A DNA stretch of 64,000 nt, from contig NZ_CP059348.1 in the NCBI RefSeq assembly GCF_013702265.1, forward strand, positions 3,720,001 to 3,784,000, in the 5' to 3' direction. The position numbers were made by a program, and so were the translations under genes. Under the pieces are notes generated by a model that saw nothing but the letters and a program-made list of their open reading frames with translations, had not been told where the DNA came from and did not search any database. Within the stretch, counting starts at the first letter, position 1. Each line of letters starts with the position of its first letter. This stretch comes from Providencia rettgeri. Its GTDB lineage: Bacteria > Pseudomonadota > Gammaproteobacteria > Enterobacterales > Enterobacteriaceae. This document shows, piece by piece, positions 1-64,000 of the stretch.

Positions 1-812
1 AGCGCTTCACGAGCGATGATATACAGAATTTGGTCACCATCGACTTTGTTACCTTGATGGTCAACCATGATAATGCGGTCGCCGTCACCATCAAATGCTA
101 AACCTACATCCGCTTTTTCAGCCAAAACACGCTCTTGCAGCTTACGAACGTCGGTTGCACCACACTCTTCGTTGATGTTGATCCCATTAGGATCGCAACC
201 CATAGTGATGACTTGAGCGCCTAATTCACTAAAGACGTTAGGTGCGATGTGGTAAGTTGCACCGTTAGCACAGTCTAAAACAACTTTGAGGCTATTTAAG
301 CTTTGCTCATTCGGGAAAGTCCCTTTGCAGAATTCAATGTAACGTCCTGCGGCATCGACGATGCGGTTCGCACGACCCAGCTCCGCAGATTCAACGCAAG
401 TGATTGGTTTTTCCATTTCCGCTTCAATGGCTTCTTCAACTTCGTCAGGCAGTTTAGTCCCGTCGATGGAGAAGAATTTGATCCCATTATCATAGTAAGG
501 GTTGTGGGAAGCTGAAATGACGATCCCAGCTTCTGCGCGGAAAGTGCGAGTCAAATAAGCCACTGCTGGCGTTGGCATTGGGCCAGTGAAGGAAGCAGAT
601 AACCCTGCGGCAGCTAAGCCAGCTTCTAATGAAGATTCCAGCATGTAGCCAGAAATACGCGTATCTTTACCAATGATAATTTTACGTGAGCCGTGACGAG
701 CCAGTACTTTACCCGCAGCCCAGCCTAATTTTAAAACAAAATCAGGTGTAATTGGGCTATCGCCCACTTTGCCACGGATACCATCAGTACCAAAATATTT
801 ACGGTTACTCAT
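1..812 (-). CDS. glmM: Phosphoglucosamine mutase, N-terminal part (gene runs off the left edge)
   Basis: GlmM converts glucosamine-6-phosphate to glucosamine-1-phosphate, feeding UDP-GlcNAc synthesis for peptidoglycan and LPS in the cytoplasm. The 270 codons in the window start [14 protein letters not shown]. The phosphoserine loop ISASHNP gives active-site Ser102, and the metal-binding DGDGDR motif lies near residues 240-245. The remaining roughly 175 residues of this family's usual ~445 lie outside the window. The start codon overlaps the end of folP by 8 bp, so the two are almost certainly co-transcribed and translationally coupled, as in E. coli. No defect is visible in the part present. 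Confidence 0.96.
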
Positions 813-1653
813 ACGCTAATTTTTCCTTTTCTGACAGAGTCATCTGAACGACTTGCATTGCTTGTACTGTCTCTTTCACATCATGAACTCGGATAATTTG
901 CGCTCCTTGCATTGCCGCAATAGTGGCACACGCTAAGCTACCCGCTAGACGTTCTTGAGGTGGAACATTTAATAATTGTCCAATCATAGATTTTCGTGAC
1001 ATCCCTGCCAAGAGCGGTAGTCCGAAATCATGAAATTGATCTAAATGCGCTAGTAACTGGTAATTATGCGACAGGTTCTTACCAAAACCAAAGCCTGGAT
1101 CGAGGATTATTTGCTGTTTATCAATTCCCGCCTTCATGCAGCGCTCAATTTCACGGGCAAGATACTCTTTAACTTCTTTTACTACATTCACATAATCGGG
1201 GGCATTTTGCATGGTTCTTGGTTGACCTTGCATGTGCATAATGCAGACGGGCAGCCCTAACTTTGCAGCGACTACAAGGGAGCCATCTTCATGTAACGAG
1301 CGGATATCATTGATGATATGCATCCCAGCTTTGGCTGCCTCATCCATTACTTGAGCTTTTGACGTGTCTACAGAGATCCAAACATCAAAACGCTTTGCAA
1401 TCGCTTCCACAACAGGCACAACACGGTCAAGTTCTTCACTGATAGAAACCTCAGCCGCACCCGGTCGGGTTGACTCGCCGCCAATATCAATAATAGTAGC
1501 CCCTTCTTGTACCATTTTAGCGACATGATCTAGAGCATCATGATAACGATTATGAGTGCCACCATCTGAGAATGAATCAGGAGTAACATTCAAAATCCCC
1601 ATCACTTGAGGAGTGGATAAGTCAAGGAGGCGACCTCGGGCTTTAATATGCAT
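805..1653 (-). CDS. folP: Dihydropteroate synthase
   Basis: FolP condenses p-aminobenzoate with dihydropterin pyrophosphate to make dihydropteroate in folate synthesis; it is the sulfonamide target. The 282-residue length is normal. The pterin-binding signatures are present: [14 protein letters not shown] (residues 19-32), the ESTRPGA loop (60-66), DPGFGFGK (185-192) and SRKS (219-222). The SRKS and STRPGA loops look wild type, with none of the insertions linked to sulfonamide resistance. It lies 71 bp downstream of ftsH, with a hairpin terminator between them, and overlaps glmM, so folP-glmM form a pair. Confidence 0.97.
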
Positions 1654-1672
1654 GATTATTTTTCCTTAACGT

Positions 1673-1699
1673 AAAAAACCCCAGTGACCTGGGGTTTTT
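1673..1699. terminator. Hairpin terminator between ftsH and folP
   Basis: An inverted repeat (AAAAACCCC, then AGTGACCT, then GGGGTTTTT) gives a C/G stem flanked by A and T runs, so it could terminate on either strand. It lies in the ftsH-folP gap, where it would attenuate read-through from ftsH into folP-glmM. Confidence 0.8.
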
Positions 1700-1723
1700 A
1701 ATTATTCAACTTGTCACGATAGC

Positions 1724-3700
1724 TTACTGTGGCTTGCTATCATTATTATCAGATGAATTATTTTCATCAGATTTTTCAGTTGGCTCTTCTGGTTGAGTTT
1801 CAGCTGGCTTTGCTTCAGGTTTTGATGCGCTAGTTGCAGCACCAAATGAACCTGTCACATTGTTCACTTTTTTATCCTCATCCCAGCCTGCTGGCGCACG
1901 TACTGGACGGCGGTTCATCAGGTCGTCAATCATTGGCATATCGATAGTTTCATATTTCAATAATGCATCTTTCATCGCATGCAGAATATCCATATTGTCA
2001 GTTAAGGTTTTATGTGCAACCTCATAACCACGGTCGATAATTGCTTTAATTTCTTCATCAATGATGCGTGCAGTTTCATCTGAGTAAGTCGAGCTATGTC
2101 CTGAACGACCTAAGAATGCTGGGCCTTCTTCTTCAGAATATAACACTGGACCTAACTTGTCAGAGAAGCCCCACTGAGTCACCATTTTTCTCGCTGTGCT
2201 AGTTGCTTGCTGGATATCACCTGATGCACCGGTTGAGATTTTGTCATAACCGTAGATCAGTTCTTCCGCAATACGACCGCCGTATGTACTTGCGATATTA
2301 CCTTCTAACTTCTGACGGCTTGCACTGATTTGGTCGCCTTCAGGTAAGTAGAAAGTTACACCTAATGCACGACCGCGAGGAATAATAGTCACTTTATGAA
2401 CAGGATCATGCTCTGGCATCAAATAACCGACGATTGCGTGTCCAGCTTCATGATAAGCAGTAGATTCTTTCTGCTCTTCAGTCATCATCAGTGAGCGGTG
2501 CTCTGCACCCAGCCACACTTTGTCACGCGCTCTTTCGAATTCCGCCATCGTTACAACGCGTTTATTTTCGCGCGCTGCAAACAGTGCCGCTTCGTTCACT
2601 AAGTTAGCCAATTCCGCACCGGAGAAACCTGGTGTTGCACGAGCCAAGATAGTTGTATCAACCGCAGGGTCGATAGGCACACGACGCATATGAACTTTTA
2701 AGATTTGCTCACGACCACGAACATCAGGTAAGCCAACCACAACTTGACGGTCAAAACGACCCGGACGCAATAATGCAGGGTCCAGAACGTCAGCACGGTT
2801 AGTTGCCGCGATCACGATAATACCTTCGTTACCTTCGAAACCATCCATCTCAACCAGCATCTGGTTCAGTGTCTGCTCACGTTCATCGTGACCACCACCT
2901 AAACCGGCACCACGTTGACGACCAACAGCATCGATTTCATCGATAAAGATAATACAAGGCGCCGCTTTTTTTGCTTGCTCGAACATATCACGAACACGTG
3001 AAGCACCCACACCCACAAACATTTCCACGAAGTCTGAACCGGAAATGGTAAAGAATGGTACTTTCGCTTCACCAGCAATAGCTTTAGCCAGTAATGTTTT
3101 ACCTGTACCCGGCGGTCCTACCATCAGGACACCTTTAGGGATTTTACCACCGAGTTTTTGGAAACGAGCAGGTTCACGTAGGAAGTCTACGATCTCCCCC
3201 ACTTCCTCTTTCGCTTCATCGCAACCCGCAACATCAGCAAATGTTGTTTTGATCTGATCTTCTGTCAGCATACGGGCTTTGCTTTTACCGAATGACATCG
3301 CCCCTTTACCGCCACCACCTTGCATTTGGCGCATAAAGAAGATCCAGACACCAATCAACAGCAGCATTGGGAACCAGGAAATGAAAATAGATGTCAGTAA
3401 GCTAGGTTCTTCTGGTGGTTCACCGACGACAGTAACATTCTTGTTCAACAAGGTGTCTAACAACTTCTCATCCTGCATAGGCAGATAAGTTGTGTAGCGG
3501 CTATTATCCGCTTTTCTGACGTTCAATTCACGACCTGTGATACGAACTTCACGTACCTGATCCTGGGCTAACTCATTGATAAACGTTGAATAATCAACTC
3601 TGCGACTATTCGAATCGCTTGGGCCAAAACTCTGGAACAAGGACATCAGAACAACTGCGATGACTAACCAGAGAATTAGGTTTTTCGCCATGTCACTCAA
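1724..3700 (-). CDS. ftsH: ATP-dependent zinc metalloprotease FtsH
   Basis: FtsH is the membrane-anchored AAA+ protease that degrades LpxC, sigma-32 and unassembled membrane proteins. Two N-terminal membrane segments (about residues 7-25 and 102-123) flank a periplasmic domain. Walker A GPPGTGKT is at 195-202, Walker B IIFIDEID at 250-257, and zinc site HEAGH at 417-421. The tail is rich in Ser, Asp, Asn and Gln and diverges from E. coli. The chosen start is TTG (MSDMAKNL), with AAGGTGAGG 8 nt upstream; an ATG three codons later is possible but badly spaced. It follows rlmE by 48 bp, the usual rlmE-ftsH operon. Its regulators HflK and HflC are encoded at 46.3-48.5 kb. Confidence 0.97.
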
Positions 3701-3748
3701 GGGATTAACCTCACCTTACAACTGTGTTAACAAATAACGCTCAGGGTA

Positions 3749-4378
3749 CTATAGTTTTAGTCCTGTCGCTACAATGTATACTTCACGCGATCGTGCCCGC
3801 GAAGATTCGGGTTTACGAACTTTTACCTTCGTAAACAGGGAGCGGATATCCCTAAGGTATTCGTCAAAGCCTTCTCCCTGAAACACTTTAACGATAAAAC
3901 TTCCCCCGGGAGCCAATACCGCACGGCACATATCCAATGCTAGTTCAACCAGATACATAGAGCGGGGAATATCCACTGCTGGTGTTCCGCTCATATTTGG
4001 GGCCATGTCAGACATAACCACTTGTACTTTTTTATCGCCAACTCGCTCTAACAAAGCAGCCAGTACAGCTTCGTCACGAAAATCCCCTTGGAGGAAATCC
4101 ACGCCAACGATTGGGTCCATTGGTAATAGGTCACAAGCAATAATACGACCATTGTGACCGATTTGGCCGACAACATATTGCGACCACCCACCAGGAGCAG
4201 CCCCTAAATCAACAACGGTCATACCTGGTTTAAAAATCTTATCACTTTGCTGGATTTCATCCAGTTTAAACCATGCACGCGAGCGGAGCCCTTTCTTTTG
4301 TGCTTGCTGAACATATTTATCACTAAAATGTTCTTGCAACCAACGACTGGAGCTTGCCGAACGTTTTTTATTGGCCAT
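3749..4378 (-). CDS. rlmE: 23S rRNA (uridine-2552-2'-O) methyltransferase
   Basis: RlmE (FtsJ/RrmJ) methylates U2552 in the A-loop of 23S rRNA late in 50S assembly. The 209 residues match the E. coli length. The SAM-binding segment [11 protein letters not shown] (55-65) and the catalytic residues Lys38, Asp83, Asp124, Lys164 and Glu199 all sit at E. coli positions. The start is the ATG of [10 protein letters not shown], with GGAAAG about 5 nt upstream; an in-frame upstream Met is less likely. It is divergent from yhbY across a 259-bp gap that must hold both promoters, and is followed by ftsH. Confidence 0.97.
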
Positions 4379-4637
4379 TGCACTTTCCAACTATACTAAT
4401 AGAAATACATTTCCCGACATTCTTCAAGTTACAGAGAGTTAGCTTCATTTTTTCTACCCAAGTCACATAAATCGAGCTGTTTATCGGGAAAGAGTTAACG
4501 CGCTGCCTACTGGTCACTGGATTACTTTCGGGTAATCATTAGCTGCTTCTTTACCATCGAGTAAGATTAATAGATGGTGATAGTTAACAGATGGCGGTAG
4601 AATATGCCATTTTCAATACTAACCAAGCAAAAAATCG

Positions 4638-4931
4638 ATGAATCTTAACAAAAAACAAATTCAACACCTAAAAAGTCTCGCTCATCACTTAAACCCAGTT
4701 GTTATGATTGGCAACAATGGTTTAACTGAGGGTGTTTTGGCTGAAATCGAAGTCTCATTAACACATCATGAGCTTATCAAAGTCAAAATCGCTGGCGAAG
4801 ATCGTGAAACTAAAAATTTGATCGCTGAAGCGATTGTTCGCGAAACAGGTGCAGCAAATGTTCAAGTTATCGGTAAAATTCTTGTTCTCTACCGTCCAAC
4901 GGCTGAGCGCAAAATTAGTTTACCTAAATAA
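4638..4931 (+). CDS. yhbY: CRM-domain ribosome assembly RNA-binding protein YhbY
   Basis: This 97-residue protein is a single CRM domain, a fold that binds RNA and associates with pre-50S particles. The GxxG-type loop GNNGLTEG (25-32) is the RNA-contact signature, and the sequence is colinear with E. coli YhbY throughout. It is divergent from rlmE, which also acts on the 50S subunit. It is monocistronic, ending about 50 bp before a strong hairpin terminator shared with convergent greA. No anomalies are seen. Confidence 0.95.
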   Translation: MNLNKKQIQHLKSLAHHLNPVVMIGNNGLTEGVLAEIEVSLTHHELIKVKIAGEDRETKNLIAEAIVRETGAANVQVIGKILVLYRPTAERKISLPK

Positions 4932-4983
4932 TAACTGCTCATTTATATAAAAATGCCATTGAAAGCATGTTTTATATGACGAA

Positions 4984-5003
4984 AAAGGCCGCCTGCGGCC
5001 TTT
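4984..5003. terminator. Bidirectional terminator between yhbY and greA
   Basis: A perfect 9-bp stem (AAAGGCCGC, CT, GCGGCCTTT) with A and T runs on the flanks lies between convergent genes, so it probably ends both transcripts. Confidence 0.88.
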
Positions 5004-5049
5004 CTCTCTAAATCAGTAAAATAATATAACCAATTCAGGGAAATAGGAA

Positions 5050-5526
5050 TCAGATATACTCAACTTTAAGAATTTCGAACTCAACATCTCCGCCCGGCGT
5101 CTTAATCATTACGACATCATCAACTTCTTTACCCACTAATCCGCGCGCAATCGGTGAATTCACTGAAATTAAGTTCACTTTAATATCAGCTTCATCATCA
5201 CCTACGATGCGGTAGGTTAACTCTTCATCGGTATCCAAATTCAATACGGTAACCGTCGCACCAAAGATCACTCGACCATTATTTGCCATTTTGGTAACGT
5301 CAATCACTTGAGAGTGAGAAAGTTTAGATTCAATTTCTTGAATACGACCTTCACAAAAACCTTGTTGCTCACGCGCTGCGTGATATTCAGCGTTTTCTTT
5401 TAAATCGCCATGTTCACGAGCTTCTGCAATAGAAGCAATAATTTCAGGACGACGGACAGATTTCAGATACTCGAGCTCTTCTCTTAGCTTGTTAGCACCA
5501 AATACCGTCATTGGAATCTGTTTCAT
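5050..5526 (-). CDS. greA: Transcript cleavage factor GreA
   Basis: GreA enters the secondary channel of RNA polymerase and stimulates cleavage of backtracked transcripts. The 158 residues show the N-terminal coiled coil (about 1-75) with the acidic tip residues Asp41 and Glu44 ([11 protein letters not shown]), followed by the FKBP-like C-terminal domain. It is convergent with yhbY and divergent from dacB. The 250-bp upstream gap should hold the promoters. In E. coli the greA leader produces the small RNA GraL, but I cannot demonstrate an equivalent here. Confidence 0.97.
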
Positions 5527-5782
5527 TTGATAAATACCTCTAATTCAATCCTATCTAAAAATAAGTATCTTCCTGATTTTGTAACAACAGTACACCGAAC
5601 ACCATAGTACGTAGGGGGGTGTTCAAAAACTTAAGGTGTCAATAACTCAATCAGACCAACTTGCGCCTTATCTTATCATACTGTTCGCTATTTTAACTGA
5701 GAGTTAATAGCGGATCATCGTTTACTTTATTGGGCATTACACTTTAGTATGTGCAATATGTCTACCCTAATGCGTGAAATAT

Positions 5783-7231
5783 ATGTCGCTACTAACATCA
5801 ACCAGAAAATTAATCTTCACTTTAGGACTTGCATTCATTACTTCGCAAGCAACTGCCATCCCTATCGATGATTATAAGCAGTATCTCCCTGACGGCACTA
5901 ACCTTGCTCTGGTTGCGCAGAAAGTAGGAAGTAATACCCCTCTTATTGATTATAACGCTCAACAAATGGCTCTACCTGCCAGTACGCAGAAAGTCGTCAC
6001 CGCCCTCGCTGCATTATTACAGCTAGGTCCGGACTACCGTTTCGTCACTAACTTCGAGACAAACGGAAAGCTCAATAACAACACGTTATCCGGCGACTTG
6101 GTGATCCGCTTTAGTGGCGACCCTACGTTAACACGTCAGCAAATTCGCAATATGGTCAATGCATTAAAGCAGATTGGCATTCATAAAGTCGATGGTGATC
6201 TTATTGTCGATATTTCTGCTTTTGCGAGCCATGACAAAGCACCGGGCTGGGTATGGAATGATATGACCCAGTGCTTCAGTGCTCCACCGGCTGCTGCCAT
6301 CATTGATAGAAACTGTTTCTCAGTTTCCCTTTATCCATCAGATAAAGCGGGAGAAATGGCGTATATCAAAACAGCCAGCTTCTACCCTGTAAATATGTTT
6401 AGTGAAGTCAAAACTCTCGCTAAAGGCTCACCAGAAGCTCGCTACTGCGAGCTAGATGTCGTTCCTGGTGAATTGAACCGCTACACATTAACAGGCTGCT
6501 TAACCCAGCGTAGTGAGCCATTACCGCTCGCATTTGCAGTACAAAATGGGGCAAGCTACTCCGGCGCTATCGTCAAAAATGAGTTGCAGGTCGCAGGCAT
6601 TGAATTATCCGGCTCAGTTAAAAAACGCACTCAACAAACGCCACAATCTCAAGTACTCGTCAAAACTGAGTCAAAGCCGTTGCATGACCTCTTAAAAATC
6701 ATGCTGAAAAAGTCTGATAATATGATAGCGGATACGGTATTTAGAACGATTGGTCGTGATTATTACGGCGTTCCAGGTACCTGGCGCTCAGGCTCTGATG
6801 CAGTGAGGCAAGTCCTCAAGCAGAAAGCGGGTATTGATTTAGGCAACACCGTGATGGTGGATGGCTCTGGCTTATCTCGCCATAACTTGATAACTCCAGC
6901 GACCATGATGCAAGTTTTGCAATTTATCGCTAAAAATGACCAGCAGCTCGATTACATTTCGATGCTACCACTTGCTGGGCATGATGGAACATTGCGTTAC
7001 CGTGGTGGTTTAGATGAGGCTGGGGTCAATGGCAAGGTGTCAGCAAAAACCGGTGCATTACAAGGGGTTTATAACCTTGCAGGCTTTATTACTACCGCAA
7101 GCGGTGAAAAAGTGGCATTCGTCCAGTTTATTTCCGCTTATGCCGTTCCTCAAAGCCAATATAATAGCCGCCGTGTACCTTTAGTTCGCTTTGAAAGCCG
7201 CCTCTATCGAGATCTTTACCAAAAGAACTGA
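5783..7231 (+). CDS. dacB: D-alanyl-D-alanine carboxypeptidase/endopeptidase (PBP4)
   Basis: PBP4 is a periplasmic class C penicillin-binding protein that trims pentapeptides and cleaves peptidoglycan cross-bridges. The 482 residues begin with a signal peptide ending near SQATA. The three active-site motifs are present: STQK (67-70), SDN (311-313) and KTG (422-424). The large inserted domain between the first two motifs is typical of this class. The start is an ATG; an in-frame GTG three codons upstream is possible, and neither has a strong ribosome binding site. It is followed by a clear terminator and is divergent from greA, as in E. coli. Confidence 0.95.
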   Translation: MSLLTSTRKLIFTLGLAFITSQATAIPIDDYKQYLPDGTNLALVAQKVGSNTPLIDYNAQQMALPASTQKVVTALAALLQLGPDYRFVTNFETNGKLNNNTLSGDLVIRFSGDPTLTRQQIRNMVNALKQIGIHKVDGDLIVDISAFASHDKAPGWVWNDMTQCFSAPPAAAIIDRNCFSVSLYPSDKAGEMAYIKTASFYPVNMFSEVKTLAKGSPEARYCELDVVPGELNRYTLTGCLTQRSEPLPLAFAVQNGASYSGAIVKNELQVAGIELSGSVKKRTQQTPQSQVLVKTESKPLHDLLKIMLKKSDNMIADTVFRTIGRDYYGVPGTWRSGSDAVRQVLKQKAGIDLGNTVMVDGSGLSRHNLITPATMMQVLQFIAKNDQQLDYISMLPLAGHDGTLRYRGGLDEAGVNGKVSAKTGALQGVYNLAGFITTASGEKVAFVQFISAYAVPQSQYNSRRVPLVRFESRLYRDLYQKN

Positions 7232-7265
7232 TCCCCCTGAGGATCCTTTTAAGATCTTTATAATA

Positions 7266-7299
7266 AAAAAGGCACAACCTTCGCAAGTTGTGCCTTTTT
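7266..7299. terminator. Bidirectional terminator between dacB and obgE
   Basis: The inverted repeat AAAAAGGCACAAC / GTTGTGCCTTTTT with an 8-nt loop sits between convergent genes. Confidence 0.9.
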
Positions 7300-7316
7300 A
7301 TATGACTCAAAGATAA

Positions 7317-8516
<1,200 letters not shown>

Positions 8517-8567
8517 TTATAGTGCCTGATGGCGGTATTACCCAGAGATGGCATATTCTGAATATAA

Positions 8568-8598
8568 AAAGCCCCGCAAAAGGTTTTTGCAGGGCTTT
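8568..8598 (-). terminator. Terminator downstream of rpmA
   Basis: AAAGCCC and GGGCTTT flank an inner GCAAAA/TTTTGC stem, followed on the minus strand by a T run. It separates rplU-rpmA from obgE. Confidence 0.85.
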
Positions 8599-8624
8599 AA
8601 TTCAAAAATTAAAAGTCAGAAAAC

Positions 8625-8894
<270 letters not shown>

Positions 8895-8901
8895 CTAAAT
8901 C

Positions 8902-9210
8902 TTAAGCGATGACAGTGATCTTAACATCAGTGAACCACTGACGGTGACCTTGCTGCTTACGGCTGTGTTTACGACGACGGAACTTAACGATTTTAACTTT
9001 ATCGCCACGACCGTGTGCAACCACTTCCGCTTTCACTTTAACGCCTTCAACGATAGGAGCACCGATTTGGATCTCATCGCCATTAGCAACCATCAGAACG
9101 TGATCAAATTCAACAGTTTCACCTGTTGCGATGTCCAGCTTTTCTAAGCGAACAGTTTGACCTTCGCTAACTCGGTGTTGTTTACCACCACTTTGGAAAA
9201 CCGCGTACAT
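8902..9210 (-). CDS. rplU: 50S ribosomal protein L21
   Basis: L21 (102 residues, [14 protein letters not shown]) binds 23S rRNA domains and is the first gene of the rplU-rpmA operon. The basic motif [16 protein letters not shown] near residues 77-92 is the conserved rRNA-binding stretch. It has its own sigma-70-type promoter about 75 bp upstream and is divergent from ispB. Confidence 0.98.
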
Positions 9211-9287
9211 ATTAACTCCGCTTTCCGCGTACCCGCTAAATATTTCAATTCCAGAGTACGCTATAAAATATTCACAATAGGGCGCGA

Positions 9288-9316
9288 ATTCTACGCAAAA
9301 AAGCAGCAGAACACAA
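9288..9316 (-). promoter_or_regulatory. Sigma-70 promoter of rplU-rpmA
   Basis: On the minus strand, TTGTGT (-35) and TAGAAT (-10) are separated by exactly 17 bp. The predicted start is about 70 nt before rplU. The rest of the 334-bp rplU-ispB gap is AT-rich and must hold the ispB promoter; I see no other strong element there. Confidence 0.75.
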
Positions 9317-9544
9317 GCCTATAATGCAGTTAGATTACAAAAAATACGACTTTTTTATCGGCCCTATCTTTTTCCGGCTGATTTCTTAGGAATATCTTGA
9401 ATTGTTACTTATTTAAACATTTTTTGCATTTCACCCGATAATCTTATTATTAATAGTGTTATGCTTACGCCATTACTGTGATATCGGTTTTCCCATTTTT
9501 GACTTAGGGAATGCCCCAAAAACTAATAATATGAATATATTACA

Positions 9545-10516
9545 ATGAATTTAGAATCTATCGTTGAACTGACAGCCGAGGATATGTCAGCAGTAAATGA
9601 AGCGATCCTCAGCCAATTAAACTCAGACGTAGCATTAATTAATCAATTAGGTTATTACATCGTTAGCGGGGGCGGAAAAAGGATCCGTCCAATGATCGCG
9701 ATCCTCGCAGGACGATCCCTTGGCTATTCTGAACACAAACATATTCAAGTTGCTGCATTAATCGAATTCATCCATACCGCCACTTTATTACACGATGATG
9801 TGGTCGATGAATCTGATATGCGTCGTGGAAAACAGACAGCTAACGCCGTATTTGGTAACGCGGCAAGCGTATTAGTCGGCGACTTTATTTATACTCGATC
9901 CTTCCAAATGATGACGGATCTGGATTCAATGCGTGTTTTAAAACTGATGTCTGAAGCCACTAACGTGATCGCTGAAGGTGAAGTTTTACAATTAATGAAC
10001 TGCAACGATCCTGACATTACTGAAGAGAGCTACATGCAAGTGATCTACAGTAAAACCGCCCGTCTGTTTGAAGCGGCTTCTCATGCATCCGCTATCTTAG
10101 CCAATGCCACGCCTGAGCAAGAAAAAGCGCTGCAAGATTATGGTCGCTATATTGGGACCGCATTCCAGTTAGTTGACGATCTTCTAGATTATGATGCAGA
10201 TAATACCCAGTTAGGTAAAAACACTGGCGATGATCTTGATGAAGGGAAACCAACATTACCACTACTGCACGCAATGCAGCATGGGAATGCGGAAGAGTCT
10301 GCGCTAATTAGGCAAGCGATTGAGCAAGGAAATGGTCGCCATCTCTTAGAGACCGTCCTTGGCACAATGAAACGCTGCGGTTCATTAGAATACACTTACC
10401 AACGCGCGCAGGAAGAAGCTCAAAAAGCCATTGATGCTTTAAATGCTCTGGAAGACTCCGTGTATAAAGAAGCATTAATTGGTTTAGCGCACGTTGCTAT
10501 TCAGCGCCATTCATAA
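9545..10516 (+). CDS. ispB: Octaprenyl diphosphate synthase
   Basis: IspB makes the all-trans octaprenyl chain for ubiquinone-8 and menaquinone-8 by successive additions of isopentenyl diphosphate. The 323 residues carry both Asp-rich motifs: first DDVVD (84-88), within LLHDDVVDESDMRRGK, and second DDLLD (210-214). The GGGKRIRP substrate loop is at 42-49. It is divergent from rplU and followed by a strong terminator shared with convergent yfeC-like genes. Length and motifs are normal. Confidence 0.96.
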   Translation: MNLESIVELTAEDMSAVNEAILSQLNSDVALINQLGYYIVSGGGKRIRPMIAILAGRSLGYSEHKHIQVAALIEFIHTATLLHDDVVDESDMRRGKQTANAVFGNAASVLVGDFIYTRSFQMMTDLDSMRVLKLMSEATNVIAEGEVLQLMNCNDPDITEESYMQVIYSKTARLFEAASHASAILANATPEQEKALQDYGRYIGTAFQLVDDLLDYDADNTQLGKNTGDDLDEGKPTLPLLHAMQHGNAEESALIRQAIEQGNGRHLLETVLGTMKRCGSLEYTYQRAQEEAQKAIDALNALEDSVYKEALIGLAHVAIQRHS

Positions 10517-10542
10517 TTACGATAGAGCTCGAAACCAATATT

Positions 10543-10573
10543 AAAAAGGGTGAAACCAATTTCACCCTTTTTT
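10543..10573. terminator. Bidirectional terminator after ispB
   Basis: A perfect stem (AAAAAGGGTGAAA, CCAA, TTTCACCCTTTTT) lies between ispB and the convergent regulator gene. Confidence 0.92.
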
Positions 10574-10578
10574 CATGG

Positions 10579-10938
10579 TTATTCATCTTCTGGTTCAGGC
10601 TCGATTTTTGCCAATAGCGATGATAAGCCGTGACGCAGAATGTATTTCACAAACATTTTGCGCTCATCTTCTGTCAGTTGGTAATAAGCCTCAGACCAAA
10701 TTTGCAGTGCATCAATACGTTGCACTTGATACGGTGTCGATGGCTCATGAAGTGACAGCTGACCTTGGATCTCATTCGGCAAGCTTTCCATATAGTATTC
10801 AACGGCCTTCCCCTGAACACCTCTTTTACGACGATTTTTCCAGCCCTCCCTTCTCGCCATTAAGTTAATTCCCTGAGGTGAAGATGGAAGGCCTTCTAAT
10901 CCTGCTAATTCTTTCGCAGTGAACCACAATTTTTTCAT
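10579..10938 (-). CDS. YfeC-like regulator with Mu-type DNA-binding domain (copy 1)
   Basis: The first 55 of its 119 residues (WFTAKELAGLEGLPSSPQGI, then ARREGW and GVQGKAVEY) look like the winged-helix domain at the N terminus of phage Mu transposase and repressor (HTH_Tnp_Mu_1 family). That domain also occurs in E. coli YfeC and YfeD. The C-terminal half has no catalytic motif and resembles a small helical oligomerisation segment, ending in an acidic EPEPEDE. It is a paralogue of the gene 100 bp upstream and probably shares its transcript. The function is unknown: probably a DNA-binding regulator, not a transposase. E. coli has its yfeC/yfeD pair elsewhere. Confidence 0.75.
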   Translation of the reverse strand: MKKLWFTAKELAGLEGLPSSPQGINLMARREGWKNRRKRGVQGKAVEYYMESLPNEIQGQLSLHEPSTPYQVQRIDALQIWSEAYYQLTEDERKMFVKYILRHGLSSLLAKIEPEPEDE

Positions 10939-11038
10939 AATATCACTTTTACGCTTAGCTTATATTTTGCAACCTGCTTTTGTCGCTATACCAAAGTTAT
11001 TTTTCTAAAAATTTATTCGATTCAATACTGTATGTAAT

Positions 11039-11395
11039 CTATGTATGGCTATTTTGATTAATAAGGTGAATTAAAGCTAAAGCACCTTTACGCATAATAA
11101 ACGATAAGATCTTCACGCGTTCATCATGGGAAAGCTGGTTATAAGCTTCTTGCCAAATATGCGCATGTTCATCACGCTTCATTTGATAACCTACCGAAGT
11201 TTCATACATCACAGTGAACTCTTCGAAATCAATGGGAACCGAGCTAATATGGTATTCCAATGCTTTTCCTTGAATACCTCTTCGCTTTCGACTCAACCAC
11301 TTTTCTCGCCTCGCCATGGCATTAATGCCTTGGGTACTTGTCGGAAGCCCTTGGCGTCCAACGAGCTCTTTTGCTGTTAACCATTCCTTGTTCAT
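11039..11395 (-). CDS. YfeC-like regulator with Mu-type DNA-binding domain (copy 2)
   Basis: This 118-residue paralogue of the downstream gene shares TAKEL, GLP, QGIN, MARRE and the RRGIQGKALEY block, so the pair arose by tandem duplication or is an old yfeC/yfeD-type pair. The N-terminal half is the predicted winged helix. The C-terminal half (about 70-118) is helical and also conserved between the copies (DERVKILSFIMRKG against DERKMFVKYILRHG). An 18-bp palindrome lies 13-30 bp upstream of the start, a natural place for autoregulation. It diverges from sfsB. The molecular role is not known. Confidence 0.75.
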   Translation of the reverse strand: MNKEWLTAKELVGRQGLPTSTQGINAMARREKWLSRKRRGIQGKALEYHISSVPIDFEEFTVMYETSVGYQMKRDEHAHIWQEAYNQLSHDERVKILSFIMRKGALALIHLINQNSHT

Positions 11396-11407
11396 TATCG
11401 ACGCTCC

Positions 11408-11425
11408 TTGTCATTATGATGACAA
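11408..11425. promoter_or_regulatory. Palindromic candidate operator upstream of yfeC-like copy 2
   Basis: TTGTCATTATGATGACAA is a perfect inverted repeat with 7-bp arms and a 4-bp centre. It lies just upstream of the ribosome binding site of the regulator gene, so self-binding is plausible. Confidence 0.45.
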
Positions 11426-11842
11426 CTTCGATTAACTATAAACTTTCTTTATTTTCTTAATCGTTTCAATATCCATTTTTAATATTTAAATATAATAGTT
11501 AATAAATTATATCGATATAGATGCTTTTTGTTGTATATCCGCTAGTTATACCAATAACTTTGTATCAACTATTTTATATTGATGGATTTATAGTGCTGAT
11601 TCAGAAACCCATTCTTTTCAAATAATTCAATATATTATTAAGAAATATAAATCTTCGCGATAAACAGAATAAATATAAGAAAATATAAAAAACAGAGAGC
11701 TAACCAAAATGAGTTATTTTTATTTTCAAAGTGTTAGCTAAATTCACAATAATCATCTGAACCTTTCCGTTATTTTCACAAAAACAACGATAGTTTCATA
11801 AAAATAAACTTTTAGAAAAAATCAGAAATTATTATTGGGAAA

Positions 11843-11870
11843 TTCTGTTATTTTATTTCCAATAACAGAA
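11843..11870. promoter_or_regulatory. Perfect 10-bp inverted repeat upstream of sfsB
   Basis: TTCTGTTATT and AATAACAGAA are separated by 8 nt and end 81 bp before sfsB. It has no GC-rich stem or T run, so an operator is more likely than a terminator. It is nested in a second, imperfect repeat (TATTGGGAAAT / ATTTCCAATA). Confidence 0.45.
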
Positions 11871-11951
11871 CGATTGCACTGAATGTATCACAATACTCTG
11901 TTAGATGTACCACTAACTCTACATGATTCTGAGTAAAAAAAGGATTAAAAA

Positions 11952-12299
11952 ATGATGTTACGGAAATCAAACTGGCACCCAGCAGATATCATTGCGGCTT
12001 TACGCAAACGTGGAACAACCCTAGCGGCGATTTCTCGCGAAGCAGGGCTGAGCTCATCAACACTCGCGAACGCGCTATCGAGACCTTGGCCTAAAGGTGA
12101 ATGGATCATCGCAAACTTTTTAGGTATACATCCATCAGAAATCTGGCCTAGTCGCTATTATGATCCAATGACGGGTGATTTATTAGAAAGAAAAGTTCGT
12201 GAAAAGCCAAAGAAAATCCAGGAGACGGGTGAATTAGAAAACAAGGAACTAGAAGAGGAAAAAGATCTAAAATCAGTCGCTATTTTTGATCAGAACTGA
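11952..12299 (+). CDS. sfsB: Ner-like DNA-binding protein SfsB/Nlp
   Basis: This small protein of 115 residues has an N-terminal Ner-type helix-turn-helix (residues 4-75: NWHPADIIAALRKRGTTLAA, LSSSTLANALSRPWPKGEW, IWPSRY). It matches E. coli SfsB (Nlp), which affects maltose metabolism genes, and the Ner repressors of Mu-like phages. The C-terminal 40 residues are Lys/Glu-rich and longer than in E. coli. As in E. coli it lies in the ispB neighbourhood, but murA does not follow. AAAGGA upstream supports the first of two adjacent ATGs. Confidence 0.88.
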   Translation: MMLRKSNWHPADIIAALRKRGTTLAAISREAGLSSSTLANALSRPWPKGEWIIANFLGIHPSEIWPSRYYDPMTGDLLERKVREKPKKIQETGELENKELEEEKDLKSVAIFDQN

Positions 12300-12357
12300 A
12301 AGACAAGACACCTAACCATTTTCTTGAAAAACGGCAAGATTCATTCATTGTACCTTC

Positions 12358-12376
12358 AAGGGGCTTCCCTTTATTT
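12358..12376 (+). terminator. Short terminator after sfsB
   Basis: AAGGG-GCTT-CCCTT followed by TATTTT, 59 bp after the sfsB stop. The stem is short, so confidence is modest. Confidence 0.5.
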
Positions 12377-12408
12377 TGATAAGTGAAAACTTACCAAGTA
12401 TAAAAATA

Positions 12409-12442
12409 AAGGGCGGAATCGCATGACAGCAATTCCGCCCTT
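12409..12442. terminator. Terminator between sfsB and mdh
   Basis: A perfect 11-bp stem (AAGGGCGGAAT / ATTCCGCCCTT) with a 12-nt loop is followed by T-rich DNA on both sides. It lies 27 bp past the mdh stop and could also back up sfsB termination. Confidence 0.9.
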
Positions 12443-12468
12443 ATTTAAGCGCTAAATCTTAATTGGCA

Positions 12469-13407
12469 TTAGCCATTAATGAATTTTTCACCTAATTCGA
12501 TATCTGCTTTCAGTACGCTTAACATATCTTTCAGTGCTTTCTCTTCAAATGCACTTAATTTACCAATTGGTAAATGTTTTTCGATACCGTTTTTGCCTAA
12601 TACAACAGGTTGTGCGAAGAAACGAGCGTGTTCACCTTCGCCTTCAGTGTATACACACTCAACCACATTGCTTTCGCCTTGCAGACCACGGATCAAAGAT
12701 AAGCCCAGACGCGCTGCCGCTTGACCCATAGACAGTGTTGCTGATCCGCCACCCGCTTTAGCTTCAACCACTTCAGTACCTGCGTTTTGAATACGCTTAG
12801 TCAGAGCTGCGATTTCTTCATCGGTGAAGCTAACACCAGGAATTTGAGACAGTAATGGCAGGATTGTCACGCCTGAGTGACCACCAATAACTGGCACTTC
12901 AACTTCGTGAGTTTTCTTGCCTTTTAATTCAGCAACGAAAGTATTTGAACGGATGATATCCAGTGTCGTTACACCGAACAGACGGTTTTTATCATACACG
13001 CCAGCTTTCTTCAGTACTTCGGCCGCGATAGCAACGGTGGTGTTCACTGGGTTAGTGATAATACCGATTAGTGCTTTCGGGCAGGTAACCGCAATTTGCT
13101 GAACAAGGTTACGTACAATGCCTGCGTTCACATTGAACAGGTCAGAGCGATCCATACCTGGCTTACGTGCGACACCTGCAGAAATTAATACTACATCCGC
13201 ACCTTTCAGTGCTGGGGTTGCATCTTCACCCGCGAAACCAACCACTTTAACGTCGGTAGGGATGTGGCTTAAGTCAGCGGCAACACCTGGAGTTACTGGC
13301 GCGATGTCGTAGAGGGAGAGTTCTGAACCTGCTGGGAGCTGGTTTTTGAGAAGAAGGGCGAGAGCCTGACCGATACCACCTGCTGCACCTAGGACTGCAA
13401 CTTTCAT
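12469..13407 (-). CDS. mdh: NAD-dependent malate dehydrogenase
   Basis: Mdh reversibly oxidises malate to oxaloacetate in the TCA cycle. The 312 residues equal E. coli Mdh. The dinucleotide-binding GAAGGIGQ is at 7-14, the substrate loop [10 protein letters not shown] at 80-89, and the catalytic His lies in VIGGHSG (about 177). It is divergent from argR, as in E. coli. The window also encodes a quinone-dependent malate oxidase (mqo at 34.1 kb), so two routes of malate oxidation coexist. Its upstream region carries several GTTAA-type motifs that could suit ArcA, which represses mdh in E. coli, but no clear site is demonstrable. Confidence 0.97.
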
Positions 13408-13877
13408 TCTAAAACTCCTTAATTGTACTTTAAAATATATGAATTCATCTGACTACGCACTAAACACATTACTTATAAAAAACAATTCTTTAACAGTTAG
13501 AGAGAAGTGTTAACGCGAGATAAATCACCAACACAATAGTTCTATTCTAAACAAATTCCTTATCTGTTAATGAGATAACGGACACTTTTTTAACAAATAG
13601 TTTTTATTGCTATTGCATTTAACATTAAACCTAATTTTATTTGACGATTTATTCAGCACCGCTTGATTATTTAACAAATTTTTTACAGTAACTTCTTGTT
13701 AAATCAATTCATTTTTAAGTTAAATTTCGAACCAATAATTTAAGATAAACCCCTTATTACTACCAGAGAAGCCTTATCTTAAATCGCTCATTAAACACTC
13801 AAAAATCAATTTTCTTGCATAAAAATGCACTTTTCAACATAATACAACTCAGTTTAATACCAAAAGATGGGTTAATT
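13408..13877. other. Divergent promoter region between mdh and argR
   Basis: These 470 bp are non-coding, AT-rich and dense in GTTAA/TTAAC words. The only clear site is an ARG box (13815-13829), about 50 bp before argR. No RNA gene is apparent. Confidence 0.6.
13815..13829. promoter_or_regulatory. ARG box (ArgR operator) upstream of argR
   Basis: TTGCATAAAAATGCA contains the palindrome TGCAT-AAAA-ATGCA, fitting the Enterobacterales ARG-box pattern TGNATWWWWATNCA. Its position is consistent with the known autorepression of argR. A convincing second box of the usual tandem pair is not visible, only weak TCA/TGA-containing flanks. Confidence 0.65.
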
Positions 13878-14348
13878 ATGCGCACTATGTCGAAACAAGA
13901 AGACTTGGTAAAAGCCTTTAAGGCACTCCTTAAAGAAGAAAAATTCAGTTCACAAGCCGAAATTGTGATCGCTCTTCAAGAACAAGGCTTCGAAAACATT
14001 AATCAATCTAAAATTTCCAGAATGTTGACAAAGTTTGGTGCTGTACGTACCCGCAACGCAAAAATGGAAATGGTGTATTGCTTACCAACTGAGCCTGGTG
14101 TCCCTACTGCCACCAGCCCACTGAAGAACTTAGTTCTGGATGTTGACTACAACCACTCTGTTGTTGTGATCCGTACCAGCCCAGGAGCTGCACAGTTAAT
14201 TGCTCGCCTGCTAGACTCCTTAGGCAAAGCTGAAGGCATCTTAGGCAGCATCGCTGGCGATGATACAATTTTCTCAACGCCAACCAACGATTTCACAACT
14301 CGTGAACTGTATGAAGCCATTTTGGTACTTTTCGAGCAAGAACTTTAG
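13878..14348 (+). CDS. argR: Arginine repressor ArgR
   Basis: ArgR is the hexameric arginine-sensing repressor of arginine biosynthesis and an accessory factor for cer-type site-specific recombination. The 156 residues start [14 protein letters not shown]. The winged helix (about 1-70, including [20 protein letters not shown]) and the arginine-binding C-terminal domain with GTIAGDDT-type segment ([10 protein letters not shown], about 123-132) match E. coli. A longer in-frame start 63 bp upstream was rejected because it would pass through the ARG box and lacks a ribosome binding site. It is monocistronic, ending at a strong terminator. Confidence 0.97.
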
Positions 14349-14373
14349 TCCTTTCGAAAAATTTTAGATATCG

Positions 14374-14400
14374 AAAAAGAGGGAACCCAGTTCCCTCTTT
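14374..14400 (+). terminator. Terminator after argR
   Basis: The inverted repeat AAAGAGGGAA / TTCCCTCTTT has a CCCAG loop and lies 25 bp after the argR stop. Confidence 0.88.
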
Positions 14401-14410
14401 GTATTTTTAG

Positions 14411-14866
<456 letters not shown>

Positions 14867-14872
14867 CGAAAA

Positions 14873-14894
14873 AGCCCTAACTTAGGTTAGGGCT
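14873..14894. terminator. Bidirectional terminator before mpl end
   Basis: AGCCCTAA / TTAGGGCT with a 6-nt loop lies between the convergent membrane-protein gene and mpl. Confidence 0.75.
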
Positions 14895-14930
14895 CTGATT
14901 CACGATAGCGCTCATAGACTATTCGTCATA

Positions 14931-16310
14931 TTACTCGTCAGATTTTGCTTCAGCTTTATGCTTTAGCCCTGCCAGCAGTTTTTCATGAATACCACCAAAG
15001 CCGCCATTACTCATCACCAGAATATGGTCACCGGGCTGAGCCGTCTCCACCACCATATTAGCGAGAGTATCAATATCTGCGTGCCAGCGCGCAGGCTGCA
15101 CACAATGCTCTGCAATTTCTGTGACCATCCACGGAATATTGCTAGGTTGGAATAAGAAGACTTCATCCGCACGACCTAAAGCGGGTGCTATATCATTTTT
15201 ACTGATCCCCATTTTCATGGTATTTGAACGAGGTTCCAGTACAGCAATAATACGAGAAGTACCGCCAACTTTGCTACGTAATGCTTCTAACGTCGCTAAA
15301 ATTGCCGTTGGATGATGAGCGAAGTCATCATAAACACTGACCTCATTTTCAACACCACGTAACTCAAGACGGCGACGGGCGTTAATAAATTTATCCAATG
15401 CTAAACAAGCTTCTTTCGCAGGTACGCCAACATGGTGTGCAGCAGCAATCGCCATCAAGCCATTTTGGATATTGTGATTACCGACTTGGGACCAATTCAC
15501 TTCGCCCACTTTTTCTTGTTGGTAATACACCTCAAACTGGCTGCCATCATGATTAAGTTTTACGGCATGCCACTCACCGTTTTCTCCCACCAACTCTTGT
15601 TCGCTCCAACACCCCATATTCATCACTTGCTTGAGGTTATTGTCGTTACTCGGCATAAAGATTTTGCCGCTACTTGGCACAATACGCACCAAGTGATGGA
15701 ATTGCTTTTGAATCGCTTCGAGATTTTCAAAAATATCCGCGTGATCGAATTCGAGGTTATTCAAAATCAACGTTTTAGGGCTGTAATGTACGAATTTGGA
15801 TCGCTTATCAAAGAATGCGCAATCATACTCATCTGCTTCAATAACAAAGAAAGGACTTTTACCAATCTGAGACGAAACATCAAAGTTCCCTGGCACACCA
15901 CCAATCAGAAAGCCAGGCTCATAGCCACAATCTTGCAGGATCCACGCCAGCATTCCCGCAGTTGTTGTTTTACCGTGAGTCCCTGCAACTGCCAATACCC
16001 AGCGCTCAGGAAGAACATGATCATGAAGCCACTGTGGACCAGAGGTATAAGGTAAACCACGCTCTAATACGGCTTCAACACATGGATTTCCACGGGTCAT
16101 CGCATTCCCAATCACCACCATATCAGGGGTTGGCTCTAACTGCGCAGGGTCGAATCCTTGAATTAGTTCAATGCCTTGCTTTTCAAGCAATGTACTCATC
16201 GGTGGGTAGACGTTTGCGTCGGACCCAGTCACTTTGTGCCCTAACGAACGAGCTAAAATAGCTAAGCTGCCCATGAAGGTTCCGCATATGCCTAAAATAT
16301 GTATGTGCAT
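14931..16310 (-). CDS. mpl: Murein tripeptide ligase Mpl
   Basis: Mpl reattaches the recycled tripeptide L-Ala-gamma-D-Glu-meso-Dap to UDP-MurNAc, saving wall material. The 459 residues show the Mur-ligase layout. An N-terminal Rossmann-like domain begins MHIHILGICGTFMGS. The ATP-binding loop GTHGKTTT is at 110-117, and the metal/ATP segment LEFDHADIF is near 189-197. A C-terminal domain carries YDDFAHHPTAI. It is divergent from fbp across 163 bp, as in E. coli, and convergent with the upstream small membrane gene. Confidence 0.96.
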   Translation of the reverse strand: MHIHILGICGTFMGSLAILARSLGHKVTGSDANVYPPMSTLLEKQGIELIQGFDPAQLEPTPDMVVIGNAMTRGNPCVEAVLERGLPYTSGPQWLHDHVLPERWVLAVAGTHGKTTTAGMLAWILQDCGYEPGFLIGGVPGNFDVSSQIGKSPFFVIEADEYDCAFFDKRSKFVHYSPKTLILNNLEFDHADIFENLEAIQKQFHHLVRIVPSSGKIFMPSNDNNLKQVMNMGCWSEQELVGENGEWHAVKLNHDGSQFEVYYQQEKVGEVNWSQVGNHNIQNGLMAIAAAHHVGVPAKEACLALDKFINARRRLELRGVENEVSVYDDFAHHPTAILATLEALRSKVGGTSRIIAVLEPRSNTMKMGISKNDIAPALGRADEVFLFQPSNIPWMVTEIAEHCVQPARWHADIDTLANMVVETAQPGDHILVMSNGGFGGIHEKLLAGLKHKAEAKSDE

Positions 16311-16473
16311 TCTTTTCCATCCAATAGCATGAGGTTTGTCACTATTCTACTCATCAATCACAGGTTTATAAATGTATTAGCCTATTAATCTTTTCTTTAT
16401 TTAGATAAACTCTCCGCCCGAGGGTACAATAAAGACCCGCAAATTTCTGTCAATTTTATTCAGGACCTTCGTC

Positions 16474-17481
16474 ATGAAAACATTAGGCGAATTCATCGTC
16501 GAAAAGCAACAAGATTTTCCTCATGCAACAGGTGAGCTGACTGCATTACTGTCAGCAATCAAACTGGGCGCTAAAATTATCCATCGTGATATTAACAAAG
16601 CTGGACTCGTTGACATTCTCGGCACAAGCGGTGTTTCGAATGTTCAAGGTGAAGTTCAGATGAAGCTTGACCTGTATGCAAACGAAAAACTGAAAGCGGC
16701 TTTGAAAGCGCGCGGAGAAGTCGCTGGTATCGCCTCAGAAGAAGAAGATGAAATCGTCATTTTCGAAGGTGACCGTGCAGAAAACGCGAAATATGTCGTT
16801 TTAATGGACCCTCTGGATGGTTCTTCGAATATCGATGTAAACGTTTCCGTTGGAACAATCTTCTCTATCTACCACCGTATTACTCCAATTGGTCAACCGG
16901 TTACAGAAGCTGACTTCTTACAACCAGGTAACCGCCAAGTTGCTGCGGGCTATGTGGTTTACGGTTCATCAACCATGCTGGTATACACCACTGGTTTCGG
17001 CGTTCATGCCTTCACCTACGACCCATCATTAGGTGTATTCTGTCTGTCTCATGAAAAAGTCATGTTCCCAGCAGAAGGTAAAATGTATTCCATTAACGAA
17101 GGTAACTACATCAAGTTCCCTATGGGCGTTAAGAAATATATTAAATACTGTCAGGAAGAAGACAAAGCGACAAACCGCCCATATACCACGCGTTATATCG
17201 GCTCTTTAGTGGCGGACTTCCACCGTAACTTACTCAAAGGCGGTATTTACATTTACCCTAGCACAGCTAGCCACCCAACAGGTAAACTGCGCCTTCTGTA
17301 CGAATGCAACCCAATTTCATTCTTAGCAGAACAAGCAGGCGGTAAAGCAAGTGATGGTACTAACCGCGTGTTAGACATCATCCCAACCAAGCTGCATCAA
17401 CGTGTGCCGTTCTTTGTGGGAACGAAAGCCATGGTTGAGAAGGCGGAATCCTTTATGCGTGAGTACCCTGACGCAGAATAA
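16474..17481 (+). CDS. fbp: Fructose-1,6-bisphosphatase class I
   Basis: Fbp hydrolyses fructose-1,6-bisphosphate in gluconeogenesis. The 335 residues contain the metal and phosphate motif DPLDGSSN (112-119), acidic metal ligands EEEDE (89-93), and LRLLYECNP near the substrate site. The sequence is highly similar to the E. coli enzyme over its whole length. It is preceded by a likely -10 (TACAAT) at the end of the mpl-fbp gap and followed by a strong terminator. It is adjacent to ppa, whose product removes pyrophosphate. Confidence 0.97.
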
Positions 17482-17503
17482 TCAAACATTCCGTTTGACC
17501 TGA

Positions 17504-17527
17504 AGGCGAGACTCTCTCGCCTTTTTT
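17504..17527 (+). terminator. Terminator after fbp
   Basis: The perfect stem AGGCGAGA-CTC-TCTCGCCT is followed by TTTTT. Confidence 0.92.
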
Positions 17528-17572
17528 GACTGAATTTCTCTCCAACTAGTGAGTTTTACCTCTCTTTGCGGC

Positions 17573-17578
17573 TATAAT
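17573..17578 (+). promoter_or_regulatory. -10 element of the ppa promoter
   Basis: A perfect TATAAT lies 42 bp before ppa. The -35 position holds only a weak match (TGAGTT, 17-bp spacing). Confidence 0.55.
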
Positions 17579-17619
17579 GTCCCCCACGTTATTTTAAGCA
17601 CTCATAAGGATACATTTTA

Positions 17620-18150
17620 ATGGGCCTGAACAATGTACCGGCAGGTAAAGAACTGCCTGAAGATATCTACGTAATCATCGAAATCCCAGCTAACGCTGAT
17701 CCAATCAAATATGAAGTTGATAAAGAATCTGGCGCACTGTTTGTAGACCGTTTCATGTCTACTGCGATGTTCTATCCGTGCAACTACGGTTACATCAACA
17801 ACACCCTGTCTTTAGATGGTGACCCAGTTGACGTTTTAGTACCAACTCCATACCCATTACAACCAGGTTCAGTTATCCGTTGCCGTCCAGTTGGCGTACT
17901 GAAAATGACTGACGAATCTGGTGAAGATGCGAAATTAGTTGCAGTACCGCACACTAAACTGAGCAAAGAATACGATCACATCAAAGATGTGAACGACATT
18001 CCTGAACTGCTGCGTGCGCAAATCACTCACTTCTTTGAGCATTACAAAGATTTAGAAAAAGGCAAGTGGGTTAAAGTTGACGGTTGGGAGAATGCAGAAG
18101 CAGCTAAAGCTGAAATCATCGCTTCTTTCGAACGTGCTGCAAAAAAATAA
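17620..18150 (+). CDS. ppa: Inorganic pyrophosphatase
   Basis: Ppa hydrolyses pyrophosphate and drives biosynthetic reactions forward. The 176 residues carry the family I signature DGDPVDVLV (66-74), with metal ligands Asp66, Asp68 and Asp71. The ribosome binding site AAGGA is well placed. It ends at a strong terminator. In E. coli ytfP comes next on the opposite strand; here a decarboxylase gene has been inserted between them. Confidence 0.98.
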
Positions 18151-18168
18151 TTAATCCCTTCTGTGGAT

Positions 18169-18200
18169 AGAAAAGCGCTGGTTTTGACCAGTGCTTTTCT
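18169..18200 (+). terminator. Terminator after ppa
   Basis: A 13-bp stem (AGAAAAGCGCTGG / CCAGTGCTTTTCT, one G-T pair) with a TTTTGA loop. Confidence 0.9.
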
Positions 18201-18600
18201 TTGCCTATATCTTCCCCTCTCAATATTAGTGTTTTTTCACAATTTCATAATATTCAGTGATATATATCGGCGGTTATACAGCCCGAAACTCCAATCAGAA
18301 CTAACCAACCAAACATTTAACTATTATTGGATTAATTATCTGCTTTTAATAAAAAACTCGAAATAATAATAATTAAAAATAAATATTTCTCAGATTATAA
18401 ATCTGTGATTGACATATCAATATAGGAATATATTTCCTTAGTAAAAAACAGCCGGATTAACTTTAATTTCTTTATTATCATGATATTAAATTAACAACCC
18501 AGCCAAATTAGTCAATTTGATATTATTTAAATCAATATAGATTCAGGTGTAGAGTATTTACATAAATCATTAATTGTATAAATGTAAATGGGAGTCTAGC
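18201..18600 (+). promoter_or_regulatory. AT-rich control region of the decarboxylase gene
   Basis: No gene is seen in these 400 bp. The region contains CAGATTATAAATCTG (18391-18405, 6-bp arms) directly before a perfect -35 hexamer TTGACA (18409-18414). A weak dyad AGGAA-TATAT-TTCCT follows about 10 bp later, where the -10 should be. An 8-bp inverted repeat, ATTTACAT (18556-18563) and ATGTAAAT (18582-18589), ends next to the ribosome binding site GGGAG. The half-sites face opposite to a TyrR box. The pattern suggests regulated expression. Confidence 0.5.
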
Positions 18601-20310
18601 GTGAATCAATCAGAGCTTCTTGCTCGCCAAAGTGCGAACCTACTCACACCCGAATTCGAACAGCAGTACCATAATATTGTGGCGAACTTTTTTAGCCGCG
18701 ATCCGAATAAATGGCCTATATTTAATGATCCAAAAATCCAAGCTATCACCCAATTTCGTAAAACGACACTCGCAGACAGTCAGCTAATCAATCAATATCC
18801 AAATGGCGCTCAGTGGTTCAATCAGCTGGCGCAGCAATCCCACGTCCAACAACAGATTAATTTACCGGGAGATCAACAAGATACCCTGCTAGCCTTTGCT
18901 TCCGCATTATGTAAAAACTGGGAAAACCCATTATCTGTCGAAAACGTGATTGCGATGCCTTCAGACCCTGCATTATACGGCTCTATGCTTGGTCTTTTAG
19001 GCAACCCCAACATGGTCTATTGCGAATATTCTGGCGTCGCCGACTCGATGGAAAAAACAGTGATTAGACAAGTCGCTAACTTAATTGGTTATGATGAAAA
19101 CCAAGCGTCTGGATTATTCACTCAAGGCGGAACCATGTGTAATTTATATGGTTACCTATTTGGTATTCGTAAAACATTAAAAGATTCTCGCCAGCTAGGT
19201 ATGTCTGTGGATCAAGACTATCGGATCATCAACTCCCAAGGTGGCCACTACTCCAACATGACTAACCTGTCATTACTGGGTGTGGATATTCAAAACAAAA
19301 CCATTCGTATCAAAGTCTCCTCGGATAACACCATCGACTTACATGACTTAGAGCAGCAGATCCGTGCTTGTTATACCGTCCACTGCAAGATCCCCGTGAT
19401 CTTATTAACCGCAGGTACCACAGATACCTTTGGTGTCGATGAAATAAAACAGGTTTATGAATTGCGAAACCGTCTGTGTGAAGAATTCGAAGTGACAGAA
19501 AAACCGCATATTCACGTGGATGCTGCGGTCGGCTGGCCAATTATTTTCTTCATTAATTATGATTTTAATACCAACCCGCTCGCTATCAACGAAGCCACAC
19601 TGTTTGGATTACGCCATACCGTCGAAAAATTCAAACAACTTAAATATGCTGATTCCATCACTATCGACTTCCATAAATGGGGCTACGTTCCTTACACCTC
19701 GAGCTTAGTGATGGTACGTGATGGCAATGATTTCAAAGCGCTTGAAAACTCACCTGAAAACTTCACGTACTTTGAACACGATTTAGAAGGGCAAACTCAC
19801 CTGCAATCCACCATTGAGTGTAGTCGCAGTGGGGTTGGGATTTTTGGCGCCTATGCAGGGCTACATTATCTCGGTATTGAAGGGTACCAAACTATCATTG
19901 CTCACTGCCTACAAAATGCTAACTACATGCGCAACCAGTTGATTGAAATGGAAAATGCGGCGGTTATGGTGCCTCAAAATCAGGGGCCTAGTGTCGGATT
20001 TCGTCTCTATTCCCCTAAATTGAATGCGGATCCACAGGACATTTTTAACTATGAATTAAGTTGCGCTAGCGATAAAGCAGCTTATGAAACCATGATTAGA
20101 AATAGCAAATGGCACCGCAATCTGTTCTTAACACGCGGTAAAGCTGGGCTATTCACCAATTGGGTGGATTCCATCGCCTGCTCAACTTATGCCGAACATA
20201 ACCGTTTTGTGTACATTCCAGGCGAAAAAGCGGTCTTTATGAACCCAACAACAGAACGCCATCATATTGATGAGTTTGTGAAAATGCTCCAAGCAATGAG
20301 CCGCGCTTAA
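18601..20310 (+). CDS. Group II PLP-dependent amino-acid decarboxylase (substrate unassigned)
   Basis: The protein has 569 residues of fold-type I PLP enzyme. The signature SITIDFHKWGY places the PLP-binding lysine at Lys359. His216 in QGGHYSN should stack on the cofactor, and Asp307 in HVDAAVGW should contact the pyridine nitrogen. These are features of group II decarboxylases (tyrosine, aromatic, glutamate, aspartate). The start is GTG, seven bases after GGGAG; a TTG nine codons upstream lacks a ribosome binding site. Providencia strains are reported to make tyramine with enzymes of this family, but tyrosine, aromatic, aspartate or glutamate specificity cannot be decided from sequence alone. 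No amino-acid antiporter gene is adjacent. It lies between ppa and ytfP, neighbours in E. coli, so it is an insertion or a lineage-specific gene. Confidence 0.85.
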   Translation: MNQSELLARQSANLLTPEFEQQYHNIVANFFSRDPNKWPIFNDPKIQAITQFRKTTLADSQLINQYPNGAQWFNQLAQQSHVQQQINLPGDQQDTLLAFASALCKNWENPLSVENVIAMPSDPALYGSMLGLLGNPNMVYCEYSGVADSMEKTVIRQVANLIGYDENQASGLFTQGGTMCNLYGYLFGIRKTLKDSRQLGMSVDQDYRIINSQGGHYSNMTNLSLLGVDIQNKTIRIKVSSDNTIDLHDLEQQIRACYTVHCKIPVILLTAGTTDTFGVDEIKQVYELRNRLCEEFEVTEKPHIHVDAAVGWPIIFFINYDFNTNPLAINEATLFGLRHTVEKFKQLKYADSITIDFHKWGYVPYTSSLVMVRDGNDFKALENSPENFTYFEHDLEGQTHLQSTIECSRSGVGIFGAYAGLHYLGIEGYQTIIAHCLQNANYMRNQLIEMENAAVMVPQNQGPSVGFRLYSPKLNADPQDIFNYELSCASDKAAYETMIRNSKWHRNLFLTRGKAGLFTNWVDSIACSTYAEHNRFVYIPGEKAVFMNPTTERHHIDEFVKMLQAMSRA

Positions 20311-20317
20311 CATTTAT

Positions 20318-20358
20318 AAAAAACGCCGACCACTGAATTTTCAATGCTCGGCGTTTTT
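20318..20358. terminator. Bidirectional terminator between the decarboxylase gene and ytfP
   Basis: AAAAAACGCCGA / TCGGCGTTTTT with an 18-nt loop between convergent genes; T runs occur on both strands. Confidence 0.85.
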
Positions 20359-20388
20359 CTTGATGACTCATTACAGATAAACTACTGA

Positions 20389-20736
20389 TTACTCTTCTTC
20401 ATGGCGCTTCAGCCAATCACCACTTTTAATGTGAGGCAGGCCTTCAACTGAGTGTTTATAGAGATAAATCCACGCATTACCGTAAGGTGTTGGAATTAAC
20501 TCACGCTCATAATCTTGTGAATTTTTCTTCAGTTCGTCTAACTCAGTCAGAATAGACGGATTGATACGATAAACTTCGCATTCAATCGTGCCATTCCCTC
20601 TGATAACCGCTGGATAATATCCAAGGTCATACAGTTCATAACCTTCTAGCTTATGCTCACCTAGCAGCTGAGCATAAGTCATCCAGTGATGATTCCCTTG
20701 CTTGCGCCTTAAACTGCCATAAACAATGATACGCAT
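20389..20736 (-). CDS. ytfP: Gamma-glutamylcyclotransferase-family protein YtfP
   Basis: This 115-residue protein has the AIG2/gamma-glutamylcyclotransferase fold. The N-terminal VYGSLRR loop (4-10) forms the substrate-binding turn, and Glu68 in LTELDELKK is near the expected acidic catalytic position. The true substrate of YtfP is not known to me. It begins 3 bp after the tamB stop, so it is the last gene of the tamA-tamB-ytfP operon, as in E. coli. Confidence 0.93.
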   Translation of the reverse strand: MRIIVYGSLRRKQGNHHWMTYAQLLGEHKLEGYELYDLGYYPAVIRGNGTIECEVYRINPSILTELDELKKNSQDYERELIPTPYGNAWIYLYKHSVEGLPHIKSGDWLKRHEEE

Positions 20737-20739
20737 ATA

Positions 20740-23700
20740 TTAAAACTCGAATTGATAAAGCAGGTCCAAAGCCTGATTAACGCCAGAAACGGCTTCTAAA
20801 AACAGTTTCGGCATGACCCTATAGCGTAAAGTGAGCGTCGCTAAAGAATCAAATATGCCAACTCCATACTTAACTTGCAAGTCGTTCGTAATTTTCCCAC
20901 TCACAACCACTTTCGAACTCTCACCCACACCTTGCGTATCGACGGCTAAATCTGACACTCCAAATGTTTCACCAATTTTACCTACCAGTTGACCACTTTG
21001 AGCAACCCCCAACCCGATCAACATCGAGGTCATTTGTGACCCATTCGCGTCCCCGCTATCGAGCCCTTCCCCTCTTAACAGATAGGAAAGTGCCTCTTGC
21101 TGGGTTTTTGCGGGCTCAGAGAATATCTCAACTTTTGGTTTATCGGCAAGTCCTGTTACCTTCACACCTGCAATCACATCATTGGCCGTGTTTTCAGGGT
21201 TACGGATTGCTTCTAAATTTAAGAACGGCTGATCAGCAGGCCCTGAGAATTGAATCTGCCCTTTACGCACAATCAAGTCTTGTCCATAAGCGCGGAAACG
21301 TCCTGATGGAATATCTACCTGGCCATTTAAGCTTAACCCTTGTTTATTTTGAACGACTTTCAGTAAACCAGTGAGCCGCGCTTTTAATCCAAACGCATCC
21401 AGACGCACATCATTACCAATATTAATATTTAAATTGGTTTGAATTGGAATCGACGGCTGTTTCGGACTGATCGGTTTAAGCTGTGCATCCAGCATGACCA
21501 CATCCGAAGATGCACTCACCGCAGACTCAGGTAATTCTTGCACCGTAATACGCGCCCATGGAATAGTGACGCTGCCATTTAAGGTCAGCAATTTCGGTGA
21601 CGCTTCCAGAATCAAATCAGGCTGCACATCAATTTTGATCATTGGCGGCAGAGAAACTCGTAAGTTATTCCCTCTCGCCAGTACTTTCGCTCGCCATGCA
21701 TCAATGTTGCGCCAGTCCGCATCACCATCAATATTTAGGTAACCCTCTGGTGTTTTAATCTGCCCAGTCATGACTGAACTGGTGCCATTAAAGTTAATCG
21801 CTAATTGACTATTTTGAATATCAAACGGGATCAACCCAGACTTCACTTCTAGCCCAGATAACGTGACATTACCGTTCATTAGCGGGTTATACGCAGAGCC
21901 ACCGACACGTAGATTTGCATTCAGGTTTCCATTCGCAATGTCTTTTTCGCCAAGTAACGGTTTAATTAAACCTAATGTAATGGCGTTAATTTCAATATTG
22001 CCGGAGAGTAAACGCTTTCTTTCGAGGTCAGAAATTTGCACATTACCTTTAAATTGACCATTGTCTGCAATCTTCAACAACCAATTCAAATCCGCGCGAC
22101 CGTTCTTAATACCCGCATTTAATGTCAACGTATCAAACGCGATAGGCAAACGCGCACCATCAACAAACTGCACGACTTTGACCCCATCACCGCTCAAGTC
22201 AACTTTCACTTGCGGCAGGCTACCATCCGCTTTCCAGATGGCATTTGCACGCCCTGTGAACACCCCATTCACTCGGGTATCACTTGGCATAAATGGTTTG
22301 ATCATCGCAAGATCAAAACGTTCTAATACAATATCAGCGCTACCACTTTTACCCGCTTTAACTGGCTTCGGCACACACACGCGAGCATTCGGGTTTACCC
22401 AGCAGTGACTACCAATAACCACTTCTTGAGTGGTGTTATTGTAGTTCAAGGACATGGCTTGACTCAGGCGCCACTCCCCAACTTCAGTATCAAATAAGGT
22501 ATTGCTTAAATTCCCTTTCCACACTTCCGTCTGGCGATCAAAGCCCCCTGCCAGCGCGAGCTGTCCTGAAACGGGTTTCCCTGTCACATTCAGTTTTAAC
22601 GTATGCTGTTTTTCAGTCCCTTTGGCATCTAGCGTTAGGTTACTAATGGCTAAATCTGCTTGGCGTAGTCCGCGCACCACCACAGATAAGTCACCTTTGA
22701 TTTGGTCACCTGTTGCCACATTGCCTTTAACGGTGGTGGTCTCAACCGTCAAATCTTGCCATCTCACGCCACGCGCCGTTAAATCCGCCAGCGCTTGTGG
22801 TGCTTGTAAATCACCGCGAAGTTTTAAATCCCCGATGATCACGCCACCTAGCCCAGGCACTAACCCATTCAACGCTGGGGCATTAATTTTGGCATCAAGG
22901 TTCCATTTATCCGCTAAAGAGCCCTTCACATTCACGCTGTTTTTACCCAGCAAGAGGTTAAAATCTGGGATATTCCATTGCCCTGCGGCATTCCCTTTGG
23001 CTTGTCCACGCGCCTTTAATATGTGCTGTTTAACATTACCATCTAAGGTGATTTCAGGGATTTCTAACTGCCAGCTTCCACCATATAAGCTGCCTCGCGT
23101 GGCAATTTTTCCTTCAACTTTAGCTGGCCATTCTGGGTATTGCTTCGCCGTATTAATGCCCGATAACGTCAAAACCATATTCCAGCTAATGGCTTTACTC
23201 CAATCCGCCACCCCTGATAGGTCTGCATTACCTTGCAATGCAGATAAGCGTAAACGGGTTAAATCAATTTTTTCCTCATTCCCTTTTGCATCTAATAATA
23301 ACTTAGATGGCGGTAGGTCTTGCCCCGTGATGGCGGAACGCAATGAAAGGTCATAGCTAGAAGGGCGGCCATTTAAGCGCAAGCGAGTGTCATCAAGCTT
23401 ATATTGGCTTTCACCCACCAGCGGCCAAGTTAATTTTTTGCTTTCTAAAGTCAACTCAATCGGAAAATCTGCCTGCGCTAAATCGGTCTGAGCTTCTAGT
23501 GTCGCCGTAATTGGACCATTCAGATTCAATGCCAGCATTAGCTCATCCATCAATCCACCCTTAAGCGTTAAATCGACTTTCTGCCCATTTAAATCTTCAA
23601 GACGGCTTTCACCAATAACGGATAGCGCGACTGGCCATTTTTCTTGCAGGGAAATCGATCCAGAAACCGCAACATTTCCTTGAGGCGCATCGACTTTTAG

Positions 23701-24510
23701 CTGCTTCAATAAAACATTCTGCCCTGCATTTTCTAACTTCAAATTCAGGCTATTAATCGTAATTTCCGTGTCGCCTTTTAATTGGAAATTAGAGGCATTG
23801 ATCCCCTCAACATTCAGGTCAACCGGTAGAATAATTTCAGGTAGCTCCGCTAATAGCGGCTTAGAAAATAACGTTTTAAGCTGATCACCAAGGGAAGGCT
23901 GCTCACCTTCAGGCACAACGGGTTCAACCGGTTTTGGCGCCTCAGTCGGCTCGCTAGGCGGTAAGCTTATGGCAAGGTTAATAATATCGGTTGGCGTGAT
24001 CTCGATAGCTCTTTTTTGCCATGTGATCCCCGTGGCAAACTTGTCGAGATCAATCACGGTGCCATCAACATTAACGTGAGTATCGACTAGTGCTAATTGA
24101 GCTAAACGAATGGTTAGCGGGGCATTCAGTTCTGTTAGCGGCTCAGAAGGCGGTGTCTCTTCAGACGGTGGGAATTGGCTAGTATCCACATTCACCATCA
24201 CGCTTTCTGTTGATAAATCATCAATACATACTTCACGGCTGGTCAGGCACTTTAAACGTAACGCAAGGTGGATTTTCTTCGCATCCACGTCCACACCCGG
24301 CATTTGGTACTTCACGCCAGAGAGCGTCAAATCGTTAATGTCACCATCAATGGAGGCAATGGTCAGTTCAGGTACAAAACGTGTGGCCGAGTTCAGCGCA
24401 AAATGCAGACCCGATTTGGTACCTAACACCCAATACAGCGCACCAACAACCAGAACTAACAATAGTAAAATGGTGATTGCAATCCACTTTAGCCATTTCA
24501 TCCATTTCAT
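20740..24510 (-). CDS. tamB: Translocation and assembly module inner-membrane subunit TamB
   Basis: TamB is a long AsmA-like protein anchored in the inner membrane that spans the periplasm to TamA. It helps insert outer-membrane proteins and move phospholipids outward. The 1256 residues begin with one signal anchor (about 8-30, rich in Leu, Ile and Val). Long repetitive beta-strand segments form the hydrophobic groove, and the protein ends with the DUF490 domain and a C-terminal aromatic strand (LLYQFEF). A Pro/Glu-rich linker lies near 185-206. The start overlaps the tamA stop by 4 bp (ATGA), so translation is coupled. Confidence 0.96.
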
Positions 24511-26249
24511 AGTTCTGTCCCCAATCCGATGTAAAACTGAATTTTGTTATTATCTGGATCGCCAATAGGTTTAGCTAAATCAAATTTAATCGGTCCAACC
24601 GGAGAAACCCAGCGGATCCCCACACCAGCGCCCGTTTTAAAATCACTATTTTTGAAATCGTCTACCGCTTCACCGCTATCAATAAAAGTGGCACCCCACC
24701 AGTTACCCGTGAAATTATATTGATATTCGACGGATCCAACCGCCAGCTTGGATGCCCCTGTAAGCTTGCCGCGACTATCTTCTGGGGAAATTTTTTGATA
24801 ACCGTAACCACGAACGCTACCGTCACCCCCAGCAAAGAAACGTAAGTCTGGCGGGACTTTGTCAAAATTATTGGTTTCAATCCAACCAAGGTTTCCACGC
24901 ACAACAAACCGGTGCCCTTCCCATGGCGTGCGGATCCACACATTCTTGGCTTGCAATACTAAGAAATCGATATCCGAGCCCCATATTTTATTCGAGTAAT
25001 CGATAGAATAGCGCTGGCTATCACCCCAGGTTGGCATCACGCCACCTCTTTGGCGAATTCGGCTGACGTTTGCCCCCGGATACAGCAACATCGTCGTGTT
25101 GGTCACATCCGCTTGGGTAAAGTTACTCAACATCCAGCGCATATTCACGCCATACTGCCAACCGGTTGAATAGTCCCAATTACGAGACACGTTTAGCGTG
25201 GTGGTATTCGCTTGAGTATCGTTCAAATCCGTACGTTTAAACCCACCTTGAATCGCATAATATTGCTCTAGAGGGTTCGCCTTGAGTGGAATTTTATAGC
25301 TGGCATCGATCAACTGTTCCGGCTGAGAGAGGCTAATGCTGGAGGTTAAACTTTGTCCTCGTGAGTTAATCCACGGCTTATTCCATATCGCTTTTACGCG
25401 GGGTCCCACATCGGTCGCGTAACCACCACCCAGCTCAAGGAAGTTTTGCGCTCTAGGGATCATGACCCCTTCCATGGGTAATAGATCTGTATGCTCTTCA
25501 CGAGCTTTTTGAATATTCGGCGTGACTAGCGCAGAGTTGAACCACCCTGTTGATGCCAAACGTTGGTTATATTCTGCGAGCTGTTCTGACGTGTAATATT
25601 CCCCTTCTTTAAAAGGAGATAGGTTTTCGAGGTAGTCCTCACGAATTTGTGAGCCTTCAAAGGTTAATTTACCAAAGCGGTAGCGCTCACCACTGTTAAA
25701 ATCAAAATCCCAATAGGCAGCATGATGATCAAGAGAAATGCCTAGCTGGCTTTTTTCCATCATGGCATCGAAATACCCTTTACGGAGAGCTAGGCTACTG
25801 AACTTACCTTTAAAATCTTCATATTTACCATCATTTTGGATCGTGCCATATTTCGGCGTGTTTTTTTTCAGCATCTTGGCGTAATCAGGGTCTGTTTTCG
25901 CTCCCCCTTCTAACACCACATTGACACCTTGTAGAAGAATAGGCTCCCCCGGAGAGACCTTGGCCGTCAAAATTGAACGGGCAGGCGGAGTTTTCTCTTC
26001 ATAGCTAAATTCTACCGTAGGCTCATAATATCCCAGTGGTTTTAACCCTTCACGAATCGCTTTTTCTACCCGAGCACGAAAACGTCCATTTGCAACGACT
26101 TCATCTTGTGAAATATTAGAAAGCTGAATACGGACATTCTGGTTGAGTTGCCCTTCAAGCCCTTCAATATTAAGGCGTAGATTCGCAGCAAATACCGCTG
26201 GTACCGCCGTTGTTAGGCATACTGCACAAAGGGTAAGATATTTCGACAC
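24507..26249 (-). CDS. tamA: Translocation and assembly module outer-membrane subunit TamA
   Basis: TamA is an Omp85-family outer-membrane protein with three POTRA domains and a 16-stranded barrel. With a GTG start (AGGAG 5 nt upstream) it has 580 residues and a signal peptide ending VFA, close to the 577 of E. coli. The longer TTG start eight codons upstream would swallow the ribosome binding site and was rejected. The POTRA region runs to about residue 260. The barrel carries the conserved [15 protein letters not shown] lid motif and ends in a C-terminal beta signal. It is divergent from msrA and leads tamA-tamB-ytfP. Confidence 0.95.
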
Positions 26250-26382
26250 GCCTGCTCCTAGGGTGATAGACAATTTGGCTTATTATTCAACAACGACTTA
26301 TTTTGAGTAAAATAGACCACTGACACAAGTTTTTATCCCAATTTTTACTTTATTTCTATACTGATTGTATTTAGGAATCGTT

Positions 26383-27012
26383 ATGACTTTTAATCAATTT
26401 CAGTCCGATAATGAATTTCAAGCACTTCCGGGCCGCCACACATCAATGGCGTTGTCACCTTACCATGCAGTGACCCATCATTCGATTGAGATTATTCCTA
26501 AGAATATGGAAATTGCTTATTTTGCAATGGGTTGCTTCTGGGGTGTGGAACGATTATTTTGGCAACAAACAGGAATTTATACGACATCCGCAGGTTACAG
26601 CGGTGGACTCACTCCTAACCCAACCTATGAAGAAGTGTGTACCGGATTAACCGGACATACTGAAGTCGTTCGCGTGGTTTTTGACCCTGAAATCATTTCA
26701 TTTGCTCAGCTGCTAACACTATTTTGGGAAAACCACGACCCAGCCCAAGGTATGCGCCAAGGTAATGATATTGGTACCCAATATCGCTCAGCAATTTACA
26801 CCGTGTCAGATGAACAGTATCAACTGGCGATGCAAACCCGTGAAGCTTACCAACTGGCGATGGCTGAAAAACAAGATAATCGCCCGATCACCACCGAAAT
26901 TCGACCACTCGAAAGCTTCTATTTTGCAGAAGATTATCACCAGCAATATCTGTATAAAAATCCCAACGGCTATTGTGGGCTTGGCGGCATTGGGGTCTGC
27001 CTTCCTTCTTGA
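26383..27012 (+). CDS. msrA: Peptide methionine-S-sulfoxide reductase A
   Basis: MsrA reduces the S epimer of methionine sulfoxide in oxidised proteins. The 209 residues contain the catalytic motif MGCFWG (Cys51), substrate motif GTQYRS, and resolving cysteines in the C-terminal [11 protein letters not shown]. The ATG with AGGA 7 nt upstream was chosen over an upstream TTG. It is divergent from tamA with 133 bp between, as in E. coli. The next gene, ytfL, is on the same strand after a 168-bp gap holding a GC-rich hairpin. Confidence 0.96.
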
Positions 27013-27063
27013 ATAATTTTATAATGACGAATATATAGCCAGATAAAATAGGCTAGTGCTATA

Positions 27064-27091
27064 CTTAGCGCGATACCCCCACCGCGCTAAG
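27064..27091 (+). other. GC-rich hairpin upstream of ytfL
   Basis: A perfect 9-bp repeat CTTAGCGCG / CGCGCTAAG has a 10-nt loop (ATACCCCCAC). TGCTATACT (27057-27065), an extended -10 element, overlaps its left edge. With no T run it is a poor terminator; it could be a 5' leader structure of ytfL or an operator. Confidence 0.5.
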
Positions 27092-27180
27092 GCGCTAATT
27101 AATATTGAAATGGAATACCCTTACATTGCCTTTAGGATTTCAAGAAGTGACAATTCACTACCTAGAGGGTTGGATAATTT

Positions 27181-28524
27181 ATGCTAAACAGTTTACTTAT
27201 CGTACTTTTATTATGTGCAATCAGCGCATTTTTTTCGCTGTCCGAAATTTCATTGGCAGCTTCTCGCCGTATTAAATTGAAGTTAATGGCCGACGAAGGC
27301 AACATTAACGCCGCTCGGGTTCTCAAATTACAAGAAATGCCGGGCATGTTCTTCACCGTTGTACAAATTGGCTTAAACGCCGTGGCGATTTTAGCCGGTA
27401 TTGTAGGTGAATCTGCATTCTCTCCTGCACTGCAAGAGCTATTCATTAAATTCTTATCCCCAGCATGGGCACAGCAAGCTGCTTCCATTGTGTCATTTAC
27501 CATCGTCACCAGCTTATTTATTCTCGTGGCTGACTTAACGCCAAAACGTATTGGAATGGTAAAACCTGAAGCTATCGCTATACGCATCGTTAACCCAATG
27601 CGTTTCTGCTTAGTGGTGTTAAGCCCACTCGTATGGTTCTTTAATGGCTTAGCGAACTTAATTTTTAAACTCTTCAAATTACCCACTGCGCGTAATGAAG
27701 ACATTACTTCTGATGATATCTTTGCTGTTGTTGAAGCGGGCGCGGTCGCTGGGGTGTTGCGTAAACAAGAGCACGAACTGATTGAAAACGTGTTTGAACT
27801 TGAGTCCCGTACCGTTCCATCGGCGATGACACCACGAGAAAACATCATTTTCTTTGATAAAGACGAATCTGAAGAGAGCATCAAACACAAAATCTCCACT
27901 CAGCCACATTCGAAATTTTTAGTTTGTGCAGGAGATATCGACCATGTGATTGGTTATGTGGATTCCAAAGAGCTCCTCAACCGCGTATTGAATGGCCAAA
28001 GCCTGAGTTTACGTGACGGTGTACATATCCAGAATACCTTAATGCTTCCGGATACTTTATCCCTGTCTGATACCTTAGAAGCCTTTAAAAATAGTGGCGT
28101 CGATTTTGCCGTTATCCTGAACGAATATGCCTTAGTGATGGGTGTTATTACCATCAATGATGTGATGATCACCTTAATGGGTGACTTGATCGGGCCGGGA
28201 CAAGAAGAGCAAATCATTACCCGTGATGAGAATTCATGGCTGGTTGATGGGGGCACGCCAATCGAGGATGTTCAACGTATCCTTGATATCGACGAATTCC
28301 CAGATTTCAGCAACTACGAAACCATCGCAGGCTTTATGATGTATCGCTTAAGAAAGATGCCGAAACGCACTGATTATGTGAAATATGCGGGCTACAAATT
28401 TGAAGTGGTCGATATTGATAACTACAAGATTGATCAGCTGCTAGTCACGCGTATCACAAACACACCGTCCGCAGTTGTGGTTCAGCCAGGTACTGCGGGT
28501 AGTGAAGGTACGTCACAAACCTAA
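27181..28524 (+). CDS. ytfL: CNNM/CorC-family membrane protein YtfL (PaeA)
   Basis: This protein of 447 residues has an N-terminal DUF21 membrane domain of four helices (about 1-200), a pair of CBS domains (about 210-340) and a C-terminal CorC/HlyC domain. It matches E. coli and Salmonella YtfL, renamed PaeA, which is reported to protect cells from cadaverine and putrescine, probably by export. The nearby decarboxylase makes that amine link interesting, though it may be coincidental. No hemolysin activity should be inferred from the old family name. Confidence 0.93.
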   Translation: MLNSLLIVLLLCAISAFFSLSEISLAASRRIKLKLMADEGNINAARVLKLQEMPGMFFTVVQIGLNAVAILAGIVGESAFSPALQELFIKFLSPAWAQQAASIVSFTIVTSLFILVADLTPKRIGMVKPEAIAIRIVNPMRFCLVVLSPLVWFFNGLANLIFKLFKLPTARNEDITSDDIFAVVEAGAVAGVLRKQEHELIENVFELESRTVPSAMTPRENIIFFDKDESEESIKHKISTQPHSKFLVCAGDIDHVIGYVDSKELLNRVLNGQSLSLRDGVHIQNTLMLPDTLSLSDTLEAFKNSGVDFAVILNEYALVMGVITINDVMITLMGDLIGPGQEEQIITRDENSWLVDGGTPIEDVQRILDIDEFPDFSNYETIAGFMMYRLRKMPKRTDYVKYAGYKFEVVDIDNYKIDQLLVTRITNTPSAVVVQPGTAGSEGTSQT

Positions 28525-28550
28525 AATAACCACTGATAGCTAATATGAAC

Positions 28551-28577
28551 ACGCCACTGTATGTGGCGTTGTTATTC
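28551..28577 (+). terminator. Terminator after ytfL
   Basis: ACGCCAC-TGTAT-GTGGCGT followed by the T-rich TGTTATTCTT. It lies between convergent ytfL and ytfK. Confidence 0.8.
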
Positions 28578-28596
28578 TTAAGGAGATTGAAGGTTG

Positions 28597-28803
28597 TTAG
28601 CCTAACTCAGCTCGCAGTAATACCACTTGTTTGTTCACTTCATTCATCACATTGTAATGAGCTTTATCGGTTACTTTTGGTGGTAAAATCTTCCCATTAT
28701 TGAATTCGAAAGCCCCAAAATCCTTAATGTAGAGCCTACCTCTGAATAGTGTTTTCACGTATAGAGCAATTTTCGATGGGTTATAATGCTTAAAAATTTT
28801 CAT
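28597..28803 (-). CDS. ytfK: Stringent-response modulator YtfK (DUF1107)
   Basis: The 68 residues align over their whole length with E. coli YtfK ([40 protein letters not shown]). In E. coli YtfK binds SpoT and promotes ppGpp accumulation during phosphate or fatty-acid starvation, and is PhoB-controlled. I see no convincing Pho box in the 290-bp AT-rich gap upstream, which it shares with divergent ytfJ. It is convergent with ytfL. Confidence 0.92.
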
Positions 28804-29093
28804 TAGAACTGATCTCCATGTTGTTCTGACGATACCTCATTGCATATCGCTCAATAATCATAGACTAGAAAATTTTGTTTTGGTTCGGAAATTGCAATTT
28901 TATTCAAAACACTGACACAAAATGACATTGTCAATATACTGTTAAATTACATTTAAACCTCGTATTTATGCTGAATTTTACCAATTTGTTAATTTTCATC
29001 TTGCCACTCATCCGATGAGCTATGCTATAACTAGCAGCACCAGAAATCCTCACCCTATACACAACAATGACAATGATTTCTAAAGGTACCTTT

Positions 29094-29657
29094 ATGATAA
29101 AAAAACTGCTTTTATTAACCTGCTTGCTAGGTTTATCTTCAACGGGATTTGCCATTAATATTCAATTAAATCAACCTGTACCCGCCGTTACCGTCACAGA
29201 TAAAGGCGAATTACAGTTAGATAATGCGGGGAAATTCAATTACCAACCGTGGAAAAGCCAGCAACTTGCCGGTAAAGTTCGCACCATTCAACACATCGCA
29301 GGGCGCTCTTCGGCCAAAGAGCTTAATGCTCCGCTCATCGAAGCGATTAAACAAGCCAAATTCCCTCACGACAAATACCAAACTACCAGCATTATCAACA
29401 CGGATGATTCAATTTTTGGTACTGGTGTATTTGTAAAAAACAGCGTGGAAGACAGCAAGAAAGAGTTTCCTTACTCTCAATTTATTGTTGATAGTGATGG
29501 TGTGGTGAAGAATGCATGGAGCCTTGCGCCAGAGAGTTCTGCCATTATCATTCTCAACAAGCAAGGTAATGTTTTATTTTATAAAGATGGCGCGCTAACG
29601 CCTCAAGAGATTAATAAAGCCATTAGCGTGATTGTCGCCGAGTTAGAAAAGCCGTAA
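29094..29657 (+). CDS. ytfJ: Periplasmic YtfJ-family protein
   Basis: The 187-residue precursor has a signal peptide (MIKKLLLLTCLLGLSSTGFA). The mature domain resembles a thioredoxin/peroxiredoxin-like fold without the CxxC motif. The core KVRTIQHIAGRSSAKELNAP aligns with E. coli YtfJ, whose function is unknown. The second in-frame ATG was chosen because AAAGGT sits 6 nt before it and it gives a clean signal peptide. In E. coli ytfJ neighbours cysQ; here the qseBC-ygiW-nudK-cupin-mqo block lies in between. Confidence 0.9.
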   Translation: MIKKLLLLTCLLGLSSTGFAINIQLNQPVPAVTVTDKGELQLDNAGKFNYQPWKSQQLAGKVRTIQHIAGRSSAKELNAPLIEAIKQAKFPHDKYQTTSIINTDDSIFGTGVFVKNSVEDSKKEFPYSQFIVDSDGVVKNAWSLAPESSAIIILNKQGNVLFYKDGALTPQEINKAISVIVAELEKP

Positions 29658-29704
29658 TTAACAAGATCATAGTTAACAAGACCAACATTAAAACAAGTAA
29701 GAAA

Positions 29705-29778
29705 AGAGCCATTCCGGCTCTCATTCTCATAAATATAGGCTGTTTTCCTGAGCGTCGACGGCTGTTGACGCTCAGGAA
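29705..29778. terminator. Two hairpins between ytfJ and qseC
   Basis: AGAGCC-ATTCC-GGCTCT (29705-29721) is a short ytfJ terminator candidate. Then TTCCTGAGCGTC (29745-29756) and GACGCTCAGGAA (29767-29778) make a perfect 12-bp stem with a 10-nt loop, followed by TTTGTTTT on the plus strand. The second is stronger and could stop ytfJ transcripts and slow those from qseC. Confidence 0.65.
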
Positions 29779-29899
29779 TTTGTTTTACCATCATGAGATC
29801 CTGCTGAACATAACTGCAAAAATACATCCCAATAAGATGCAAATTCAGCTGATTATTCTGCAACGACCTCATTCAATATTGTGCATAAAATAGACTAAA

Positions 29900-31252
29900 T
29901 TATGCATTCCAACGAACAGTGACACAAAAGCCCCCTTCCGTGACATTAGTAAACGTCACGTTGAGATGGTGTAACTGAGCCACGCGTTTAACAATTGATA
30001 GTCCTAATCCGCTACCTGTTTTTTCTTGCCCCGGTGGTCGGTAGAAACGCTCCCCTAAACGCGCTAATACTTCAGGGGAAACGCCAGCACCATCATCTTT
30101 CACTTCCAGATGATGACGATACAAATTGACTTCAACCTTACCGGCGGCCTTACCATAGCGGATAGCATTGTGAAGAAGGTTTCTTAAGAGTACGGACAAT
30201 AAAAGTTTTTGCCCCTTAAAAGACGGCGGCGTTTCAACAATCGATATTTTCAACGTTACCTGATTTTGCCGAGCTTCCAGCTCGCTCTCTTTAACGGCTT
30301 GCTCAATTAATTCCTGCCAACTCACTTCACTCACATCATCTAACTGATTAGAAGACTCCAAGCGGGATAACGTTAATAACTGATCCACCAGCCGAGTTGC
30401 ACGATCAATTCCCTCTGAAAGATTAGCCACTGCATGTTGGCGAATTGCCTCGTCACTTCCAGCAATCTGCACCACTTCAGTTTGGACTTTCAGTGCGGCA
30501 AGTGGACTACGCAGTTCATGGGCAGCATCAGAGGTAAATTGCCGTTCACGCACAAACATGTGGTTTATTTTGTCGAATAATCCGTTCAGAGAATCTAGGA
30601 TTGGCTTAGCCTCACTAGGGATCGTGGGCACCACCACTGGGCTCAGTTCCTCCGGCTTCCTCTCTCGCAACTGCTTAGCTACATCCCTCAGGGGTTTTAA
30701 TGCTCGAGTGAGTAACCATAAAAATACGATTAACATTATCGGCAGCGCCACCAGCCACGGTATGAGCTGAGAAAACATAATGCTGTTAGCCATACTTTGG
30801 CGGTATTCCCACTCTTGCCCTACTGCAATAATATATTGATTATCAATAGATTTTAGCCAAACAAAACGCCACTCATCATCACTACCTTTCAACTTGCCTT
30901 CACTGAATCCTTCACGATCAAATTGAAATTCAATTTTGCGCCCGTTATCACCATCATTTAGCACCATTTCGCCACTCGGCGTAAAAATCGCAAACGCCAA
31001 TGCGTCATCGTCTTGGCTTCCCCGATTTTTCCGCAATAACTTTTTGGTTTTACTCAATGATGCTTGAGGCAAGTCGATATCCGTCGGTAACACCGATAAG
31101 CGCTTTGCAAATACCATTTGTTGAGTATCAAACAATTCGTTAATGGTTTTATAGGTTTGATACCATGCCAATGAGCTAGCAATTCCCCACGTCATTACAG
31201 CGAGGAGCAATAACATCAAAGTCAGTTTGAGCCTTAAGCTGAACGTTTTCAT
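29900..31252 (-). CDS. qseC: Sensor histidine kinase QseC
   Basis: QseC is the membrane sensor of the QseBC two-component system, reported to respond to autoinducer-3, epinephrine or norepinephrine and to cross-talk with PmrAB. The 450 residues have two membrane segments (about 9-30 and 161-182). They flank a periplasmic domain holding the QseC-typical [20 protein letters not shown] (81-100). A HAMP linker and the H-box [10 protein letters not shown] with His245 follow, and then the N ([10 protein letters not shown]) and G ([11 protein letters not shown]) boxes. It overlaps qseB by 4 bp (ATGA). It ends near hairpins shared with ytfJ. Confidence 0.92.
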
Positions 31253-31911
31253 GCTTCATCACCCAGTCGATAACCAACACCATGAACAGTTTGAATAAAC
31301 TTACTGCCTAATTTGCGGCGTAAATGGTGAATGTGAACTTCAACCGAATTACTGGAGACCTCTTCATCCCAGTTATACAACTTTTCTTCTATCGCACTAC
31401 GAGACAGCACTTTTTTCGGGTTGTGCAAAAATAATGATAATAGTGCCAGCTCTTTACCCTTTAACTGCACAGGATTTCCTTGGTAAGTGACCGTCATCGC
31501 TAAAGGATCCATCTCCACGTCACCATGTACCAACGTGGGTGATAGCTGCCCACTGCGCCGACGGATCAATGCTTGCAAACGCGCCGCAACCTCCGCAAGC
31601 GCAAACGGCTTACACAGATAATCATCAGCCCCTTGCTGTAGCCCATTTACCCGTTGTTCAAGGGCATCTCGCGCCGTCAAAATCAAAACAGGCTCATCTC
31701 GCCCTTGCTTACGCCAGAACTTCAAAATATCCATACCATCAATATGCGGAAGTGATAAATCCAGCACGACAGCATCATAAGGGGCATCAAACAAAGCCTG
31801 TTGACCTTGTTTACCATCCATAAACCAATCAAGGGTAAACCCCAATTGTGTTAGCCCTACTTTTAAGCCATCGCCAATTAACCTGTCATCTTCTATTAAT
31901 AAAATACGCAT
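31249..31911 (-). CDS. qseB: Response regulator QseB (OmpR family)
   Basis: The 220-residue regulator has a receiver domain with phospho-acceptor Asp51, acidic pocket Glu7-Asp8-Asp9 and Lys101. The winged helix (about 125-218) includes the recognition segment [17 protein letters not shown]. The ATG chosen has GGAGG 6 nt upstream; an earlier in-frame Met lacks one. Identity to E. coli QseB is clear, notably [14 protein letters not shown]. It diverges from ygiW, and the gap between them holds a PmrA/QseB-type direct repeat. Confidence 0.93.
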
Positions 31912-32011
31912 ATTCAACCTCCGCATCGAATATTGTTATATTTATCTTATTAAATTCATGATGACCAGTGGTGATTGTCCAAATTAAAAATATATTTAAT
32001 TAATTTGAGTT

Positions 32012-32028
32012 CTTAAGATCCTGTTAAG
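32012..32028. promoter_or_regulatory. QseB/PmrA-type direct repeat between qseB and ygiW
   Basis: CTTAAG-ATCCT-GTTAAG is a direct repeat of TTAAG half-sites spaced 11 bp (one helical turn) apart. It matches the YTTAAK-N5-YTTAAK boxes known for PmrA and QseB except for a G in place of the second Y. It lies about 100 bp upstream of qseB and 60 bp upstream of ygiW, so it could serve both. Confidence 0.6.
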
Positions 32029-32088
32029 ATTTACTTGGTTAAATACATCCCATAGACCAAATTTCTGGTTACTTGTGGAGAAACAAAA

Positions 32089-32502
32089 ATGAAAAAATTA
32101 CCTTTAATCACCTTAATCGCTGCCCTTGCTACCGCCCCTGTTTTTGCTGCTACTGGTGGTTTTTCAGGTCCAGGTGAAGTCGCCAACACCACTAACACTG
32201 AAACCATGAAAACCCAAGAAGGTGGTTTTAACGGTCCAAATGCAAGTGAAACAACTGTTGCGAAAGCCCTTGAATTATCTGACAACAGCTGGGTTGTTTT
32301 ACGCGGTAATCTCGTTAAACAACTGGACAAAAAACATTACGAATTCACCGATGGCACAGGCACCATCACCGTTGAAATTAGCCAAAAACGTTTCAATGGA
32401 GTGAACGTCACGCCAAAAGATAAAATCGAAATTCGTGGTGAAGTTGATAAAGACTGGAACTCTAAAGAGATCGACGTTAAACAACTGCAAATCATCAAAT
32501 AA
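32089..32502 (+). CDS. ygiW: Periplasmic OB-fold stress protein YgiW/VisP
   Basis: The 137-residue precursor has a signal peptide (MKKLPLITLIAALATAPVFA) and a BOF/OB-fold domain (about 55-137: WVVLRGNLVKQ, TDGTGTITVEI, KIEIRGEVD). E. coli ygiW sits next to qseBC and is induced by stress; the Salmonella protein VisP binds peptidoglycan sugar and affects virulence. A short repeat GGFSGPG / GGFNGPN occurs in the N-terminal linker. It is divergent from qseBC, the same arrangement as in E. coli, but the whole cassette is placed elsewhere. Confidence 0.9.
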   Translation: MKKLPLITLIAALATAPVFAATGGFSGPGEVANTTNTETMKTQEGGFNGPNASETTVAKALELSDNSWVVLRGNLVKQLDKKHYEFTDGTGTITVEISQKRFNGVNVTPKDKIEIRGEVDKDWNSKEIDVKQLQIIK

Positions 32503-32512
32503 TTAATTTCGA

Positions 32513-32548
32513 CCAAAGGCCAGCAGATTGCCCATTGCTGGCCTTTGG
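32513..32548 (+). terminator. Terminator after ygiW
   Basis: A perfect 13-bp stem CCAAAGGCCAGCA / TGCTGGCCTTTGG with a 10-nt loop. The T run after it is short. Confidence 0.8.
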
Positions 32549-32635
32549 CTATTTAAGTCTGTTCCCTGCCCCCTATTTCCCCTCTCAATTTATAGTGCTA
32601 GATTATGCTTACCTTATTTCTTCTCGTACTTATTT

Positions 32636-33229
32636 ATGAAACAGCCTCAAGTTAGGAATATCAGCGAAAAATTACTGTCCGATAACTGGTACATTCTCAA
32701 AAAATATACCTATGAATTACAGCGACACGACGGCTCTTGGCAAAAACAAGAGCGAGAAGTGTATGACCGTGGCGATGGCGCTGTCATTTTGCTGTATAAC
32801 ACATCCAAAAATAGCATTATCTTGATCCGTCAATTCCGGATGCCAATGTACGTTTCTGGATATAAACAGTTGCTGATTGAAGCCGCAGCTGGACTACTTG
32901 AAGGTTCTTCCCCTGAAGCGAGAATTATTGCTGAAGCCGAAGAAGAAACTGGCTATAAAATCGATAATATTGAAAAGGTGTTTGAAGCCTTTATGAGCCC
33001 AGGCTCCGTCACTGAAAAGCTGCATTTTTACATTGCCCAATACAGTGATAAGGACCGCCAAAGTGATGGTGGTGGGCTCGCTGATGAAGGTGAAGATATT
33101 GAGGTTATGGAATGGTCATTCCCTGATGCGCTTGCTGCTATCAAAAACGGGGAGATCATGGATGGTAAAACCATTATGCTTATTCAACATCTTGCATTAA
33201 ACGGAATTCTAAACCCCAAAAATAGTTAA
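32636..33229 (+). CDS. nudK: Nudix hydrolase, NudK-like (GDP-mannose pyrophosphatase family)
   Basis: The 197 residues align with E. coli NudK (REVYDRGDGAVILLYNT, VLIRQFR-type IRQFRMPMYV, FMSPGSVTEKLHFY). NudK hydrolyses GDP-mannose and related sugar nucleotides. The Nudix box is GLLEGSSPEARIIAEAEEET followed by GY. The metal-binding EExG core (EEETG) is kept, but the upstream conserved Glu is Ser and the RE pair reads AE, so the box is degenerate. The ATG chosen gives the family N terminus; upstream reading-frame extension is not conserved and no strong ribosome binding site is seen. Confidence 0.8.
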   Translation: MKQPQVRNISEKLLSDNWYILKKYTYELQRHDGSWQKQEREVYDRGDGAVILLYNTSKNSIILIRQFRMPMYVSGYKQLLIEAAAGLLEGSSPEARIIAEAEEETGYKIDNIEKVFEAFMSPGSVTEKLHFYIAQYSDKDRQSDGGGLADEGEDIEVMEWSFPDALAAIKNGEIMDGKTIMLIQHLALNGILNPKNS

Positions 33230-33234
33230 TTTTT

Positions 33235-33262
33235 AAAGGGTGAAAATAGCATTTTTGCCCTT
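33235..33262 (+). terminator. Terminator after nudK
   Basis: AAAGGGTGAAAA and TTTTTGCCCTT form an imperfect stem with a TAGCA loop just after the stop codon. The T run follows poorly. Confidence 0.5.
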
Positions 33263-33719
33263 CCACTCTTAATTCGTTCTATATAATCATCATTAAACGA
33301 TTTCTTTGCTCTTTATTTTTTCTACTCTCTTTTATTTTTCATATTTTATTTAATCATGTTTGATAAATTACATTTTATTACACTTTCCATTACCGAGCAT
33401 CTAAACTCGATAATAAAAAGAATAAAATAGAGTTTATTCCATCAAAAAAGAATTATCTTTTATCGCTTTGATTTAAATTAAAAAACCAACAAATAAACCC
33501 ATCTAAAAACAATCATCAATAAAATTAAAAAGCCTATTTTTTTCAATGAAATACTTTCATTTAAAAATATTAACTTTGACCTTGTCACTAAAAAACTTTA
33601 GATTTAAAGATAACCTACTTTCTGAATTTCACTATTTTTTCGTTAAGGTAAAAATCGAAACACTGAATATTATCTTAGTTATTAAGCAATATTATTCTTA
33701 AGTTAAGGAGCTAAATAAG
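33263..33719 (+). promoter_or_regulatory. AT-rich upstream region and promoter of the cupin-mqo pair
   Basis: This stretch has no gene. TTGACC (33576-33581) and TAGATT (33599-33604), with 17-bp spacing, form a good sigma-70 promoter about 110 nt before the cupin gene. Just upstream lies AATGAAA-TAC-TTTCATT (33545-33561), a 17-bp palindrome centred 25 bp before the -35, where an activator or repressor could act. Confidence 0.6.
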
Positions 33720-34109
33720 ATGATCCGTTGTATTCGTATGTGGACAGGTGAAGACGGTAACTCTCTGTTTGAAGAAGGCACCATTGAACTGAATGGTGTT
33801 GCTCGTGGAGATGACCAAAGCCCTGTCATTGCCGTCAGTGAACTCACCTTTCGCGAAACCGTTTCAGGTGGCTCTTGGGATTGGCACAAAGATCCCGTTC
33901 CACGCTATGTTATCACCCTCACCGGTACCTTAGAGTTCGAAACCAAAGATGGCTCCACATTTATTATCAAGCCAGGTGACATTCTGCTTGCTCAAGACAA
34001 TACAGGAACAGGACATAAATGGCGTTTGATTGGTGATGAACCTTGGAGACGCGCTTATGTGGTGTATCAAGACGGTACAGACTTGTGTTTCACTCCGAAT
34101 AAAAAATAG
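33720..34109 (+). CDS. Cupin-domain protein of unknown function
   Basis: These 129 residues form a single small beta barrel. The first cupin motif is degenerate (GGSWDWHKDPVPRYVITLTG, 49-68, with one His). The second (KPGDILLAQDNTGTGHKW, about 83-100) keeps the PG turn and a His. A metal-binding role is possible but not sure, because the usual second His of HxH is Asp/Trp-flanked. It has a strong ribosome binding site (AAGGAG) and is followed after 8 bp by mqo, so they are co-transcribed. The function is unknown; a link to malate oxidation is only contextual. Confidence 0.8.
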   Translation: MIRCIRMWTGEDGNSLFEEGTIELNGVARGDDQSPVIAVSELTFRETVSGGSWDWHKDPVPRYVITLTGTLEFETKDGSTFIIKPGDILLAQDNTGTGHKWRLIGDEPWRRAYVVYQDGTDLCFTPNKK

Positions 34110-34117
34110 GGATTTCC

Positions 34118-35611
34118 ATGACTAAACCCATTGCAGAAAATGTTGATATCGCGCTGATCGGTGCGGGGATCATGAGCGCCACGCTCGGCACATTTCTTAA
34201 AGAGCTGGAGCCAAATCTCACTATCGCGATATTCGAAAGATTAAATGATTGTGCCCAAGAAAGTTCCCATCCATGGAATAACGCGGGAACAGGTCACGCG
34301 GCAAACTGTGAAATGAACTATACCCCGCCAAATCCTGATGGCACGGTAGATATCAGCAAAGCCCTTGAAGTAAACACTGAATTTGACCTGTCTCGTCAGC
34401 TATGGTCTTACTTAGTCACCAAAGGCAAAATCAAAAATCCACGGGACTTTATCCACCCTTGCCCGCACATGAGCTTTGTTTCTGGTGCAGACAACATCAA
34501 GTTTTTACAACAACGTTTCCGCCAAATGTCTGCCCATCACTGTTACCACAATATGGAATACAGCGATGACCTAAAACAGATTGATGAGTGGGCGCCATTA
34601 GTGGTTGAAGGCCGAGATCCTAATGAAAAAATTGCGGTTACCCGTGTTGTGACTGGGGCTGATGTGGATTACGGTGCCTTAACCCACTTACTGATGGCAC
34701 AACTGAGCGAGCAGAGTGGATTTTCTCTTCACTATAAACATGAAGTGATTGATGTGACACAGACGCCTGATGGGCGCTGGAATGTGGAAGTGAAGAACCT
34801 TCTGACTCACGAAAAAACCATCACGTCCGCAAAATTTGTATTTGTAGGAGCCGGTGGTCGCGCCATTGAGTTACTGCAAAAATCCGGTATTCCTGAAGGT
34901 AAAGGCTATGGCGGATTCCCTGTGAGTGGAATTTGGCTACGCTGTGACGATGAAAAAGTGGCGGCTCGCCACCACGCCAAAGTTTACGGAAAAGCCGATA
35001 AGGGCTCACCACCGATGTCTGTACCGCATTTAGATACCCGCATCATCGGCGGAAAACGCTCTTTACTGTTTGGACCGTATGCTGGTTTCTCGAGTAAGTT
35101 CCTAAAACATGGATCTTATCTGGATCTGTTTGATTCCATCAGACTGAACAATATTGAACCGATGCTTGCCATCGCGAAAGATGATTGGTCATTGGCTGAA
35201 TATCTTGTGGGACAAGTGCTGCAAACGTCTGCACATCAATTCTCTATGCTGCAAAAATTCTATCCTGATGCGCAGCGTGAAGATTGGAAAGAAGTGGTCG
35301 CAGGTCAACGCGTTCAGATCATTAAACCGGATCCAGTGAAAAAAGGCGTATTGGAGTTCGGTACTGAGCTGATTACGAGTGCAGATAAATCGTTCACCGT
35401 ATTAATGGGCGCATCACCGGGTGCATCGACTGCTGCGTTTATCGCCCTCAACGTACTGAAAACCTGCTTTGCAGATCAACTCTCTGCGGATGGTTGGGAA
35501 GCTCGCCTGAAGACTATCATTCCAACTTATGGAATTGATTTAAAACAGGATGCAAAAGCGTGTTTAGATATTCGTACTGCAACAGCTAAAGTGCTGCAAT
35601 TAGATAACTAA
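34118..35611 (+). CDS. mqo: Malate:quinone oxidoreductase
   Basis: Mqo is a membrane-associated FAD enzyme that oxidises malate to oxaloacetate and passes electrons to quinone. The 497 residues open with the FAD-binding GAGIMSATLG (15-24), followed by an acidic strand end (FERLND) and the Mqo signature SSHPWNNAGTGHAANCEMNY (48-67). The C-terminal segment MGASPGASTA contacts the flavin. It complements NAD-dependent Mdh encoded at 12.5 kb, allowing irreversible malate oxidation when NADH is high. It lies downstream of a cupin gene and ends at a clear terminator. Confidence 0.95.
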   Translation: MTKPIAENVDIALIGAGIMSATLGTFLKELEPNLTIAIFERLNDCAQESSHPWNNAGTGHAANCEMNYTPPNPDGTVDISKALEVNTEFDLSRQLWSYLVTKGKIKNPRDFIHPCPHMSFVSGADNIKFLQQRFRQMSAHHCYHNMEYSDDLKQIDEWAPLVVEGRDPNEKIAVTRVVTGADVDYGALTHLLMAQLSEQSGFSLHYKHEVIDVTQTPDGRWNVEVKNLLTHEKTITSAKFVFVGAGGRAIELLQKSGIPEGKGYGGFPVSGIWLRCDDEKVAARHHAKVYGKADKGSPPMSVPHLDTRIIGGKRSLLFGPYAGFSSKFLKHGSYLDLFDSIRLNNIEPMLAIAKDDWSLAEYLVGQVLQTSAHQFSMLQKFYPDAQREDWKEVVAGQRVQIIKPDPVKKGVLEFGTELITSADKSFTVLMGASPGASTAAFIALNVLKTCFADQLSADGWEARLKTIIPTYGIDLKQDAKACLDIRTATAKVLQLDN

Positions 35612-35630
35612 ACATTAAGTCATGTTGTTC

Positions 35631-35668
35631 AAGTCGGGTAAGTGAATCATTAGCTACCCGACTTTTTA
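35631..35668 (+). terminator. Terminator after mqo
   Basis: A perfect 10-bp stem AAGTCGGGTA / TACCCGACTT with a 14-nt loop and a T run. Confidence 0.9.
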
Positions 35669-35690
35669 TTATCTTGCTATTTTCGCTGTC

Positions 35691-36425
35691 TTAGCGACAT
35701 TCAAAACCGGAGTTCAAAAAAGACTCTCTCGGTGAATAATCCAGTGTATTTCCCTGCCAATCCACCACGCTCGCCCCTGCCCCTAATGCCACTGCATGTC
35801 CCGCTGCTGTATCCCAGATATTAGTCGGTCCAAAACGAGGGTATAACTGCGCGCTACCTTCCGCTACTAAACAGAATTTTAGCGATGAACCTATCTCCGC
35901 TGTGCGATGCTCTGGAAGCTTCGCGAGATACGCCATCAATTGGGGGTCTTGATGAGAACGGCTGATCACCACCACAGGCGGCGTCTCAGCTTTGACGTGA
36001 ATGCGCTGAATTTCCCCGTGCTCTTCTTTCCACGCTTGAGAGCCTTCGGCGTAATACATCAACCCTTTAGCTGGCGCAAAAACCACTCCCATGACTGGAA
36101 TGCCATTTTCAATTAACGCAATATTGACGGTGAAATCACCATTACGATTAATAAATTCTTTAGTTCCATCCAACGGGTCAATAAGCCAGTAACGTTGCCA
36201 GTCACGACGTACAGGCCATTCTGGAGGATCTTCTTCCGAAAGTTGAGGGATATCAGGTGATAAACGTGAAAGCCCCTCTTTGATGATTTGATGGGCCGCA
36301 ATATCCGCAGCCGTGACAGGGGAATCATCTTGCTTATGTTCAACCTGCAATGGCGCATGCCCATTGTAGATTTTCATGATGGCATCACCCGCCTCTCGGG
36401 CAAGTGTACAAAGTTGTTGGCGCAT
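35691..36425 (-). CDS. cysQ: 3'(2'),5'-bisphosphate nucleotidase CysQ
   Basis: CysQ removes the 3'-phosphate from PAP, a by-product of sulfate assimilation that otherwise inhibits enzymes including oligoribonuclease (orn is in this window). The 244 residues show the Li-sensitive phosphatase motifs: EED (64-66), DPLDGTKEF (83-91) and WDTAAGHAV near the C terminus. In E. coli it neighbours cpdB and ytfJ; here cycA, ytfE-H and cpdB are absent and fklB comes next upstream. It is convergent with mqo. Confidence 0.96.
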
Positions 36426-36490
36426 TTTATTTCCCCTAATGACACGAAGCCTTTAAGAGTAACAAGAGCAGAATATTTACGCTAATAAAA

Positions 36491-36547
36491 AAGCCTCATT
36501 AGCTATATCGAAATGGCAAATGACCAAAATGACAAGCTAATAAGGCT
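36491..36547 (-). terminator. Long-stem terminator after fklB
   Basis: AGCCTCATTAGCT and AGCTAATAAGGCT make a 13-bp stem with one G-T pair and a loop of about 30 nt, followed on the minus strand by TTTTTT. It separates fklB from cysQ. Confidence 0.75.
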
Positions 36548-36576
36548 ATTATTCTTTTCTGTAAGTCAGTCAGAAA

Positions 36577-37197
36577 TTACAAAATTTCCAGTAACTCAAC
36601 TTCGAAAACAAGAGTGCTGAATGGAGGGATAGATGCACCGGCACCGCGCTCACCGTAAGCTAATTCATGAGGAATGTATAATTCCCATTTTGAACCCACA
36701 GGCATTAATGTCAGCGCTTCAATCCAACCTGGGATCACGCCACTCACTGGGAATTCTGCTGGTTGACCGCGCTGTACGGAGCTGTCGAACACAGTACCGT
36801 CAATTAAACGGCCTGTATAATGAACGCGAACGCGATCAGAACGCGCTGGGATTGCGCCTTCACCTTGGTTGATCACAGAGAACTGCAAACCAGACTCAGT
36901 AGTCGATACGCCGTCTTTCTTCTGGTTCTCATCTAAGAATTTTTGACCTTCTGCAGCCAGTTCTTTTTGACGCTCTTGGCGAACTGCATCTGCACGTTCG
37001 TGCATTTCACGCAGTGCTTTATGCAGCGCTTCAACTGGAACTGATGGCATGTTGCCTTCTAAAGAATCAGTCAGACCCGCTAAAATTGCGTCTGGAACTA
37101 AGCCTTCTAGTCCTGATTCTAATAATTGCTGTCCAATTTGTAGACCAATGCCATAGCTCGCTTGAGCTTCTACTGAATCAAAGTTTTGGTTTGCCAT
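36577..37197 (-). CDS. fklB: FKBP-type peptidyl-prolyl isomerase FklB (FKBP22)
   Basis: The 206-residue V-shaped dimeric prolyl isomerase has an N-terminal dimerisation domain (about 1-80, [20 protein letters not shown]) and a C-terminal FKBP domain (about 115-206). The FKBP domain contains [16 protein letters not shown] and the terminal [10 protein letters not shown]. The start MANQNF matches the family; an upstream in-frame extension of 26 codons has no family support. No signal peptide is present, so it is cytoplasmic. It is divergent from ytfB, as in E. coli. Confidence 0.96.
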
Positions 37198-37406
37198 GAA
37201 AATACCCATTTCCATTTTTTGAGAAAAACCAAGGATAGCAGCCCCTTTCCTATGGGTAAACCTAAACCCGATCACGGAAGAATAAAACTGTCTAAATTAT
37301 TCAGTGTTCTCCTAAATTAGCCTTCAACTTGTTAATTTACGCGTAAATAGTGCTAGTATGCGTTAAAACGTCTGTGATTAATTATTCCTCAAATATAGGA
37401 GGGGTC

Positions 37407-38009
37407 ATGTTGAGACTATCCACTTTTCATCGCTATGGAATTGCTATTCTAGCGCTGATCGTTATTGCTGCCTTATTTTGGCCATCTAGCGATAAGCCGA
37501 ATACCGCGCAGAATAATACGGGCAATATACCGAACCAGCCAATAGTTATCCCACCAACTGCACAGCCAAATCCAATCCCTGATACGGTATTATCGCAGCC
37601 AGAACAACCGACAACCAACATCCCAGATACATCAACGTCATTACCAAGTGAGCCTGAAGTTATTCAAGAACCACAAACGTCTCAGCCGACACAGCAGCCA
37701 AGTACTAGTGCGCCATCACAGCCGTCAACCACTCCCCCTTCAGCTAATGAATGGCAGAATTATCGCGTTCAAAAAGGGAAAACATTGGCGCAGCTATTTC
37801 GTGATAATAACTTGCAGGCGAATGATGCATTTATCATGGCAAAAGTTGAAGGCTCAGAAAAACCCCTTAGCAACTTGCAACAAGGGCAGAAAATCCGATT
37901 AAAAGCCAATGGTAAAGGTGAAGTTCAACAGCTGGAAATCACAGCAACCAACGGTCAAACCTATGGCTTTACGCGCTTAAGCGATGGTAGCTATTATCGA
38001 ACACCTTAG
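37407..38009 (+). CDS. ytfB: OapA-domain cell-envelope/division protein YtfB
   Basis: The 200 residues comprise an N-terminal membrane anchor (about 11-28, IAILALIVIAALFW) and a long periplasmic linker rich in Pro, Gln, Ser and Thr (about 30-130). A C-terminal OapA/LysM-like domain (YRVQKGKTLAQLFRDN and YGFTRLSDGSYYR) follows. E. coli YtfB binds glycan strands and is linked to cell division and adhesion. ATAGGAGGGG just upstream of ATG decides the start. The linker is highly divergent from E. coli while the C-terminal domain is conserved. Confidence 0.9.
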   Translation: MLRLSTFHRYGIAILALIVIAALFWPSSDKPNTAQNNTGNIPNQPIVIPPTAQPNPIPDTVLSQPEQPTTNIPDTSTSLPSEPEVIQEPQTSQPTQQPSTSAPSQPSTTPPSANEWQNYRVQKGKTLAQLFRDNNLQANDAFIMAKVEGSEKPLSNLQQGQKIRLKANGKGEVQQLEITATNGQTYGFTRLSDGSYYRTP

Positions 38010-38022
38010 TTTGTCTTTTAAC

Positions 38023-38057
38023 GTCGGGTATTTCATACAATAATCCGACTTTTCTTT
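38023..38057 (+). terminator. Terminator after ytfB
   Basis: GTCGG and CCGAC close an imperfect stem, followed by TTTTCTTTT. Confidence 0.65.
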
Positions 38058-38081
38058 TATTTTCAGAATAAAAATTCAATG

Positions 38082-38104
38082 GAGACGTTATTTGATGACG
38101 TCTC
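38082..38104 (+). other. Hairpin upstream of cdh
   Basis: GAGACGT-TATTTGATG-ACGTCTC is a perfect 7-bp inverted repeat 75 bp before cdh. It is not followed by a T run, so it may be an operator or leader structure. Confidence 0.4.
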
Positions 38105-38178
38105 TCACCATAAACTACGTATAATCACTGTTCTTTATTACACTTAATGGTTAAACAGGGAAAAGAACAGGAAAATCT

Positions 38179-38943
38179 ATGCAGAAAAACAACAATACCT
38201 GCAAAAAGAAGCTCATTAAAATTATTGCCGCCGTAGTTTTACTCCTACTGCTCAGTGTTATTGGCTATATTTCATGGATTAAATACCATGCGGATGGGCT
38301 GTGGAATATCATTAGCCAGCAGTGCATTGCTATCAATGATCCCGACCAGCGTAATCCATCTTGCTTGAAAGTGGATTTAGACAATCGCTATGTACTATTT
38401 AAAGATAAAAAAGGCCCGGTTCATAATTTGGTGCTACCGACCGATAAAGTCAGCGGTATCGAATCCCCTTTATTACTTGAAGATAATAGCCCTGATTACT
38501 TTACGCTTGCCTGGAATGAGCGAGAGAGTGTTAGCCCCGCGGGCCAACCCGCTATTAGCGATGATAAACTCGCCTTAGCGATTAATTCACAATATGGGCG
38601 TTCACAAGATCAACTTCATATCCATATTGCTTGCCTAAAACCACAAGTTATTGAGCTAGTTAACCAACATGCGGATGCGATTAAATCTGAATGGCATGTT
38701 TTTCCTGTGCCGTTAGAAGGTCATGAATATTGGGTGAAAAAGTTAGATAGCCAACAGAGTCCTTTCAAGCAGTTAAATGAGTATGTTCAAGCACATAATG
38801 ACAGCATGGGGAACTATGGACTGGCTGTGACGGAGCTGAAAGATGGTTCGATGGTATTATTAGCGAATCGTACGGATGTTTGGCAGTTTAATTTAGGTAG
38901 TGCGGGAGAATTGCTGGATTACCAATGTTCAGTTAATCAGTAA
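38179..38943 (+). CDS. cdh: CDP-diacylglycerol pyrophosphatase
   Basis: Cdh hydrolyses CDP-diacylglycerol to phosphatidic acid and CMP at the inner membrane. The 254 residues have an N-terminal signal anchor (about 10-34, rich in Leu, Val and Ile) and a HIT-related catalytic core with HIHIAC (His147, His149). Matches to E. coli Cdh include ESPLLL, AINSQYGRSQDQLHIHIACL and GHEYWVKK. It stands alone between ytfB and the convergent ribosomal operon. Its upstream DNA carries a 7-bp hairpin. Confidence 0.93.
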   Translation: MQKNNNTCKKKLIKIIAAVVLLLLLSVIGYISWIKYHADGLWNIISQQCIAINDPDQRNPSCLKVDLDNRYVLFKDKKGPVHNLVLPTDKVSGIESPLLLEDNSPDYFTLAWNERESVSPAGQPAISDDKLALAINSQYGRSQDQLHIHIACLKPQVIELVNQHADAIKSEWHVFPVPLEGHEYWVKKLDSQQSPFKQLNEYVQAHNDSMGNYGLAVTELKDGSMVLLANRTDVWQFNLGSAGELLDYQCSVNQ

Positions 38944-38963
38944 GTTTTCCATACCCTAGAAAT

Positions 38964-38993
38964 AAAAAAACACCGGATCCCCGGTGTTTTTTT
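38964..38993. terminator. Bidirectional terminator between cdh and rplI
   Basis: The perfect stem AAAAAAACACCGG-ATCC-CCGGTGTTTTTTT has T runs on both strands. Confidence 0.95.
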
Positions 38994-39036
38994 ATTGTGC
39001 CACCGCGTTAACAGTGGCAACTATCATCATTATTGA

Positions 39037-39486
39037 TTACTCAGCAACGATGATAACGTTCAGCTCTGCGAAAACATCGCTGTGTAACTGGAAGTGAACT
39101 TCGTGGTCACCAGTAGTACGCAGAACGCCGTTTGGCAGGCGAACTTCGCTTTTCGCAACTTTAACGCCAGCCGCAGTGATTGCGTCAGCGATGTCACGAG
39201 TACCGATTGAACCGAACAGTTTACCTTCGTCACCAGCTTTAGAAGCCAGAGTAACAGAACCCAGCGCAGTAACAGCTGCTGCACGAGCCTGTGCTGCTGC
39301 CAGAACGTCAGCTAATTTAGCTTCCAGTTCAGCGCGGCGAGCTTCGAAGAATTCAACGTTTTTCTTAGTTGCAGGAACAGCTTTGCCCTGTGGTACTAAG
39401 AAGTTACGAGCGTAGCCCGATTTAACGTTAACTTGGTCACCCAGGCTACCTAGGTTAGCTACTTTATCAAGCAGAATAACTTGCAT
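39037..39486 (-). CDS. rplI: 50S ribosomal protein L9
   Basis: L9 is an elongated protein (149 residues) at the base of the L1 stalk that helps keep reading frame. It has an N-terminal rRNA-binding domain ([33 protein letters not shown]), a long central helix rich in Ala and Glu (about 41-74), and a C-terminal domain. It is the last gene of rpsF-priB-rpsR-rplI, 38 bp after rpsR. Confidence 0.98.
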
Positions 39487-39524
39487 TACCTTATCCTCTA
39501 TTAGTCGTTAATGGACTGTACCAA

Positions 39525-40074
<550 letters not shown>

Positions 40075-40082
40075 CTGAGCAA

Positions 40083-40478
40083 TTACTCTTCAGAATCCCC
40101 AGTTTCTTCTGCTTCTTCGTCTTGATATTCATCAGACATGTCACGGCCGCGACGTTCGTCTTTGGCTTTGACCATTGGAGAAGCTTCTGTTACTGCGTGT
40201 TTTAAGCGCATAACCATGCTGCGGATAACGGCATCGTTGAAGCGGAAGTTAGTTTCCAGCTCATCAATCGCTTCCTGTGGAGCTTCTACGTTCAGCAGAA
40301 CATAGTGAGCTTTGTGCAGTTTGTTGATTGGGTAAGCCAGTTGACGACGGCCCCAGTCTTCCAGACGGTGAATCTGACCTTGTGCGTTAGTGATAACAGC
40401 ACTGTAACGCTCGATCATGCCCGGAACCTGTTCGCTTTGGTCAGGATGGACCATAAAAACGATTTCGTAATGACGCAT
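40083..40478 (-). CDS. rpsF: 30S ribosomal protein S6
   Basis: S6 (131 residues, [20 protein letters not shown]) pairs with S18 on the 30S platform. The C-terminal tail is Asp/Glu-rich ([16 protein letters not shown]), the segment that RimK extends with glutamates in E. coli. GGAGCAACTACT before ATG fixes the start, and 21 upstream in-frame codons overlap the leader structure and were rejected. It is the first gene of the operon. Confidence 0.98.
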
Positions 40479-40504
40479 TAGTAGTTGCTCCTTACGGATT
40501 ATTA

Positions 40505-40539
40505 GCCTCCTGTCTGGGTTAACCGCGGCCCGCGGAGGC
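40505..40539 (-). ncRNA. S6:S18-binding leader structure of the rpsF operon
   Basis: On the minus strand, GCCTCC (40539-40534) pairs with GGAGGC (40510-40505) around a loop holding GCGGGCCGCGG. A ribosome binding site follows about 20 nt later. This matches the conserved S6:S18 mRNA motif, whose CCG-containing loop mimics the dimer's 16S rRNA site and mediates autoregulation in many bacteria. The call is by motif recollection, not computed. Confidence 0.75.
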
Positions 40540-40577
40540 AAGGAACTTGTTGAGTGCGGCTAAAAAATTGACGCGTA

Positions 40578-40606
40578 ACTATACCCATCCCAGATAAAAA
40601 ACTCAA
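40578..40606 (-). promoter_or_regulatory. Sigma-70 promoter of rpsF-priB-rpsR-rplI
   Basis: TTGAGT (-35) and TATAGT (-10) on the minus strand, spaced exactly 17 bp, predict a leader of about 90 nt, long enough to contain the S6:S18 structure. Confidence 0.75.
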
Positions 40607-40643
40607 GAGATGGGGACAAATTAAGCAAAAATTATTTTATGAT

Positions 40644-41381
40644 TTATTTGGCAATGCGTTGGCGAACTGCTTCAAACAGGCACACGCCCGTTGCTACAGA
40701 GACGTTCAGTGATGAAACTGAGCCCGCCATTGGGATGCTGATCAACTCGTCGCAATGTTCGCGAGTCAAACGACGCATACCTTCACCTTCCGCGCCCATC
40801 ACTAATGCGATAGAGCCAGTCAGCTTACTTTGATACAAGTTATGGTCAGCTTCACCGGCGGTGCCAACAATCCACACATTGTATTCTTGCAGTAAACGTA
40901 AGGTTCTTGCCAAGTTAGTCACGCGGATCAACGGAACGTTTTCCGCTGCGCCGCAGGCGACTTTCTTCGCGGTTGCATTCAACTGTGCAGATTTGTCTTT
41001 CGGGACAATCACCGCATGAACACCAGCTGCGTCTGCGCTACGTAAACACGCGCCTAAGTTGTGTGGGTCAGTCACGCCATCGAGGATCAGTAAAAATGGC
41101 GATTCGGTGCTTTCCAGTAAATCCGGGAGATCCCCTTCTTGATACTGCTTGCCGGCTAGCACATTGGCGATAATCCCTTGGTGTACCGCACCTTCAGTTT
41201 GTGCGTCCATCCATTGGCGATTTGCCACTTGCACCACAATGCCCAACGCTTCGATTTCATGAACGATAGGCATCAGGCGGCGGTCTTCACGACCTTTTAA
41301 AATATAGACTTCTTTAATACGTTGCGGTGAACGCTCAAGCAGGGCTTTCACTGCGTGAATGCCGTAAATAATTTCGCTCAT
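40644..41381 (-). CDS. rlmB: 23S rRNA (guanosine-2251-2'-O) methyltransferase
   Basis: RlmB is a SpoU-family knotted methyltransferase that modifies G2251 in the P-loop of 23S rRNA. The 245 residues contain an L30e-like N-terminal substrate domain (about 1-75). The three SpoU motifs follow: [16 protein letters not shown] (about 105-120), the [12 protein letters not shown] region (193-204) and [15 protein letters not shown] (about 222-236). It lies 83 bp after rnr, as in E. coli, and before the rpsF promoter. Confidence 0.96.
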
Positions 41382-41424
41382 AAATATCTTTTAGGTTGAG
41401 AACATTAAATAGGTGGAAAATCAA

Positions 41425-41448
41425 AAGGTGGCGATTCCCCGCCACCTT
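41425..41448 (-). terminator. Hairpin between rnr and rlmB
   Basis: AAGGTGGCG / CGCCACCTT with a 6-nt loop and a T run of four on the minus strand. It probably attenuates read-through from rnr to rlmB. Confidence 0.65.
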
Positions 41449-41464
41449 GTATCATGAAACGCGC

Positions 41465-43945
41465 TTATCCCTCTTGTTTTTGGGATTTTTTCGCCACGCG
41501 TTTTGCTTTTAACTTGGCACTGATTTTTTTGGTTTTATCGGATGGCTTTTTGCTTTTCGCTTTACCGTTTCCTTTACCTTCAGGTTTTGCGTCCTTGCTG
41601 TCTTTCTTGCCTTTTTTCTCTGAACGACGAAATGCAGAATCAGGTTCGAAGTTTTTCTCTTTGCTCACATCGCCTTTTCGACGGGCTGAACGTGTCGCAT
41701 TTTTAACTTCTTTCTTCATCTTATCCCGTGTGGTTTTACCCGGGTTTTTCGCTTTTCGTGTCGTTGAAATTAAAGCAAAATCAATGGTGCGCTCATCCAT
41801 ATGTACCGCTTCTACACGGATTTCCACTTCATCGCCAAGACGATAAGTTGTACCGGAAGATTCACCAATTAAGCGCTGTCCAACCGCATCATAACGATAA
41901 TAGTCGTTATCAAGAGTCGAAATATGCACTAAGCCATCAATAAACAGGTCATTTAAGCGAACAAAGAAACCAAAACCTGTCACGCTAGTGATAAGTCCAG
42001 TAAACACTTGGCCCACTTGGTCTTGCATGAAGTCACATTTTAACCAATCTGCGACGTCACGGGTAGCTTCATCTGCACGGCGCTCAGTCAGTGAGCAGTG
42101 CTCGCCCAATTGCAGCATGCTGTCCATATCGGAGTGCCATCCACCCGTTTCCGTCCAGCGCTTATCTCCATGACCATGCTCTTTTGCCAGTAAGTATTTA
42201 ATACCACGATGCAAAGTTAAGTCAGGATAACGACGAATTGGCGAGGTAAAGTGGGCATATGATTTCAGACCTAAACCAAAGTGACCGCGGTTTTCTGGAT
42301 CATAAATTGCTTGCTTCATAGAGCGTAAAATCATGGTCTGTAACAGCTCATGGTCTGGGCGCTCAGCCACTTCGTTCATTACTTGGGCGTAATCTTTTGG
42401 CTCTGGCTTCATGCCACCCGGCAGCGTCAAACCTAACTCGCTGAATACTGAGCGTAAGTTCATAACGCTCTCTTCTTTCGGACGGTCATGCACGCGGTAT
42501 AGGGCAGGCTCTTCGTTTTTCTCAACAAATCGCGCCGCCGCAATATTAGCTAAAATCATGCACTCTTCAATTAATTTGTGTGCATCATTACGTTCTACAG
42601 GCTCAATACGCTCAATACGGCGTTCCGCATTGAAGATAAACTTGGCTTCTTCAGATTCAAACGAGATAGCGCCACGTTCAATACGCGCTGCATCTAACGC
42701 TTTGTATAATTGATGTAAATGCTCGATATGAGGCACTAATGCTTTGTAATGCTCGCGTAGCTCTTCATCCCCTTGCAGCATTTTCCACACTTTGGTGTAA
42801 GTTAAACGCGCGTGGGAGCTCATCACCGCTTCATAGAATTTATATGAAGAGAGTTTTCCGGATGCCGAAACCGTCATTTCACACACCATACACAGACGGT
42901 CTACGCCTGGGTTTAGTGAACATAATCCGTTAGACAGTACTTCCGGTAGCATGGGCACAACTTGGGATGGGAAATAGACCGAGTTACCACGGCTATGGGC
43001 TTCTGTATCCAGTGCAGTTTGTGGGCGAACATAGTAGCTCACATCGGCAATCGCAACCCATAAACGCCAGCCGCCACCTTTTTTCGGTGCACAGTAAACG
43101 GCATCATCGAAGTCACGAGCGTCTTCGCCGTCGATGGTGACGAGAGGAAGATCGCGCAGATCCACACGCCCTTTCTTCGCAGCTTCAGGGACTGTTTCAC
43201 TGTAATCAGCCACTTGCTTTGTCACTTGTGGCGGCCAAGAGTGCGGAATTTCATGAGTACGTAATGCGATTTCGACCGCCATGCCCGTACCCATGGTTTC
43301 ACCGAGTACTTCGACAATATTCCCAACAGCTTGAGAGCGGCGTTGTGGGCGAGTTTCTAATTCAACCACCACCACGTTACCCATACGGGCACCACATTGC
43401 TTGTCTTTAGGAATTAAAATATCGAAACTTAAACGACTATCATCAGGAACGACAAACCCCATTCCCGCTTCAATAAAATAGCGCCCAACAATTTGGTTAT
43501 TGCGCGGCTCTAATACACGTACAACACGCACTTCGGTGCGTCCTTTACGGTCTTGGCCATAAGGTTGAGCCAAAATCACATCACCATGTAAAGCGCGCTT
43601 CATCTCATCTTGAGATAAGTAGTAATCTTCTTTTTTACCTTCGACACGCAAGAAACCATAGCCATCACGGTGGCCAATAACTTTACCTTTTAATAGGTCA
43701 ATACGTTCTGGTAATGCATAACATTTGCGGCGAGTGAAAACTAACTGTCCATCACGTTCCATCGCACGTAAGCGACGACGCAATGCTTCCAATTCATCTT
43801 CCGTAGAGAGGTTGAGTAGCTGTGCAATTTCTTCACGGTTTGCAGGGGCTGTGCGCTTAGATAAGAGATCTAAAATAAACTCTCTACTCGGAATTGGGGA
43901 TTCGTATTTTTCTGCTTCTCTTTCCTGAAAAGGATCGTTTGACAT
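41465..43945 (-). CDS. rnr: Exoribonuclease R
   Basis: RNase R is a processive 3'-5' exonuclease of the RNB family that degrades structured RNA and defective ribosomal RNA. The 826 residues run: N-terminal helix-turn-helix, two cold-shock domains, the RNB domain with catalytic [13 protein letters not shown] (about 272-284), an S1 domain (about 645-725), and a Lys/Arg-rich tail. The start with GGAGG 5 nt upstream ([10 protein letters not shown]) matches E. coli; an earlier in-frame Met lacks a ribosome binding site. It follows nsrR by 41 bp and is probably co-transcribed with it. Confidence 0.97.
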
Positions 43946-43986
43946 TGTTACCTCCATTGTCATCAGAGTGATAAATTACTGAGACA

Positions 43987-44409
43987 TTAATCGAGCAGTA
44001 ATTGATACAGCGGACTATTATCTTTGACCATGTCCGCTAGCGTATATTGGTCTAGTTCTTGTAAAAATTGTTGTATCGCCTTTTGTAGCACACCTTTTAG
44101 GCGGCAGGCTGGCGTAATATGGCAAAATTCGCCACTACAATTGACTAGAGTGAGTGGTTCTAATGCGCGAACGACATCACCGATCAGGATTGATTCCGCC
44201 GGTTGACCCAGTGCGATCCCGCCATTTTTACCACGAGTGGCTTTTACATAGCCAAGGTGACTTAGCTGATTGATAATTTTAACCATGTGATTACGAGAAA
44301 CACCATACACCTCAGTAACTTGTGTAATGCTCGTCATCTGCCCTTTTTCTAGGGCGGCTAAGTAGATTAGGGCTCGTAACCCATAGTCAGTAAAACTTGT
44401 CAGCTGCAC
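43987..44409 (-). CDS. nsrR: Nitric-oxide-sensing repressor NsrR
   Basis: NsrR is an Rrf2-family iron-sulfur repressor that loses DNA binding when its cluster reacts with NO. The 140 residues contain the winged helix ([16 protein letters not shown]) and cluster cysteines Cys91, Cys96 and Cys102, at E. coli positions. GTG (MQLTSF) with GAGG 5 nt upstream was chosen over a GTG two codons earlier that overlaps the ribosome binding site. It heads nsrR-rnr(-rlmB), as in E. coli. Confidence 0.96.
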
Positions 44410-44436
44410 AATCACCTCAAAAATTTTTTGGCGCTA

Positions 44437-44457
44437 CAAATATGTCATGAAATACTT
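44437..44457. promoter_or_regulatory. Possible NsrR-like dyad upstream of nsrR
   Basis: On the minus strand, AAGTATTTC-AT-GACATATTT is an imperfect inverted repeat (7 of 9 positions symmetric). It vaguely resembles the AAGATGYATTT-type NsrR half-sites and lies about 30-50 bp before nsrR. The match is weak. Confidence 0.25.
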
Positions 44458-44666
44458 ATCTGCCATTTTCGTTATATTTGTTTTCTGGCTACCATCTAAA
44501 GTACATTTTGAACGATTTTCTACAGTATATCGCCTTAGTTTTAGTCTAGCCCATCCTTGCACGTAAAGATGCTTGTAATGGCACATAATGTTCAACTTGA
44601 TGGATATTATCTGAAAATTTTAGCGTTTTATCAAAAAGGAATTCATCGGAAGGAAAATGGGAGAGA

Positions 44667-44694
44667 TAAAAAAACAGCGCTCAGTGAGCGCTGT
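44667..44694 (-). terminator. Terminator after purA
   Basis: On the minus strand ACAGCGCTCA-C-TGAGCGCTGT is followed by eight T. It isolates purA from the nsrR promoter. The rest of the gap to nsrR holds no gene. Confidence 0.93.
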
Positions 44695-44702
44695 TCTGTC
44701 TA

Positions 44703-46037
<1,335 letters not shown>

Positions 46038-46208
46038 CTACCATCAAAAATGAACTGTTCCAGTGATATTTTGGCATTACAAAAATTTTTTTCTAGAAAG
46101 CAAGTAAAATGGTAGTTTTATTTCTGTCGTAGACTCAAAGTGAATTTTCTCAACCTGAGCAGCTCAAATTTTCCCTGAAAAATCCATCACTTAAAACGAC
46201 AGGCGAAA

Positions 46209-46232
46209 AAAAGCCCACCGAAGCGGGCTTTT
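46209..46232 (-). terminator. Terminator after hflC
   Basis: AAAAGCCC-ACCGAAGC-GGGCTTTT, with a run of seven T on the minus strand. It lies in the hflC-purA gap, which contains no yjeT. Confidence 0.9.
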
Positions 46233-46289
46233 CTTTATTAGATTAACAGTAATTTAAGCTCGTTGCACGTAACTTAAGCTGTTTATCAT

Positions 46290-47291
46290 TTAATCCGTTG
46301 AACGCAGCTGAGTTGGTGCCTTCATAAAGCGGAAGAAATCTGTATCTGGGCTAAGCACCATTACGTCATCACCACTTTTGAAGCTTTGCTCATAAGCACG
46401 CAGGCTACGAATAAAGGCATAGAACTCTGGGTCTTGGTTGAATGCATCAGCAAACAGTTTCGTTGCCATTGCATCACCTTCACCTCGCAGGGTCAGTGCT
46501 GTACGCTCTGATTCTGCCAGTGTTTCTGTTACCGTCTTATCCGCTACCGCACGAATCTTGGTTGCTTCTTCTTGACCTTGTGAACGGTGCTGACGCGCTA
46601 CCGCTTCACGCTCTGCACGCATACGTGCATAGATGGCTTCAGAAACTTCGTTTGGTAATTCAATACGTTTGATACGCACGTCGACAACTTCGATACCTAA
46701 CGCCGCCATACTGTTTGCATTTACAACCAGTGGCTTCAGGTTGGTTTCTTTTTCAACGCGAGCCGCCGCATCTGCAATTGCAGCATCAGCGTCTTTAGTT
46801 GCTTCGTCGGTTGCGGTACCTTTGTTCAGTGCATCACGAACATCAACAGTTAAGCGACCACGAGAGTCAGTGATGATGTCTTTAACACTTAAACGACCAA
46901 ACTCAGAACGTAAACGGTCACTGAACTTACGTTTTAACAGGGTTTCCGCTTGGAATGGGTTACCGCCGCCAGTCGCTACATAGTAACGGCTGAAGTCAGT
47001 GACACGCCATTTCAGGTATGAATCCACCATTAAGTCTTTGTTTTCGCTAGTCAGGTAACGGTCAGCTTGAATTTCTAACGTCTGAATACGTGCATCTAGC
47101 ATTTTCACAGTTTCAATAAATGGAACTTTGAAATGTAGACCTGGTTCATAAACGATAGGTTTATTCTCAGAATCACGTAAAACCTTACCAAAGCGTAATA
47201 CAATACCGCGCTCAGTTTGAGGAACAATAAAGATTGATGCGTAGGCAACAGCTAAAACAGCAATCACTACAAAAATAAATGACTTACGCAT
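46290..47291 (-). CDS. hflC: FtsH regulator HflC (SPFH family)
   Basis: HflC pairs with HflK to form large periplasmic cages around FtsH hexamers and tune their proteolysis. The 333 residues have one N-terminal signal anchor (about 5-22), an SPFH/stomatin domain (VLRFGKVLRD, LEIQADRYLTSENKDLMVD) and a long charged coiled coil (about 210-270). It starts 2 bp after the hflK stop, so it is tightly coupled. FtsH itself is encoded in this window at 1.7-3.7 kb. Confidence 0.97.
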   Translation of the reverse strand: MRKSFIFVVIAVLAVAYASIFIVPQTERGIVLRFGKVLRDSENKPIVYEPGLHFKVPFIETVKMLDARIQTLEIQADRYLTSENKDLMVDSYLKWRVTDFSRYYVATGGGNPFQAETLLKRKFSDRLRSEFGRLSVKDIITDSRGRLTVDVRDALNKGTATDEATKDADAAIADAAARVEKETNLKPLVVNANSMAALGIEVVDVRIKRIELPNEVSEAIYARMRAEREAVARQHRSQGQEEATKIRAVADKTVTETLAESERTALTLRGEGDAMATKLFADAFNQDPEFYAFIRSLRAYEQSFKSGDDVMVLSPDTDFFRFMKAPTQLRSTD

Positions 47292-47293
47292 GA

Positions 47294-48502
47294 TTATTGT
47301 CTCCCTACTCTAACTGCATCACCACGCACAGGATTGTTTGGCTGTGCAGGTGCTGAACTCGTAGAAGATGAATTGTTCGTTGAGTTCGTCATTCTTGCTG
47401 ACTGATTCACTTTTGGTGCCGCAGTCGTATTGCCCGTCGCACCACGCATGATTTGATCCAACGGCAGTACTAACATGCTGTTGCTCTTATCATTAGCAAT
47501 CACTTTACGTGTATTTGCTAATACGCGCTCCATCGTTTCGATGTATAAACGTTCGCGAGTAATTTCTGGTGCAGCACGATATTCAGGTAGCATTTTCGCA
47601 AAGCTTGCGACCTCACCCTCTGCTTTGAAGACGACGCTCGCCTTGTAAGCTTCAGCTTCTTCGATCATACGTTGTGCGTTACCTTTCGCGAGAGGCAGAA
47701 CTTCGTTTCGGTAAGCGTGCGCTTCACGAATCGTTTTTTGTTCTTCTTCCCTTGCGGAAATTACATCATCAAACGCTGCTTTAACATCTTCAGGCGGACG
47801 AGCCGCTTGGAAGTTGACGTCCAGCAGGGTGATACCCATTTTGTATGGTGCAATCGTTGCTTCTAGCTCTTTTTGCGTAACATCACGGATAAAGGCGCGA
47901 TTCGTAGTCAACACTTGCTCCATGGCAGATTGACCAATAACGCCACGCACCGCACTATCCAGCGCTTGACGCAGACTATTATCAGGATTAGTCACGCTAA
48001 ACAGGTATTGAGCAGGATCGGTAACACGGTACTGAACGTTCATTTCAACGCGGATAACGTTTTCATCTGATGTCAACATCATACCGTTAGTCGCTTGTTC
48101 GCGAACAGTTTCAACGTTCACAGGAACAACTTGATCAATAAACGTTGGTTTCCAGTTCAGACCAGGTCCAACAACACCACTATATTCACCAAAACGTAAG
48201 ACTACGCCACGGTCACTTTCTTTAATGGTATAGAAGCCTGAGCCCGCCCAAACTACGACAACCGCAGCAAGTGCTAACATACCTAAACGGCCACTCAGTT
48301 GTGATGGCTGTTTATTATTGCCTTCACTACCGCCTTTATTACCGCCGCCGCCAAGCTTGCTGCCTATTTTACGAAAGAGATCGTCGAGATCATAAGCCCC
48401 AGGTTTCCGACCATCTTTGTTCCCGCCAGAGTTGCTGCCTTTATTGCCGCTTCCCCACGGATCGCGGTCTTGTCCGTCATTACCGGGCTGATTCCACGCC
48501 AT
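47294..48502 (-). CDS. hflK: FtsH regulator HflK (SPFH family)
   Basis: The 402 residues have an N-terminal Gly/Asn/Asp-rich cytoplasmic region (1-75), a single membrane segment (about 72-90), an SPFH domain and coiled coil, and a C-terminal Ser/Thr/Asn-rich tail. VLRFGEYSGVVGPGLNWKPT and TSDENVIRVEMNVQYRVTDP are typical of HflK. It forms the alternating HflK-HflC ring that encloses FtsH. It is 173 bp downstream of hflX; two palindromes lie in that gap. Confidence 0.97.
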   Translation of the reverse strand: MAWNQPGNDGQDRDPWGSGNKGSNSGGNKDGRKPGAYDLDDLFRKIGSKLGGGGNKGGSEGNNKQPSQLSGRLGMLALAAVVVVWAGSGFYTIKESDRGVVLRFGEYSGVVGPGLNWKPTFIDQVVPVNVETVREQATNGMMLTSDENVIRVEMNVQYRVTDPAQYLFSVTNPDNSLRQALDSAVRGVIGQSAMEQVLTTNRAFIRDVTQKELEATIAPYKMGITLLDVNFQAARPPEDVKAAFDDVISAREEEQKTIREAHAYRNEVLPLAKGNAQRMIEEAEAYKASVVFKAEGEVASFAKMLPEYRAAPEITRERLYIETMERVLANTRKVIANDKSNSMLVLPLDQIMRGATGNTTAAPKVNQSARMTNSTNNSSSTSSAPAQPNNPVRGDAVRVGRQ

Positions 48503-48566
48503 GTTTTAGCTCCATTCTTTATGATTGATTTTTAGGGCTAAGAGCGATATTTCTCATCATTCATTT

Positions 48567-48589
48567 CACCCATGGGTGTCTTGAATCAA
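48567..48589. other. Two adjacent palindromes between hflX and hflK
   Basis: CACCCATGGGTG (48567-48578) is a perfect 12-bp palindrome and CTTGAATCAAG (48580-48590) a second, one base apart. There is no T run. They may be part of a leader structure or operator for hflKC. Confidence 0.4.
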
Positions 48590-48675
48590 GTCGAGGATAT
48601 TGGGCTCTTAATATCAATTCCATTGCCTAACTGTGTTGCGGTTAACTCAGCCAACTGACTGTTTTAACATCATTT

Positions 48676-49956
48676 TTAAACAACATAGTTAGGTAATTGT
48701 TGCTCCTGCTTGCATAAACGTCGCCAATCCACCATTGGCATACGCACCTCAAGTCCAATGGTGCCGTCTTCTTCTTGCCATTCACGTTCGATGGATTGAA
48801 GTTGATAAAAACGACTCCGTAAGCGACCTTCATTCGGTGGTAAACGCAATTCAAAATGTGCGATCTCACCTGAAAGGCGTTCCGTTAATGCTTGAAGCAA
48901 CAAAGGGATACCTTCACCTGTTTGCGCTGAAACCCAGACACGAACTGGCTTGTTATCCTCATCTCTGTCAATACGCGGGACAAAATCGTCGAGCATATCA
49001 ACTTTGTTCATCACTAAAAGTGTTGGGATTTCATTTGCTTCGATTTCTTCCAGCACACTGTCAACCGCTTGGATATTTTCATCCAGTCGGACATCAACTG
49101 CATCAATCACATGGAGCAGTAAAGTGGCTTCACGCGTTTCTTGCAGAGTTGCTTTAAATGCAGCAACCAGATCATGTGGAAGGTGGCGAATAAAACCCAC
49201 GGTGTCCGCTAAAACGACAGTGCCTACATCATCAACATCGATACGACGTAAAGTAGGATCTAACGTAGCAAACAGTTGGTCTGCTGCGTAAACATCTGCC
49301 GACGTCATCCGATTAAATAAACTGGATTTTCCGGCGTTGGTGTAGCCCACCAAGGAAACAGTTGGAATATCTGCTTTACTTCTTGATTGACGACCTTGCT
49401 CACGCTGTTTTTCGACTCGTCCAAGACGAGATAAAATCTGTTTGATTTTATCTCTGAGTAATCGACGGTCAGTTTCAAGCTGTGTCTCGCCGGGACCACG
49501 TAAACCAATCCCGCCTTTTTGGCGCTCAAGGTGCGTCCATCCTCTCACTAAGCGAGTGGATAAATGCCGTAATTGAGCTAATTCAACTTGAAGTTTACCT
49601 TCATGCGTACGCGCACGTTGTGCAAATATATCTAAAATTACCCCTGTACGATCAACGACCTTACATTGGCAAACCCGTTCGAGATTACGTTCTTGAGCAG
49701 GGCTAAGTGTGTGGTTAAATAGCACCACATCCGCACCACTAGCTTCGACGGCTTCAGCGATTTCTTCAGCTTTCCCTTCCCCAACGAAAAATTTTGGGTG
49801 GGGCGCCTTGCGGCTGCCAGTCACTATTTGTACAGGTTTAACGCCAGCAGACGTCACTAGGGACTCAAATTCTGCTAAATTATCAACGTCTTTTTCTTGA
49901 TCAAAAAAGACATGGACCAGTACAGCTAGTTCACCGCCTTCATACCTATCAAACAA
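48676..49956 (-). CDS. hflX: Ribosome-splitting GTPase HflX
   Basis: HflX is an Obg-HflX family GTPase that rescues stalled ribosomes, especially after heat shock. With a TTG start (FDRYEGGELAVLVH, AAGAGGT 6 nt upstream) it has 426 residues, the E. coli length; a longer TTG start 11 codons upstream has no ribosome binding site. The N-terminal nucleotide-binding domain is followed by the G domain: G1 GYTNAGKSS, G3 DTVGF, G4 NKVD. It lies downstream of hfq, as in E. coli. Confidence 0.95.
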   Translation of the reverse strand: MFDRYEGGELAVLVHVFFDQEKDVDNLAEFESLVTSAGVKPVQIVTGSRKAPHPKFFVGEGKAEEIAEAVEASGADVVLFNHTLSPAQERNLERVCQCKVVDRTGVILDIFAQRARTHEGKLQVELAQLRHLSTRLVRGWTHLERQKGGIGLRGPGETQLETDRRLLRDKIKQILSRLGRVEKQREQGRQSRSKADIPTVSLVGYTNAGKSSLFNRMTSADVYAADQLFATLDPTLRRIDVDDVGTVVLADTVGFIRHLPHDLVAAFKATLQETREATLLLHVIDAVDVRLDENIQAVDSVLEEIEANEIPTLLVMNKVDMLDDFVPRIDRDEDNKPVRVWVSAQTGEGIPLLLQALTERLSGEIAHFELRLPPNEGRLRSRFYQLQSIEREWQEEDGTIGLEVRMPMVDWRRLCKQEQQLPNYVV

Positions 49957-50047
49957 GGTGTAACCTCTTAGGCTAAACAATAATTGCAAAGGAAAGACAC
50001 AGGTATAGTCTCCCTACCCATGCTTTCCTTGTTTTTAGCGTACAGTC

Positions 50048-50344
50048 TTACTCAGCTGATTCGCCATCTTGCCCAGCAGAAGCACCACCGTGGTAGTTGC
50101 CATTGCCAGCGCCAGCAGTACCAGTACCGCTATGATGAGAAACAGGGCGTGCTGGAACCACAGTAGAGATAGCGTGTTTATAAACCATCTGGCTAACTGT
50201 GTTTTTCAGCAAAATAACAAATTGGTCAAAAGATTCGATTTGACCCTGCAATTTAATACCATTAACTAAATAAATAGAGACCGGAACCCTTTCACGACGT
50301 AATGCGTTCAGGAACGGATCTTGCAAAGATTGCCCCTTAGCCAT
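50048..50344 (-). CDS. hfq: RNA chaperone Hfq
   Basis: Hfq is the hexameric Sm-like chaperone that pairs small RNAs with target mRNAs. The 98 residues show the Sm1 motif ([20 protein letters not shown]) and Sm2 motif YKHAIS (55-60). The C-terminal tail is Gly/Ala/Ser/Asn-rich and slightly shorter than that of E. coli (102). It lies between miaA and hflX in the amiB-mutL-miaA-hfq-hflX superoperon. Confidence 0.98.
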
Positions 50345-50451
50345 TCTATGTTTTCCTTATTTTGTTGTTTTTTAAATGAGAATCTTACGATTCCTAAAAA
50401 TTACTACTCAAAAATTACGCTTAACGCTTTAATTGTACACAAAGAATAGCC

Positions 50452-51393
50452 CTATGCACTAATAACCTGTATAACGGTGTCAAGCGCTTGCTGAGGTTGT
50501 TCACTATCTAACCGATGAACATTGTCCCAGCTTCTCAACCAAGTGATCTGCCGTTTAGCCAATTGGCGCGTCGCGCAAATCCCTCGATAAACCATTTCAT
50601 CATAATCTATTTCACCATCGAGATAAGACCACATTTGCCGATAACCTACGCAACGAATGGAAGGTAAATCAACATGGAGATCGCCTCGTTGGTATAGCGC
50701 TTTCACTTCGTCTTCAAACCCTGCTTCTAGCATTAAACGAAAACGTCGTTCGATACGCTCATGTAAAATTTTACGATCTTGTGGCTCAATAGCAAACTGA
50801 AACACATTATAAGGCAATTCTGTGCCTGCTGTTTGAGTCATTTCAGTCAAAGTTTGTCCCGAAATGAGATATACCTCTAAAGCTCGGGATAATCTTTGTG
50901 GATCATTAGGATGAATACGTGCCGCAGAGACGGGATCGACCTCAGCTAAACGACGATGTACCTCAGCCCAACCTTGTTCTTGTGCTATGTTCTCAATTGC
51001 CTCACGCACTTCTGGAGAGGCCGATGGCAGCGGTGACAACCCTTCTAATAAGGCTTTAAAATAAAGCATGGTACCGCCAACCAGTAATGGAATCTTACCT
51101 TGAGACGAAATTTCATCCATTACATTTAATGCGTCACGACGAAAATCGGCCGCAGAATAAGGCTGAGATGGATCGAGGATATCTATCAAACGATGCGGAG
51201 CTTGGCTCAGCTCTTCTTGATTAGGCTTCGCGGTACCAATATCCATTCCTCGATAAATCAATGCCGAATCGACACTAATGATCTCCACAGGCAAATGCTT
51301 GCGTAATTCGATGGCCAATGCCGTTTTGCCCGAAGCCGTTGGCCCCATTAAGAAGATGGCATTTGGTTTTTGTTGAGTTACTAAATCACTCAT
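50452..51393 (-). CDS. miaA: tRNA dimethylallyltransferase
   Basis: MiaA adds a dimethylallyl group to A37 of tRNAs reading UNN codons. The 313 residues begin with the P-loop GPTASGKT (17-24), followed by the family motifs [18 protein letters not shown] and DILDP. The later [10 protein letters not shown] segment contacts the tRNA. The start overlaps the end of mutL by 8 bp, so translation is coupled. The same arrangement occurs in E. coli. Confidence 0.97.
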
Positions 51394-53350
51394 TTGTCAG
51401 TGTAGCTACCACGGGTTGTAAATTAATTAATTGTAATAATGTTGGCGGTGGATTTGCCACCCACTGCGGACAGATCCGCTCAACATCAGCCAGTAATTGA
51501 ACTGCCTGCGCCAAACTCCAACTTTCTTCGTTTTTTGCCTGAGAAATCGCATTTGCTAGCCATTGCGCGATATTTTCATTCGAGACACTCTCTTTTGCTG
51601 ACAAAAACACGATTAAATCAGAAAAAAGCTGCGATAAATTTTGCGTTCTTAGCGGTAACGATACCGTATGAATTGTTACTTTTCCATGAAATATCGAGGC
51701 ATCGATACCAAATAGTGTCAATTGTTCCTTATAACGTTGCAAAACCTCTATTTCGTCACTTTTTAGTGACAATTTTAAGGGAATTAACAACGGTTGAGGT
51801 TTTAATCCACCATTTTCTGGCGTTAATTGAGCCAGCTTGAGTAAGTAATTCGCTTCATTCAAGGATAACAGGATTATCCCTAATGAAGACTCAATTAATG
51901 CAAAGTTTTTTGCGTAAATTGTCAATACTTTACCGAATTGGTAGTTATCCGCACTTTTCGCTACAGATTGGCTATCTACAGGATTGACACTCAACGGCTT
52001 TCTTTCTGGGAATAACGGTTTTTTATCTTCAGGCGCAACGGGAATCGACATCAAACGTTGATACAGCTCTCCCGCTTTGCGCTCATAGCTTGGCTCTGAG
52101 CGGTTATAGTTTGATATTGGACTAGACTTGCCTGCGTGGTCTGAAGTAAAAGTGTTGTTTTTACCTGCTACTGACGCATTTCGTGGCTCACCATACGAAA
52201 GAGGAGGCTCTTGAGCATGACTCCGTTGAGTGCCTTGTGGTTTCCCTGTTTCCTGTACAGTAGGAGAAGCAAAGTAGTTATCCCCTGCGGATGCCCGATT
52301 TTCAACTTCGTTGGATACCGGTTCTATTCCCGGAAGTTCACTTTCAGTTAGCGCATTAAGCAATACAGTGCGTACCGCTTGATAGATAAAATCATGCACT
52401 AATCTGGCTTGATGAAAACGCACTTCATGTTTGGCGGGATGGACGTTCACATCCACTTGCTTAGGGTCAATGGTCAAATACAGCACATAAGCGGGTTGTT
52501 GATTCTCATCCAGATGGCCTTCATACGCTTGGCGGATCGCATGGTTGATCAGCTTATCGCGCATCATACGACCATTCACGTAGCAATACTGAATATCACT
52601 GACTCCGCTCGACGTCGTTGATGGTGCAACCACCCAGCCTTTGATCCCTAAATCACTGTGCTCCCATGAAAGCGCTAACGCGCCTTGCATAAAACCCGTT
52701 CCACAAATTGTACCTAAACGGCGCTCTTGCTGATTGGCATCCTGCGCTGCACGATACTGCTTAACTAATTTGCCATTGTGCGACAAATTAATCGCCACAT
52801 CAGGGCGAGAAAGCGCAATTCGGCGCACGATTTCATCAATATGCCCAAACTCGGTTTTTTCTGTACGCATAAATTTGCGACGAGCGGGCGTATTGTAAAA
52901 GAGATCCAGCACTTCGACCGTTGTGCCATTGGGGTGTGCTGCAGGTTTTACCGTCACCTGCATGTCACGACCTTCTGCATAGGATTGCCATGCTTCAGTT
53001 TGCTCAGCGGGTTTGGAGGTTAATGTCAGGCGGGAAACAGAGCTAATACTGGCAAGGGCTTCACCGCGGAAACCCATGCTCATAATCGCTTCAAGGTCAT
53101 CTAATGTGGCAATTTTACTGGTGGCATGGCGCGCTAGAGCGAGGATCAACTCATCTTTGTTGATCCCACAGCCATTATCCCGAATACGGATCAGCTTTTC
53201 TCCCCCTCGCTCAATCTCGATATCGATGCGAGTTGCCCCTGAGTCAAGGCTATTTTCGACTAACTCTTTAACCACGGAGGCGGGTCTTTCGACCACTTCA
53301 CCCGCCGCTATTTGGTTCGCTAATTGAGGAGAAAGGATCTGGATTGCCAT
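51386..53350 (-). CDS. mutL: DNA mismatch repair protein MutL
   Basis: MutL is a GHKL ATPase that links MutS mismatch recognition to MutH incision. The 654 residues have an N-terminal ATPase domain with catalytic Glu29 ([13 protein letters not shown]), the DNGCGI lid motif, and [11 protein letters not shown] variable linker rich in Asn and Ser (about 345-450) follows, and then the C-terminal dimer domain. No DQHA(X)2E(X)4E endonuclease motif is visible, as expected for a MutH-using species. It lies 12 bp after amiB and overlaps miaA. Confidence 0.96.
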
Positions 53351-53362
53351 AACCTAATTCAC

Positions 53363-54691
53363 TTATTTTGGCGCTGCTTGCAGCGGATTCGCTAAAAAGT
53401 ACTGACGTAACCCTTGGTGAATACCATCAGCCACTTTTTCTTGATAATCATTGGATTTCAATAGCTGTTCTTCGGATGTATTACTGATAAACCCGGTTTC
53501 CACTAAAATAGATGGAATATCGGGAGAACGCAGTACGCCAAGGCTCGCGTGTTCTGGGGTTTTCTTATGAATATTACCAATTTTTCTAAGCTGCTGAATG
53601 ACATGAACCGCAACATCGTAACCCACACGTTGTGAATGCCCAAACTGTAAATCCAATACCGCTTGGCTTAAATATGGGTCTGCACCACTGAGCGCGTCAC
53701 CCGCCCCACCAAGAAGTTCAGATTGCTTTTCACGCTGTTCCAACCAGCTACCTAATTCGCTGTTTGCTCGGCGGTTAGATAGCACCCAAACGGATGCCCC
53801 ACGAGCGCTACTGTTTGGTGCTGAGTCAGCATGAATAGAAACCAGCATGTTGGCGCCTTTCTTACGCGCAACGTCTGAACGACCACTGACGGAAATAAAA
53901 TAGTCTCCGTCCCTTGTCATTACAGGCTTAAACATCGGATCGGCATCCAATTTTTGATACAGTTTACGCGCTACACTCAGTGTCACATCTTTTTCTTTAT
54001 AACCGTTTTTACCAATCGCCCCTGGGTCTTTCCCACCATGACCCGCATCAATCGCAATCACCACCTGCTTGGTGCCTTTTGGCAAGGTTTTGGTTGGCGT
54101 TGCTGGGGTTGATGGCGTGGTCGATGAAGCCACCGCTGGTACATTCATTTTTAATGGTTTTTCTTGTACCGGCTGAACAGGCTGCGAATTACGTGTGGAT
54201 GGCGTTGCCGTTGGCTGGGCTGGCATCACGGTATTATTATATGAATTTGATGTCTGTCCTTTACCTGTTGATACCGTAAAGACAACTTGGTATTGACCAG
54301 AAACCTGCTGAACAACCGCTTTAGTCTTCGCAGCTTGAGAAAGCTCCAACACAATACGCTTGTGCTGGCTATCAGGCGCTTGGCTAGCGCGAACTTGCTT
54401 CACCAAGTCCCCTTTCGGAAGCTTAAGTGGCAAGCCAATAATTTCACCACGTTGCTGAACATCAATCACTAAGCGTTCTGGTGAGTGCAGCGGGAAGTAG
54501 GAATAATCAGGCTTTCCATCAACAAATGTTAATGTCACTTGCGCCTGTGAAGGGCTATTACTAACTTGAATATTAGAGAGAGATGCAGCTTTGGCGGTTG
54601 ATGTCACCAGAGCCAGAGCAAACATCATCAATAATAAGAAAAGAGAAAAAATACCCTTGGTAGTTATTCTGTTCATCGATGCATTCATCAT
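53363..54691 (-). CDS. amiB: N-acetylmuramoyl-L-alanine amidase AmiB
   Basis: AmiB cleaves the stem peptide from glycan strands during daughter-cell separation and is activated at the septum by EnvC. The 442-residue precursor has a signal peptide (about 1-35), an AMIN peptidoglycan-targeting domain (about 37-140) and a Pro/Thr/Ser linker. The zinc amidase_3 domain carries IDAGHGGKDPGA, SIHAD and VETGF. AAGGA lies 11 nt before the chosen ATG. No C-terminal LysM is seen, as in E. coli AmiB. It is 14 bp downstream of tsaE. Confidence 0.95.
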   Translation of the reverse strand: MMNASMNRITTKGIFSLFLLLMMFALALVTSTAKAASLSNIQVSNSPSQAQVTLTFVDGKPDYSYFPLHSPERLVIDVQQRGEIIGLPLKLPKGDLVKQVRASQAPDSQHKRIVLELSQAAKTKAVVQQVSGQYQVVFTVSTGKGQTSNSYNNTVMPAQPTATPSTRNSQPVQPVQEKPLKMNVPAVASSTTPSTPATPTKTLPKGTKQVVIAIDAGHGGKDPGAIGKNGYKEKDVTLSVARKLYQKLDADPMFKPVMTRDGDYFISVSGRSDVARKKGANMLVSIHADSAPNSSARGASVWVLSNRRANSELGSWLEQREKQSELLGGAGDALSGADPYLSQAVLDLQFGHSQRVGYDVAVHVIQQLRKIGNIHKKTPEHASLGVLRSPDIPSILVETGFISNTSEEQLLKSNDYQEKVADGIHQGLRQYFLANPLQAAPK

Positions 54692-54705
54692 GAGCTATAT
54701 GTTCC

Positions 54706-55170
54706 TTAGAATACCGTTAACGCTTCCAATAACGACTCTCCGGTTGTCGAAAAAGCGACAACCCGAGCCTGACGCCCTTCATCTTGATAGGTTAAATGGA
54801 TCTCCAGATCCGCTTCAGGTAAGAAGCCTTTGCCCTGCTGTGGCCATTCCACTAAACAGACTGAGTTGTCTGAAAAATAGTCGCGGATCCCCATAAACTC
54901 AAGTTCTTCAGGATCGGCTAAACGATACAGATCAAAGTGAAAAACGTGTCTATCTGCTAATTCATAAGGCTCAACAAGTGTATAGGTTGGGCTTTTTACA
55001 TGGCCTTCATGGCCCAATGCTTGTAAAAATCCACGACTAAATGTCGTTTTCCCTGCACCTAAATCGCCATACAGGTTAATGACCGCGCCTTGTTTACAGG
55101 CCATAGCGATCGTGCGCCCAAGCGCGACTGTTTGCTCTTCATTAGCAAGTTGTATTGTGCGTTCTTTCAT
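54706..55170 (-). CDS. tsaE: tRNA threonylcarbamoyladenosine biosynthesis ATPase TsaE
   Basis: TsaE is the small ATPase that works with TsaB and TsaD to make t6A37 in ANN-decoding tRNAs. The 154 residues contain P-loop [13 protein letters not shown] and the conserved [12 protein letters not shown] and [20 protein letters not shown] segments. An in-frame TTG five codons upstream is less likely. In E. coli the nnr gene overlaps its 5' end; here only 214 bp separate it from divergent queG, so nnr is absent from this position. Confidence 0.95.
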
Positions 55171-55384
55171 AGTTAGTGAAGCCAATTATAATGATAAAAT
55201 TTATTCAATATTGATATTAACGCCTATTTTAACTCAAGCAGATCTATTTGTGTTATTTAACATTGTTGGAACATCGAGATCGGAAATTTCCGAGCAAGAT
55301 CGTGCCAACGCGATCTGTGGATTTTGATAAATCCAATGATCGTGTTAGAGTGCCTGCGAATCCACTTTTACCTAGATATTTCCC

Positions 55385-56542
55385 ATGTCCACACGCCTCG
55401 ATCTCGACCTTCTTGCCCAAAATATTAAACAATGGGGCATCGATGCTGGCTTTCAACAAGTCGGTATTTGCGATACGGATCTTACCCTTGAAGAACCCAA
55501 GCTCCAAGCATGGCTGGATAAACAATATCATGGCGAAATGGAGTGGATGAAGCGCCATGGTATGATGCGGGCGAGACCCCATGAATTACACCCCGGCACA
55601 CTGCGCGTCATTAGTGTTCGAATGAACTATCTTCCTGCTAAGGCCGCTTTTGCCAGCACGCTAAATAATCCAGAACTAGGCTATGTCAGCCGCTACGCCC
55701 TTGGTCGCGATTATCATAAGCTATTAAAAAAACGCTTAAAAGTGCTTAGTGATCGGATCCTCGAGTATTGCAGCCAGTTTGAATGTTCCGATGATTTGAA
55801 TTTTCGCCCTTTTGTTGACTCGGCACCTATCCTAGAACACCCACTTGCTGTCAAAGCGGGTTTAGGCTGGACGGGTAAGCACTCACTGGTGCTCAACCAA
55901 CATTCAGGCTCATGGTTTTTCCTTGGCGAATTGCTTGTCAATCTTCCTCTACCCGTTGATCAACCCGTTGAAGAGCAGTGCGGGCGCTGCGTTGCTTGTA
56001 TGACAACTTGCCCAACAGGCGCAATTGTCGAGCCTTATACTGTTGATGCAAGGCGCTGTATTTCCTATCTAACCATTGAACTCGATAGCGCGATCCCCGA
56101 AGAGTTTCGCCCTCTAATGGGTAACCGGATTTATGGCTGTGATGACTGCCAACTTATCTGCCCGTGGAATCGCTTTTCTCAATTGACGGATGAAGAAGAT
56201 TTTAGCCCTAGAGCCGCATTGCATACGCCGGAACTATTGGATCTTTTTTCATGGGACGAAGAGAAATTTCTCCGTATTACGGAAGGCTCGGCGATTCGCC
56301 GTATCGGCTATATAAAATGGCTACGTAATATCAGCGTTGCTTTGGGTAATGCGCCCTATCAAGATAATATTGTTCTCGCATTACAGAGCCGTCTTGGGAT
56401 CAACTCTATGTTAGACGAGCACTTCCAATGGTCGATTGGCCAACAACTCAAGCGTCGAGAAGAAAACCAAGTCACAATTCAAACTTCGCAACAAAAACGT
56501 CTTGTTCGGGCAATTACTAAAGGTTTACCTAGAGACGCCTAA
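55385..56542 (+). CDS. queG: Epoxyqueuosine reductase
   Basis: QueG performs the last step of queuosine synthesis in tRNA, reducing epoxyqueuosine with a cobalamin cofactor and two [4Fe-4S] clusters. The 385 residues include the catalytic DSAPI/E region (FVDSAPILEHPLAVKAGLGW). The two cluster motifs are CGRCVACMTTCPTGAI (about 200-215) and CDDCQLICPWNRF (about 255-267). A C-terminal HEAT-like extension follows. It diverges from tsaE; downstream lies the datA-like non-coding region. Confidence 0.96.
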   Translation: MSTRLDLDLLAQNIKQWGIDAGFQQVGICDTDLTLEEPKLQAWLDKQYHGEMEWMKRHGMMRARPHELHPGTLRVISVRMNYLPAKAAFASTLNNPELGYVSRYALGRDYHKLLKKRLKVLSDRILEYCSQFECSDDLNFRPFVDSAPILEHPLAVKAGLGWTGKHSLVLNQHSGSWFFLGELLVNLPLPVDQPVEEQCGRCVACMTTCPTGAIVEPYTVDARRCISYLTIELDSAIPEEFRPLMGNRIYGCDDCQLICPWNRFSQLTDEEDFSPRAALHTPELLDLFSWDEEKFLRITEGSAIRRIGYIKWLRNISVALGNAPYQDNIVLALQSRLGINSMLDEHFQWSIGQQLKRREENQVTIQTSQQKRLVRAITKGLPRDA

Positions 56543-56586
56543 AAAAAGTCCAGCCTTATATCCTAATCTATCAATTGTCAAACTGA

Positions 56587-56595
56587 TGTGAATAA
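56587..56595 (-). promoter_or_regulatory. DnaA box TTATTCACA
   Basis: Exact match to the TTATNCACA consensus on the minus strand, 45 bp after queG. Confidence 0.6.
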
Positions 56596-56749
56596 AATAA
56601 AAAAGTGCTTACCCGACAATAGGTAAAGGATTTGCAAGTTGTGCTAAGCACATTTTGAAGAAATAGTTTTTTACTTTAATTTCAATGAATTAAAATTAAA
56701 ATTAATAATATTCATTTTGTGATAATCAAAAATTAACCAATAACTAACC

Positions 56750-56758
56750 TGTGGATAA
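56750..56758 (-). promoter_or_regulatory. DnaA box TTATCCACA
   Basis: Exact match to the high-affinity TTATCCACA sequence on the minus strand. Confidence 0.7.
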
Positions 56759-56814
56759 CTCTGTGCAGCAAAGTATTTCTGTCTAGGATAAATTGAACCT
56801 AGACCCACTCAGGT

Positions 56815-56823
56815 TGTGGATAA
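56815..56823 (-). promoter_or_regulatory. DnaA box TTATCCACA
   Basis: Exact high-affinity DnaA box on the minus strand, 65 bp from and parallel to the previous one. Confidence 0.7.
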
Positions 56824-57243
56824 CTTTCTCATGGAGAGAAGTAATAAAAAAACGCTGAATTTTAGTTAACTAACTAAAGTAAAGTTATCAAAAAGTCAGG
56901 TTAATAAGAAATTTTAACTGAACCGGTAAAAATAGGATTTTTTACCTTTCACTCGAACGTTCGCCATTTTGGCTGAAGTTCTTATAGGATGCCCTATTGC
57001 TAAGGGGTGGCTATTCTATGGCTCTCCGCCTATGAATGCAAGCAAAAAACTCACTTGGATCCTAAAAAGATCATAAATAATAAAAGGATCGTGAACAAGG
57101 AAGATAAAAATTGCTTTTGTGTAAATAATGAACATTAAACGGCTAATAAGTATTAATGCGTAAGCATAGAACTAGCATTTAATAGAATGTTTATTAAGGG
57201 GTCATACAGAAAGAAAAATAGAGAAAATTGAGAGGTAAAAATT

Positions 57244-57319
<76 letters not shown>

Positions 57320-57359
57320 ATTTGGTGGGTACTGCTTCTGCTAAAACACTAAGAAAGTT

Positions 57360-57435
<76 letters not shown>

Positions 57436-57475
57436 ATTCCGAAAATAGTGCTCTAGCTAAAACATCAAGAAAGTT

Positions 57476-57551
<76 letters not shown>

Positions 57552-57618
57552 ATAACCAATTCTTGGTGCCTTAATCGTGCCAATAAAATCATAAAAACTT
57601 CATCGGTACGGGGAGCGC

Positions 57619-57646
57619 ATTATACGAGAAATTAAGATACTAGCAA
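57619..57646 (-). promoter_or_regulatory. Stable-RNA promoter of the tRNA-Gly array
   Basis: TTGCTA (-35), 16-bp spacer and perfect TATAAT (-10), followed by the GC-rich discriminator GCGCTCCCC. A GC-rich discriminator is the hallmark of stringently controlled (ppGpp/DksA) promoters. Confidence 0.85.
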
Positions 57647-57772
57647 GCGTTTGAACTCAAATTTTTTATTTTTTTGTTCGTTTGATGATAAAACAATCAT
57701 AGTGATGATTTTGTCGTCGCCGTTTGTTAAATAAGCATTTCAAGGTGTTAAGTTTGTTAACCTTAGCCCTTT

Positions 57773-58180
57773 TTATGATGAAGTGACCCAATCCTCTAAT
57801 CTTAAACCATCAACCCTTTCAAACTCGCGAGTATTATTTGTGACGACGATAAGCCCTTTGCTTCTAGCGTGAGCCGCTATGTGTAGATCATTTTCCCCGA
57901 TTTTTTTACCTTGTTTTTCGAGATTTGCTCGAATATCACCGTAATGACAAGCGGCCGCTTCATCATAAGGCAACACGCAAAGCCGAGAAACGAAATCATT
58001 AACAACAGCTAAATTTCGTTCTGGATTCATGCTTTTTTCTGCGCCAAAAACCAGCTCTGCTAACGTAATTGTTGAAATTGCCAATTGGTCAGCATGCTGG
58101 TTAAACTTTGGTAATAATGCTGCAGGTCGTCGTTTGATGGTGAAAATAATAATATTAGTATCAAGCAAGTATTTAATCAT
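57773..58180 (-). CDS. vapC: VapC-type PIN-domain toxin ribonuclease
   Basis: The 135 residues form a PIN domain with acidic residues Asp7 (LLDTNI), Glu42 (LAELVFG) and Asp98 (GENDLHIAAHA). The C-terminal VTNNTREFERV is typical of enteric VapC. Shigella and Salmonella VapC cleave initiator tRNA in the anticodon stem-loop. All catalytic residues are present, so the toxin looks active. Its start overlaps the vapB stop by 8 bp, coupling it to the antitoxin. The pair is absent from the E. coli glyV-orn interval, indicating insertion. Confidence 0.92.
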   Translation of the reverse strand: MIKYLLDTNIIIFTIKRRPAALLPKFNQHADQLAISTITLAELVFGAEKSMNPERNLAVVNDFVSRLCVLPYDEAAACHYGDIRANLEKQGKKIGENDLHIAAHARSKGLIVVTNNTREFERVDGLRLEDWVTSS

Positions 58181-58415
58181 CGAAAGATTCTCTTGGGGTA
58201 GGAACTTGCTCTGCTCTCGAAACTAAAAAATCATCCGTGGCCGAAGTTTCCGTTAAAAAGAAGCTATCCCACGTATTTTGCAGTGGTGTAATAATACGCT
58301 CTTTACCTTTCATTCTAACGGTGACTTCTTTCACATCATCAGGAAACCGTAACTCTGCGGGTAAACGAACATTTTGAGTCCGATTACTCATAAAAACCTT
58401 ACTGTGTAGGATCAT
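58173..58415 (-). CDS. vapB: VapB-type antitoxin
   Basis: The 80-residue antitoxin has an N-terminal SpoVT/AbrB-type swapped-hairpin DNA-binding domain (VFMSNRTQNVRLPAELRFPD, about 7-26, and ERIITPLQNTWDSFF). The C-terminal tail (about 52-80), rich in Glu, Asp and Pro, should neutralise VapC. The ATG with GGAGG 7 nt upstream was chosen; an in-frame extension reaches back into the operator and was rejected. Confidence 0.88.
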   Translation of the reverse strand: MILHSKVFMSNRTQNVRLPAELRFPDDVKEVTVRMKGKERIITPLQNTWDSFFLTETSATDDFLVSRAEQVPTPRESFDD

Positions 58416-58432
58416 TATGATTCCTCCCAAAT

Positions 58433-58477
58433 AGTGCCATATAGCTTGAGTATATAGCACCATTAGAGTTGCTGCAA
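58433..58477 (-). promoter_or_regulatory. vapBC promoter with overlapping operator
   Basis: On the minus strand TTGCAG (58477-58472) and TATACT (58454-58449), spaced 17 bp, form the promoter. An inverted repeat, AGTGCCATATA (58433-58443) and TATATAGCACC (58451-58461), with 9 of 11 positions symmetric and a 7-bp spacer, covers the -10. Conditional autorepression by VapBC is expected. Confidence 0.7.
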
Positions 58478-58498
58478 TATTGAGCACTTTAGAGCAAG

Positions 58499-59041
58499 TT
58501 ATTTAATAAACGTTTCTCGGTAATATACCAGCTCAGCAATTGATTCGCGGATATCATCCAGCGCTTGGTGGGTGTTTTTCTTTGAGAATCCAGCGAGGAT
58601 CTCAGGCTTCCAGCGGCGAGCTAACTCTTTTAATGTACTCACATCAAGATAGCGGTAATGAAAATAGCTTTCTAACTCTGGCATATAATTAAATAAGAAG
58701 CGGCGGTCTTGTCCTACGCTATTTCCACAGATAGGCGATGCACCTTTTGGTACCCATTTTTCTAAAAATTCAATGGTCGCCAGCTCTGCTTCACGCTCAC
58801 CAATAGAACTTTTACGAATACGCTCGACTAAGCCGCTATTAGTATGGGTGTTTACATTCCACTCATCCATTAATGCCAACTGCTCTTCGGTTTGGTGTAC
58901 CGCGATAACAGGGCCTTCCGCTAAGATATTCAGGTTACTGTCAGTCACAATCGTAGCGATTTCAATAATACGATCACGAATAGGATCGAGTCCGGTCATT
59001 TCTAAATCGATCCAAATTAAATTATTCTCATTCTTTTGCAT
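58499..59041 (-). CDS. orn: Oligoribonuclease
   Basis: Orn finishes RNA decay by hydrolysing dinucleotides, including pGpG from c-di-GMP. The 180 residues show the DEDDh exonuclease motifs: [10 protein letters not shown] with Asp12 and Glu14 (Exo I), SVGQDRRFL (Exo II) and [10 protein letters not shown] (Exo III, His/Asp). PAP, the CysQ substrate, inhibits Orn in E. coli. It is divergent from rsgA and ends 13 bp before the vapBC -35 region, with no separate terminator seen. Confidence 0.97.
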
Positions 59042-59178
59042 GATATGCCCTAACTGAATACGGTGGAGTTAAGGTATGATAACACCCTTCGTGCTATCCG
59101 TTATAGGTATGTAGTTTTTCAATAATATCCCTATCGGTTATAATATAGACACTAAATTATTTAAGTGAGAGAGGTCAG

Positions 59179-60231
59179 GTGGCTAAGCAGAAACTTTCGA
59201 AAGGCCAACAGCGCCGCGTGCAAGAAAATCATCAAAAAAGACTCAAAAAGCAGAAAACCATTGAGATTGATGATAGCCAATTAGGTGAGGCTCAAGAGGG
59301 CTTAGTGATTAGCCGCTTTGGTCAACATGCGGATATTGAAGCCGCAGATGGCACTATACAGCGCTGTAACCTGCGTCGAACCATCTCATCTTTAGTGACT
59401 GGGGACAAAGTTGTCTGGCGCCCTGCACTAAACACACAGAGTGATATCAAAGTGAACGGCATTGTCGAAGCCGTTCATGAACGCCACTCCGTCTTAACTC
59501 GCCCTGATTATTATGATGGGTTAAAACCTATCGCCGCCAATATCGACCAAATCGTCGTGGTTTCTGCGATTTTACCTGAATTATCGCTCAATATTATCGA
59601 CCGCTACTTAGTCGCCTGTGAAACGACAGGGATCCAGCCGATTATTGTCTTAAACAAAGTTGACCTACTCGATGAAGAAAATCGCGAGTGGGTCAGTGAT
59701 TTAATGACAATTTATAGCGACATTGGCTACCAAGTGCTCGAAGTTTCCAGTCATACCGGTGAAGGAATGGAAGCACTCACTAACACGCTATCAGGTAAAG
59801 TGTCGGTCTTTGTTGGTCAATCAGGTGTTGGTAAATCCAGTTTGTTGAATACGTTGCTGCCTCAAAATGAAGCTGCAATCTTAGTTAATGATGTCTCTGA
59901 TACCTCAGGCTTAGGGCAGCATACGACGACCGCATCCAGACTGTACCACTTCCCACAGGGTGGTGATGTCATCGATTCACCGGGCGTACGTGAATTTGGT
60001 CTTTGGCATCTGACAAAGGAACAAGTGACCAAAGGATTTGTCGAATTTAAAGATTACCTTGGTGGCTGTAAATTCCGCGATTGTAAACACTTAGATGACC
60101 CCGGCTGTTTACTGCGAGACGCAATGGAAGACGGCAAAATTGCCGAATCACGCTTTGAAAACTATCACCGTATTTTAGAAAGTATGGAACAAGTTAAACT
60201 GCGTGGTAACTTTACCGCTAAAGATAAATAA
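59179..60231 (+). CDS. rsgA: Small-ribosomal-subunit GTPase RsgA
   Basis: RsgA is a circularly permuted GTPase that checks late 30S assembly. The 350 residues run: Lys/Gln/Arg-rich N terminus and OB domain, then G4 (NKVD, about 155-158) before G1 (GQSGVGKSS, about 213-221) and G3 (DSPG). The zinc-binding tail is [14 protein letters not shown]. The GTG start is preceded by GAGAGAGG. It is divergent from orn and followed by psd, the E. coli order. Confidence 0.97.
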
Positions 60232-60258
60232 TCCCCGAAATCAGTCTAAAATAAGTTA

Positions 60259-60317
60259 GTGAGCGCTCACGTTTATCGTTCATTTTATCCGCTTTCTGAA
60301 ATAATTCGAAAGCGGAT
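60259..60317. promoter_or_regulatory. Two inverted repeats between rsgA and psd
   Basis: GTGAGCGCTCAC (60259-60270) is a perfect 12-bp palindrome, identical to the core of the idealised symmetric lac operator. ATCCGCTTTC (60287-60296) and GAAAGCGGAT (60308-60317) form a perfect 10-bp stem with an 11-nt loop. The second has no T run, so termination is uncertain. Confidence 0.5.
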
Positions 60318-60375
60318 GAGTTTCAGTTACAATAGCGCCCTTTCACTAACTTACCTTTAAAATTCAGAGGTTAAC

Positions 60376-61269
60376 GTGCTAGATAAAATCAAAATTCGCC
60401 TGCAATTTATGCTTCCTAAACAAGGGCTTACTCAACTTGCAGGATGGTTTGCTAGTCGCAATGTAGGTTTTGTAACCCAATGGGCAATAAAGCTGTTCGC
60501 AAAAGCCTACAAAGTGAACATGAATGAAGCTCAAAAAAGTGAGCTTACCGCGTATTCAACTTTTAACGACTTTTTCATCCGTACATTAAAAGATGGCGCG
60601 CGCCCAATTGTTGAAGCCGAACATCAACTTGCACAGCCTGCAGACGGTGCCGTTAGCCAATTAGGCCCTATCGATAATGACCTGATTTTTCAGGCAAAAG
60701 GCCATAATTATACAGTTGAAGCTCTACTTGCTGGGCAATATCAGTTAGCCGATAAATTTCGTGATGGTGATTTTATCACAACCTATTTATCCCCAAGTGA
60801 CTACCACCGTGTACATATGCCATGTGACGGCTTATTAACAGAGATGATTTACGTCCCTGGCGATCTGTTCTCCGTTAATCCATTAACCGCAGCAAATGTG
60901 CCGAATTTATTTGCACGTAATGAACGTTTAATCTGCGTGTTTGATACCCCATTTGGCACAATGGTGCAGATTTTAGTTGGTGCAACCATTGTCGGCAGCA
61001 TTGATACCGTTTGGAGCGGTTGTGTTAACCCACAGCGTGAAGGCGTAATTAAACGGTGGACATATCCAGCACAAGGTGAAGAAGGCGCTATCTTCCTACA
61101 AAAAGGGGAAGAAATGGGTCTATTCAAACTCGGTTCCACTGTCATTAACCTGTTTGAACCTAACAAAATTCGCTTTAATGCCTCATTGATCCCCGGCTAT
61201 GCAACCCGCATGGGTGAGCTATTAGCAGAATCAATCGATGAGCAGCAACGCACTGAAACTGTTAGCTAA
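60376..61269 (+). CDS. psd: Phosphatidylserine decarboxylase proenzyme
   Basis: Psd makes phosphatidylethanolamine at the inner membrane. The 297-residue proenzyme cleaves itself at LGST (252-255), creating a pyruvoyl cofactor from Ser254. The catalytic Asp90 and His147 are in E. coli positions. Alpha and beta chains would be about 44 and 253 residues. It is followed after 49 bp by mscM in the same direction, the conserved psd-mscM operon. Confidence 0.97.
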
Positions 61270-61318
61270 TCATTTAAACTATAATTAAATTATTCTATCT
61301 CTGAAGGAGCTCCTCACT

Positions 61319-64000
61319 GTGCGTTTGATTATCAGTTTTTTACTTAGCCTGTTAATCGTTTTTTCATCCCACGCGGCGCCAGCCTCCGCACAAGATGAAG
61401 CACAGATTACACAGGAGCTCAAACAGCTTGATCCAAGCAAAAACCCCAAGGACGCAGAGATCGCTCAAGCGTTGCAAGGGGCATTAAGCTGGATTAACGA
61501 AGCCCGTGATTCAGACAATAAGGCAAAGTCTTACCAAGATGCTATCGATAATTTCCCGAGAATTATCAAAACAATCCGTCAAGCCTTACTCAATGAAACC
61601 GATACACCGCCCGCTATCCCTACCAGCATTAGCTTAAGTGAACTAGAGCAGCGTATTACCCAAGTCAGCAGCCAGCTACTTGATCAAGGGCGCTTGATGC
61701 AGCAAGAGCAAGACAAAGGGCGCGAAATCAGCGAATCCTTGAATCTCTTGCCACAGCAGTTATCTGAGGCACGACGTCAATTAACGGATGCCTCAACGCG
61801 ATTCCAATCGCTCAATACGCCAACGACTCCGTTAGCTGAAGCCCAATACACCTTAGCTCAAGCCGAAGTAAGTGCTCGCAAGTCCATTGTGAACGAGCTA
61901 GAAATGGCGCAATTATCGGCCAATAACCGTCAAGAAATTTCCCGAATGGCGCTGGAGCTTGAGAAAAAGCGTTATCAGCGCCTAGAATTAGAGCTTCAAC
62001 AGCTCCGTGATTTCCAAAATACCCAGCGCCAACAAAAAGCAATATTGGCGTTAGAGCATACCGAAATGTTGGCAGAACAGGGTGAATTGACCCCGTTCTT
62101 AAAAGAGCAGCTTGATATCAACCGCAAAATGTCCCAAGAGTTGACTGAGCAAGCTCAGCGTATGAGCGAAATCACCACCAACCAAGCCGAAATCTCCACC
62201 AGCATTCGAAATGCACGACAAGCACTATCGACTATCCGTGAACAAGCCCAGTGGATCAGCAGTTCAAGTACTTTAGGAGAAGCGCTTCGTACCCAGCTTT
62301 CTCGCCTTCCAGATATCCCTAAAAGCCAGCAACTTGACCGTGAAATGGCGGATTTACGTGTTCAGCGCTTAAATTATGAAGATATGCTTGAGCGCTTGTC
62401 CAAGCTTGACGTATCAGTACAAGAAAGCGCCAATGACTTAAACCCTTCGCAGTCACAGGTTTATCAGTCACTGATGAAGACCCGCAAAGAGCTATTAACT
62501 TCGCTCATTTCGGGATTTGATGGCGAAATGTTAGAACTGACTAAGCTCAATGTTGCAACGGGGCAATTAACGGATGCGCTGAAAGAGGTAAAAGACGCCT
62601 CAAACCGTTATCTGTTCTGGGTCGCTGATGTCCCGCCGATTAGCATTAATTATCCGGTGCTTGTGGTTACTGACATGACCCAGTTGCTTTCACTGGATAC
62701 TCTCTCCCAGCTCGCAGGTGCCCTGCAAGTGATGGTCACTAGCCAAGACACGTTCTTATACCTGCTGGGTTCCATTATCTTAGTCATTTTCAGTGTCAGC
62801 ACACGCCGCCATTATCAAGCGTTCTTAGACCGTTCAAGTCTGCGCATTGGTAAAGTGACACAAGACCGTTTCTATTTAACCATCCGCACTATTTTCTGGT
62901 CGATTATCGTGGCGCTTCCTCTGCCAATGATGTGGTCTGCCATTGGCTATGGCTTACAAAGTGCATGGCAATATCCGATGGCAGCAGCCATCGGCTACGG
63001 CGTTAGCGCAACGACCCCGCTGCTCTGGCTGTTTATGATCAGTGAAACATTCTCACGACCTACCGGGTTGTTCATTTCCCACTTTGGTTGGGATAAAGAC
63101 GCGGTAAAACGCGCAATGCGCCATTACCGATTAGCCATTTTTGTGATTGTGCCGTTAGTGATGGCGATCATCACTTTTGAACATTACAGCGAGAGAGAGT
63201 TCTCTGCGACCTTAGGCCGCCTCTGCTTCTTAGTGCTATGTGTCGCATTAAGCTTAATTACCAATAACTTACGCCGTTCTAAAATCCCATTATATTTGGA
63301 CAGACATGGCTCCGGTGAAAACTTAGTGAACACCGCATTATGGTGGCTCATTTTCATTGCGCCGGTGATTGCCGCATTTTTCTCGGTATTGGGTTATTTC
63401 TCCACTTCTCAGGCACTGTTGGCGCGACTCGAGACCTCAGTGGCGATTTGGTTTGTGATTTTAATTATTTATCACACTATCCAGCGCTGGATGTCAATGC
63501 AGCGTCGAAAACTTGCCTTCGAGCGAGCAAAACAGCGCCGTGCGGAAATCTTAGCCCAGCGAGCTAAAGGGGAAGAAGATTCTCAACTCCCCAATGCCAG
63601 CGGTGAAGGGAATATTGATATTGAAGAGCAGGTTCTTGACCTCGATACTATCAGTACCCAATCGGTTGGATTGGTGCGCTCCATTCTGACTATGATAGCG
63701 CTGGTCTCGTTAATTTGGCTGTGGTCTGAATTGCATACCGCATTTTCATTCCTTGAAAATATTCGCCTGTGGGATGTGACCTCATCCATCAATGGTGTGG
63801 AAACCGTGCAAGCCATCACTATGGGCTCGATTTTTATCGCCATACTGGTGATTATCGTGACCGCGCAGCTCGTTAGAAACTTACCTGCACTATTAGAACT
63901 CGCCGTCCTTCAACATCTCGACTTAACACCGGGTACCGGTTATGCCATCAGTACTTTGACCAAGTACAGCATCACCATCATCGGAACCATTGTCGGGTTC
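61319..64000 (+). CDS. mscM: Miniconductance mechanosensitive channel MscM, truncated by the window end
   Basis: The window contains 894 codons of this large MscS-family channel (E. coli YjeP/MscM is about 1107 residues). GTG after AAGGAG starts a signal peptide (MRLIISFLLSLLIVFSSHAA). A long periplasmic coiled coil rich in Gln, Glu, Leu and Arg (about 25-430) follows. From about 480 come many membrane helices, several centred near 480, 530, 560, 620, 640, 680 and 715. The MscS pore helix and cytoplasmic domain lie beyond the edge. The reading frame is open to the last base. Confidence 0.94.
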   Translation, partial: MRLIISFLLSLLIVFSSHAAPASAQDEAQITQELKQLDPSKNPKDAEIAQALQGALSWINEARDSDNKAKSYQDAIDNFPRIIKTIRQALLNETDTPPAIPTSISLSELEQRITQVSSQLLDQGRLMQQEQDKGREISESLNLLPQQLSEARRQLTDASTRFQSLNTPTTPLAEAQYTLAQAEVSARKSIVNELEMAQLSANNRQEISRMALELEKKRYQRLELELQQLRDFQNTQRQQKAILALEHTEMLAEQGELTPFLKEQLDINRKMSQELTEQAQRMSEITTNQAEISTSIRNARQALSTIREQAQWISSSSTLGEALRTQLSRLPDIPKSQQLDREMADLRVQRLNYEDMLERLSKLDVSVQESANDLNPSQSQVYQSLMKTRKELLTSLISGFDGEMLELTKLNVATGQLTDALKEVKDASNRYLFWVADVPPISINYPVLVVTDMTQLLSLDTLSQLAGALQVMVTSQDTFLYLLGSIILVIFSVSTRRHYQAFLDRSSLRIGKVTQDRFYLTIRTIFWSIIVALPLPMMWSAIGYGLQSAWQYPMAAAIGYGVSATTPLLWLFMISETFSRPTGLFISHFGWDKDAVKRAMRHYRLAIFVIVPLVMAIITFEHYSEREFSATLGRLCFLVLCVALSLITNNLRRSKIPLYLDRHGSGENLVNTALWWLIFIAPVIAAFFSVLGYFSTSQALLARLETSVAIWFVILIIYHTIQRWMSMQRRKLAFERAKQRRAEILAQRAKGEEDSQLPNASGEGNIDIEEQVLDLDTISTQSVGLVRSILTMIALVSLIWLWSELHTAFSFLENIRLWDVTSSINGVETVQAITMGSIFIAILVIIVTAQLVRNLPALLELAVLQHLDLTPGTGYAISTLTKYSITIIGTIVGF

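What the first reader, a model, noticed from the sequence alone, without database searches (positions are those of the whole stretch)
56543..57243. Candidate datA locus: three consensus DnaA boxes beside glyVXY
Seen: a 700-bp gene-free gap with TTATTCACA and two TTATCCACA, all on the minus strand, plus a 12-of-13 IHF match and a hairpin between two boxes. Known: E. coli datA, which binds many DnaA molecules and promotes DnaA-ATP hydrolysis with IHF, sits at the same place near glyVXY and queG. Inference: this is the equivalent site, with fewer boxes in a different spacing. If so, positional conservation exceeds sequence conservation.
Basis: partly seen in the sequence, partly recalled or inferred. 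Interest (0 to 1): 0.7.

Follow-up and report, generated by a model that had tools for sequence, protein, structure and literature searches.

The report
datA replication brake beside tRNA-glycine genes
A gene-free stretch in this bacterium keeps, box for box and at the same spacing, the E. coli datA site that switches off the replication starter protein DnaA, and in this genus it also carries a conserved promoter-like element pointing into the site, which could help test how datA is timed.

Summary
In detail: three consensus DnaA boxes on the minus strand of the queG-glyVXY gap, the only TTATYCACA triple within 300 bp in the 4.02-Mb genome.

Box 3, IHF site, box 2, box 7 and box 1 stand in E. 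coli order, orientation and spacing: box3-IHF 93 bp in both, box3-box2 163 against 162, box2-box7 12 in both, box2-box1 65 against 67. The two main boxes recur at this spacing in 125 of 132 Enterobacterales rows and are absent from 42 of 42 sampled loci of 13 other families. The layout is datA's, not DARS's. DnaA-ATP hydrolysis was not tested.

Not in the papers I found: (1) all 24 genomes of the genus carry TTGCAT-N17-TAGAAT pointing into datA, with GATC sites upstream; this may be a dedicated promoter. (2) Other Enterobacterales mostly have a GATC inside datA instead (64 of 86). (3) Vibrionaceae (30 of 30 loci) have a re-spaced DnaA-box cluster at the same place, with an IHF-like site in 23. 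Functions of (1)-(3) are inferred.

The parts
55385..56542 (+). queG, left neighbour (not part of datA)
   Evidence: ORF of 385 aa; matches found in 24 of 24 genomes of the genus; E. coli queG lies at the same place
56587..56595 (-). DnaA box 3 (TTATTCACA)
   Evidence: same place in E. coli (L001)
56680..56692 (+). putative IHF-binding site (TTTCAATGAATTA, 12 of 13), 93 bp from box 3 as in E. coli
   Evidence: at this offset 90 of 125 Enterobacterales rows have a match with at most 1 mismatch, at eight non-overlapping offsets 0-11% do
56750..56758 (-). DnaA box 2 (TTATCCACA), the same 9 letters in 125 of 125 rows that passed the two-box rule
56762..56770 (-). DnaA box 7 equivalent (TGCTGCACA, 2 mismatches, low-affinity type)
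   Evidence: at most 2 mismatches at this offset in 115 of 125 rows, 0-14% at ten other offsets
56815..56823 (-). DnaA box 1 (TTATCCACA)
57013..57041 (-). conserved promoter-like element reading into datA: -35 TTGCAT (57036-57041), 17-nt spacer, -10 TAGAAT (57013-57018), then AGCCACCCC
   Evidence: 24 of 24 genomes of the genus with a 17-nt spacer; both hexamers invariant also in the independent alignment of 22; spacer columns 0.72 identical; NOT listed by the consensus promoter scan
57058..57090 (.). three GATC (Dam) sites starting at 57058, 57069 and 57087, upstream of the promoter-like element
   Evidence: intact in 21, 21 and 19 of 22 distinct sequences of the genus; the third has flanks of 0.41 and 0.55 identity
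57244..57551 (-). glyVXY, three tRNA-Gly(gcc) genes transcribed toward datA (neighbour)

Best explanation
The gap is the datA locus of this bacterium (inferred to be a Providencia species). ATP-DnaA binds box 2, the weak box 7 and box 3; IHF bends the DNA at the site between boxes 3 and 2, brings the DnaA molecules together and makes them hydrolyse ATP, so that initiation-active DnaA is removed after the origin has fired. Shown here: the boxes, their order, orientation and spacing, the IHF-site position, conservation across Enterobacterales, proximity to oriC, and genes matching the IhfA, Hda and SeqA families. Inferred from E. coli work: DnaA and IHF binding, ATP hydrolysis and initiation control. 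Also inferred: transcription entering from the tRNA side, from glyVXY and perhaps from the conserved promoter-like element, displaces IHF.
For: Same neighbours and orientation as E. coli. Spacings box3-IBS 93/93, box3-box2 163/162, box2-box7 12/12, box2-box1 65/67 (window/E. coli). IHF site and box 7 are position-specific. In the genus 24 of 24 keep boxes 3, 2 and 1, 23 of 24 keep box 7 with at most 2 mismatches, and 19 of 24 keep the IHF site with at most 1 mismatch. Other families of the order: 42 of 42 loci in 13 families have no consensus box there. Genome-wide and shuffle tests. Not a DARS core. oriC lies at C1 97.47-97.85 kb between ORFs recognised by eye as mnmG and mioC, so datA is about 345 kb (8.6% of the genome) away; in E. 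coli about 0.47 Mb of 4.6 Mb (PMC5742627, passages). IhfA, Hda and SeqA families score over cut-off.
Against: No binding, ATPase or replication data. The IHF site has one mismatch in the window, and 5 of 24 genomes of the genus have two or three mismatches there. Seven of 132 Enterobacterales rows fail the two-box rule: L122 and L170 show no box (L170 had a partial queG and an extrapolated region), L133, L148, L020 and L026 have box 2 and a box 3 with one mismatch, L015 has box 2 only. Box 1, dispensable in E. coli, has two or more mismatches or is missing in 35 of 125 rows. In the 42 box-free loci of other families, tRNA-Gly was found within the 1.5 kb taken in only 4, so for most of them the gap may not be the same gap at all.
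Confidence: 0.9

Rival explanations
1. A DARS-type site that reactivates DnaA (releases ADP) instead of inactivating it.
For: It is also a cluster of DnaA boxes; box 2 and box 7 are 12 bp apart, like the last two boxes of the E. coli DARS cores.
Against: The DARS cores have a convergent box 14 bp before the central box. The geometry test finds this in E. coli DARS1 and DARS2 and twice in the own-genome stretch L228, but not in the window gap, the whole window or E. coli datA. The three strong boxes all point the same way.
Confidence: 0.03
2. A passive titration site: the boxes only hold DnaA, without IHF-dependent hydrolysis.
For: High-affinity boxes near oriC would titrate DnaA whatever else they do; IHF site imperfect in the window and weak in 5 of 24 genomes of the genus.
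Against: The weak box 7 keeps its offset in 115 of 125 rows and the IHF site in 90 of 125; titration alone would need neither.
Confidence: 0.06
3. Chance boxes in AT-rich spacer DNA.
For: TTATNCACA alone is not rare (5 in the window, 2.9 expected).
Against: Shuffle and genome-wide tests and conservation in 24 of 24 genomes of the genus at nearly fixed spacing (161-165 bp).
Confidence: 0.005
4. For the extra 400 bp: the promoter-like element is a relic, the promoter of a small RNA, or a pair of sites for some other protein, rather than a datA control element.
For: It matches only 8 of 12 consensus promoter bases and the promoter scan did not list it. The GC-rich stretch after the -10 looks like that of rRNA/tRNA promoters (type recalled, from no call), and a tRNA operon is next door; Vibrionaceae have longer tRNA arrays here.
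Against: No Rfam family except tRNA reaches its gathering score; no covarying RNA structure; no conserved hairpin; by eye no conserved reading frame in the sequences; hexamers invariant in all 24 genomes, so not a decaying relic.
Confidence: 0.4

Closest known systems
E. coli datA (DDAH site)
   Same: Same place (queG | glyVXY), same strand, box 3 - IHF site - box 2 - box 7 - box 1, spacings equal within 2 bp; tRNA operon transcribed toward it; near oriC.
   Different: Spacer sequence diverged beyond blastn; box 1 is TTATCCACA here and ATATCCACA in E. coli; 420 bp instead of about 20 bp between box 1 and glyY; no GATC inside the core but three GATC and a promoter-like element in the extra DNA; no counterpart of the E. 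coli plus-strand TCATCCACA beside box 3, taken as box 4 from recall.
E. coli DARS1/DARS2
   Same: DnaA-box clusters with a tandem pair 12 bp apart; DARS2 also uses IHF (PMC4245941 and PMC5742627, passages).
   Different: They have a convergent box at 14 bp, absent here.
DnaA-box clusters of Bacillus subtilis and Streptomyces coelicolor that repress initiation (named in PMC10950094 and PMC4585315, passages)
   Same: Negative control of initiation by clustered DnaA boxes.
   Different: Likened to datA in function in those passages; not compared here.

Membership tests
datA | Intergenic position between queG and the tRNA-Gly operon | tested here: met
datA | Consensus boxes 2 and 3 in the same orientation, about 162 bp apart | tested here: met
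   163 bp in the window, 162 in E. coli
datA | IHF site between boxes 3 and 2 at the E. coli offset | tested here: met
   TTTCAATGAATTA, 12 of 13, offset 93 in both; binding not tested
datA | Low-affinity box 7 next to box 2 | tested here: met
   TGCTGCACA, 2 mismatches, offset 12 as in E. coli (TTGTAAACA, 2 mismatches). The E. coli box 7 letters were deduced from its described position, not read in a paper
datA | Box 4 (stimulatory in vitro, not essential) | tested here: inconclusive
   No plus-strand box with 0-1 mismatch before box 3 in the window; that E. coli TCATCCACA there is box 4 is recall
datA | Near oriC, duplicated soon after initiation | tested here: met
   about 345 kb from oriC
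datA | IHF-dependent stimulation of DnaA-ATP hydrolysis; untimely initiation on deletion | not testable with these tools
   experiment needed
DARS | Convergent DnaA box 14 bp before the central box plus tandem box at +12 | tested here: not met
   with E. coli DARS1 and DARS2 as positive controls and a hit in own-genome L228

The most novel reading that the evidence does not exclude
In Providencia and Proteus, datA has its own replication-gated promoter. The element at 57013-57041 transcribes across the IHF site and keeps datA off. When the fork passes, the GATC sites just upstream become hemimethylated, SeqA binds and silences the promoter, transcription stops, IHF binds and datA switches on. 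This would supply a timing factor of the kind that the E. coli work calls unidentified (PMC10950094, abstract and passages). In other Enterobacterales a single GATC inside datA may do a related job. In Vibrionaceae a re-spaced cluster at the same place may be a datA or a datA/DARS hybrid.
Probability: 0.12. Interest if true: 0.8.

Novelty: new variant of a known kind. Interest (0 to 1): 0.5.

Why it matters
datA is known from E. coli, and the passages I saw test its conservation only among E. coli strains (PMC4585315). Here the minimal architecture (box 3, IHF site, box 2, box 7) is kept across Enterobacterales while the spacer has diverged. That is independent evolutionary support for the E. 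coli mutant work, including the weak box 7. What times IHF on datA is described as partly unknown (PMC10950094). A genus with a conserved promoter-like element and GATC sites beside datA gives a concrete, testable candidate, as does the exchange of a GATC inside datA for GATC sites outside it.

Tried and rejected
Tried and rejected. (1) Hairpin between boxes: over 120 distinct sequences the box7-box1 interval folds at -6.1 against -5.3 for shuffles; two of four control intervals show a similar shift (-4.6 against -3.9; -3.8 against -3.2) and two show none, so it is not a special element. (2) A structured RNA in the extra 400 bp: fold_alignment gives 4 pairs, none with changes on both sides. 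An earlier script run against shuffled columns gave z = -4.5; I do not rely on it, because column shuffling breaks base order and the tool run found no covariation. An A-run/T-run hairpin beats flank shuffles at 0.05 in 7 of 22 sequences only. (3) Rfam on 56400-57600: no family except tRNA reaches its gathering score. (4) Terminators: none found on the minus strand of the gap; in the E. coli gap the same scan found two, against 1.0 in shuffles, so its silence says little. (5) The promoter scan did not list TTGCAT-N17-TAGAAT; its support is conservation only. (6) The Vibrionaceae cluster as a DARS core: at 14-bp spacing none in the 3 loci tested; at 19-bp spacing all three fit, two of them read on the other strand. 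It is left open between datA-like and DARS-like. (7) No offset control was run for box 1.

Five family genomes with broken queG (G049, G051, G074, G077, G126) of 71 with a match were not fetched. Of 95 genomes of other families with a queG match, 51 were fetched.

Full report
What is there. The gap 56543-57243 lies between queG (55385-56542, plus) and three tRNA-Gly(gcc) genes on the minus strand. It holds TTATTCACA at 56587-56595 and TTATCCACA at 56750-56758 and 56815-56823, all minus. The window is C1:3720001-3784000 of a 4,023,756-bp one-contig genome. The genus is inferred to be Providencia: 24 genomes held in the genus; among named hits Xenorhabdus and Proteus come nearest, at 80-82% QueG identity; and no Providencia is among the 80 named hits, from which near records may be left out. 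No tool named the genome.

Chance. Dinucleotide shuffles of the gap reach three consensus boxes in 2 of 5000 runs. The genome has 136 TTATYCACA sites; the only triple within 300 bp is this one (228 bp start to start), and the next spans 722 bp and includes two oriC boxes. The chance of any triple within 236 bp under uniform placement is 0.004 (from the lists). IHF-like matches are not above chance in number (5 with at most one mismatch, 2.2 expected, P = 0.08).

Comparison with E. coli. In MG1655 (L001) the same gap reads box 3, IHF site TATCAATAGGTTA, box 2, box 7, box 1. Measured in the same way: box 3 to IHF site 93 (window) and 93 (E. coli); box 3 to box 2, 163 and 162; box 2 to box 7, 12 and 12; box 2 to box 1, 65 and 67. 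Box names and roles (2, 3, 7 and the IHF site essential, 4 stimulatory, 1 dispensable) are from passages of PMC10950094, PMC5742627, PMC10380432 and PMC5835720; the letters of E. coli box 7 and box 4 were deduced or recalled. The window gap has no blastn match in the E. coli genome collection at E up to 1, so the arrangement is kept while the spacer sequence is not.

Conservation. Gaps were taken from the 24 genomes of the genus (window included), from 66 of 71 further family genomes with a queG match, and from 80 named loci, 41 of them Enterobacterales. Of 132 Enterobacterales rows, 125 have a consensus box 3 and a consensus box 2 in the same orientation within 150-170 bp; the observed range is 157-165, and box 2 is TTATCCACA in all 125. 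A match to the IHF consensus with at most one mismatch falls at the expected offset in 90 of 125 (eight non-overlapping other offsets 0-11%). Box 7 with at most two mismatches falls 12 bp from box 2 in 115 of 125 (ten other offsets 0-14%). Box 1 with at most one mismatch is present in 90 of 125. The seven failures are L122 and L170 (no box; L170 had a partial queG and an extrapolated region), L133, L148, L020 and L026 (box 2 present, box 3 with one mismatch) and L015 (box 2 only). Within the genus: boxes 3, 2 and 1 in 24 of 24, box 7 with at most two mismatches in 23 of 24, IHF site with at most one mismatch in 19 of 24.

Limits of the family. Of 95 genomes of other GTDB families with a queG match, 51 loci were taken. 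42 of these, in 13 families, have no consensus box in about 540 bp after queG; tRNA-Gly was seen within the 1.5 kb taken in only 4 of the 42. One locus in family f5 has two boxes 161 bp apart; one in f11 has boxes at 149, 314 and 373 plus three tRNA-Gly. Seven of seven in f21, taken to be Vibrionaceae from likeness to the named loci, have a different cluster. Sixteen named loci (Idiomarina, Alteromonas, Shewanella, Oceanimonas and similar) have no consensus box in the part scanned: up to about 390 bp for fourteen, up to the tRNA (96 and 624 bp) for L058 and L075.

Function. The DARS core geometry is found in E. coli DARS1 and DARS2 and in the own-genome stretch L228, beside an ORF recognised by eye as mutH, but not in the window; so the site has the inactivating, not the reactivating, layout. 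oriC lies at C1 97.47-97.85 kb, between ORFs recognised by eye as mnmG and mioC, about 345 kb away. IhfA, Hda and SeqA families score over cut-off. By E. coli work, ATP-DnaA on boxes 2, 7 and 3, drawn together by IHF bending, hydrolyses ATP. Nothing here tests that.

The extra DNA. In this genus the gap to the tRNA is 684-835 bp in the 22 of 24 genomes where the tRNA motif was found; in most other Enterobacterales with the motif it is 266-355 bp, outside Morganellaceae with exceptions L034 (427), L131 (645) and L152 (951). The extra DNA between box 1 and glyY holds, on the minus strand, TTGCAT-N17-TAGAAT in 24 of 24 genomes of the genus. Proteus columbae (L005) has TTGCAT and a Proteus-like locus (L108) TTGCAA with the same spacer length and -10; Morganella (L016) has TTGCTA-N17-TAGAAT; the Morganella-like L119 did not match the pattern, and by eye reads TTGCTA-N17-TAAAAT. 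The pattern was not found in the five Xenorhabdus or Photorhabdus loci and one similar unnamed locus (L105) searched. In 22 distinct sequences the spacer columns average 0.72 identity and the 16 nt after the -10 0.92; the script was anchored on the hexamers, but an independent alignment of 22 genomes also shows them invariant. From the presumed start to the far end of box 1 is 190-193 nt in 24 of 24. It would transcribe into datA. The GC-rich stretch after the -10 resembles rRNA/tRNA promoters (recalled). The promoter scan did not list it. Upstream are GATC sites at relative positions 0, 11 and 29, intact in 21, 21 and 19 of 22; the third stands in poorly conserved flanks (0.41 and 0.55).

The GATC exchange. 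Outside Morganellaceae, 64 of 86 distinct sequences have a GATC starting 51-55 bp from box 3, inside datA; in Morganellaceae 4 of 33 do. None of the 24 genomes of this genus nor L005 and L108 have a GATC in the core. In the E. coli model, read-through from the glyVXY promoter removes IHF, and an unidentified factor is needed (PMC10950094: abstract, passages and one section; its text has no mention of SeqA, GATC or methylation). A SeqA-gated promoter is therefore a natural but untested idea.

Vibrionaceae. In 30 of 30 loci (23 named, 7 unnamed) a box near queG (TTTTCCACA in 28, TTGTCCACA in 2) is followed 262-281 bp later by a minus box (TTATCCACA in 29, TTACCCACA in 1), with a convergent plus box (TTATCCACA or TTACCCACA) 18-19 bp before it, and an IHF match (at most one mismatch) 124-129 bp before it in 23 of 30. 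The order is that of datA, but the convergent pair recalls DARS at another spacing. The tRNA cluster there holds tRNA-Gly and tRNA-Met.

Literature. Among the papers listed by searches (several lists were cut at 10-20 titles) I saw none that describes datA in Morganellaceae or Vibrionaceae. PMC4585315 (passages) covers 59 E. coli genomes. PMC8682772 (passages) shows DARS2, not datA, in Photorhabdus and V. cholerae. PMC3937223 (passages) likens RctB sites of V. cholerae to datA. PMC12371093 (passages) treats box density in E. coli. The two main datA papers (PMC3549119, PMC5270471) are not held, so earlier alignments of datA may exist there.

Noticed in passing
window 57013-57041 and 57058-57090: Conserved promoter-like element pointing into datA with three GATC sites upstream, genus-wide, in the extra 400 bp between datA box 1 and glyY.
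   Followed up: yes
Vibrionaceae loci among L044-L081, and L205-L208, L218-L220: queG-linked cluster of DnaA boxes, mostly with an IHF-like site, at datA's place but with other spacing and a convergent box pair.
   Followed up: partly
Enterobacterales datA, 51-55 bp from box 3 (E. coli L001): A GATC site is kept inside datA in 64 of 86 non-Morganellaceae sequences and missing in this genus and the two Proteus-like loci.
   Followed up: partly
G000:C1:2923415-2923449 and 2923624/2923743 (L228): Own-genome DARS2-like core with E. coli geometry, and a TTATCCACA pair 119 bp apart exactly as upstream of E. coli mutH, before an ORF recognised by eye as mutH. A second stretch of L228 (position 730) also fits the DARS geometry.
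   Followed up: partly
window 57773-58391, minus strand: PIN-domain gene (Pfam PF01850) with a small upstream ORF without Pfam match, possibly a toxin-antitoxin pair, between glyV and orn.
   Followed up: partly
L003, L004, L006, L007 (Xenorhabdus, Photorhabdus): datA boxes are kept but glyVXY is not next to them: in L003 the first tRNA-Gly is about 2.6 kb beyond queG, in the other three none is in the locus. L006 and L007 hold a short tRNA-end-like motif at about 370 bp, as if DNA had inserted at the tRNA gene.
   Followed up: partly
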